In this document: positions 1-33,330 of the stretch, piece by piece
Layout: each line of letters begins with the position of its first letter
Numbering within the stretch: the first letter of the stretch is position 1
Notes under the pieces: model-generated
What the model saw: only the letters and a program-made list of their open reading frames with translations
Databases searched by the model: none
What the model was told of the DNA's origin: nothing
Program-made: the position numbers and the translations under genes
Source of the DNA: a virus
IMG/VR virus record: IMGVR_UViG_3300033233_000115
Span: 1 to 33,330 of that record
Direction: 5' to 3' (one strand)
Length of the DNA stretch: 33,330 nt

Positions 1-50
1 GGGTTGATGATATTACCACGTTTGACTGACAACCGCTTAACAAGTTCAAT

Positions 51-214
51 TTACTTCTGCAGGGCGTCAATTACGAACCCAAGATTCGCGAGTGCATACC
101 CCGCGAACGCAAGGGCCATGCCCGGTCTTGCCCCCACCAGTAGGTTGCCGCGGTGGCGACGCAGATGACCGCCGTGACGCAGAGCATCAGGACTACCCAG
201 TGGGAGGGGGTCAT
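51..214 (-). CDS. small two-helix membrane protein, reading frame split by -1 shift
   Basis: The ATG at 214 overlaps the end of the upstream gene's stop region, and the first frame runs to TAA at 71 (47 aa). It starts MTPSHWVVLMLC and contains one hydrophobic helix. At a run of five C on the plus strand (131-135; GGGGG in the mRNA) a -1 shift enters a second frame ending at 51. That frame reads ARPGMALAFAGYALANLGF and forms a second hydrophobic helix. The combined 54-aa product looks like a two-helix phage inner-membrane protein, whereas the unshifted tail is polar and Arg-rich. This is either a one-base deletion, an assembly error or a programmed -1 frameshift. Function unknown. Confidence 0.5.
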
Positions 215-215
215 A

Positions 216-476
216 TCAGGCTCTCGCCCTTCTCGACAGATAACTCCACGTCACGCTGTCCTTCGTGGTCCAGAAGGTCTGGTGCCCGGTCGATGCGGAC
301 TTCCACTGCTGCGCGCCGGACTTGAGCAGTTCGGCCTTGATGAAGGACTCGCACAGTTTCATCTCCTCGATGATTGGTGCGAGTTCCATCTTGTGCTTGC
401 CCATCAGGATACTGGCCTGCTCATCCAGGTCGAAGCGACGGGTCATCACGTCGTCAAGATTGATTTCGTCGGTCAT
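216..476 (-). CDS. hypothetical phage protein, 86 aa
   Basis: The ATG at 476 follows a strong Shine-Dalgarno site (TAGGAGGGGGT). The acidic helical first half (DEQASILMGKHKMELAPIIE) is followed by a segment ending TGHQTFWTTKDSVTW, a type of sequence I associate with small phage proteins of unknown function. The C-terminus after that segment is short and basic and may be truncated. The stop lies directly in front of the next start. No enzymatic motif is visible. Confidence 0.75.
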   Translation of the reverse strand: MTDEINLDDVMTRRFDLDEQASILMGKHKMELAPIIEEMKLCESFIKAELLKSGAQQWKSASTGHQTFWTTKDSVTWSYLSRRARA

Positions 477-498
477 ACCCCCTCCTACAGGTTATGAA

Positions 499-582
499 TC
501 ATACACCATCTGACTGTGAATCGCTTAACAAGTTCAATTTATTTTTACAGAGCATTAGGACTGCCCATGATGAGGGGGTCAT
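499..582 (-). CDS. deletion derivative of the small membrane gene, 27 aa
   Basis: This short frame starts ATG at 582, sharing ATGA with the stop of the HNH-like gene. It begins MTPSSWAVLMLC, nearly identical to the start of the gene at 214, then switches to a polar tail. At DNA level it equals the copy at 23-214 with positions 63-182 removed. It is probably a decayed duplicate rather than a functional gene, although it remains open and translationally coupled. Confidence 0.4.
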   Translation of the reverse strand: MTPSSWAVLMLCKNKLNLLSDSQSDGV

Positions 583-1166
583 GATAGTGCCCGTTCAAGC
601 GACCACCCGCGCCACAATCGCATATGCAGAGTGCCTGGTCGCAGATTGAGTTTAGTTGCCCATTCGTGAACAGTACGAGTAGCGCCGCCGAAAGTTATTT
701 TTGCTTCTCCACCGAATTGGTTCATCCCACTTATTGCCGGCGTAGTGAATGCTTTCTCTGCGCCCCATTTACGCAGAACTAAACGATCGTACAAAGTAAG
801 CATTGGTAAATTAAGTATCCGAGCCCACTCACTAATGCACCGGCGTTCGCCGTTGTAACCTATGAATACATTCTTGCGCGTGTTTTGGTTTTGCTCTCTG
901 CGCGTAGCCCATCGGCAGTTTTCTTTTGAGTACCCTTGGTTGTTGTCCTTCCGGTCGAGACTCTTTTCTGCAGGAGCTTCACCCATGTCTGCGAGGAACC
1001 TCGGGAAATTATTCCATTCAGCGCATACCGTAATACCCCGGCCCCCATAGTCTGCAAATTGCGGATTGGTCGGGTCGGTGCAGCGCCTACGCATGTTTTG
1101 CCACGCGCGATAGGTTTTAGTGGCATCCCCCCGTTTCGCATGGCCGTGGTGACCGCGGGCGCTCAT
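579..1166 (-). CDS. HNH-like homing endonuclease with two C-terminal DNA-binding repeats
   Basis: This 195-aa protein has an N-terminal AWQNMRRRC segment and the typical tail of a phage HNH-like nuclease, SLDRKDNNQGYSKENCRWAT, followed by QNQNTR. Two C-terminal repeats of about 40 aa follow: GERRCISEWARILNL (with WGAEKAF) and GATRTVHEWATKLNL (with GWSLERAL). They resemble the helix-turn-helix NUMOD-type repeats that place homing endonucleases on DNA. The start ATG at 1166 shares ATGA with the helicase stop, and its stop shares ATGA with the next frame, so it sits as a free-standing coupled gene. It probably cleaves an allele lacking it; the target is unknown. Confidence 0.8.
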   Translation of the reverse strand: MSARGHHGHAKRGDATKTYRAWQNMRRRCTDPTNPQFADYGGRGITVCAEWNNFPRFLADMGEAPAEKSLDRKDNNQGYSKENCRWATRREQNQNTRKNVFIGYNGERRCISEWARILNLPMLTLYDRLVLRKWGAEKAFTTPAISGMNQFGGEAKITFGGATRTVHEWATKLNLRPGTLHMRLWRGWSLERALS

Positions 1167-2755
1167 AGAAGGCTCTCCCCTCGCTCTACCATTTCCAACA
1201 AAAAACCTTGGGTTTTCTGGCGCTCAACTAAACGCTTATACATTTTTCTTTCCGTGTTGCTACCGGACAAATTGACCACGCAGGTTGTGCGCCGCTGCCC
1301 CGGTCTGGTTACGCGGCCGCAGGCTTGAGTATAGAGGTCGTTACTATGAATACTGGTCCACCATACCACAACGGAAGCGGCAGTTAGACTTAATCCATGG
1401 CTCATGGTTTGCGGATGCGCGACGATGATCTCCAAGTCGGACTTCTCATCCTCGAACTCAAGAAATATCTCATTTCGTTCCTTGACCGGCGTGTCGCCGG
1501 TAACGATGGCCGCGCGCCAATGACGATTTAGCTCTCGCGCGATCATATGGGTCATCGACACGAAAGGCACGAAGACTAAAATCTTACCGCCAGCTTCTTC
1601 GATCACTTCTAACAAGGTTTCCATGCGTGACCCCGTATCAATCTCGTGAGGTACCCCTTCGGTGTCATACACACACCCCCCGACTATCTGTGTCGCTTTG
1701 TTTATTTTCACCCCCTCGTTTACCGCGGTAACGCGCTTGCCCTCGACCTCGGTCATGAGTTCGCGCATGAGTTCCTTCAGATGTTTGGTCTGCTCTGCCG
1801 ACAACTCCACGTCGCGGGTCTGGTAGAGCGTGGGCGGCAGGTCGATGCAGTCGTCCCGCTTGAACCGGATCGCCGGTCGCATGACCTGATGCACGATCTT
1901 GGTTGCCTCGTCGCGCGGTGTCCAGATGTAGGTTGACTGGTGGTTCATGACCAGGGAACGGAACTGGCCGAAGAACGCGGGCACCGTCGTCGGAGTCACC
2001 AAGCGGCATTGTGCGTAAGCGTCCTCGGGCGAGTTCGGCGTCGGCGTGCCGGTCATGCCCCACACCCACGGCTTCGCGAGTTCGGGTTTCTTGCGGTCGG
2101 GATAGATCAAGGTCTCCAACACCTTCCAGCGCCCCGTATTCTTGTTCCTGTACGTCGCGATCTCGTCGATTATGATGATGTCGATGTCCGACCGCGCGGC
2201 GAGTTCCTTGGCGATGACTGCAACCCCATCATGATTTAGGATATAGAAGTCGCGCGGTTGTGCGAGCAGTTTCTTGCGCCGCTCGGCCGATCCATGTAGG
2301 ACACTGAACGTGCGGTGGGTGAAGTGAACGAAGAACACATCCCCCCACACCCGTTCGAGCGTGGACAGGGGAGCGATGATCAGGGCACGGTGGCCGAGTC
2401 CGGCTTCCATCAGGTAGTCGGCGGCCCACGCGGCGGTGAGCGACTTGCCGGTGCCGATGTCGTTGAGGATGTAGCCGTGCGGGTTCGACACTGCGAACGC
2501 GGCGGTTGCCACCTGATGTGTGAAGGGAGCAGGGATGGTAGTGTGCTCGCGGGGCCACCTGTAGTATGATTCTATGGGCGACGGCACTGCGATGCCCATC
2601 ATCCCAAGCCGGATGACCTCATCGACTCCGTGTGGCATCCCCACGAACCCCGGCGCCAGTTCGAACGCGGTCGGGATGGACGTGAGGGCGCGAGGATCGT
2701 CGGTCTCGACGATGATGGCATGCAGGTCGGGGAAGATTTGGAACTGGGGGGTCAT
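1163..2755 (-). CDS. SNF2/DEAD-like DNA helicase
   Basis: Using the ATG at 2755, which forms ATGA with the upstream stop, the protein has 530 aa. It carries superfamily 2 motifs: Walker A GTGKS at about residues 101-105 in LNDIGTGKSLTAAW, motif II IIIDEIATYRN at about 194-204, motif III WGMTGTPTPNSPEDAY, and motif VI QACGRVTRPGQRR near the C-terminus. This order is typical of phage SNF2-type helicases that act with DNA polymerase and VRR-NUC nucleases in replication or recombination. A longer in-frame start at 2854 exists but would overlap the upstream gene by about 100 bases. The first 25 codons are duplicated at 3304-3385. Confidence 0.93.
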   Translation of the reverse strand: MTPQFQIFPDLHAIIVETDDPRALTSIPTAFELAPGFVGMPHGVDEVIRLGMMGIAVPSPIESYYRWPREHTTIPAPFTHQVATAAFAVSNPHGYILNDIGTGKSLTAAWAADYLMEAGLGHRALIIAPLSTLERVWGDVFFVHFTHRTFSVLHGSAERRKKLLAQPRDFYILNHDGVAVIAKELAARSDIDIIIIDEIATYRNKNTGRWKVLETLIYPDRKKPELAKPWVWGMTGTPTPNSPEDAYAQCRLVTPTTVPAFFGQFRSLVMNHQSTYIWTPRDEATKIVHQVMRPAIRFKRDDCIDLPPTLYQTRDVELSAEQTKHLKELMRELMTEVEGKRVTAVNEGVKINKATQIVGGCVYDTEGVPHEIDTGSRMETLLEVIEEAGGKILVFVPFVSMTHMIARELNRHWRAAIVTGDTPVKERNEIFLEFEDEKSDLEIIVAHPQTMSHGLSLTAASVVVWWTSIHSNDLYTQACGRVTRPGQRRTTCVVNLSGSNTERKMYKRLVERQKTQGFLLEMVERGESLL

Positions 2756-2985
2756 ATGTCGAACTTCCACGCTGAGATATAGTTGCGAACCTTTTTTGAT
2801 TCCCATGCTTGGCCGTTCTCCCAGAATAGATGATTTTCTTGGTTGAGGAGCCATGTGATTTTAGGGCGGCGACCCTTATGTTTAAGATGGGACAACAGTG
2901 CATCAACATCCCGTAGCAGAAATGTTTTCAGCCGCGCGTCTGTTCGACGGCGCGGGTGAACAATGAAGTCCCCATACTGGGTCAT
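2752..2985 (-). CDS. hypothetical protein, 77 aa
   Basis: The ATG at 2985 shares ATGA with the upstream stop and its stop shares ATGA with the helicase start. The basic protein contains RRRTDARLKTFLLRDVDALL and a Trp-containing C-terminal half. No family is recognised. Its position between a small protein and the helicase suggests co-expression with the helicase only. Confidence 0.75.
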   Translation of the reverse strand: MTQYGDFIVHPRRRTDARLKTFLLRDVDALLSHLKHKGRRPKITWLLNQENHLFWENGQAWESKKVRNYISAWKFDI

Positions 2986-3176
2986 TTTAACGCCTCGCGT
3001 GCAATCCTGACGCAGTCGTCGCCTGAAAAAGACTCGTAGTTTTCTCCTACAATACCATCTCCCCCCTGGGCTATAAGCATCACCGTAGCTTCCAAATGAA
3101 GAAGATAGTGAACCAATCTGTTAAGCCCCTCGTCAGTGTTGAGCGCACGAATAAGGTCACTGGCAGTGGGTCTCAT
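2982..3176 (-). CDS. hypothetical protein, 64 aa
   Basis: The start at 3176 (MRPTASDLIRALNTDEGL) is chosen because it forms ATGA with the upstream stop; an in-frame start at 3221 would overlap the upstream gene. The protein is mostly helical and slightly acidic, with no recognised motif. It is coupled at both ends to its neighbours. Confidence 0.75.
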   Translation of the reverse strand: MRPTASDLIRALNTDEGLNRLVHYLLHLEATVMLIAQGGDGIVGENYESFSGDDCVRIAREALK

Positions 3177-3385
3177 CTCCGCCTCATCATCCGGTGTGTC
3201 ATATCCAACCGCTCTTGGCAATCTACGCAGTGCGCCTTCCCGAGTTTCAACCGCCCCTCTGGTATCGGGTCACCACAAGTTACACAGCTTCGCCCATCAA
3301 AACTCGGGATGGACGTGAGGGCGCGAGGATCGTCGGTCTCGACGATGATGGCCTTCAGGTCGGGGAAGATTTGGAACTGGGTCAT
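3173..3385 (-). CDS. chimeric DksA/TraR-type zinc-finger protein with helicase-derived N-terminus
   Basis: This 70-aa protein starts MTQFQIFPDLKAIIVETDD, almost the same as the start of the helicase encoded downstream. After ALTSIPSFDG it changes to a C4 zinc finger, CVTCGDPIPEGRLKLGKAHC followed by VDC, of the DksA/TraR kind. The upstream neighbour has the same finger without the helicase-like head. Small C4 proteins of this type in phages are proposed RNA-polymerase-binding regulators, but finger-only proteins may do something else. The gene looks like a fusion made by copying the helicase 5' end in front of a zinc-finger gene. Confidence 0.85.
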   Translation of the reverse strand: MTQFQIFPDLKAIIVETDDPRALTSIPSFDGRSCVTCGDPIPEGRLKLGKAHCVDCQERLDMTHRMMRRR

Positions 3386-3612
3386 ACCCTGCTGTACAAA
3401 TTCCGGCGACGTTCGGTTACTGATTGACACTCGACACATCGAACGCGCCCCAGTTGGAGACGCCCTGCGGGAATAATATCACCACAATCCACGCAGGTCA
3501 GCCCGTCAAAGTCCGGGTGACTCTCCGGCGCGGACTTGCCGCGGGCACGGCGTTCAGCGTCGGCGGTCCAGAGTTCGGTTACGGCGTCGGCATTATCGGC
3601 TAGGTCAGGCAT
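3382..3612 (-). CDS. DksA/TraR C4-type zinc-finger protein
   Basis: In this 76-aa protein an acidic helical N-terminus (MPDLADNADAVTEL) leads to a C4 finger, CVDCGDIIPAGRLQLGRVRC followed by VEC. This matches the usual layout of short phage TraR/DksA-like proteins, which in known cases enter the RNA polymerase secondary channel. The ATG at 3612 overlaps the end of the previous gene by 13 bases, and the stop is coupled to the chimeric paralogue. Confidence 0.85.
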   Translation of the reverse strand: MPDLADNADAVTELWTADAERRARGKSAPESHPDFDGLTCVDCGDIIPAGRLQLGRVRCVECQSVTERRRNLYSRV

Positions 3613-3779
3613 GGCTCATCCTCATACAAGACCTCATCAACTGGCTTCCCGCAGTAACAGCAGAACGCCATCTTGTTCTCGGCAAGTGTGCCCTCATTCA
3701 CGATGAAGTAGTCCCCACAGTCTGTGGCATATGGCCCGCCTTCCCCATCCTGTACCCACGAGCACTTCTCGGTCATCAT
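3600..3779 (-). CDS. small zinc-ribbon-like protein, 59 aa
   Basis: The ATG at 3779 forms ATGA with the upstream stop; ATG at 3776 is equally possible and better spaced from GGGG. Cysteines occur as C-SW, TDCGDYF and FCCYCGKPVDE, a pattern I associate with small phage zinc-ribbon proteins of unknown role. It is part of a run of three cysteine-rich small proteins. Confidence 0.75.
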   Translation of the reverse strand: MMTEKCSWVQDGEGGPYATDCGDYFIVNEGTLAENKMAFCCYCGKPVDEVLYEDEPCLT

Positions 3780-3946
3780 TGTCCCCAAATCAATCGCAGA
3801 CTAGCGTAGAGGAATACCCATAATGGCAGACCGAGTATAGCAATTCCGACGATAAGAGCGGTTATTGTGAACCACACATGCAGAATCGTTTCTGCAACGT
3901 TTTGTTCCCAATCAGGTTTCTGCCACCACTTAGCGAACCAATTCAT
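3776..3946 (-). CDS. small membrane protein, 56 aa
   Basis: The ATG at 3946 has GGAG eight bases upstream and forms ATGA with the upstream stop. A polar Trp-rich start (MNWFAKWWQKPDWEQN) is followed by a hydrophobic stretch of about 25 residues containing ITALIVGIAILGLPLWVFLY, a clear single membrane helix. Function unknown. Confidence 0.75.
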   Translation of the reverse strand: MNWFAKWWQKPDWEQNVAETILHVWFTITALIVGIAILGLPLWVFLYASLRLIWGQ

Positions 3947-4104
3947 CTCTCATTCTCCAGTACGCAAAGTTCACCAAAGGCCCTGCTCACCCGCCAGTCG
4001 ATCACGTCGGCGCGGGCAATGTGAACCGCCGCGCTGCGAAGATGGTAGTTGAACCACCAGCGGTGCCATTGGAACACGAGGCGGGCGAGGGTAATGCGGA
4101 TCAT
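3943..4104 (-). CDS. hypothetical small basic protein, 53 aa
   Basis: The gene starts one base after the RtcB stop (ATG at 4104) and ends in an ATGA overlap at 3943. It reads MIRITLARLVFQWHRWWF and continues with a mixed basic helical part. The Trp/His-rich segment resembles that of the 43-aa protein at 7982-8113. No function is recognised; tight linkage suggests co-translation with RtcB. Confidence 0.65.
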   Translation of the reverse strand: MIRITLARLVFQWHRWWFNYHLRSAAVHIARADVIDWRVSRAFGELCVLENER

Positions 4105-4105
4105 A

Positions 4106-5320
4106 TTATCCCTTCACGCACACGACTTGCTTCAGTGTATGCACGATCTCCACAAGGTCGGACTGCGCGGCCATCACCGCATCAATCGATTTGTATGCCG
4201 CCGGCGTCTCGTCCAGCACTTCGATGTCCTTACGGCACTCGACGCCCGCCGTGTCGCGCAGATGATCTTCGAGCGTGAATAACTTACGAGCAGCGGTGCG
4301 CGACATAGTACGCCCGGCACCGTGCGAGCAAGAACAAAACGACTCGCGATCGCCCTTTCCGCGAACGATGAAACTCTTGACGCCCATGCTGCCAGGGATG
4401 ATACCCATCACGCCTTCGTGCGCGTCCACAGCACCCTTGCGAGTGACCATGACGTGCGCGCCGAAGTGCTTCTCCCACGACACGTAGTTGTGATGGCAGT
4501 TGACGGCAGTCGCCCCCACGTAAGGAATGGGGTCGCGATCGAGCGAACGGTAAAGCGCCCCTAACGTTGCCTGCATCATTGTTTCGCGGTTGGACAGAGC
4601 AAACTCTTGCGCCCAATGTACCGCCTGCATGTAGTCGCGGAAGTTGTCAGAACCTTCAATGATGTAAGCAAGATCCATGTCAGGCAGCGTAATGAACCAC
4701 CGGCGCATGTCTTCCTTGGCCTTATCAATGAAGTAGCTGCCAATGGCATTGCCGATTCCACGCGAACCGGAGTGCAGCATAACCCAGACGTGCTGCGCTT
4801 CGTCCAAGCACACCTCAATGAAGTGGTTGCCGGTACCGAGCGTGCCCATGTGGCGGCCAGCACGGTCTGCCGGCTTCGACAGCTTCGGGTGCTTCTCGAC
4901 AATCTTGACAAGGTCGGCGTACCAAGTGCCGAGTTGTGGTTCACCCCACGCGCCGCGGTCATTGGCACCGCCATTATCCGTGCGACCGTGAGGCACTGCC
5001 TTCTCGATTGCCAAGCGCACGCTGTGGAGATTGTCGGGTAAATCAGACGCCATCAGATCAGTCTGCACAGCCATCATGCCACAACCAATGTCCACGCCAA
5101 CGGCGGCTGGGATGATCGCGCCCTTTGTGGCGGTAACGCTGCCGACTGTCGCGCCTTGCCCCCAATGAACATCAGGCATGCACGCGACGTGCTTGAACAC
5201 GAAGGGCATCTGAGCGAGGTTGCGAAGTTGGTTCTTCGCTTGATCCTCAACTGGTACGCCGTGCGTCCATGCTTTGATCGGTAGCGCCCCGACCGGGCCT
5301 CCAATAACTTCGAAACTCAT
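4106..5320 (-). CDS. rtcB: RtcB RNA-splicing/repair ligase
   Basis: The 404 aa are close to the length of E. coli RtcB. Hallmarks are PDVHWGQGATVG (about 49-60), GVDIGCGM with Asp77 and Cys80 as expected metal ligands, GTGNHFIEV (162-170), HSGSRG (183-188), NCHHNY (274-279) and CSHGAGR, where His333 should carry the GMP adduct. RtcB joins 2',3'-cyclic phosphate or 3'-phosphate ends to 5'-OH ends using GTP and Mn2+, repairing tRNAs cut by anticodon nucleases. Two tRNA genes lie directly upstream in the same transcript, which fits tRNA repair during infection. Every key motif is intact. Start ATG at 5320 is preceded by AGGAGAATG. Confidence 0.97.
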   Translation of the reverse strand: MSFEVIGGPVGALPIKAWTHGVPVEDQAKNQLRNLAQMPFVFKHVACMPDVHWGQGATVGSVTATKGAIIPAAVGVDIGCGMMAVQTDLMASDLPDNLHSVRLAIEKAVPHGRTDNGGANDRGAWGEPQLGTWYADLVKIVEKHPKLSKPADRAGRHMGTLGTGNHFIEVCLDEAQHVWVMLHSGSRGIGNAIGSYFIDKAKEDMRRWFITLPDMDLAYIIEGSDNFRDYMQAVHWAQEFALSNRETMMQATLGALYRSLDRDPIPYVGATAVNCHHNYVSWEKHFGAHVMVTRKGAVDAHEGVMGIIPGSMGVKSFIVRGKGDRESFCSCSHGAGRTMSRTAARKLFTLEDHLRDTAGVECRKDIEVLDETPAAYKSIDAVMAAQSDLVEIVHTLKQVVCVKG

Positions 5321-5333
5321 CTCATTCTCCTCG

Positions 5334-5416
5334 TGGTGCCGGATGAAGGACTCGAACCTTCACGCTTGCGCACTGGTTTCTAAGACCAGCGTGTCTGCCA
5401 ATTCCACCAATCCGGC
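5334..5416 (-). tRNA. tRNA-Leu (anticodon UAG)
   Basis: The minus strand folds as a class II tRNA: acceptor GCCGGAT/ATCCGGC, discriminator A and an encoded CCA (5334-5336). The anticodon stem CTGGT/ACCAG encloses loop CTTAGAA with anticodon TAG, the long variable arm is TGCGCAAGCGT, and the T-arm is GAAGG/CCTTC with TTCGAGT. It reads CUA and related Leu codons. It lies between the structured spacer and rtcB. Confidence 0.96.
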
Positions 5417-5423
5417 GATGCAA

Positions 5424-5505
5424 ATACCGCGGGGCACTCCGCTTGCGTCCGCTTGGCTAAACTAGCGGAACCGGCTTGTGGCCGGCCGAAATGCCCCTCG
5501 GTATT
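5424..5505 (-). ncRNA. structured tRNA-sized RNA between the two tRNAs
   Basis: The 13-nt arms 5493-5505 and 5424-5436 pair with one mismatch (ATACCGAGGGGCA with TGCCCCGCGGTAT on the transcript). Inside are a CCGGC/GCCGG hairpin and a TCCGCT/AGCGGA hairpin, giving a three-way-junction-like fold of 82 nt. It abuts the CCA end of tRNA-Pro and stops seven bases before tRNA-Leu. No T-loop or anticodon arm is obvious, so it is not a normal tRNA. It could be a processing spacer, a degenerate tRNA or an independent small RNA. Confidence 0.45.
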
Positions 5506-5582
5506 GGTCTGGGTGGTAGGATTCGAACCTACGACCTTCCGGTTCCAAGCCGGAAACGCTGACCAGGCTGCGCTACACCCAG
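5506..5582 (-). tRNA. tRNA-Pro (anticodon UGG)
   Basis: The fold has acceptor CTGGGTG/CACCCAG, discriminator A and an encoded CCA at 5506-5508. The anticodon stem TCCGG/CCGGA encloses loop CTTGGAA with anticodon TGG, and the T-loop is TTCGAAT. It decodes CCA/CCN Pro codons. Its 5' end is exactly where the promoter at 5589-5617 should start transcription. Confidence 0.96.
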
Positions 5583-5588
5583 AATGAA

Positions 5589-5617
5589 AGTATAACATCT
5601 GACCTACGTCGTGCCAA
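5589..5617 (-). promoter_or_regulatory. sigma70-type promoter of the tRNA/rtcB cassette
   Basis: On the minus strand TTGGCA (5617-5612) and TATACT (5594-5589) are separated by 17 bases. Counting from the -10 box, +1 falls at 5582, the first base of tRNA-Pro. This would let the tRNAs and rtcB be transcribed apart from the long early transcript. Confidence 0.65.
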
Positions 5618-5969
5618 TAAGTTCCGCGATCTGCCCTTCCAACCGCTGCAAGTCCTCGTACCCGTCACAGCAGATCGACAGCCCGCCGACGCCCGTGAGG
5701 TCTTCCCAAAACTCAACCTGGGCTTTGGACATGCCGCGATCTTTCTCACCTCGCCTTCCCGGTCGCTTCGATTCTACGCTGGCGAACAAGGCGATCTTCT
5801 TACCAACCATCGCGGGGGTGACGGTAATCGGGAGAGCGATAAGGCGGTCGTGGATGCCATGCACCCCCATGCCGTTCTGCACGACGGCGAAGTGGAACGC
5901 GCCTTGGGCATCGCACCATTGGCGGACAAGATCCTTAACGTGTCCCTCTGTTGTAGGTTCGTGTTTCAT
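5604..5969 (-). CDS. VRR-NUC domain nuclease
   Basis: This 121-aa single-domain protein starts at ATG 5969, which forms ATGA with the upstream stop. The nuclease core is visible as QNGMGVHGIHDRL (metal-binding Asp after a Gly-rich turn), then ALFASVESKRPG (Glu-x-Lys) and MSKAQVEFWEDL with the conserved Gln. VRR-NUC phage proteins are stand-alone Holliday-junction or flap nucleases, usually encoded near an SNF2 helicase and DNA polymerase, as here. It probably acts in replication-linked recombination. Confidence 0.92.
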   Translation of the reverse strand: MKHEPTTEGHVKDLVRQWCDAQGAFHFAVVQNGMGVHGIHDRLIALPITVTPAMVGKKIALFASVESKRPGRRGEKDRGMSKAQVEFWEDLTGVGGLSICCDGYEDLQRLEGQIAELIGTT

Positions 5970-6232
5970 TCTATCTTCCCCAACCACTCCCCCTCCATGT
6001 TGATCTTCGTTTCCATACCGCGTATGACACCATTCGCAACGGTAAGTTCATCGAGCAGCGCACGATTCCCTACACGCAGTCGCTCGACCTCGGCCCGCAG
6101 CACTACGCATTCGGCGCAGTAGCAGGGGGCGTTCTTGTCGGCGTTGAAGGTGATGGATCCCACGATGCCGGGTAGTACCGGGGTGGGTTCGCGAAGGTCG
6201 TCGTCGTCGTCGAAGGTGCGTGAGTTATCCAT
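5966..6232 (-). CDS. hypothetical coiled-coil protein, 88 aa
   Basis: An acidic N-terminus (MDNSRTFDDDDDLREPTP) is followed by CYCAEC and then a helical heptad-like stretch (VVLRAEVERLRVGNRALLDE). It overlaps the nuclease genes on both sides, by 8 bases with the PD-(D/E)XK gene and by ATGA with VRR-NUC. No family is recognised; the C-x-C-x2-C cluster could bind metal. Confidence 0.75.
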   Translation of the reverse strand: MDNSRTFDDDDDLREPTPVLPGIVGSITFNADKNAPCYCAECVVLRAEVERLRVGNRALLDELTVANGVIRGMETKINMEGEWLGKIE

Positions 6233-6923
6233 AGGGTCCTTGAGCCTCCTTGCACAGGTTCATCCGATTCACTTCACATCGAGAGCACGACTTCGCGCCG
6301 CGCTTCGGTACGGCGGGCCAGTGGTTAGTCTTGAACGCCACTTGCAACCGCTCGACCTCTGGGAGTAGATCGTTCCACAAGTCAGAAAGCTCCCGGCGCG
6401 TGTACTTGGCATCGCTGGTCAGACCATGCTTTAACCAGATGTAACTGGTATCCACGACTTCGAGTTCGGGGAACTGGTGGAACGCAGTCGCCGCGAACAG
6501 TTTCAATTGGTCGTCATCGATCCATACCTGTCCAGCTTTCCAATCGCCAATGAACGCGCGGTCCTTGTTGATCACAGCCACATCGTAGATGCTTCTCACC
6601 CAGGCGCTGCTGTCGAAGTACCCGCACGGCTTGAACGTCTGGTCGAGCGTCACGCGAAGCTGCGTGAACTTGACCCCCGGCGCCGCTACGACCAGAGCGG
6701 CCATGTCCTCGTAAGGCGCGAACTGCGGGGGCAGCGGCGTACCCTTCGCGATGCGTTGCGTGAGGGCATCGTCGATCAGGTTGCCCGCCTTCATCGCGGC
6801 GGTCTGGACGAACTCGATACGATCCGAGGAGCCCTTCGGCGCGACGTTCTTGTGGTAGAACTGCTTCGGACACTCCATCCAGTCCTTGCGGCGGGAATGG
6901 CTCCAGGCGATCCAGTCGCTCAA
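6225..6923 (-). CDS. PD-(D/E)XK nuclease, Cas4/RecB-like, with probable Fe-S cluster
   Basis: I choose the TTG start at 6923: it overlaps the exonuclease stop as TTGA and has AAGGA nine bases upstream, giving 232 aa. ECPKQFYHKN with Cys18 and a C-terminal Cys213-x2-Cys216-x7-Cys224 (SCSRCEVNRMNLC) match the four-cysteine arrangement of Cas4/AddB iron-sulfur nucleases. GDWKAGQVW supplies the D-x-K catalytic motif. It probably resects DNA during phage replication or recombination and works beside the exonuclease and VRR-NUC proteins. No CRISPR is present, so a CRISPR role is not implied. Confidence 0.88.
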   Translation of the reverse strand: MSDWIAWSHSRRKDWMECPKQFYHKNVAPKGSSDRIEFVQTAAMKAGNLIDDALTQRIAKGTPLPPQFAPYEDMAALVVAAPGVKFTQLRVTLDQTFKPCGYFDSSAWVRSIYDVAVINKDRAFIGDWKAGQVWIDDDQLKLFAATAFHQFPELEVVDTSYIWLKHGLTSDAKYTRRELSDLWNDLLPEVERLQVAFKTNHWPAVPKRGAKSCSRCEVNRMNLCKEAQGPYG

Positions 6924-7489
6924 AGTCCCAATTCCTTGTACACCTTCTGCAGGTGCAGCGCTTGCGTGACGGCGTCGTCGAGTGCGTTGTGACTGGTGCC
7001 GCTGCGCTCGAACACCGGCTGGCGTTCCTTTGGCAGCAGGTTGGCGACGGTGCGGTAACACTTGTCGTTGCGGAAGGACCACGGCACAGGTAAGCCAACG
7101 GCCTTGAACGCGCTGCGGATGATCACGTTGTCGAACGTGGCACCGTTGCCCCAGATGGCACAGTTTGCACCGAGACCGCCGTTATCAATCTGGTCTACCC
7201 ATCTCGCGAAGTTCCGAAGCGCAACCGTAAGTGATACTGTGTCGCCCTCGAACGTGGACTTGCGTGCCTCATCTGACTGCTTCAACCACCACAGGAGCGT
7301 GCTGGTGTCGATCTGCATCCCGGCCTTGACCGACGATTCCAGATCGACTTTCTGGTAGAACTCTCCCGGCTTCGCTTGCCAGTGTTCACGAACGCGGCCG
7401 GGCAGATTGAACTCCACCGCCCCGATCGCGACGATGGCTGCGTTGCTTCCGTTCCCCATCGTTTCAAGGTCTAACATGATGTGCTTCAT
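6920..7489 (-). CDS. DEDDh-family 3'-5' exonuclease
   Basis: The ATG at 7489 follows AGGAG with good spacing and gives 189 aa. Motif I is MKHIMLDLETMG (Asp7, Glu9), motif II is IWGNGATFDNVII, and motif III is SHNALDDAVTQA with the DEDDh histidine. The domain resembles the 3'-5' exoribonuclease/exonuclease VIII-like proteins common in phages. It degrades single-stranded DNA or RNA from the 3' end. It lies just upstream of the Cas4-like nuclease, with which it shares a stop/start overlap. Confidence 0.9.
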   Translation of the reverse strand: MKHIMLDLETMGNGSNAAIVAIGAVEFNLPGRVREHWQAKPGEFYQKVDLESSVKAGMQIDTSTLLWWLKQSDEARKSTFEGDTVSLTVALRNFARWVDQIDNGGLGANCAIWGNGATFDNVIIRSAFKAVGLPVPWSFRNDKCYRTVANLLPKERQPVFERSGTSHNALDDAVTQALHLQKVYKELGL

Positions 7490-7503
7490 TCTTTTTCTCC
7501 TGG

Positions 7504-7674
7504 TTACTTGGGCACACTCACCCATTCAGTTTTCGTAGCGCGGCGTTGATTACCCACGAATACGGGCATCCTGAACGTGATGCCACTGATCATGTCGCCG
7601 CCTAGCGGGACGACGATGCCAGGGTAGTCCATCTTGGACGAGACGATCTTGAGCAAACCTTGCAGGCGGTTCAT
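7504..7674 (-). CDS. hypothetical protein, 56 aa
   Basis: The ATG at 7674 has GAGGAGA seven bases upstream. The protein reads MNRLQGLLKIVSSKMDYPGI and then a beta-rich part ending VSVPK. No family is recognised. It sits 14 bases before the exonuclease start. Confidence 0.7.
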   Translation of the reverse strand: MNRLQGLLKIVSSKMDYPGIVVPLGGDMISGITFRMPVFVGNQRRATKTEWVSVPK

Positions 7675-7676
7675 CA

Positions 7677-7793
7677 CTAGTTCTCCTCGTTGGACAGAGC
7701 GATCGGGCAAGAGAACTTGCGTAGAACCATCTCTTTCTCGCTGTCTGTAATTGGCCCATACGCACCTTGCAGCGTATTGTGTAAATCACCCAC
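7677..7793 (-). CDS. possible small protein, 38 aa, GTG start
   Basis: A frame from GTG 7793 to TAG 7677 fills the gap between the 62-aa and 56-aa genes, and its stop precedes the next ATG by two bases. It reads GDLHNTLQGAYGPITDSEKE and ends in a short cysteine-containing tail. The GTG lacks a clear Shine-Dalgarno site, so support comes only from its fit into the gap. Confidence 0.4.
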   Translation of the reverse strand: MGDLHNTLQGAYGPITDSEKEMVLRKFSCPIALSNEEN

Positions 7794-7796
7794 CGG

Positions 7797-7985
7797 TTAA
7801 GGCAGTTTAATTCTCTCTTGGTCCAAAGATTCGAATTTTTCCATCACCTCTTTAGCATAAGTGTCGAATTCCGTATCCGTAGCTTCAGCCCATTTCAGAA
7901 TGTAGACTTTTCCATCCTGAAATTTGTCGCGTTCTGCTTGCGAATACGCCCACACGCATAAGTTACACTTGCATTGAGAAGTCAT
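7797..7985 (-). CDS. hypothetical protein, 62 aa
   Basis: The start at 7985 is set by an ATGA overlap with the 43-aa gene; a longer in-frame start at 8081 would cover most of that gene. MTSQCKCNLCVWAYSQAERD has a C-x-C-x2-C cluster, followed by a helical acidic tail. It may be a small metal-binding protein; no family is recognised. Confidence 0.65.
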   Translation of the reverse strand: MTSQCKCNLCVWAYSQAERDKFQDGKVYILKWAEATDTEFDTYAKEVMEKFESLDQERIKLP

Positions 7986-8113
7986 CGCAGCACCCACTTC
8001 CATGCCCCCCGCCGCTGCGAGTCGTATCGAGTCGTGAACCTTCGCTCGAACAGGAACAACAGATGGAACCACCAATGCCATAGAGTGTCGTAGATTCGTT
8101 CCGCTAGTTTCAT
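7982..8113 (-). CDS. small Trp-rich basic protein, 43 aa
   Basis: The ATG at 8113 is preceded by GAGGAGATATT, a strong ribosome site, and the stop forms ATGA with the next gene. It reads MKLAERIYDTLWHWWFHLLF, then a basic tail ending RYDSQRRGAWKWVLR. The tail pattern RYD-x3-RGAWKW recurs in the 17-codon frame at 9266-9319. It is likely membrane-associated; function unknown. Confidence 0.65.
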   Translation of the reverse strand: MKLAERIYDTLWHWWFHLLFLFERRFTTRYDSQRRGAWKWVLR

Positions 8114-8135
8114 AATATCTCCTCAGATAATTGCA

Positions 8136-8945
8136 TCAGTCGCCCGCGAATACGTGGGCCATTGGGCCGTCTAATGGACCGGGCAGGTCTTTCGGCGGCC
8201 GCATAGGTTCCGCCATCGGTTCCGGCGGCTCGATTCGAATTGACGGGATGTTGGACGACATCAGTTGATCGATGCCCATGTGCAGGTACTCGATGGTGTG
8301 ATTGTTCCAAATCTCCCGCTCCCCTTCGAGTACCGGCAGCGGGGTTTCGGATTCGTGGGGGTTGACTGGTTGGATACCGTCACGATGGACGTGCCAGATC
8401 GAACCGAAGGGTGCGTAACTGCCGATCCACTCACGCTCGTTCGGGAACCGGACGCTGGTGTTCACGTAGAACTGTGGGCGCGTCTCGGCGTAGGGACTGA
8501 GACCCGCCATCGCTGTGACCCACTCGTCGGCGCGGTCAATCCAGTAGTCTTGGGATTGTGCCCTTCGATACTGGGTTCCCCACCATTGGAGGATCTGGCG
8601 GGGGGAGAGCGGCTGGCAAAACGATGCAAGATACTGGACGGTTTCTGGTATCCGCCCCGGCGCAGTCACGATCTTGACAAAATCAAAGTCATTGCATTGG
8701 TCGATTCGCAGCAAGTCGGTAGGCGTGTCCTTCGTCGCCCGGTCGCGCAATATCCATTCACCCTGTGGGGTACCCGGCGCGTCATCGGAATCGTCGATAG
8801 TGGCATCAAGATTGAACGCCTCGGCGACCTCCCTGTACAGGGCGTCGGAGAAGCTGAACTTGATGAACCCATACCGCTCGACCAGATAGTCGGCGATGGT
8901 GTCTTTACCTGAACCGGCATGGCCAGCGAGCCCGAGTAGAATCAT
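8136..8945 (-). CDS. deoxynucleoside monophosphate kinase
   Basis: The P-loop GHAGSGKDT lies at residues 8-16 after MILLGLA, followed by a substrate-binding region typical of phage dNMP kinases (YGFIKFSFSDALYREVAEAF). The 269 aa are in the range of phage dNMP kinases. The enzyme phosphorylates dNMPs with ATP to supply dNTP precursors for replication, and sits in the same operon as the DNA polymerase. The C-terminal 40 residues are Pro-rich (EPPEPMAEPMRPPKDLPGP). The start forms ATGA with the upstream stop. A fragment of a second copy lies at 9316-9459. Confidence 0.88.
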   Translation of the reverse strand: MILLGLAGHAGSGKDTIADYLVERYGFIKFSFSDALYREVAEAFNLDATIDDSDDAPGTPQGEWILRDRATKDTPTDLLRIDQCNDFDFVKIVTAPGRIPETVQYLASFCQPLSPRQILQWWGTQYRRAQSQDYWIDRADEWVTAMAGLSPYAETRPQFYVNTSVRFPNEREWIGSYAPFGSIWHVHRDGIQPVNPHESETPLPVLEGEREIWNNHTIEYLHMGIDQLMSSNIPSIRIEPPEPMAEPMRPPKDLPGPLDGPMAHVFAGD

Positions 8946-9136
8946 GGTTGTTCCTCCTTTAATGAAATCGCTGCATCTACAAATTCGCGGAGAGAGTCGT
9001 ACTTCATCCCTATAGGATAAAAACTGCTACGAATCTCCCATAGGGGGGCGCGAAAGTCTCTTGGATGCCGCTCATGCATCTCCCAATTCCATCCAAGTTG
9101 CTCGATGAATTGCCACCGCTCGGCGTCAGTTGGCAT
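8942..9136 (-). CDS. hypothetical protein, 64 aa
   Basis: MPTDAERWQFIEQLGWNWEM followed by WEIRSSFYPIGM and SLREFVDAAISLKEEQ; the end pattern resembles small phage proteins with a SLREAIDAA-type helix. Its ATG at 9136 overlaps the previous gene by 11 bases and its stop is coupled to dNMP kinase. Confidence 0.75.
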   Translation of the reverse strand: MPTDAERWQFIEQLGWNWEMHERHPRDFRAPLWEIRSSFYPIGMKYDSLREFVDAAISLKEEQP

Positions 9137-9269
9137 GATTTGCTATCTCGTTTCGCGTGGATTTAATTACCCTGCGCAACTCATGCTTCAACGCCTTCGC
9201 ACGATTCCGTAGTGATAAATTTTCCACTGACAGGCTAATGACCTCGCGCAGCAACCGTTGCTTTTTCAT
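9126..9269 (-). CDS. small helical basic protein, 47 aa
   Basis: The ATG at 9269 follows GGAG with six-base spacing and forms ATGA with the 17-codon frame. It reads MKKQRLLREVISLSVENLSL and continues as a continuous basic helix, possibly nucleic-acid binding or a coiled coil. No family is recognised. Confidence 0.6.
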   Translation of the reverse strand: MKKQRLLREVISLSVENLSLRNRAKALKHELRRVIKSTRNEIANHAN

Positions 9270-9319
9270 GGTCGTCTCCATTTCCACGCGCCGCGCCAAT
9301 ATGGGTCGTATCGGATCAT
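9266..9319 (-). CDS. 17-codon frame resembling the tail of the 43-aa gene
   Basis: It reads MIRYDPYWRGAWKWRRP and is coupled by ATGA at both ends. The RYD-x3-RGAWKW pattern matches the C-terminus of the protein at 7982-8113. In both places it follows a kinase P-loop gene in the transcription order, so it looks like the remnant of a duplicated kinase plus small-gene unit. It may or may not be a translated peptide. Confidence 0.4.
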   Translation of the reverse strand: MIRYDPYWRGAWKWRRP

Positions 9320-9459
9320 GGATGCTGCTCCCCGTTTGCAAATCCTTCAAGTTTAGATACTACTGCTTGGATGGCTTTCTTCAGAGTACAAGTCGCCCGT
9401 GTGTCACCGACTGAATCTTTTCCGCTTGCTGCTGATCCTGCTAGGCCGAGGTTGATCAT
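9316..9459 (-). pseudogene. dNMP kinase N-terminal fragment, 47 aa
   Basis: The frame from ATG 9459 (ATGA with the upstream stop) begins MINLGLAGSAASGKDSVGDT, which aligns with the intact kinase start MILLGLAGHAGSGKDTIADY. After about 20 residues the similarity ends and an unrelated short helical tail follows. It has the P-loop but no substrate domain, so it cannot be an ordinary kinase. Most likely it is the decayed head of a tandem duplicate. Confidence 0.6.
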
Positions 9460-9626
9460 GATTTTTTCTTATCAAGATAGGCGGTAGCGATATATTTCCC
9501 GCGGCGCCGCCTAAGGGTAACCAGGAGATCCCTACCGTTAATCTCTGAGCCCTGGTCGCGCACGTAGTTCGCTACTGCTTTGAACATTTCGTCTTGATTC
9601 AGTTTGTAGCACTTGAACGATTTCAT
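9456..9626 (-). CDS. hypothetical protein, 56 aa
   Basis: The ATG at 9626 follows GGAGGTGAA, one of the best ribosome sites in the operon. MKSFKCYKLNQDEMFKAVAN is followed by a basic C-terminal half (VTLRRRRGKYIATAYLDKKK). It could bind nucleic acid; no family is recognised. It lies 44 bases after the polymerase stop. Confidence 0.7.
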   Translation of the reverse strand: MKSFKCYKLNQDEMFKAVANYVRDQGSEINGRDLLVTLRRRRGKYIATAYLDKKKS

Positions 9627-9670
9627 TTCACCTCCAATAGTAATTATTGACAGTTCTTGCCTGGAAAAGT

Positions 9671-11764
9671 TCAACATTCTGCATAAGTATTCCCGATCTT
9701 GCCCTCGGCGGTCAGCGGCAGACCGACAGCCCAGGACGGTGCTTTCTTCATGGTCTGGATCATGAACTCCAGTGCAACATCGGCTGCGTCCTCGGGTACG
9801 ACGGCGACTACTTCGTCGTAGGGCCATAAGGCGATCTTGATCCCGACATCGGCAATCTCAAGCATCTGCTCGGCGACGACGGCGCGGTGCAGCGCCTGAA
9901 CCACATTCTCGCAGGCAAGCGACCCATAAATTTTAGTGCGCTTGCGACCGTCCCAGTACGTCGCGTCCCCGTTGCCGTCGCGCTCGACCCCCTTGTACAA
10001 TAGTTTCGTGCCGTTCGGAAGGAGGATAGCGTCCTTCTCAGTACGCATGATACCATGCGCGCCGAAGGTCATCTCTTCGCCGCGCATCATGGCGTTGATG
10101 ACCGATTCCATCACGTCCCAGAAACCCTGTTGCCCCTTAGGAAGTCCGTAGCCTGTAATTAGGGAATATTTGTGCCTGTATTTATAAACCATGTCATGCA
10201 CCACAATACAGTGAACAGCTAGATCATTAAACCCGAGTTGCGACGGCATTGTCTGCAGAATGGCAACCTTTTTCGGATCGTTCAGGAACCTGTTCGGGTC
10301 GATCTGCATCGCTTCTATATCTTCGACGGTGAACTGAATCGGCGGGGCACCGAGTACACCCTTGAGGAACCCCAGCGACGCGGTGTACCACCCTGAGCCA
10401 AAGCCGAACGACAGGATCTCGATCTTGCCAACTTGTCCTGGAATGTAATCCTCCTTCACGTTCCTGCGGTCAATCGGGCGGTTGTAGATGTCTGACGCGG
10501 CCTCGGAGTAGATGTCCCGCCCCTGCGCGAACGCCTCAACCAAATCGTATTGGTTCGCCAACCACGCGACGATGCGCGCTTCGCCCTGGCCTGAGTCGGG
10601 GGCAAGTATCTTGTACCCCGGCGGTGCCTGGATGGACTGGCGAAGCACCATCATTTCAGGCCGCTTGGCGTTGTGCTTGCTCATATTTAACCAGTTCATC
10701 CCGTCCCCGCCTGACGGGCGCAGCGTATGTGCGCCGGCGTGGGACAGATACACTGGCATGGGTCCACGTGTGGCGCATTCGGCAAACTTGGTGGCTCGCG
10801 TTTCGATGATGTTGGACTTGATGGCGACCCGCGTCTCCGCGAGCGCACGAACCTCCCCATCTGCATCATTAACCAACGACTGCATGTAGGAATCTGTCTT
10901 GGCAAAGGCGTAGATCATCTCGGGATTGCCGTTTGCGTCCTTGACCGTGGGGGACTGCTTCATCTCGGGTTCTTCACCGAGCCCGCGGAGCAGCGCGGCG
11001 AACTGGTTGTTGGAGTTGATAGGCTTCTTGTCGATTCCCATACCGTCGCACTTCTTGCATGGCACAGTCCCCGCGATAAGGTCTGACTGCTGCCCGCTGC
11101 CGTTGCACGCTGGGCAGAGCAATCCAATACCTTTGAGCAAAGCAATCTTGTTCTGGCGCTCGATGGCGACCGCGCCGCGCAGTTTCTCCACGTTGCCAAC
11201 GAACACGGGCTCTGTGAACATACGGACGGTCAAATCAATCAGCTTCAACTCGCTCATTGGTAACTGATCCATGAACTTCAAAGCCAAGTCGTATGTCCGG
11301 TCACAGTCGTTGCAGCAGTACCGCCCGTAGTCGTGGAGTTCGGCAACGCTGAAGTCGGCAAGGTGCTTACCCTTGGCATAGGTCACGTAGTCGCCCTTGC
11401 GCCCATCAAGGTGGCGGATACACAAGTCGTGGAGTAAGTTTCCGGCTTTCGGGCCGTCCAGGACGCGAGCCATGCTGAGAGTATCGATGTGCAGGGCGGG
11501 TTTGATGCCGTGGTAATGGTTGGCTATGAGCATGTCGAAGTGACTATGATGGCAAATAACCGCCGTGCCCGACCAGTCCACCTCGTTCGCGGCGAAGTGC
11601 GCGAAACGCTCTGGAAGTAACCAGTATGCAGGCGCGTCGCCGTCCTTCACGCCGATCAAGATCTCCTCGAACCGGGCGTCGCGAACGTAAGCCTCGGTGG
11701 TCATGTTCGAGAGGCTGTAGTCTTGGGCGTAGTAGGTCTCCCAGTCGAGGGTCAAAATTTGCAT
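9671..11764 (-). CDS. family A DNA polymerase with 3'-5' exonuclease and zinc knuckle
   Basis: ATG 11764 shares one base with the upstream TGA and gives 697 aa. The N-terminal exonuclease domain shows LTLDWET (Exo I), CHHSHFDML (Exo II) and YGRYCCNDCDRT (Exo III). Between the exonuclease and polymerase domains lies a CPACNGSG / CKKCDGMG pair (Cys217, 220, 236, 239), a DnaJ-like zinc knuckle. The polymerase domain has motif A ILAPDSGQGEARIVAWLA, motif B GKIEILSFGFGSGW and motif C WPYDEVVAVV. Motif C has Tyr where the family usually has His, and motif B has Gly in the usual Arg place before Lys. It is the phage replicative polymerase. Confidence 0.94.
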   Translation of the reverse strand: MQILTLDWETYYAQDYSLSNMTTEAYVRDARFEEILIGVKDGDAPAYWLLPERFAHFAANEVDWSGTAVICHHSHFDMLIANHYHGIKPALHIDTLSMARVLDGPKAGNLLHDLCIRHLDGRKGDYVTYAKGKHLADFSVAELHDYGRYCCNDCDRTYDLALKFMDQLPMSELKLIDLTVRMFTEPVFVGNVEKLRGAVAIERQNKIALLKGIGLLCPACNGSGQQSDLIAGTVPCKKCDGMGIDKKPINSNNQFAALLRGLGEEPEMKQSPTVKDANGNPEMIYAFAKTDSYMQSLVNDADGEVRALAETRVAIKSNIIETRATKFAECATRGPMPVYLSHAGAHTLRPSGGDGMNWLNMSKHNAKRPEMMVLRQSIQAPPGYKILAPDSGQGEARIVAWLANQYDLVEAFAQGRDIYSEAASDIYNRPIDRRNVKEDYIPGQVGKIEILSFGFGSGWYTASLGFLKGVLGAPPIQFTVEDIEAMQIDPNRFLNDPKKVAILQTMPSQLGFNDLAVHCIVVHDMVYKYRHKYSLITGYGLPKGQQGFWDVMESVINAMMRGEEMTFGAHGIMRTEKDAILLPNGTKLLYKGVERDGNGDATYWDGRKRTKIYGSLACENVVQALHRAVVAEQMLEIADVGIKIALWPYDEVVAVVPEDAADVALEFMIQTMKKAPSWAVGLPLTAEGKIGNTYAEC

Positions 11765-12123
11765 CAGACGAACAACCTTGAATCCCAACCGTGTATCTTA
11801 CACACCCGCTTGGCGAGCCGATGGAACTCTTTGTTGTGGCCACCCCGCCGGGCGGTTTTGGCGATCTCCTGGCGCTCATGGATCATCTCGTGCGCCATCA
11901 CGATCATGAGGGCAGGCGTGGTCGTGATCACGTAGGACGACACGCGAATGATGTGCTCGGTCGTGCGCTGGTAGACACAGTGGTCCCCCTCCTGGTCACG
12001 ATGGCTCGTGACGCAGAACTCTACCTCGTCTGCCGGCGGGAGCTTCCAGCCAGCGAACGGCGGCGTCGCCCAGAGATACTCGTAGGCGGCGGCGAGGACG
12101 TGCGGGGTGAGGGGGAGAGTCAT
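11764..12123 (-). CDS. SprT-like zinc metalloprotease
   Basis: This 119-aa protein has the zinc metalloprotease motif HEMIH (residues 78-82) in MIVMAHEMIHERQEIA and a downstream GHNKEFHRLAKRVC with a possible third ligand, as in the SprT/Spartan core. Spartan proteins cleave DNA-protein crosslinks at replication forks, and the gene overlaps the DNA polymerase start by one base. The specific substrate is not known. The start forms ATGA with the DUF1937 gene. Confidence 0.85.
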   Translation of the reverse strand: MTLPLTPHVLAAAYEYLWATPPFAGWKLPPADEVEFCVTSHRDQEGDHCVYQRTTEHIIRVSSYVITTTPALMIVMAHEMIHERQEIAKTARRGGHNKEFHRLAKRVCKIHGWDSRLFV

Positions 12124-12476
12124 ATCTTCTCCGGGTCCAGGTACTCAACCGGTATGCCGTTGTCCCGCGCGAACGCGATCTCCTGCGCGACCCCGTAACT
12201 GCGCTCCCACTGGTGAAGCTGGAGCACAAGCAGGAGGTCGGCCATCGCGAGCAGGGCAAAGTCTTGGGCAAGCCAGAACTTATGGCTGGCGCGCAGGTCG
12301 TCGCGGAGCCATGACGCAATCGGGTGCGAGTGTGCGATCGGGCAGAAAATGTGCTGCCCTTTCGCCATCATCTTCGCGGCAGCGATACACGCCTCATCGA
12401 ACCTAGCCTCGCAGTACTGCCGGTCGGTTGGGTGGTCGGGGTTTTGGTATGGTGAAGCTAAGTAAGAAAAGCCCAT
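12120..12476 (-). CDS. DUF1937 protein (nucleoside deoxyribosyltransferase-like)
   Basis: This 118-aa protein starts MGFSYLASPYQNPD and includes FCPIAHSHPIASWL, WLAQDFALLAMADLLLVL and WERSYGVAQEIAFARDNG, the conserved pieces of the DUF1937 family. The fold is related to nucleoside 2-deoxyribosyltransferases, so a role in nucleotide metabolism is likely but unproven. The start overlaps the stop of the 51-aa gene as TAATG. Confidence 0.88.
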   Translation of the reverse strand: MGFSYLASPYQNPDHPTDRQYCEARFDEACIAAAKMMAKGQHIFCPIAHSHPIASWLRDDLRASHKFWLAQDFALLAMADLLLVLQLHQWERSYGVAQEIAFARDNGIPVEYLDPEKI

Positions 12477-12631
12477 TACTTTGGTTCCTCACGACGCAGC
12501 AGCACCTCAATCCATTCCAGCCAGCGACAATCACGTGTACTCACCGCACGAGGCCAAAGCGGGAAAAACTTATGCCATTCGGCAAGACGTAATTGCTTCG
12601 TGCTTAACCTAGTTCCGCAATCAAACTTCAT
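12476..12631 (-). CDS. hypothetical small protein, 51 aa
   Basis: ATG 12631 follows GGAGGAGGAAGAA and shares ATGA with the upstream stop; TAA overlaps the DUF1937 ATG. It reads MKFDCGTRLSTKQLRLAEWH, with a Trp-rich C-terminal helix (CRWLEWIEVLLRR). Small proteins of this look recur in phage early regions; function unknown. Confidence 0.7.
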   Translation of the reverse strand: MKFDCGTRLSTKQLRLAEWHKFFPLWPRAVSTRDCRWLEWIEVLLRREEPK

Positions 12632-12861
12632 TTCTTCCTCCTCCACCACCGGCCTTCTCGAATTATGATCCCATCCTTGCGGGCGTACTGGATCATCCGG
12701 TCGGCGAGCCGATACGCAACGGGGTGAGCACGCCCGTTCACTACACCAGCAGCACTAGCCGCGCGCTCAATATCGAACGATGTGAATGGATCACCACATA
12801 GCATACGCTCATGGCAAGCCGCTTGTTGCGCGGCTGAAATAACACGCCCCAGTACAATCAT
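12628..12861 (-). CDS. hypothetical winged-helix-like protein, 77 aa
   Basis: ATG 12861 is preceded by GGGGGAAGAA and forms ATGA with the 25-aa frame. The protein has alternating short helices and ends YARKDGIIIREGRWWRRKK, which resembles the wing of a small winged-helix DNA-binding protein. This is a visual impression only. Start at 12963 is rejected because it would cover the upstream gene. Confidence 0.65.
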   Translation of the reverse strand: MIVLGRVISAAQQAACHERMLCGDPFTSFDIERAASAAGVVNGRAHPVAYRLADRMIQYARKDGIIIREGRWWRRKK

Positions 12862-12935
12862 TTCTTCCCCCTCGGTTTCTTGCGTTCGAACCCCACGGTC
12901 AGTCCCACCAACCAGTACATGAGCCGGCGGATCAT
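12858..12935 (-). CDS. 25-aa small membrane peptide
   Basis: It reads MIRRLMYWLVGLTVGFERKK, a hydrophobic segment followed by a basic tail. It is coupled by ATGA overlaps on both sides (12935 and 12858). It probably inserts in or lies along the inner membrane. Function unknown. Confidence 0.5.
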   Translation of the reverse strand: MIRRLMYWLVGLTVGFERKKPRGKK

Positions 12936-13165
12936 TGGCGTGCCACCCCAACGGTGTACCCACCGGTCAGTGTACACAGGTTCTGCTGGACATGGTGTGC
13001 CACGAGGTTGTACACGTTCATCCCCCACGCCATGACCTCCCCACGTTCAATGAGGTCTTGGCACAGCAGCGTGATCTCGTTCGTGGTGAGTTTGCCCTTC
13101 TGCAAGGCTTCGATGCGGTGCAGGAGGGGGTGCGGCTCGGCGAAGTCGGGGGAGGAGAAACTCAT
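12932..13165 (-). CDS. hypothetical protein, 77 aa
   Basis: ATG 13165 follows AAGGT and forms ATGA with the upstream stop. The helical protein begins MSFSSPDFAEPHPLLHRIEA and includes KLTTNEITLLCQDLIERGE. No family is recognised. It is part of an ATGA-coupled gene chain from 14394 to 12120. Confidence 0.75.
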   Translation of the reverse strand: MSFSSPDFAEPHPLLHRIEALQKGKLTTNEITLLCQDLIERGEVMAWGMNVYNLVAHHVQQNLCTLTGGYTVGVARQ

Positions 13166-13371
13166 TGGATTACCTTCGACGGCACCCATACCTCGCGGGC
13201 CTTTATCAATTCACGTAGGTAGTCCCGAACAAGCGCGCGGGGGACTTTGTAAACTATACCATGTACCCCGACAGGAAACCACGGGAGGCGGCTGCGAAGA
13301 ATGCCCACCAATAACCTATTGAGGGTATCAACATCGGCACCTTGTAGTACGACCTTCCAGTCGGCAGTCAC
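13162..13371 (-). CDS. hypothetical protein, 69 aa
   Basis: MTADWKVVLQGADVDTLNRL and a C-terminal RDYLRELIKAREVWVPSK helix; coupled by ATGA to both neighbours. No recognised motif. Confidence 0.75.
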   Translation of the reverse strand: MTADWKVVLQGADVDTLNRLLVGILRSRLPWFPVGVHGIVYKVPRALVRDYLRELIKAREVWVPSKVIQ

Positions 13372-13775
13372 AACCCATACCCCCCAAGGTACTCGCTAAC
13401 TTGTTCGTTCGTCGCCCCTGCCGCGTGCATGTCTGTGACGGTCTTGAACAAACTGCGATGAATTTCTTGCCGGTACACCGGCTGGTTCGTGCGCAGCCGC
13501 GGGAGCAGGCGATCGCGTTCCAGTTCCTCGGCGAGGTGGGGCCAGGTGCGCACCGACGCCCCGAGGTGCGGCCACGTCCGGTACAGACTGCGCTGGATGT
13601 ACTCACACGCCGACTCGTGCGACGCTGTGCGTAGGAACACCCAGAAGGTATCCAGTTCGGCCGGGCGCATGCTACCCACCAGCGCGGCACCAAGCGGGTC
13701 ATTGTAAGGGCTGTCGGTGAACCCGTCGGAGAGCGGGGCGCCCTTGAGGATGGCGGCACTGAGGGGGAGGGTCAT
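13368..13775 (-). CDS. hypothetical protein, 135 aa
   Basis: MTLPLSAAILKGAPLSDGF begins a mixed helical protein with repeated RTWPHL (SLYRTWPHLGASVRTWPHL), an internal duplication of six residues. The first five codons resemble those of the SprT-like gene (MTLPL). No family is recognised. Start and stop are both ATGA overlaps. Confidence 0.72.
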   Translation of the reverse strand: MTLPLSAAILKGAPLSDGFTDSPYNDPLGAALVGSMRPAELDTFWVFLRTASHESACEYIQRSLYRTWPHLGASVRTWPHLAEELERDRLLPRLRTNQPVYRQEIHRSLFKTVTDMHAAGATNEQVSEYLGGYGL

Positions 13776-14185
13776 GATGCACGCTCCAGTTCTTCAGCCG
13801 CGATCTCGCGCGCCAGTTTGCATTGGTACGGGGTCAGGCGTTGGTAGACGCGCCGCGCGGCTTCGCTTCGACCTTGGTGTGGGCTATACTTAGACCGATC
13901 GTGTGACCATTGGCCTCCTATTAGCCTATTTGTAACCCGCCCTTTCCATCCATGCCCCCGGCTGACGTAGGGCGGGAACTCGCTCAAGGCCAGTTGCAAG
14001 CCGGTCAGATTGTTCTGCATGCTCGCTCGCAAGTTTATGATCTCGGTGTAGAGTTTCGCAGCGCGTTTGAAGGGGTGGCGAGGTTGTCGCTTCGCGGGCG
14101 ATATCCAGTACCCTTTCCGACTCTGCAGTTCTTCATCCCGCGCAGTAGCGACTCGGGCGTTCCAGCGTTCTTGGTCGAGGGTCAT
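13772..14185 (-). CDS. hypothetical basic protein, 137 aa
   Basis: MTLDQERWNARVATARDEEL is followed by basic helical sequence with KGYWISPAKRQPRHPFKRAA and an acidic-basic C-terminal helix. The overall basic charge suggests nucleic-acid binding, but no domain is recognised. ATGA overlaps couple it to both neighbours. Confidence 0.75.
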   Translation of the reverse strand: MTLDQERWNARVATARDEELQSRKGYWISPAKRQPRHPFKRAAKLYTEIINLRASMQNNLTGLQLALSEFPPYVSRGHGWKGRVTNRLIGGQWSHDRSKYSPHQGRSEAARRVYQRLTPYQCKLAREIAAEELERAS

Positions 14186-14394
14186 GGCCGCGTCGTCTTG
14201 ATAGCATGGTCGGCAGCAAATATAACGCGACCCCGGTCAATACGGCCCCATGCAGTACGGAACTCCAATGCCGCGCGGTATTGGCGCAAAAGATTAGCGC
14301 GCGAAAATTTGTGTTCTGGCGCCCACGACCCTAATTTGTTGATAAACTCGATTTCCTCAACCTCAGCCCAGCCAAAACGATTTACTGGTTTCAT
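14182..14394 (-). CDS. hypothetical protein, 70 aa
   Basis: Two ATG codons (14397 and 14394) follow AGGAGGGA; the second has better spacing. It reads MKPVNRFGWAEVEEIEFINK and includes EFRTAWGRIDRGRVIFAADH, a pattern I associate with small early phage proteins. It begins the ATGA-coupled chain downstream of the inverted-repeat element. Confidence 0.75.
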   Translation of the reverse strand: MKPVNRFGWAEVEEIEFINKLGSWAPEHKFSRANLLRQYRAALEFRTAWGRIDRGRVIFAADHAIKTTRP

Positions 14395-14446
14395 CATTCC
14401 CTCCTACACAAACTTGCCGCTGCAGACCCGCGCGGCGCCGGGAAGA

Positions 14447-14599
14447 TAATTAGAAGGCCGTGCTTGCCGCCCCCAGTTGTGAGGCGGGTTCCTTTGGCAG
14501 GCGGACGATTTGTTCAGCACAGTGGCCTACTGTGCCCCCGCCCGAATGCCACTTCGAACGAGAATTGTCGCCCCTATAACAAGCCGTGCCTTCTAATTA
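14447..14599. repeat. 153-bp element with 20-bp imperfect terminal inverted repeats
   Basis: TAATTAGAAGGCCGTGCTTG (14447-14466) and CAAGCCGTGCCTTCTAATTA (14580-14599) form inverted arms: 12 paired bases, a 3x3 mismatch and 5 more pairs. Inside is a perfect hairpin GCACAGT-AGGCC-ACTGTGC. It lies between two minus-strand genes and could be a structured RNA, a miniature mobile element or an operator. No target-site duplication is obvious. One minus-strand frame is open across the whole element but lacks a start codon. Confidence 0.6.
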
Positions 14600-14603
14600 C
14601 CCT

Positions 14604-14774
14604 CTATTGCTCATCCATCTCCCACCGATCGACGAACTCCTCGATTTCCCATTCCTCGTAGTTACGTGTCGGCGGCTTGGTCAGCCACAAACCAGTTGAT
14701 CCAGCAATGTAAAATCCCACCGGCTCACTCCGGTCAATCTCCTCCATGCGCAACCACTGGCTGATCGAACTCAT
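14604..14774 (-). CDS. hypothetical acidic protein, 56 aa
   Basis: MSSISQWLRMEEIDRSEPVG followed by a beta-like middle and an acidic end (NYEEWEIEEFVDRWEMDEQ). GTG at 14789 is an alternative start. The stop is 5 bases before the inverted-repeat element. Function unknown. Confidence 0.65.
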   Translation of the reverse strand: MSSISQWLRMEEIDRSEPVGFYIAGSTGLWLTKPPTRNYEEWEIEEFVDRWEMDEQ

Positions 14775-14798
14775 AACTCCATAGTACACCTATGACCA

Positions 14799-14818
14799 TG
14801 AACTTGCATGAAAGTTCA
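14799..14818. promoter_or_regulatory. dyad TGAACTT-GCATGA-AAGTTCA
   Basis: Seven-base perfect arms around a six-base centre lie just upstream of the 56-aa gene. It could be an operator or a small hairpin. No promoter boxes of good quality flank it. Confidence 0.35.
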
Positions 14819-14848
14819 ACCCGCCGCCGATCCGAACGCTAGAATCAT

Positions 14849-15061
14849 CTACTCTGGGTCCACCAACGGCGCCCGGATGTCGATCTTGACCACCTTGCGC
14901 AGTATGGCATCATGTACGATTACCACGGGGCACACCCACTCAGGCAAGGGCGCGGCGGGTCGCCCGGGCAGCGCCGGGAGTCTAACCCGCGCCAAGTTAT
15001 ATTCAAAGTGCTTGCGCGGGGTAGCCGGCGGTTCGGTTGACATGTGGTGCGTGTGGATCAC
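14849..15061 (-). CDS. hypothetical protein, 70 aa, GTG start
   Basis: GTG 15061 overlaps the upstream stop as GTGA and has AAGGAG eight bases upstream. It starts IHTHHMSTEPPATPRKHFEY and ends in a hydrophobic-basic part (VVIVHDAILRKVVKIDIRAP). No family is recognised. An in-frame start at 15124 would overlap the upstream gene. Confidence 0.65.
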   Translation of the reverse strand: MIHTHHMSTEPPATPRKHFEYNLARVRLPALPGRPAAPLPEWVCPVVIVHDAILRKVVKIDIRAPLVDPE

Positions 15062-15354
15062 GATGGGTACTCCTTCGGTTCGGTGAAGTCGTCCGGGAAG
15101 GCGGCGCGGATAGCTTGGGCGCACGCTTTACTGCATGTTATATAAAATTCACCGCCGATTTCAAGCCCGTAAGCTGCGCAAAGTTTCGCGCACGTCACAA
15201 CCGCCTCGCGCCGCGCTGATTCGGCGGCGGTGAGTTGTTCTTTCAGCGCGGTTATCTCCGCCTGGTTAAACGATCCTGCCAAACATTGCGGATCGTTTCT
15301 CAGCGCCGGCTCGGTAATACTTCTCGGCGCATTGCTCGGCGTCTCAATCTGCAT
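15058..15354 (-). CDS. hypothetical protein, 98 aa
   Basis: ATG 15354 (or 15357) follows AAAGGAGG. The helical middle (NQAEITALKEQLTAAESARR) resembles a coiled coil and is followed by cysteines (CAKLCAAYGLEIG, CSKACAQA). This coiled-coil plus cysteine layout occurs in early phage proteins of unknown role. Confidence 0.75.
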   Translation of the reverse strand: MQIETPSNAPRSITEPALRNDPQCLAGSFNQAEITALKEQLTAAESARREAVVTCAKLCAAYGLEIGGEFYITCSKACAQAIRAAFPDDFTEPKEYPS

Positions 15355-15398
15355 CATGGCCTCCTTTCGGTTGGAATCTATATACTTACCTCCCGAGA

Positions 15399-15779
15399 TC
15401 ACGGCTGAAGCACTAGCAAATGATGTTGACGCGCCACGACCTGAGGAAAGATTGATCCGGCATAATCGAATGCAGCTTGCCGGTCGGTGAGTTCAAATCC
15501 ACAAACATAAAAACCTGAATTTGATGCGCCACGATTGTCTCCAGACCTGTCCCACCAGAAAAATGCCAGCCATAATGGATGGCCGCCGCACGTCCAAAAA
15601 ACTCGCCCATCGTAAATATCAGCGTGCTTTCCGTTGGTCAGCAATCCGCTATCAAGCAGGCCAATGCTCCACGGGAATCCAGGCGCGGCACGTTGCAAGT
15701 CTACATAATTACAGACCATCCCCGGCCAATATAAGAAATGACCGCCATTATTGTATCCAAAATACAAAGCACGCTTCAC
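15399..15779 (-). CDS. hypothetical protein, 126 aa, GTG start
   Basis: GTG 15779 overlaps the 13-codon frame's stop as GTGA. It reads KRALYFGYNNGGHFLYWPG and includes FWTCGGHPLWLAFFWWDRSG and ASNSGFYVCGF. The Trp/Gly-rich beta-type protein looks like a conserved phage family, but no activity is known. GTG at 15791 is another in-frame start. Confidence 0.72.
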   Translation of the reverse strand: MKRALYFGYNNGGHFLYWPGMVCNYVDLQRAAPGFPWSIGLLDSGLLTNGKHADIYDGRVFWTCGGHPLWLAFFWWDRSGDNRGASNSGFYVCGFELTDRQAAFDYAGSIFPQVVARQHHLLVLQP

Positions 15780-15817
15780 ATTACCGCCCACCGTTTTGCC
15801 GCTTTGTGGTCGTTCAT
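15776..15817 (-). CDS. possible 13-codon peptide
   Basis: MNDHKAAKRWAVM is preceded by GGAGGCGGGA and coupled by ATGA and GTGA to its neighbours. It may simply link translation of the flanking genes. Low confidence that the peptide has a role. Confidence 0.3.
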   Translation of the reverse strand: MNDHKAAKRWAVM

Positions 15818-15894
15818 TCCCGCCTCCATTGGCGCCAGAACCGCTGCGCCGCTTGCACTGCAGCCCACCATTCGCGCACTTCTTGCTCGGTCAT
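15814..15894 (-). CDS. 26-aa Trp-rich peptide
   Basis: It reads MTEQEVREWWAAVQAAQRFW and ends in RQWRRE, a basic amphipathic helix. GGAGGGG precedes the ATG, which overlaps the upstream stop as TGATG. Function unknown. Confidence 0.5.
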   Translation of the reverse strand: MTEQEVREWWAAVQAAQRFWRQWRRE

Positions 15895-16166
15895 CACCCC
15901 TCCAACCAATTCTGCAACGCGCGGGCGGTCGGTTCGACCCCCAGCACCTCCGCGGTCCGGCGGAAGGCGCCCCCGCGTGCGTTGATAGCATAATGCTCTA
16001 CTGCCACTACTCCTTGGCGCTCGATAGTGTACAACATCGATAGGGCAGCATCCAGGGCAAACTCCTGCGCCGTCCGACCGCTAGTGTGGCAACCTAGATC
16101 CACAACTGCGGCAAGCACGGCCACGGCGTAGGCATCTTGGAAGGCGGTTAGGCGGGTGGGGTTCAC
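15894..16166 (-). CDS. hypothetical protein, 90 aa, GTG start, possible DNA-binding C-terminus
   Basis: GTG 16166 overlaps the 28-codon frame's stop as GTGA. NPTRLTAFQDAYAVAVLAAV is followed by a helical body and an end, RRTAEVLGVEPTARALQNWL, resembling a helix-turn-helix. A longer frame back to 16355 would cover two other genes and is not used. Confidence 0.65.
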   Translation of the reverse strand: MNPTRLTAFQDAYAVAVLAAVVDLGCHTSGRTAQEFALDAALSMLYTIERQGVVAVEHYAINARGGAFRRTAEVLGVEPTARALQNWLEG

Positions 16167-16249
16167 CGCGACCCCCACCATATAGTAAGCAGTAGCGCGG
16201 CCATGATCATCGCAGCGAAGATCAAGGCCGAATCGTGTAGGGAGATCAT
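16163..16249 (-). CDS. 28-aa membrane peptide
   Basis: MISLHDSALIFAAMIMAALL followed by LTIWWGSR: one membrane helix with a short Trp/Arg tail. It is coupled by ATGA upstream and GTGA downstream. No other function can be inferred. Confidence 0.5.
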   Translation of the reverse strand: MISLHDSALIFAAMIMAALLLTIWWGSR

Positions 16250-16578
16250 GATTTGCTGTCCGGGTCAAGGCTAATCCCTTCGATTGCCGCGAGGATGCGC
16301 TTTTTGTTCTTGGTAGGGGATTTGTCGTCATCGATCGAATGGTACAACTCGTCAAGCGCGATACTCGCCACCTTGATGTGCTCCTGCAAGTGTTCGACGA
16401 GTTTGTTCAGTTTATCGTACTCGGCCGCTTCGACCATCTTCTCAAATTGCTCCTGATACTCATCATTCTCGGCTTGCACATCCACGATGCGGGCATACAG
16501 CACCGCAACGTCGGGCATGCCGATCGAATAGTACAGCCGTTCGGCTTCGGTGTCGGTTAGGCGGGTAGGATCAAGCAT
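16246..16578 (-). CDS. hypothetical acidic coiled-coil protein, 110 aa
   Basis: ATG 16578 shares one base with the upstream TGA. MLDPTRLTDTEAERLYYSIG is followed by long charged helices (VDVQAENDEYQEQFEKMVEA and KLNKLVEHLQEH). It probably forms a coiled coil; no family is recognised. The first residues (DPTRLTDTEAE) echo the start of the next large protein (NPTRLTAFQDA), so the two could be paralogous at their heads. Confidence 0.7.
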   Translation of the reverse strand: MLDPTRLTDTEAERLYYSIGMPDVAVLYARIVDVQAENDEYQEQFEKMVEAAEYDKLNKLVEHLQEHIKVASIALDELYHSIDDDKSPTKNKKRILAAIEGISLDPDSKS

Positions 16579-16655
16579 CACCGCGTCATCCACCAGAACG
16601 GCACGACAACCGCAGCAACCACGCAGACCAGAAAGGCCCAGGCCACGGTATCCAT
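16578..16655 (-). CDS. 25-aa membrane peptide
   Basis: MDTVAWAFLVCVVAAVVVPF and a WWMTR end form a single membrane helix. The ATG and stop both take part in one-base TGATG overlaps. Confidence 0.5.
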   Translation of the reverse strand: MDTVAWAFLVCVVAAVVVPFWWMTR

Positions 16656-16843
16656 CACCGGCCCTTCCACTCATGCCGCGGGTCGTCCAGGCGGTCATCC
16701 TCCACCGTGCGGGTGCCATCGAACGGCGACGGTTTGAGATGCCGGTATCCGTGCCGGCGGTTAGCGAGCCACTCCTCATGATCCAGCCGTGCGGATTCCA
16801 TGTCCGCCTGGAGTTCTTCCGGCGTAGCGGCGCGAGGTTTCAT
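16655..16843 (-). CDS. hypothetical charged protein, 62 aa
   Basis: MKPRAATPEELQADMESARL, then basic HGYRHLKPS and an acidic-basic end (DDRLDDPRHEWKGR). Coupled by ATGA upstream and TGATG downstream. No family is recognised. Confidence 0.72.
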   Translation of the reverse strand: MKPRAATPEELQADMESARLDHEEWLANRRHGYRHLKPSPFDGTRTVEDDRLDDPRHEWKGR

Positions 16844-17082
16844 GGCTGAGCCTTGGCGATGGCGGCGATGGTGCCGTCAGCCGTAATCCGCAGCAATTGC
16901 TCGTTGCTGGCTACGTTTACTCCGGCCGGTAGCGTGCAAACTCGGAGCGACACGAGTGTATTTTGCAGCGCCGCCAGCAGTTCAGCATTGACGGTACGCA
17001 ACCGGTGAGTTTCCTGGATCGCAAACTCCCCGACTGCGGGCGAGATACGTCTATCCTTTACCCTGCGACGTTCTTCACTCAT
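16840..17082 (-). CDS. hypothetical protein, 80 aa
   Basis: A basic head (MSEERRRVKDRRISPAVGEF) is followed by an N-A-E-L-L-A-A-L helix as in small phage coiled-coil proteins, then a hydrophobic part with one cysteine. Both ends are ATGA overlaps. Function unknown. Confidence 0.75.
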   Translation of the reverse strand: MSEERRRVKDRRISPAVGEFAIQETHRLRTVNAELLAALQNTLVSLRVCTLPAGVNVASNEQLLRITADGTIAAIAKAQP

Positions 17083-17372
17083 GATTGTACCCCCGCCTTA
17101 TAGTAACAGGCCAGCGTTGAATAACGCGGCCGGGATAGATCGATCTCATTGTACCGGGCGCCGATGAACGGGCGGCCTTGGACCGAGGCCGGGCAGCCGC
17201 GCGACTTCATTGCCTGGACCTCGGCGCGCAGGGCCACGTTGTCGTCATGATACTGTACCAGGGCGTAGACCGCGACGAGGGCAACGACTGCCACGACAGG
17301 TAGGAGCCAGCGATGCTGCCAAGTCGTGTAATGCACCTCTTCGAGGCCGTGGGCGGTTGGGCGGTAGTTCAT
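17079..17372 (-). CDS. single-pass membrane protein, 97 aa
   Basis: ATG 17372 forms ATGA with the upstream stop. A polar start (MNYRPTAHGLEEVHYTTWQH) precedes a membrane helix RWLLPVVAVVALVAVYALV and a charged helix (HDDNVALRAEVQAMK) with two cysteines after it. The layout suggests a periplasmic C-terminal domain, though topology is not proved. Confidence 0.75.
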   Translation of the reverse strand: MNYRPTAHGLEEVHYTTWQHRWLLPVVAVVALVAVYALVQYHDDNVALRAEVQAMKSRGCPASVQGRPFIGARYNEIDLSRPRYSTLACYYKAGVQS

Positions 17373-17644
17373 GCCGGTGCGTCCAGCCGGGAGTAGACGC
17401 GGGCAAACTCGCGCCCACCCTCTTGCCACACTATGATGGCGCCGCCGGGCTGGGCCTCGGCAACCTTGCGCGCCACGTCGGCGGGCAGATAGGACGAGTG
17501 AGACTTTGACCATGGATGCGGCGCGACGAGGTGCTTGCCCTTCGGCGGGGCGGTTTGGGCGGTTACGAGCCCTGAGCGCGCGCTACAGCCGCGATGGAAA
17601 TGGGCTGCGCAGACTGGTTTACCGTTGTAGATTGATGATTGCAT
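17369..17644 (-). CDS. hypothetical protein, 91 aa
   Basis: ATG 17644 follows AGGAGGTAATC. MQSSIYNGKPVCAAHFHRGC and a C-terminal IIVWQEGGREFARVYSRL. No family is recognised. It is the first gene after an 80-base gap holding a palindrome, so it may start a sub-operon. Confidence 0.75.
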   Translation of the reverse strand: MQSSIYNGKPVCAAHFHRGCSARSGLVTAQTAPPKGKHLVAPHPWSKSHSSYLPADVARKVAEAQPGGAIIVWQEGGREFARVYSRLDAPA

Positions 17645-17668
17645 GATTACCTCCTATGACTACTGCGG

Positions 17669-17719
17669 TTGAAAAAGGTTCAATCACAATTCCGGGAGCC
17701 TCAATCCCCGGGGATTGAG
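17669..17719. promoter_or_regulatory. palindrome cluster between genes
   Basis: CTCAATCCCCGGGGATTGAG (17700-17719) is a perfect 20-bp palindrome able to form an 8-bp stem with a CCGG loop. TTGAA-AAAGG-TTCAA lies at 17669-17683. GATTGA-like half sites recur between them. The arrangement suggests an operator or a small terminator-like hairpin; no adjacent T-run supports the latter. Confidence 0.45.
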
Positions 17720-17724
17720 ACTGA

Positions 17725-18156
17725 CTAACGGATAACCCGTAATTCCTTGAATGGCGCCCCCGTTACAGCGCCCCCGCCAGTGCTGCGCACGTTCGCAAGC
17801 TCCAAGTGACACGGCAGCCAGCCTGTTGATTTGCCAACTCTAAACCGGCGCCGCTCACCGTAGCAGTCCAGGACTTCGACCTGCTTACCCTCACGTCCGA
17901 TTAACTGCGGCGTCAGTTCCGCCTCGCAACGGGTGCCAGACTCGGCGGCGAACTTCGCACCATAGTTTATGATTCTTGCGCAGTCTTCGAAGTGTGAGAT
18001 GGTTCCGGGGTCCGTTGCGGGCGGAATAACTTTTGCCCACGCCGCGACAGCTTTGGCTTTTTGATCCAGCACGTCAAAACCGTAGCATGATGAATATCCA
18101 TTGCCGCACGGCATGACATATAGCCGCCGTTCGCGGTTGATTGATTGAAGTTTCAT
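17725..18156 (-). CDS. hypothetical protein, 143 aa
   Basis: ATG 18156 follows AGGAGGTAGATT. MKLQSINRERRLYVMPCGNG leads into a mixed domain with KQVEVLDCYGERRRFRVGKS, a beta-strand segment like those of small binding domains, and ends KELRVIR. No family is recognised. The stop precedes the palindrome cluster. Confidence 0.75.
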   Translation of the reverse strand: MKLQSINRERRLYVMPCGNGYSSCYGFDVLDQKAKAVAAWAKVIPPATDPGTISHFEDCARIINYGAKFAAESGTRCEAELTPQLIGREGKQVEVLDCYGERRRFRVGKSTGWLPCHLELANVRSTGGGAVTGAPFKELRVIR

Positions 18157-18159
18157 AAT

Positions 18160-18399
18160 CTACCTCCTATTAAGGCGGGAAACTACCCGCAGATTGTAAC
18201 CGATCGCGCGCAGTTCCCTGAGCAGCGGCGCGTACTCTTTCGGGCTGGCGGGCTTTGTGGCGGCCGGGTAGTCACCCTCGCCATGCTGGCCGATGTGCAT
18301 ATAGGACATGCAACGGCCGGGATTGGCCTCGACATCGGGGAGCCAGGCTATCACATCCCCGTCTGCGAACTTGCGATAAATCACGCGGTCGGCGGTCAT
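18160..18399 (-). CDS. hypothetical protein, 79 aa
   Basis: ATG 18399 has AAAGGGGG upstream and forms ATGA with the previous stop. MTADRVIYRKFADGDVIAWL and HIGQHGEGDY are typical of a conserved phage family whose function is unknown. Confidence 0.78.
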   Translation of the reverse strand: MTADRVIYRKFADGDVIAWLPDVEANPGRCMSYMHIGQHGEGDYPAATKPASPKEYAPLLRELRAIGYNLRVVSRLNRR

Positions 18400-18590
18400 G
18401 ATTTCCCCCTTTGCCATTCAATAGAAACCCCGCACGGCACCGCCGGCGGGTCAAGCTGGAGCACGTCGCGGATGCGCCGGCGGGCAAACTCAGGATGCGC
18501 CGCGCGAAACGCCCGCGCCTGCATCGCCCCCGCCGGTGTAGCTGGGAACTCTACCATATGGGTATTGTTTCGCATGTGCAGGCGGTTCAT
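18396..18590 (-). CDS. hypothetical basic protein, 64 aa
   Basis: MNRLHMRNNTHMVEFPATPA and a basic helix (ARAFRAAHPEFARRRIRDVL). Coupled by ATGA on both sides. Function unknown. Confidence 0.72.
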   Translation of the reverse strand: MNRLHMRNNTHMVEFPATPAGAMQARAFRAAHPEFARRRIRDVLQLDPPAVPCGVSIEWQRGKS

Positions 18591-18796
18591 AACGTCACCC
18601 GCTCGGCTAACTCCTCGGTTATCTCGCCGGAGCGCGCGAGCATATCTACGTAGTCAACAAAGGCGCAACGGGTATCCGTATTGTGCATCTTACCCGTGCC
18701 GGCGTAGTCGCGTATCTTCTTCCGCGATACCGGCGCCCCCATGATATCCAGGTCACGCCAGAATGCGGCGCGGATTTGGGATTGTGTGGTTAGCAT
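18587..18796 (-). CDS. hypothetical protein, 69 aa
   Basis: ATG 18796 follows AAAGGAATAAATC. MLTTQSQIRAAFWRDLDIMG and SRKKIRDYAGTGKMHNTDTR, then an acidic end (RSGEITEELAERVTL). Sequences of this kind are frequent in phage early regions; function unknown. It overlaps the end of the 47-aa gene. Confidence 0.78.
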   Translation of the reverse strand: MLTTQSQIRAAFWRDLDIMGAPVSRKKIRDYAGTGKMHNTDTRCAFVDYVDMLARSGEITEELAERVTL

Positions 18797-18933
18797 GATT
18801 TATTCCTTTGTAAATGCGTTTGTGCTGCCGCTTTGGAACCGAACCTGCCGCCAAGCGGGGTTTGATGTGGACCGCGCACGATAAACCATCCGCCGAGCAA
18901 GCGGTTATAAACAATACGGACATCGGTTTTCAT
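18790..18933 (-). CDS. hypothetical small protein, 47 aa
   Basis: ATG 18933 follows GAGGAGAGACAGAA. It reads MKTDVRIVYNRLLGGWFIVR and GPHQTPLGGRFGSKAAAQTH, a compact beta-type protein that resembles a recurrent small phage family. The last codons overlap the next start. Confidence 0.75.
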   Translation of the reverse strand: MKTDVRIVYNRLLGGWFIVRGPHQTPLGGRFGSKAAAQTHLQRNKSC

Positions 18934-18945
18934 TTCTGTCTCTCC

Positions 18946-19473
18946 TCAGTTAAACCAGCGCGACTCGATACCGCGCCCGAACTCGCGGCGGAAGTAACGC
19001 CGCATCCAATCGCCAGGCGTTAGCCCATCAATGCTCTCGTGTTCATTGGCGAACGTGCCAAAAGTCTTGGTTATCTTCTTGTTGGGATCTGGTGCCGGCA
19101 TGTCAGCTTGCGCCGCGCCCCATAGCGCCTGCGCGAGCACGGCGCAGGCGGCCTTGCGGTACTCGGACGGCCAATATTGCCCGGTGCAGTAACTCAACTC
19201 GGCATACGGCCCACCATCAACTGAAGCAGGGACAACCTCCCGCACCTGCAACCTTCCCGAGAACGCCCGAAACGAATCAATCATGTTTTCCGCCGTGATG
19301 CTATCGCACCAGGATACCGCTTGCATCAACTGCAGCGCGTCCGCGCGATCGCGGGTTATGCTGCGCAGTTCTTGGCGGTAGGATTTCCGATCGCCGTAAT
19401 TCGCAAACTCTAACCCCGGCCGTTGATTGATCCATTTCCGCAGTGCTTCTAAGATTTGCTGTTTCGTGAGCAT
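18946..19473 (-). CDS. hypothetical conserved phage protein, 175 aa
   Basis: MLTKQQILEALRKWINQRPG, EFANYGDRKSYRQELRSITR and SYCTGQYWPSEYRKAACAVL are features of a conserved phage protein family of unknown function. ATG 19473 has GGAG ten bases upstream. The frame continues open upstream to ATG 19608, which has a better ribosome site, so a 220-aa fusion with the segment at 19474-19608 is also possible. Confidence 0.78.
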   Translation of the reverse strand: MLTKQQILEALRKWINQRPGLEFANYGDRKSYRQELRSITRDRADALQLMQAVSWCDSITAENMIDSFRAFSGRLQVREVVPASVDGGPYAELSYCTGQYWPSEYRKAACAVLAQALWGAAQADMPAPDPNKKITKTFGTFANEHESIDGLTPGDWMRRYFRREFGRGIESRWFN

Positions 19474-19608
19474 GGTATTGTTACTCCATTTCGGGTTGCC
19501 AGCCTGGCGGACTGGCGCGGTCAATCTATAATCCGAGGCAGGTCCACTCGCGTCTTGCGCGCGGGTTATGTTCAGTTCAATCCTACCACTGCCGCAGGTC
19601 CAATACAT
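19474..19608 (-). pseudogene. truncated gene head fused in frame to the 175-aa gene
   Basis: ATG 19608 follows AGGGGGATTAGATT and starts MYWTCGSGRIELNITRAQ, the head typical of a separate small phage protein. Instead of continuing as that protein, it runs through about 25 unrelated residues straight into the start of the 175-aa gene without a stop. It looks like a deletion that removed the body of one gene and fused its head to the neighbour. Confidence 0.5.
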
Positions 19609-19611
19609 AAT

Positions 19612-19755
19612 CTAATCCCCCTTGCCATACTGTTGACGGAACTCGCGCATTGCCTCACGCTTGGAGTATCCATAATAGACCTTATGCACGCGGTATCCGC
19701 CTATGATGTCGGATACTTCCCAAGCGCCGCTAGGGAACAATTTGGTTGCGGTCAT
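19612..19755 (-). CDS. hypothetical small protein, 47 aa
   Basis: ATG 19755 forms ATGA with the upstream stop. MTATKLFPSGAWEVSDIIGG and HKVYYGYSKREAMREFRQQY look like a conserved short phage protein. Function unknown. Confidence 0.78.
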   Translation of the reverse strand: MTATKLFPSGAWEVSDIIGGYRVHKVYYGYSKREAMREFRQQYGKGD

Positions 19756-20084
19756 GATTGCACCTCGCGCGATTTGATGAACCCAACTGCCTTCATTGCC
19801 AGGCGCCAATACTTCGCATTGCGCGCGGGATTATTGCGCGAGTAGTGCAAGGAATATTCGGTAACCTCGCCCGTGCGGTAGTCAATATCTCCCTCCGATG
19901 TTGCCCATTCATAGGTCTCACCGTGCGCCGGACTGCAGCTAGCTTCAGAATAGCGCTGCAACTCATTAACCAGTTCGCGGAAAGTGTACGGGGTATTCTC
20001 GAACTCTAAACCACACTCGGCAAAATCCCCATCGGCCGCGCTTTCGGGCGTAACTATAGTGTAAGACTTGTTGAGCAGGATCAT
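19752..20084 (-). CDS. hypothetical acidic protein, 110 aa
   Basis: MILLNKSYTIVTPESAADGD and TYEWATSEGDIDYRTGEVTE with YSLHYSRNNPARNAKYWRLA. This domain resembles conserved phage early proteins, with no known activity. ATGA overlaps join it to both neighbours. Confidence 0.8.
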   Translation of the reverse strand: MILLNKSYTIVTPESAADGDFAECGLEFENTPYTFRELVNELQRYSEASCSPAHGETYEWATSEGDIDYRTGEVTEYSLHYSRNNPARNAKYWRLAMKAVGFIKSREVQS

Positions 20085-20497
20085 GACGTACCCCCCTCGC
20101 GGTCAAGCGCCTCTTGTGCCAGTTCCGCCTCAACTACGCGCCGATACGGATTTGTCCGGGGCGTGCCGCCGCGGCCGAAGTCTATCCCGCTCAGGTTTGC
20201 CAATACTTCGCCGGCGCCGCGGTACCCAGGGTCCCGCGAGCCCATTGCGCAGCATTGCCATACTCGCCACGGGTCGCGGTTCCGCCCGCCGTCTTCATTG
20301 TCATCAATCCAATCGGCTGAGCTCGACCCAGGATCGATCGACCAGTGGAAACGGTACCCACGCTGGCGGGCTAGCCTTTCGGCTTTGGCCAGGGCACGCG
20401 CGCCACGGATGGCGCCCTGCTGCACTGTTTCCGTTTTGGGACTATAGGAACTGCCAGCGTGCTTGAGGAAAAAATGATAAGGACTCAAGGGTTTCAT
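20081..20497 (-). CDS. hypothetical protein, 138 aa
   Basis: ATG 20497 forms ATGA with the previous stop. MKPLSPYHFFLKHAGSSYSP, RGYRFHWSIDPGSSSADWID and VWQCCAMGSRDPGYRGAG look conserved in phages. No activity is known. The longer frame back to 20569 reads the upstream GAA-repeat as an Arg run and is rejected. Confidence 0.78.
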   Translation of the reverse strand: MKPLSPYHFFLKHAGSSYSPKTETVQQGAIRGARALAKAERLARQRGYRFHWSIDPGSSSADWIDDNEDGGRNRDPWRVWQCCAMGSRDPGYRGAGEVLANLSGIDFGRGGTPRTNPYRRVVEAELAQEALDREGGTS

Positions 20498-20805
20498 GAT
20501 TGCACCTCGTCTTCTTCTTCTTCTTCTTCTTCGCAAAACTTCTCGTATTCTGATTCGAGCGCAGACCATGCGGCTGCTAACTGTTCGGTCGTATTGTAAT
20601 ATGTACCAGACACAAAACCTTGCGAATTTTCGGAAACGATGATATGGAACGGCCCGCGGCCCTTGATCTTACCGCTGAATTGCCCATACCAGCCGAATGA
20701 TTCACAATCGCCTAATTCTTCGCTACAACCGTCAAGCGCAGATACATAGGCGTATTTCGTTGCGTACAGTTCGCCCTCGAACTTGCCTAAGTGTGGATAA
20801 CTCAT
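20494..20805 (-). CDS. hypothetical protein with poly-Glu tail, 103 aa
   Basis: MSYPHLGKFEGELYATKYAY and GYYGQF-type beta sequence (ESFGWYGQFSGKIKGRGPFH) precede a C-terminal acidic run of Glu from seven tandem GAA/GAG-like triplets at 20510-20532. The body resembles a conserved phage protein of unknown function. It is the first gene after a 154-base gap with a promoter. Confidence 0.8.
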   Translation of the reverse strand: MSYPHLGKFEGELYATKYAYVSALDGCSEELGDCESFGWYGQFSGKIKGRGPFHIIVSENSQGFVSGTYYNTTEQLAAAWSALESEYEKFCEEEEEEEDEVQS

Positions 20806-20878
20806 GACGCTTTCCTTTCGCGGGCTTCGCGGCGCCCGGTGGCCGTTGCGCCCAGGATGGGCGCGGTAGAATCGATGC

Positions 20879-20896
20879 TTACATACTTATATGTAA
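20879..20896. promoter_or_regulatory. palindrome TTACATA-CTTA-TATGTAA
   Basis: Seven-base perfect inverted arms lie in the gap between the 147-aa and 103-aa genes, downstream of the candidate promoter at 20930-20958. It could be an operator controlling that promoter. Confidence 0.4.
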
Positions 20897-20929
20897 CAGA
20901 ATCATGCCAGCGTGAATAAGTTACTGATT

Positions 20930-20958
20930 CTATTACAGCACTATTTTCTGTTAAGCAA
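20930..20958 (-). promoter_or_regulatory. candidate sigma70 promoter
   Basis: TTGCTT (20958-20953) and TAATAG (20935-20930) are 17 bases apart on the minus strand, in front of the poly-Glu gene and its operon. Confidence 0.4.
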
Positions 20959-20959
20959 G

Positions 20960-21403
20960 TTACATACCAGATTTGGCACTGCCGGCGTCATTCTGCGCGC
21001 GCAAGGCAGACTGTACCTTATGCCAGTCTGTTAGCTTACCTCCCGTACGTAATAGAGTAGCTTTCATATTATTGCACGCCTTACAATCCTGCTGCAGCCC
21101 GTCAGTGCGCGGCGCGCATTTGGCATAGTCGCCGGCCGGCTTGACGCTATGGCAGGAACCACACTTTTTGCCAGTGGTAGCATACTGCGCGGCTTTGTCT
21201 TCTTGCCGCTTGATCTTTCGGCCGTCTTTAGTGTTCCGTTCCAGGTTGATCTGGGCAATGGTGGTAGCGCGTGCCATGTTCGCGGCTTCGCGGGCGGATA
21301 AACCGGTACAGATCGAGCATATATTGGTCATAGGTGCGTAGTCGTACATTGGTTTTGCGCGGCCACAGCATACGCATTGCAGCAAGGCATTAGTGGATAG
21401 CAT
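20960..21403 (-). CDS. zinc-ribbon protein, 147 aa
   Basis: ATG 21403 follows GAGGAGATACC. Several CxxC motifs are visible: CVCCGRAKPM (C-V-C-C), NICSICTGL, KKCGSCHSVKPAGDYAKC and DCKACNNM. This is typical of a small zinc-ribbon domain pair and may bind nucleic acid or protein. Cys-rich proteins with such CGSC-(H/x)SVKP motifs are common in phages but unassigned. Confidence 0.82.
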   Translation of the reverse strand: MLSTNALLQCVCCGRAKPMYDYAPMTNICSICTGLSAREAANMARATTIAQINLERNTKDGRKIKRQEDKAAQYATTGKKCGSCHSVKPAGDYAKCAPRTDGLQQDCKACNNMKATLLRTGGKLTDWHKVQSALRAQNDAGSAKSGM

Positions 21404-21448
21404 AGGTATCTCCTCGGAGTAGATTGTTAAGGTATGACTATTTAGTGT

Positions 21449-21477
21449 AGTATAAGTTCCTTAGTTATGGCTTTTAA
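21449..21477 (-). promoter_or_regulatory. candidate sigma70 promoter
   Basis: TTAAAA (21477-21472) and TATACT (21454-21449) are 17 bases apart on the minus strand, immediately upstream of the zinc-ribbon gene. The -35 match is weak. Confidence 0.35.
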
Positions 21478-21713
21478 AGGGGCGCAATCGAGCGCAGATG
21501 TTCGGGCACAAGCTCCAGCACTTCGGGCGGGGCCATAAGGTCGCCGCCGTCCGGGTTGGACTGCGCGTATTCGATCATGTAGCGCGCCGCCGTTGCTGCG
21601 GCAGCGTGGGCGTCAAGACCGGCGCGCGCGCCTTGATGCCCGCCGCCGAATTTCCCGGATACGGTGCTGACGTATCCCGCGCCGCGTTTGGTGATGATGA
21701 TGGTGCTACGCAT
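21474..21713 (-). CDS. hypothetical protein, 79 aa
   Basis: ATG 21713 follows GAGGAGAGCAACC. MRSTIIITKRGAGYVSTVSG, then Ala-rich and acidic ends. No family is recognised. It overlaps the end of the previous gene by 8 bases. Confidence 0.75.
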   Translation of the reverse strand: MRSTIIITKRGAGYVSTVSGKFGGGHQGARAGLDAHAAAATAARYMIEYAQSNPDGGDLMAPPEVLELVPEHLRSIAPL

Positions 21714-21975
21714 GGTTGCTCTCCTCGGAAATGTGATTTACGCCTAGCATCGCGCACGCGGATTTTTGCCACTGCAAAAGCATGCGCACCTGATCCGCGC
21801 GCTTCGGTGGCTCGACTATCCGCGCGCCTTGCAGAACGGCGTTTGCTACATCAATTGCCTGCCCGCCGGCGATCATTACAGGCCGGCCGTAACTGCTGGC
21901 CGAATGATCGGTGGTTAGATGCGCGCGCATCGTGCGTGTCTTGCCCGTGATCGGATTGGTTAAGGTGATTTTCAT
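21706..21975 (-). CDS. hypothetical protein, 89 aa
   Basis: ATG 21975 lies just after the stop of the 92-aa gene. It reads MKITLTNPITGKTRTMRAHL and includes a C-terminal helix QVRMLLQWQKSACAML. No family is recognised. A longer frame to 22125 would overlap the upstream gene and is not used. Confidence 0.7.
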   Translation of the reverse strand: MKITLTNPITGKTRTMRAHLTTDHSASSYGRPVMIAGGQAIDVANAVLQGARIVEPPKRADQVRMLLQWQKSACAMLGVNHISEESNHA

Positions 21976-21976
21976 T

Positions 21977-22255
21977 TTAATTCGCCTCGCAGTCGCCGTA
22001 GCAGTAAGAGCCGCACTTGCGGCACGGTTGGCTATGGTTGGAGCGTGCGCGATATTCGCCGAGAGTTTGCGCGCCGTCGATGTTGCGCGCGCCGTGGTAA
22101 GTCTTGGCTTTGGTCGGTGCGGCACCTACGAGCGCACGGGCTTGCTCTGCCTTGTCATCCGGCACCATCCACGATTTGCTGCTGACATCCCACTTGCCTC
22201 CGAGCGCCTTGATTTGATCCTTGACCGGATACGTGTTGCCTGTGATTGCGATCAT
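21977..22255 (-). CDS. hypothetical protein, 92 aa
   Basis: It is the first gene of the leftward unit. MIAITGNTYPVKDQIKALGG and SSKSWMVPDDKAEQARALVG are followed by a C-terminal cysteine motif CRKCGSYCYGDCEAN. This ITGNTYPVKDQIKALGGKW type of N-terminus is known in small phage proteins and is thought to be a zinc-binding module. It lies about 75 bases after the strong promoter. Confidence 0.82.
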   Translation of the reverse strand: MIAITGNTYPVKDQIKALGGKWDVSSKSWMVPDDKAEQARALVGAAPTKAKTYHGARNIDGAQTLGEYRARSNHSQPCRKCGSYCYGDCEAN

Positions 22256-22336
22256 GATTTGTTACCCCTATCTTGGTTCCGCGGCGCTCCTGGTCGGGAT
22301 CAGGTGGTGGCCGTCAAATCAGCCACCATGAATAGA

Positions 22337-22364
22337 ATTATACAGGTTTCTGCGGGCAAGTCAA
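22337..22364 (-). promoter_or_regulatory. strong leftward sigma70 promoter
   Basis: TTGACT (22364-22359) and TATAAT (22342-22337) lie 16 bases apart on the minus strand. This is the best-matched early promoter for the leftward gene cluster, with +1 near 22330 and a short leader to 22255. Confidence 0.8.
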
Positions 22365-22455
22365 CTACTATTTTTGCTGGTAAAAATGCCTTATGAATCA
22401 AGGTGCAAGTTATGTATGCAATTCCCTTTTAAAGTGCGGAAATTAGCATACCTAA

Positions 22456-22768
22456 ACTATCACTGTATTGGTTCGAGCGGCCAAACGTGCGAGTGCTGGC
22501 ATTGATTATTAAGGATAATTACTAAGACTATGATACCTAAGTGTACTATCACGGTATTTTTAGCTATCGGCACTTTTTATACGCACGTTTTTGCGCGCGA
22601 CTGTCGGGCACCCTCACTGTAGCCGTACTAAAAATACCGTGATAGTAGAGTTAGTATAGTTAGTAGTATAACTAATTATTAAATTCCCTAATGGTTTCAA
22701 CGCACTAACCCGTGGCCGTCTCGCACAAAACCGCGCAAAATCAATACAGTGATAGATTAGTGATAGAT
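22456..22768. repeat. four-copy repeat ACTATCAC(T/G)GTATT, two forward and two inverted
   Basis: Copies are at 22456-22469 (plus), 22545-22558 (plus), 22633-22646 (minus) and 22743-22756 (minus), with a half site GTGATAGAT near 22760-22768. Starts of the first three are spaced about 88-89 bp. Copies two and three lie in a perfect 20-bp inverted repeat, TACTATCACGGTATTTTTAG (22544-22563 and 22628-22647). These resemble iterons or repressor/activator sites. Confidence 0.8.
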
Positions 22769-22774
22769 ATTTGC

Positions 22775-22798
22775 ATAACTTAGTTTAACTAAAGTTAT
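22775..22798. repeat. AT-rich imperfect palindrome
   Basis: ATAACTTAGTTT followed by AACTAAAGTTAT forms an imperfect dyad next to the iteron-like repeats. Its AT content could help strand opening. Confidence 0.45.
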
Positions 22799-23005
22799 TT
22801 GTGATAACTATATGGCGATGTGGAGCTAGTGCGCCCCGGCGCCTGCAGCGCCGGCGCCTTGCCGCCAGGCTTCCCAGCCCACTACCGCCCAGCTTTTTTG
22901 CCACAAAAACGCGGGGCGGCGAGGCGTCGATGGGGGGAGCGGCTTGGCGGCCCCGGTGTGGGTTCCCCTGTCTCGCACACGACCGCCCTAATTTCAACCG
23001 CTGTA

Positions 23006-23064
23006 AATCCCTTCACAAAAAATTTTATCCCGCCCTTCTCAACCACCAGTGACAATCCCTTCAC
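23006..23064 (+). promoter_or_regulatory. direct repeats AATCCCTTCAC upstream of rightward promoter
   Basis: AATCCCTTCAC occurs at 23006-23016 and 23054-23064, 48 bp apart. The second copy ends four bases before the -35 box. Such placing suits an activator or repressor binding site. Confidence 0.5.
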
Positions 23065-23068
23065 GCCT

Positions 23069-23097
23069 TTGACAACCCCGCCGCGTTGTGTCATAAT
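23069..23097 (+). promoter_or_regulatory. strong rightward sigma70 promoter, predicted leaderless
   Basis: TTGACA (23069-23074) and CATAAT (23092-23097) are 17 bases apart. The predicted +1 is 23104, the A of the first ATG of the packaging operon, so the mRNA should start at or next to the start codon. Confidence 0.78.
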
Positions 23098-23103
23098 TTT
23101 CTC

Positions 23104-23613
23104 ATGGATACCGACATCATCCCCACCACCCCCGCGGCCGACCGCCAAACCGCGCGGCTCGCCGACGTGCCGGATTTGTACAGACAAAAGCACGAACGGC
23201 TGGCGATCGAACTCGCACTCAACATGGATGATGCTGAGGCAATTTTCCGGGGGTACCAGTACACGCCTGATGAAGCGGCGGTGCTCATAGAAAGTCCAGC
23301 GTTCGTGCTGTTGCTCGAACGAGTGACGAAGGATCTCCGTGAGAACGGCGTTACTTTTAAGGCCAAGATAAAAGCTCTCGCTGAAGAATGGTTGCCATAC
23401 GCTCACGACATCGTCACCGATCCGCTGGCCCCCACCTCCGAGCGCGGGAAGCTGATCCAGTGGGCAGCGAAGCTCGCGGGGCACGAACCGAAAGAAATTA
23501 AAGACGACAGCAGGACGGGCGGCGGGCTCACACTCAGCATCACGTTCGCCGGCCAGGCGCCGCAGCAAGTGGTATCGACGAGGGAAACTTTAACCATAGA
23601 CCAGGAGGTTTAA
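23104..23613 (+). CDS. putative terminase small subunit
   Basis: I use ATG 23104 (169 aa). It has no Shine-Dalgarno site, but the promoter places the transcript start exactly there. GTG 23086 would lie upstream of the predicted transcript start. The helical N-terminal domain (QKHERLAIELALNMDDAEAI) with EAIFRGYQYTPDEAAVL resembles the DNA-binding N-terminus of small terminases, and the C-terminal tail is beta-rich. Its place as first gene of a unit with terminase large and portal supports the call, although no direct match is known. The predicted role is recognising phage DNA and handing it to the large terminase. Confidence 0.6.
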   Translation: MDTDIIPTTPAADRQTARLADVPDLYRQKHERLAIELALNMDDAEAIFRGYQYTPDEAAVLIESPAFVLLLERVTKDLRENGVTFKAKIKALAEEWLPYAHDIVTDPLAPTSERGKLIQWAAKLAGHEPKEIKDDSRTGGGLTLSITFAGQAPQQVVSTRETLTIDQEV

Positions 23614-23614
23614 G

Positions 23615-24166
23615 ATGGAAACACGACGGAATCATTTCGAGGAATGGGCCCAAGGGACGCTTCTAGCAGATAACGGGCAAGTGAATTTTCAGCGCCTGCG
23701 GGAGGATAGCAAGACTTATTGTGACACACTGGTTCGCGGAGCGTGGGAGATATGGCAAGCGGCATGGCTTCGATGCACCCGTGACAAAATTGATGAGAGC
23801 CAATCCGCACTACTACGCGAACAACTGGGACTCGCGGCGGAAAGAGAAAAGTTTCTCGAACTGGAAGTCATCAACCTGAAAACTGAACTCCGTGATCTGG
23901 GGGTAGCACTTCGTGTGAACGAGGTAGAACTGGCTCTCGCGACAGGGGACTACGATGATCTGCTCGACGACGTTCTTGTGAGTCCCGAAGAATTTGAGAA
24001 GTATGTGTCCGTCGCAGGACGGATAAAAGGCATGTGCGCTGGAAAGTCGTTGAAGGAAGTGGCGCAGGCGGTTAACACTTACGGCGAAAAGTACGTCGCC
24101 AAGCTCCGCGCTGACACAAAGGCGAAGGCAGAGCACAAAGTTAAATCGGCTGCGATGGGGGGCTGA
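23615..24166 (+). CDS. hypothetical coiled-coil protein, 183 aa
   Basis: ATG 23615 follows CCAGGAGGTTTAAG. The protein is mainly helical; EREKFLELEVINLKTELRDL is a probable coiled coil. KSLKEVAQAVNTYGEKYVAK is in the basic tail. It occurs between the small terminase and small proteins of the packaging operon. No family is recognised. Confidence 0.78.
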   Translation: METRRNHFEEWAQGTLLADNGQVNFQRLREDSKTYCDTLVRGAWEIWQAAWLRCTRDKIDESQSALLREQLGLAAEREKFLELEVINLKTELRDLGVALRVNEVELALATGDYDDLLDDVLVSPEEFEKYVSVAGRIKGMCAGKSLKEVAQAVNTYGEKYVAKLRADTKAKAEHKVKSAAMGG

Positions 24167-24167
24167 G

Positions 24168-24299
24168 ATGGGAAAATTTGCGCTCGTTTCATATAGGTGG
24201 TGGCATGTTCGAAGCAAAATTCCTAACGACTGGCATACACAGTCGTATGATGGATGGTTTTTACTCGGCCTAATCCCGCTATATATTCGCAAGAAATAA
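24168..24299 (+). CDS. hypothetical small protein, 43 aa
   Basis: ATG 24168 lies one base after the previous TGA, with GGGGGG upstream. It reads MGKFALVSYRWWHVRSKIPN and ends LLGLIPLYIRKK, a Trp-rich protein with a hydrophobic end resembling small phage proteins. Function unknown. Confidence 0.65.
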   Translation: MGKFALVSYRWWHVRSKIPNDWHTQSYDGWFLLGLIPLYIRKK

Positions 24300-24323
24300 T
24301 CTAACCACAGACCAGGAGGCATT

Positions 24324-24533
24324 ATGACTAAATTAGTACGGATCGAGAATGCAGACACCTCCAGCTACAAAGTTGTAGTACAAGTATGGGACAAAGGGGC
24401 ATCTGGGCCAGCGGAAGGAGAGAATGTTCCTGACGCGTTGGTGCAAGAAATCAACCTCGATAACCCCTGTGCAATGACGGGGTATGAATGTTATATTACG
24501 AGCACGCGGTACTTGGTGGTGAAGGAGGCGTGA
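24324..24533 (+). CDS. hypothetical protein, 69 aa
   Basis: ATG 24324 follows CCAGGAGGCATT. MTKLVRIENADTSSYKVVVQ and VWDKGASGPAEGENVPDALV form a beta-rich domain of a recurring phage type. The stop shares TGATG with the next gene. Function unknown. Confidence 0.8.
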   Translation: MTKLVRIENADTSSYKVVVQVWDKGASGPAEGENVPDALVQEINLDNPCAMTGYECYITSTRYLVVKEA

Positions 24534-24760
24534 TGGCAAAACTCGCAACGAAAGCAAGGAAAGCCGAACCCAAGTCGGACTTCGGGTTGCCCGGTCGCAG
24601 AGCGTACCCGATGCCAGATGCTGCACCCGCGGCGAATGCGAAAGCCCGCGCGGCGCAGCAGGTTGGGAAGACGATTACTCCGGCGCAGAAGGCAACCATC
24701 GATGCTATGGCCAACCGCGTTGGCCACTTCGGCGCGATGGTAGGGAAGAAGACAAGCTAG
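24533..24760 (+). CDS. hypothetical basic protein, 75 aa
   Basis: ATG 24533 overlaps the upstream stop. It includes SDFGLPGRRAYPMPDAAPAA and helical NAKARAAQQVGK, a pattern common in small phage proteins of the DUF6582-like type (FALPGRRYP.. HARNA). It is probably conserved; the role is unknown. Confidence 0.75.
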   Translation: MAKLATKARKAEPKSDFGLPGRRAYPMPDAAPAANAKARAAQQVGKTITPAQKATIDAMANRVGHFGAMVGKKTS

Positions 24761-24769
24761 GAGATCGAC

Positions 24770-25021
24770 ATGACCGAACTAGACAAGGCGGTTGCTACCA
24801 GTAATCAAACGCTCGCGCAGAAACAGTCTGACGCAGCCGCGCACGCGACTGGCATGGGCCTCGATCTCACGACGGGCAAACCCATCACTCCCGCCACGGT
24901 ACGTGGCAATGTCATTAACCCCAATGCAGTGTCGCCAGGGTCGTCTGATCCGAGTTATGAGGGGGCATCGCGCCAACCGGGGACGACCAACCGAACGATC
25001 AACTCGAAGGATACGAGATGA
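24770..25021 (+). CDS. hypothetical protein, 83 aa
   Basis: ATG 24770 follows TAGGAGATCGAC. The low-complexity protein begins MTELDKAVATSNQTLAQKQS and is rich in Ser, Thr, Gln and Asn. Probably disordered. The stop forms ATGA with a 23-aa frame. Confidence 0.7.
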   Translation: MTELDKAVATSNQTLAQKQSDAAAHATGMGLDLTTGKPITPATVRGNVINPNAVSPGSSDPSYEGASRQPGTTNRTINSKDTR

Positions 25022-25089
25022 AGAACTGGGAACTGTACCTTGGCGTAACACTTCTCGTCGGGGCATTACTGTTTCTGGTACTGAGATAG
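25018..25089 (+). CDS. 23-aa membrane peptide
   Basis: MKNWELYLGVTLLVGALLFL and VLR form one membrane helix. It shares ATGA with the previous stop. It may be an inner-membrane helper; no function known. Confidence 0.55.
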   Translation: MKNWELYLGVTLLVGALLFLVLR

Positions 25090-25098
25090 GAGACTGAC

Positions 25099-25254
25099 AT
25101 GCCCCTCATCAAATCCCCCAGCAAGAAAGCCGTGAGCGAGAACATTCGCCGCGAGATGGCGGCGGGCCGGCCGCAGAAACAAGCAGTGGCCATCGCGCTC
25201 TCGACGCAACGCCGTGCGCGCGGGTTCGGCGCCGTGGCAGGAAGGAAGAAATAA
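25099..25254 (+). CDS. small basic phage protein, DUF6496-like, 51 aa
   Basis: ATG 25099 follows TAGGAGACTGAC. MPLIKSPSKKAVSENIRREM and PQKQAVAIALSTQRRAR match the short basic helical family with motif KSKKAISxNIxxEMxxGKPQKQAVAIAL. Such proteins occur in many phages; function unknown. Confidence 0.8.
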   Translation: MPLIKSPSKKAVSENIRREMAAGRPQKQAVAIALSTQRRARGFGAVAGRKK

Positions 25255-25367
25255 TGAAACTCAAACCAATGGTGGTCGCTGTCCGGCGGGCGCTTGCCTA
25301 CCTCGGCGAACAATGGCGGGCCGAGCAATGGTACCGCGAACACAGTCGCGTGGGAGGAGCAACGTGA
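25254..25367 (+). CDS. hypothetical small protein, 37 aa
   Basis: ATG 25254 overlaps the TAA of the previous gene. It reads MKLKPMVVAVRRALAYLGEQ and continues with a basic Trp-containing helix. It ends in a GTGA overlap with the proteasome-like gene and contains that gene's Shine-Dalgarno site. Confidence 0.5.
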   Translation: MKLKPMVVAVRRALAYLGEQWRAEQWYREHSRVGGAT

Positions 25368-25795
25368 CCACAATAGCTTGGGACGGCAAAACCCTCGCCG
25401 CGGACAAGCGGTTCACTATCGGCGGGTGCGCGGCGACCGGGACGAAAATTTTCCACTTGGAAGACTTGCTGGTTGGGTTTTCCGGTAGCGCGGCGCAGGC
25501 GATGGAGATGCTCGCGTGGTTAGAGGCTGGTGAAGACCCCGAGGAGTTCCCCGCTTCGCAGCGCGACGCAGACGATGCCGTTGCTGTGCTGGTGGTTCGC
25601 AAGGGTGGATGGATTGATGTGTACGAACGCACGCCGTTTCCAATGCGCATCGAGGACAAGTTCTACGCCATGGGTTCGGGACGTGACTACGCGCTCGCGG
25701 CGATGCACCTGGGGAAGACCGCTCGCGAAGCGGTCGAGGTTTCCTGCGTGTTCGAGGTGGACTGCGGCAATGGTATTGACGAGTTGAAACTATGA
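25364..25795 (+). CDS. proteasome-beta/HslV-like Ntn hydrolase
   Basis: GTG 25364 follows GGGAGGAGCAAC and gives 143 aa. After Met removal the N-terminus is TTIAWDG, matching the mature start of HslV (TTIV..). AADKR supplies the Asp of the catalytic set, GTKIFHLEDLLVGFSGS the Lys and the Gly-rich turn. This is the layout of the T1 peptidase family, with Thr as nucleophile. Members in phages may be maturation or regulatory proteases or inactive homologues. It sits between small packaging-operon genes and the large terminase. Confidence 0.85.
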   Translation: MTTIAWDGKTLAADKRFTIGGCAATGTKIFHLEDLLVGFSGSAAQAMEMLAWLEAGEDPEEFPASQRDADDAVAVLVVRKGGWIDVYERTPFPMRIEDKFYAMGSGRDYALAAMHLGKTAREAVEVSCVFEVDCGNGIDELKL

Positions 25796-26025
25796 CCGCT
25801 CGAATCCTCATCCACCCCCGCTGCACCGCCGGCCCGGCATCCGCCGCGCTCGCAGCCCACCTGCAGGCAAACGGATTCGACATCCAGAAAGTGATCTGTG
25901 GCCCCGATGTGTGGCGAGGGTTCTGTGATCTCGTGCGGGTGGTCAAGGAGGAAGGCACCGAGTTCACGTTCGAGAGAATGGACGGGTCGCGGTTCGAACA
26001 CTCGACGGCGAGGATACGGGCATGA
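25792..26025 (+). CDS. hypothetical protein, 77 aa
   Basis: ATG 25792 forms ATGA with the previous stop. MTARILIHPRCTAGPASAAL and HLQANGFDIQKVICGPDVWR make an alpha/beta look. No family is recognised. It is followed by a tiny frame. Confidence 0.75.
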   Translation: MTARILIHPRCTAGPASAALAAHLQANGFDIQKVICGPDVWRGFCDLVRVVKEEGTEFTFERMDGSRFEHSTARIRA

Positions 26026-26105
26026 GTATCGACGTGATCGAGATACTGGAAGCGCGAATCGCGGCGCTGTGGGAAGTCACGCCGCCGAGCGGAAAGGGGG
26101 GTTGA
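26022..26105 (+). CDS. 27-aa peptide before terminase
   Basis: MSIDVIEILEARIAALWEVT and a Gly/Lys tail; coupled by ATGA. It contains the ribosome site of the terminase gene (AAGGGGGG). It may help couple translation. Confidence 0.45.
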   Translation: MSIDVIEILEARIAALWEVTPPSGKGG

Positions 26106-26108
26106 GTA

Positions 26109-27572
26109 GTGCTGAATATCAATCGCGAGTTCCCGCCAGTCGTGTCTGCGTACATGCAGAGCAACGCGCGTCATCGTTTCATCCTTGGCCCGTTCGGATC
26201 AGGGAAATCGGTGGGTTCGCAGACCGATATCCCGCGTCGCGCTGCGATGCAGGCACCATCAACGATCGACGGTATGCGCAAGACTCGCTTCGCTGTGGTG
26301 CGCCAAACGCGGCCACAGCTTCGCTCGACCACGATGAAAACTTGGTTTGACCAATTTCCGAATGGGTCGCTTGGTAACTATCACGGACTCACGAACACAT
26401 ATCATATCAAGCAGAACGATATTTTGTGCGAGGTCGTCTTTCTCCCCCTGGATACGGAAGATGATGTCAAGAACTTGTTATCGTATGAGTTGACCGGCGT
26501 CTGCCTTAACGAGTTCCGCGATATCCCTCGCGCCATCGTGGAAGCGCTCGACGGCCGGATTGGTCGGTACCCGCGAATGGAGGAAGGCGGCCCTACATGG
26601 GTCGGAATCTGGGGCGACAGCAACATGCCTGAAATTGGATCGTACTGGCATAGCATGTTGGAGAAACGCAACCCTGACGACCCCGCTGAACCGCGGGATA
26701 ACAAATGGGAGAAATTTATTCAACCTCCCGCGATGCTGCGGCAGGACGGTAATGTCTACGTCGTGAATCCCAATGCCGAAAATTTACGTTGGCTTCCGCC
26801 AGACTACTACCCTAATTTAATTGAAAACAAAACAACGGACTACATTCGCACGTATGTCATGTGTGAGTACGGCAGATCGAAAGGAGGCAAACCAGTTCAC
26901 CCGATGTTCGATATCGGGTCGCATGTTGCGAAGTCGCCGCTAGTGCCAGACAAAAAGAACTTGTTACTCGTGTCGGCCGACTTTGGATTGACGCCTGCGA
27001 TCTGCGTCATGCAACAAAATGCGTTTGGTCAAGTTCTTGTCTTGGACGCCATCGCGACTTTCGGCATGGGGCTGGAGCGGGCCATCGAAGAAAAATTACT
27101 CCCATTGTTGCGTCGCAAGTATGATGGGTTTGATGTGTTCGTGACAGGTGACCCGAGCGGGAACACCGGGAGTCAGTCGGATGAGGTTTCGTGCGCGGAC
27201 GTGTTCCGTCGTTACGCGAAGAAAGGACTCGGGAAAATAAAATTTGCGTATTCTAATGCACCAGTTCTTAGGCAGGGTGCGCTTGATTATTTCTTGTCGC
27301 GCAGTGGAGATTATGGGCGCAAGATGTTTCAGGTTGACCCCGGCGCCGAGGCGTTGATAACAGCGTTGTCCGGCGGGTACATGTTCAAACTATTCAAAGA
27401 TGGCCGACCGACCGTTGAGGTTGATAAGACCAACGAGCACTCACACATCGGCGAGGCTTGCGAATATGGTTGTATGTACTTCGAACGGGGTGGCCGCCGG
27501 AAAGCCGAACTGAAAGAACGCGGTACAATAGAAATTCAACCTGCTACGAACATTTATAACATGCCGCGTTAA
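26109..27572 (+). CDS. terminase large subunit
   Basis: Start GTG 26109 follows AAGGGGGGTTGAGTA. The protein has 487 aa. Walker A GPFGSGKS is at 27-34, and LTGVCLNEFRDIP is the probable Walker B region. The nuclease half shows LLVSADFGLTPAICVM, VFVTGDPSGNTGSQ and SHIGEACEYGCMYF with acidic residues expected for the RNase H-like fold. The enzyme pumps DNA into the prohead using ATP and cuts the concatemer. It is upstream of the portal gene. Confidence 0.93.
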   Translation: MLNINREFPPVVSAYMQSNARHRFILGPFGSGKSVGSQTDIPRRAAMQAPSTIDGMRKTRFAVVRQTRPQLRSTTMKTWFDQFPNGSLGNYHGLTNTYHIKQNDILCEVVFLPLDTEDDVKNLLSYELTGVCLNEFRDIPRAIVEALDGRIGRYPRMEEGGPTWVGIWGDSNMPEIGSYWHSMLEKRNPDDPAEPRDNKWEKFIQPPAMLRQDGNVYVVNPNAENLRWLPPDYYPNLIENKTTDYIRTYVMCEYGRSKGGKPVHPMFDIGSHVAKSPLVPDKKNLLLVSADFGLTPAICVMQQNAFGQVLVLDAIATFGMGLERAIEEKLLPLLRRKYDGFDVFVTGDPSGNTGSQSDEVSCADVFRRYAKKGLGKIKFAYSNAPVLRQGALDYFLSRSGDYGRKMFQVDPGAEALITALSGGYMFKLFKDGRPTVEVDKTNEHSHIGEACEYGCMYFERGGRRKAELKERGTIEIQPATNIYNMPR

Positions 27573-27581
27573 GGAGCCATC

Positions 27582-29669
27582 ATGGACACTATACAACCGC
27601 CTACCCTCGGCGAACCCAAACTGAACGAACTTGGCCGGCGCTTATTTAGCGTGTGGCCTGCCTATGTTTCTGACCGACGGGCCGTCGAAGAACGCTGGCT
27701 GAAGAACCTGCGGCAAGTAAGGGGCATATACGACCCGGAGATCCTGTCGAAAATCCCAACCGACAAGTCGAAGGCGTATCCGAAGATGACGGCGTGGATG
27801 GTGCGTGGCACGATCGCGCGGTTGATGCAACTTCTTTTCCCTATGACCGAACGTAATTTTGGTGTGCATGAATCCCCGCTGCCCGACCTCTCGACCGAAG
27901 ACCTGCAACAAGTTCTCGACAGCCTCGTTGCGATGAAGGGTGGCGACCCGGCGCAAGTGCAGTTGAGCGACGCGGAGATCGAGAAGGCAATCCTCATGTT
28001 CGCAAAGGGTAAGGCTGAGCGTATGGAGGTCAAGGTGTCCGACGACCTCGCCGAGATGGAGTTCATCACGCTCGCGCGCAAGGTCGTGCGCTCCGCAGTG
28101 ATTTACAACGTGGGCATCCTGAAAGGTCCGTTGCATCACACCGTGAAATCGCGCACATGGCAGAAGGACCAGTTCACCGGCAAGTACACCGCCATCGAGG
28201 TTGACAAGTACAAGCCATTGTTCGAGTTCCTCCCAGTATGGAGTTACTACCCTGACATGACCGCGCAGTCGCTTGACAAGCAGGACGGCACGTTCGAACG
28301 TGCCATCATGACTCGCGGAGAAGTTACCGCACTTGCCGGCCGACCCGACTTCCTTGGGGATCGCATCGACGAGTACCTGCGCAAGAATGACCACGGCAAC
28401 TACCAGGCGCAGTGGTGGGAGACCCAGATTAAGGGCGAACCTAAGAGCGCGCAGGTATCCGTGTATGGTAAGGAGAGTCGCAAGTTCGAAGTGCTCTCGT
28501 ACTGGGGGGATGTGACTGGGCACGAACTTCGCAGCGCCGGCATCACAATCGCCGATGACGAACTGGGTAAGATGTTCCACGGCAACGTGTGGATGATCGA
28601 CCAGACCGTGATCAAGTGCAAACTCGCGCCGTTCGACGGCGAGATTCGTCACTATCACGAGTTCGTGTTCGAGGACGACGACCTGTCCATTCTCGGCAAC
28701 GGACAGTGCGACGTGCTTCGCGACACGCAGATGTCGCTGTGCGAGACGGTGCGCGCGGCGCTCGATAACGCTTCGGTCATTGGCCCGATGGTCGAAGTGA
28801 ACGATGAGATGCTGACCCCCGGCCAGAACACGACGATCATGAAACACAAGACGTGGCACCGTGAGAGCATGGGGGGCCAGTCCGACGCGATCCCCGCCGT
28901 GCGCGACATCAGCATCAACAGCCACCTGCCCGACCTGTTGCAGTTGGTGCAACTGTTCCTCGGGTTCGGCGATAAAGAATCCGGGTTGCCACCCGCATCG
29001 CTGGGTGATACTACGGGGGGCGGGAGCGAGGCGTTGCGCACGTCCAAGAACGCCTCAATGTTCCTCGGTGCTGCTGCACTACCGATCCGCGACACGGTGC
29101 GTAACTTCGACACGTTCACCATCTCCATGATATCCGCACTCGTTGCGTGGAATCGCAAGTATGACCCAAACCCCACTCGCGACGGTGACCATGATGTGAT
29201 CGCACGGGGGTCCACCAGCCTGATCGCGAAGGAGGTGCGCTCGCAGGCGCTGAACGAGTTCCGCGCGACGCTGCAACCCGGCGACCTACCATACATCAAG
29301 ATGGGCACGCTCCTCAAGGAAGCGGCGAAGGCGAACGACATCCCAGTTGACGAACTGTTCGAGGACGATGACGTTGCTGCGAAGAACGTCGCTGCGCAGC
29401 AGCAGGCGCAGCAGGCGCAGGTCAGTGGGCAAATGGAACTCGTCGCCGCGCAGGTGAGACGCGAACTGGCGACGGCGTTGGAACGCGAAGCGAAGGCGGG
29501 GAGCGAAGGCGCCAAGGTCGGTGCCGAGGTGTTCCAGGTAATCATCGACGCCCTTACCAAGGGGCAGAAGGCCGAGACCGACAAGTCGAAGACGCTCGTC
29601 GCCGCGCACGCCGCGGATACCGCGCGCATGGTAGCAGAGAAACCCGTACCGACAGGAGGTAGCAAATGA
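27582..29669 (+). CDS. portal protein
   Basis: The 695 aa are similar in length to P22-type podovirus portals. ATG 27582 follows AAGGAGCC. The protein begins with [20 protein letters not shown] and ELGR helices and has the portal-like [17 protein letters not shown] and YNVGILKGP segments. The C-terminal part is a long Gln/Ala-rich coil ([14 protein letters not shown]). Twelve copies should form the ring for DNA entry. Next to terminase, as usual. Confidence 0.9.
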
Positions 29670-29917
29670 GCATCATCAAAGCCCAGCAACACGAATTGGA
29701 GCAAACGGCGTACTTGAGCAAGAACGAAGCGGGGGTGCAAGCCCTGCGCACGCTGTTGTACGCCCGCCGCGACCAGATCAACCGCGAGTGGCCCGAGCAG
29801 TTGGGTGACGCGCTCATCCAGCATCAGGGGGCGGCGCGCGAGATCGCGCGGTTCATCCGAATAATCGACGAAGGCCCGAGACACAAACAACCCGTAGGAG
29901 AACCGAATGTCAACTGA
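29666..29917 (+). CDS. hypothetical protein, 83 aa
   Basis: ATG 29666 forms ATGA with the portal stop. [20 protein letters not shown] and [17 protein letters not shown] are helical and mixed charged. Small proteins of this size between portal and scaffold often assist head assembly; this is inference from position. Confidence 0.75.
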
Positions 29918-30806
29918 AACCCCAGTCGTAGACGACTTTGATACAGTCTTTGCCGAGATCGTTGCCGAGATGGAAGCCACGCCGCCGGTACCCCCGGTCG
30001 AACCTGTCGCCCCGGTCGAACCTGTCGCCCCAGTCGAACCTGTCGCTCCGGTAGCACCCGTGGTGCCGGTTGAACCCGTCGCCCCGGTAGTACCTATTGC
30101 ACCCGTTGCACCCGTCGCACCGGTTGCGCCCGTTGCACCGGTAACCCCATTAACTCCGGTAGTGCCTGTCGTTTCGGTAGTGCCTGTCGCGCCAGTGGAG
30201 ACCCCCGAAGCCAAGACCGCGAGAGAGGCGTTCGAGACGAGCATCAAACCCTACGAGCCCACGCCGGAGGAAGTGGCGGCACTTGCCAAGTTCAAGGCCG
30301 ACTTCCCCGAGGAGGCGCTTGCGGTTGAAGCCCGGTTGCGTTCGGTTGATCGGGACATCAACGCCCGCGTGTACGAGGCGGTGCGGGGCATACTTGAACA
30401 GGTTGCTCCTCGTCTCGCCACGGTGGAGCAAGATACGTCTGATGCAGCGATGGAACGGCACGTCACGGCGCTGCATACCGCACACACGGACTACGATGCT
30501 GTGATCGCCAAGGTCCCCGACTGGATCAAGACCTTGCCGCCCTACGCGCAGATTGGTGCGCAGACGGTGTATGATAAGGGTACTACCCAGGAGGTGATCG
30601 CTCTGGTAACCGACTTCAAGAAGGCAACCGGCACCACGCCTGTCGTCCCCGTAGTCCCCGTCGCTCCGGTCAAACCCAAGGCGCCGGACGGCGCGGATCT
30701 CACGCCGGTTAACTCCCGGCGCGTGGCGGTGTTGCCGAAGGGTTCGGCTGATCCGAACGACTTCGATGGTTCCTTTGCGGAGGCCGTGCGGGAGATGGGT
30801 GGGTAG
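29907..30806 (+). CDS. Pro/Val-rich scaffold-like protein, 299 aa
   Basis: ATG 29907 overlaps the previous gene by 11 bases. An acidic head ([18 protein letters not shown]) is followed by a tandem run of Pro-Val-Glu/Ala-Pro triplets ([14 protein letters not shown]..., about residues 27-97). Next come a helical domain rich in Glu/Ala ([20 protein letters not shown]) and a charged C-terminus. The place between portal and major capsid suggests a scaffolding protein; the flexible repeat may be a spacer. No protease motif is visible. The repeat DNA is also open on the minus strand, but that frame is rejected. Confidence 0.72.
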
Positions 30807-30808
30807 AA

Positions 30809-30837
30809 TTGCACAATAATCAAAAGTGTGCCATACT
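30809..30837 (+). promoter_or_regulatory. candidate promoter before head operon
   Basis: TTGCAC (30809-30814) and CATACT (30832-30837) are 17 bases apart. The hairpin GTGTG/CCATAC-TATTC-GTATGG/CACAC overlaps the -10 region and could modulate it. Confidence 0.4.
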
Positions 30838-30892
30838 ATTCGTATGGGAATCCACACGTTGATGCACAACTAACCACGCCAAGGAGCTTGCT

Positions 30893-31741
30893 ATGAGCGT
30901 TCTGAACAAACTTTCCGTTGCTGCATCAATTGCTGATTTTTCTGTCAAGAAGTTTTTCAACGACCTGTTGTCTGTCGCGACGGTCGCTGCGACGGGGTCT
31001 CTGATCTCCGATGCCGCAGTGCTGTCCGCCGGTCGCAACGTCGTCACCGCTGCCAACGGCACCAAAGCCGTCCGGCTTCCCAAGTCGGAAGTCGATACAA
31101 TGGTCGAGATCGTCAACACGGTCTCCAACCAAACACTTATTGTGTTCCCTGAACTCGCCGCCGACCAGATCAACGCTATCACTGCTGGTTCGGCGTTCAG
31201 CCTTGTCGGAGGCGCGCGAGGTGCGTTCTTCTGCGACGCGCCTGGTCACTGGTATGTGGCCGCTGCCAACCTGACCGGCACCTCGACTTCGGCAACAACC
31301 GCTGAACTGGACAAGAATGCCGGCGTGACGGCGGGTACTGCAACTGCCAGCAAGACGGCGGTTCTCGGGGCAACTAAGAACCTTGATACCTTGCGTATCG
31401 CGCTAGTGTCCGTTGGCGCGGCCGGGGTTGAGGATACAATCACTGCGCATTCGGGCGGAACTCAGGCCGCGGCGTTGGCGTTGTCTGCTGCGGCGTCGGT
31501 ACACAATGTCACGGTTGTCGCGGCGGGTAACGACTCGGTGAAACTTCCGGCTGCGACCGGATCGGGGGATGTCCATATAGTCAAGAACTCAGCCGCGGCG
31601 AACTCGCTGCAGTTGTATGGCACCGGTACGGACACGATTGATGCAGTTGCGACTGCGACTGGTGTCGCCGTGGCGGCGGGTAAGTCTCGTCTCTGTGTGG
31701 ATACTGCCGCAGGACTGTGGCAGAGTTTGTACGGGGCGTAA
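30893..31741 (+). CDS. putative head decoration or fibre protein with internal duplication, 282 aa
   Basis: ATG 30893 follows AAGGAGCTTGCT. A helical N-terminus (NKLSVAASIADFSVKKFFND) is followed by two beta-rich halves. First: NVVTAANGTKAVRLPKSEVD with IVFPELAADQINAITAG and APGHWYVAA. Second: NVTVVAAGNDSVKLPAATGS with LYGTGTDTIDAVATATG and AAGLWQSLYGA. They align as a duplicated domain of about 75 residues. Gly/Ala/Thr-rich linkers join them. The position directly before the major capsid gene suggests a head protein, for example a capsid decoration protein. No enzyme is implied. Confidence 0.7.
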   Translation: MSVLNKLSVAASIADFSVKKFFNDLLSVATVAATGSLISDAAVLSAGRNVVTAANGTKAVRLPKSEVDTMVEIVNTVSNQTLIVFPELAADQINAITAGSAFSLVGGARGAFFCDAPGHWYVAAANLTGTSTSATTAELDKNAGVTAGTATASKTAVLGATKNLDTLRIALVSVGAAGVEDTITAHSGGTQAAALALSAAASVHNVTVVAAGNDSVKLPAATGSGDVHIVKNSAAANSLQLYGTGTDTIDAVATATGVAVAAGKSRLCVDTAAGLWQSLYGA

Positions 31742-31838
31742 TGTTTTAGTAGTGCTTTGCTCGCCCCCACAGTTGGGGCGGCTACGGCAAGAACGAATGA
31801 AGTACGTAGTCTTTTAACCAAGAGCAAAGGAAATAATC

Positions 31839-32840
31839 ATGACCACAGCCCTGCAAGTCTATGGTGACATCACCCCGCGGACAGCCGCAAAGGCGATGGT
31901 GCCGCTGTTGAAACGCCACGACGCGGTAATGCTTCTGGAGCGGTTTGGCCAGACATTCCTGCTACCTACCAAATCCACCAAAGTCGCGATCTTCCGTCGG
32001 TTCGAGGCCCTGGCTCTTGCCACGACCGCACTGGTCGAAGGCGTGACCCCGTCTGGCACCAAGCCGACGATCACCGACTACGCCTGCACGCTGTCCGAAT
32101 ATGGCGATTTCATACCCTATTCGGGATTCATGTTGGACACACACGAAGATCCGATCCTTCAGGAGTACGGTTCCCTGTGCGTGCAGCAAGCCGCCGAAAC
32201 GGTGGAAACCCTGCGTTGGCACGTGGTCAAGGCCGGCACTCAAGTTGGTTACACCAACGGGGGCATCACCACTGTCAACACCCCGATCAACCTGAACGCC
32301 CAGCGCACGGCGACCGCCGCGATGCTGCGTCAGCGCGCGAAACCCATCACCGAAGTCGTTTCGTCCAGTGCGGCGTTCCGCACGGAACCGGTCGAAGCCG
32401 GGTTCGTTGCGATCCACCACACCGATGTCACGAACGACATTCGCAACATGCAGGGTTACATCCCCGCGAAGCAGTACCAGGGGCAGACGAAACTGTTCCC
32501 CGGCGAGCATGGCTCGGTGGAAGATGTGCGCTACTGCCGCAGTGTCCTGTACACCCCGTTTGCGGGTGCGACCGGTGTGTACGGCGGCGCATCGACCACG
32601 ATGCGCAACACCGCTTCGTTTGCGGACGTGTACTCGGTTCTGTACCTGTCGGCTGACGCCTACGGTATCGTCCCGCTGAAGGGTTCGAACGCGATGTCGC
32701 TGATCGCCCACAACCCCGGCTCGTCCGGTACCGGCGACCCGCTGAACCAACGCGGAACGCTCGGCTGGAAGTGCGCGCAAACGTCGCTCATCCTGAACGA
32801 TCTATGGTTGTATCGACTGCACTGTGCGGTCACGCTGTAA
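31839..32840 (+). CDS. major capsid protein, N4-gp56 family
   Basis: ATG 31839 follows AAAGGAAATAATC and gives 333 aa. MTTALQVYGDITPRTAAKAM, LLERFGQTFLLPTKSTKVAI, FRRFEALALATTALVEGVTP and DYACTLSEYGDFIPYSGFML match the N4-gp56-type coat proteins. The protein has the HK97-like fold and makes the bulk of the capsid. It follows the scaffold-like gene with a structured intergenic hairpin (CGCCCC...GGGGCG near 31764-31780). Confidence 0.93.
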   Translation: MTTALQVYGDITPRTAAKAMVPLLKRHDAVMLLERFGQTFLLPTKSTKVAIFRRFEALALATTALVEGVTPSGTKPTITDYACTLSEYGDFIPYSGFMLDTHEDPILQEYGSLCVQQAAETVETLRWHVVKAGTQVGYTNGGITTVNTPINLNAQRTATAAMLRQRAKPITEVVSSSAAFRTEPVEAGFVAIHHTDVTNDIRNMQGYIPAKQYQGQTKLFPGEHGSVEDVRYCRSVLYTPFAGATGVYGGASTTMRNTASFADVYSVLYLSADAYGIVPLKGSNAMSLIAHNPGSSGTGDPLNQRGTLGWKCAQTSLILNDLWLYRLHCAVTL

Positions 32841-32898
32841 TAATCGGATCGCGGGGGGCTTAGGTTCCTCGCACTGAACCCATTTTAAGGAAAATACC

Positions 32899-33327
32899 AT
32901 GACCTCTCCCACCATCGTCGTAGGCAAGAACACTGGCCCGGTGCAGCGTACCCAAGGGTATCTCAGCGGTACGTATACCGCGGCGACCGATGTCAACACC
33001 ACCACCGGTGCAGCGCTGGCGGCTGGTGTACTGACACTGACCCCCGGATTCTCCCCACAGCATGTCCTGTTCCAGAACATCACTACGCGCATCAAGCGTG
33101 AGTGGTATCGGGGCATGGCGGCTAACACCACCCTAGACACCGACGCGAACGGTACGCAGTCGCTCAACACGTCGAGCGCCCTCGTGATCTACGTGCGCTC
33201 CGGCACGGGTGGTTCTGTGAGTCAGGCCGGCGGCACCGCCGGCGCTTCGACCGACTGCACCGTGGTCATCACAGCGTCCGGGCTGTTCACGGACAACGAT
33301 GCGGTATGCTGGTCCATCGTGGGGTAA
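32899..33327 (+). CDS. probable head or fibre protein, 142 aa
   Basis: ATG 32899 follows TTAAGGAAAATACC. MTSPTIVVGKNTGPVQRTQG, Thr/Ala-rich beta sequence and a C-terminal Gly/Ser-rich SGTGGSVSQAGGTAGASTDC. It resembles small beta-sandwich proteins that decorate capsids or cap the neck, but no specific family is recognised. The stop is at the end of the window, so downstream genes are cut off. Confidence 0.7.
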   Translation: MTSPTIVVGKNTGPVQRTQGYLSGTYTAATDVNTTTGAALAAGVLTLTPGFSPQHVLFQNITTRIKREWYRGMAANTTLDTDANGTQSLNTSSALVIYVRSGTGGSVSQAGGTAGASTDCTVVITASGLFTDNDAVCWSIVG

Positions 33328-33330
33328 GGT

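Follow-up and report, generated by a model that had tools for sequence, protein, structure and literature searches.

PICI origins consist of two iteron sets placed on either side of an AT-rich stretch (PMC6092414), and the iteron origin of SaPI is recognised by the C-terminal domain of the SaPI Rep protein (PMC7581432). pRN1, whose replication protein is a primase-helicase, requires a stem-loop that is conserved in shape and not in sequence (PMC4234260). We compared with these systems a repeat array in an uncultured phage. The window, the whole stretch of DNA analysed here, measures 33,330 nt (IMG/VR virus record IMGVR_UViG_3300033233_000115, positions 1–33,330). From computational analysis of the window and its relatives, we consider the element a likely candidate for the replication origin of the phage, probably of theta type. 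This reading is favoured because the element lies at a point of divergence near the skew minimum, is symmetrical, contains AT-rich stretches and IHF-type sites and shows rapid turnover of its boxes, and because relatives encode an initiator-like helicase.

Divergent gene blocks and a nested dyad

The genes of the window are arranged in two divergent blocks separated by a non-coding gap (Table 1). The leftward block (left of ~22255) includes genes for an SNF2-type helicase, RtcB, an exonuclease, a dNMP kinase and a family-A DNA polymerase. The rightward block (from 23104) opens with a small gene and also contains TerL, portal and further genes. The labels early (leftward) and late (rightward) are inferred from these gene functions, and with that reading the array does lie between early and late units, as the original prediction had placed it. 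The first rightward gene is 80% identical in G004 and 45–57% identical in four other relatives. It gave no match in a PHROG search and is taken, by position only, as the small terminase subunit.

Both sigma70-like promoters that flank the array are directed outward, and neither overlaps any box. A third promoter match within the dyad, at 22682–22653, is weak (9/12). Rightward promoter-like sequences with the same layout occur in five relatives. In all six genomes compared for this detail (the window, G001–G004 and L012), exactly 6 bases separate the −10 hexamer from the ATG (23069–23106 in the window), which suggests that the late transcript may be leaderless.

The leftward block shows some further features. 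Two tRNA genes (Rfam; 5337–5416 and 5508–5582, minus strand) adjoin the RtcB RNA ligase gene (4106–5320). Opposite the start of the SNF2 helicase gene, the reading frame 3096–3476 (+) repeats part of the frame 2574–2846 (+), hinting at a partial duplication. A candidate structured RNA of ~160 nt lies between two leftward genes (14440–14608, minus strand), closed by a long stem (TAATTAGAAGGC/GCCTTCTAATTA) that encloses hairpins; its counterpart is at L060:10629–10798 (minus strand). G002, the only genome found in the IMG/VR search for this RNA, shares the fold with altered hairpins: 53 of 58 pairs are kept, and 8 have changed on both sides. The fold has z values of −6.7 and −5.0, and Rfam returned no match at E≤1.

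Table 1. Positions of the features in and beside the gap (window coordinates).
Feature	Position	Strand	Basis or remark
First leftward gene, 92 aa, DUF5710-like	21977..22255	−	just under Pfam cut-off
Non-coding gap, divergent gene blocks either side	22256..23103		
Leftward sigma70-like promoter, TTGACT-16-TATAAT	22337..22364	−	
Nested imperfect inverted repeat (giant dyad), ~310 bp	22452..22760		arm alignment, folding
Outer left arm with box 1 (22456–22469, ACTATCACTGTATT)	22452..22473	+	
Inner left arm with box 2 (22545–22558, ACTATCACGGTATT)	22537..22563	+	
Inner right arm with box 3 (22633–22646)	22628..22654	−	
Degenerate IHF-like site, TTTCAACGCACTA	22695..22707	+	two mismatches to WATCAANNNNTTR; relatives match the consensus better here
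Outer right arm with box 4 (22743–22756)	22739..22760	−	
Half-box GTGATAGAT, 11-bp spacing, copies 22749–22757 and 22760–22768	22749..22768	−	read from sequence
AT-rich palindrome, ATAACTTAGTTTAACTAAAGTTAT	22775..22798		read from sequence
Rightward sigma70-like promoter, TTGACA-17-CATAAT	23069..23097	+	
First rightward gene	23104..23613	+	position before TerL conserved

The array itself is real and far beyond chance. Four exact copies of the 13-mer CTATCAC(T/G)GTATT start at 22457 (+), 22546 (+), 22633 (−) and 22743 (−), the fourth without the first A (TCTATCACTGTATT). Shuffles of the window give 0.02 expected matches, and four copies were reached in 0 of 100. The original prediction had described two forward and two inverted copies, the first three about 88–89 bp apart and the inner two in a perfect 20-bp inverted repeat, with AT-rich dyads following. 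The observation was borne out: the starts are spaced by 89, 88 and 110 bp, the perfect repeat occupies 22544–22563 and 22628–22647, and an AT-rich palindrome is listed in Table 1. The inner arms measure 27 nt and are 93% complementary, and the outer arms measure 22 nt and are 91% complementary.

The original prediction had overlooked a single nested dyad of ~310 bp that contains all four boxes. When the left half was aligned with the reverse complement of the right half, 101 identities were found in 150 columns with a score of 110, whereas shuffled halves scored at most 56; the four boxes are thus the best-kept parts of one dyad. It is the most extreme fold in the window (z of −7.0 on the plus and −6.75 on the minus strand). 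In a scan for long-gap inverted repeats, run ungapped, the dyad scored 21 (the inner arms, the best of the window) and 16, against 12 for the best repeat elsewhere in the window. The description of the boxes as iteron-like fits only in part: they form a large dyad holding two pairs in inverted arrangement and not a tandem run. An AT-rich region accompanies these repeated initiator-type sites.

The same gap in relatives

Relatives were found by a TerL search (G001, locus L005; G002, L006; G003, L007; G004, L008; the more distant L009–L020), through a neighbouring gene (G005, L053) and by a genome scan (L074). The gap was compared in eight uncultured relatives: G001–G005, L012, L018 and L074. 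The folding z is striking in the window and only moderate in the relatives (−1.8 to −4.2), and the inverted-repeat score was therefore used instead. The best score in the gap was 13 in G001, 14 in G002 and G003, 16 in G004, 18 in G005, 19 in L018 and 21 in L012, and in each of these seven only 0 or 1 of 300 shuffles matched it. The repeat of L074 is weak (score 12, reached by 17 of 300 shuffles) and is still the top repeat of that locus. When whole contigs were scanned, the gap repeat ranked first in the window, G002, G004 and G005 and near the top in G001 and G003. No clear counterpart was seen in the short contigs of the distant relatives L010, L013 and L015.

The box sequences of the window and its relatives are unlike one another. 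G004, whose TerL is 94% identical to that of the window, carries the repeat and yet has no nucleotide match across ~21185–23005. As judged from these alignments, the architecture is kept at the same gap and the letters are replaced, so that the dyad is conserved in shape and not in sequence. There was no DNA-level match among cultured phages, and a plasmid search with TerL gave matches of 31–35% only.

IHF is a host DNA-bending protein. Its consensus is WATCAANNNNTTR (PMC10380432), and a 6-mer search in ten gaps returned AATCAA as the most enriched word, which led to the IHF reading; ACTATC was also enriched and is common to some genomes only. Across 12 gaps the exact consensus was observed 8 times, where 0.41 would be expected. 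In the ~315 kb of genome counted there are 17 exact sites, about half of them in the gaps. Eight genomes, including the window, share an IHF-like site that lies on the late side and points the same way (judged after flipping in G005). It mostly lies beyond the inner right arm; in G002 it is just before the right arm. Owing to its two mismatches, the site of the window is weak on its own; the outer boxes of the window (TATCACTGTATTG) are also within one mismatch of the consensus. IHF may bind the sites in the gap. A motif search of the gaps found no DnaA box.

The nearest cultured phage by TerL (37%) and portal (36%) is Pseudomonas phage Rollin (OR577172). The divergent gap of Rollin (record positions 1–1450) contains four copies of a palindromic 25-mer, AAAAGGTAG..ACTACCTTTT, together with further inverted repeats, and on its circular 61-kb map the point of convergence is roughly opposite the array. 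KPP25 (NC_024123) is related by its DNA polymerase (30%). A gap inside its early block carries AAAATTTCGTAACACGCT once forward and three times inverted, with the inverted copies 79–88 bp apart. Two more copies lie elsewhere, and the 18-bp box of KPP25 is present in two non-coding regions ~32 kb apart (L066, 6420–6832 and 38254–38300). In neither phage did any of 300 shuffles reach the inverted-repeat score, and neither record annotates the array as an origin.

The original prediction had proposed a GC-skew analysis. In the uncultured relatives that have both blocks, the cumulative AT-skew reaches its minimum at the gap or near it, and the GC-skew minimum is close to the gap in most of them. 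Skew agrees with an origin here but is confounded with gene strand: it follows gene direction and so does not separate an origin from it, and in KPP25 it tracks the strand switch and not the array.

Candidate initiator and alternative readings

A putative initiator is encoded at a distance from the gap. G001, G003 and Rollin each encode a protein of 930–990 aa that has primase-like N-terminal motifs and a DUF927 helicase. The primase part is a weak match to LigD Prim-Pol. The helicase core matches PDB entries 5dgk and 8tch (E ~1e-16), with NCBIfam Cch1 below the cut-off, and by these matches the core is related to SCCmec Cch and SaPI Rep. In the phage of the window the gene is placed by synteny only, ~1.7–5.3 kb past the left edge of the window; in G001 it is at ~25.4–28.2 kb and the gap at ~51 kb. 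The candidate origin and this gene are ~23–28 kb apart. A sequence search with the C-terminal domain returned no known DNA-binding domain, and structure prediction of this domain and the helicase half gave a mean pLDDT of 35 and no usable fold. The original prediction had correctly stated that no cognate binding protein is recognised in the window. It is a weak argument, because IHF comes from the host and the gene of the candidate initiator is expected beyond the left edge.

We propose that the inverted boxes, in two symmetrical sets, would be bound by the phage initiator, most likely this fusion of primase and DUF927 helicase, whose gene is expected near the far end of the leftward block. 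A bend on the late-gene side, made by IHF or another bending protein of the host, would bring the two box sets together. The AT-rich DNA that separates and flanks the boxes would then melt, and two helicases would be loaded facing opposite ways. Forks would leave in both directions, each co-directional with transcription.

IHF sites are found at operators, cos and attP as well, and each of these was weighed against the origin. The main rival is long-range control of transcription, in which a phage regulator would sit on the four boxes and, with an IHF bend, form a looped complex that switches the divergent blocks. The outward promoters on both sides, the IHF sites, inverted pairs that suit a looping dimer and the presence of the KPP25 repeat at two non-coding places are all in keeping with it. 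We nevertheless find it rather doubtful: no box overlaps a strong recognised promoter (sigma70-type only), the recognised rightward promoters of the relatives are hundreds of base pairs from the arms, no conserved HTH regulator was recognised beside the gap, and four operators would not need the full 310-bp dyad. The original prediction had offered an origin or a master operator. The origin half is favoured, and a simple promoter operator is the less likely because recognisable promoters flank the array without overlapping a box.

The position of the element upstream of the terminase genes could indicate a packaging start (cos or pac), where the small terminase would bind the boxes with the help of IHF, as at lambda cosB, where an IHF site accompanies repeated sites for terminase. 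We consider this improbable. G003 closes on itself inside TerL (773-bp overlap at 94%), which makes the gap internal; no examined contig ends there, and the KPP25 array is in the early block, away from the terminase genes. The very strong fold (z of −7), accompanied by folding in the relatives, would also suit transcription of the gap into a structured non-coding RNA, but both strands fold equally. Counts of G-U mismatches are 1 versus 1 in the arms of the window and 30 versus 18 for all genomes pooled, the latter not decisive. With no strand bias in the window arms, no strong promoter found reading into the dyad and no match in Rfam, such an RNA is quite improbable. A MITE, a small mobile element bounded by terminal inverted repeats, would explain ~310 non-coding base pairs with inverted ends; it is very unlikely because IMG/VR pattern scans, run with the box pair and with the inner box of 18 bp, found no other copies, and relatives carry different dyads at the same place. 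A phage attachment site, suggested by the inverted arm sites and IHF sites that lambda attP also has, is largely excluded by the absence of a tyrosine integrase (PF00589) from nine relatives, including the near-complete G001, G003, Rollin and KPP25.

Comparison with known origins

If the element is an origin, the analysis would supply a predicted origin and a predicted initiator for a whole group of uncultured phages. It would also mean that an origin architecture persists while its recognition sequence changes, even between phages whose large terminases are 94% identical. Either Rollin, as a cultured cousin, or a clone of the gap would allow a direct test.

The arrays of Rollin and KPP25, cousins by TerL or DNA polymerase, resemble this one in having AT-rich gaps and 18–26-bp boxes in inverted arrangement. 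Their box sequences are unrelated to those of the window, the KPP25 array lies within the early block and is repeated elsewhere, and the KPP25 primase belongs to a different family. In the Vibrio satellite PLE, a phage-related element, a non-coding region likewise carries a repeat array, which is a demonstrated origin (PMC7145576); it differs in its RepA_N initiator and semi-palindromic direct iterons. Repeated initiator sites with AT-rich flanks are shared with lambda ori and the iteron plasmids pSC101 and R6K gamma, and inverted repeats with lambda. pSC101 and R6K also use IHF (PMC5043065), whose consensus is enriched in the gaps of the relatives but degenerate in the window. Here there is no DnaA box, no known initiator family was recognised and the sites are widely spaced.

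pRN1 and Bordetella phage BIP-1 also combine a primase-helicase protein with a dyad kept in shape and not in sequence (PMC4234260). Their dyad is ~100 bp and adjoins the replication gene, whereas the one described here is ~310 bp, nested, built with repeated boxes and not situated 3′ of the replication gene; the helicase family is not the same either. The SaPI/PICI pri-rep-ori modules and SCCmec Cch are alike in their DUF927/Rep helicase core, in an AEP-type primase that is fused or adjacent and in two repeat sets round a centre. A helicase of the Rep/DUF927 type is encoded in G001, G003 and Rollin, and in the window's phage by synteny only. The SaPI/PICI origin directly follows the rep gene, whereas the candidate origin is far from the primase-helicase gene; it has a small number of long, inverted boxes, together with recurring IHF-type sites. 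Since one tested defining feature of each is lacking here, the element is not filed under the SaPI/PICI, pRN1 or IHF-iteron origins. A tentative possibility is a phage origin made of a giant nested palindrome with a recurring IHF bend, read by a primase-helicase of the Cch/SaPI-Rep type that is encoded tens of kb away. Its boxes would change more quickly than the genes around them, perhaps as a way to evade parasites or competitors able to recognise the origin.
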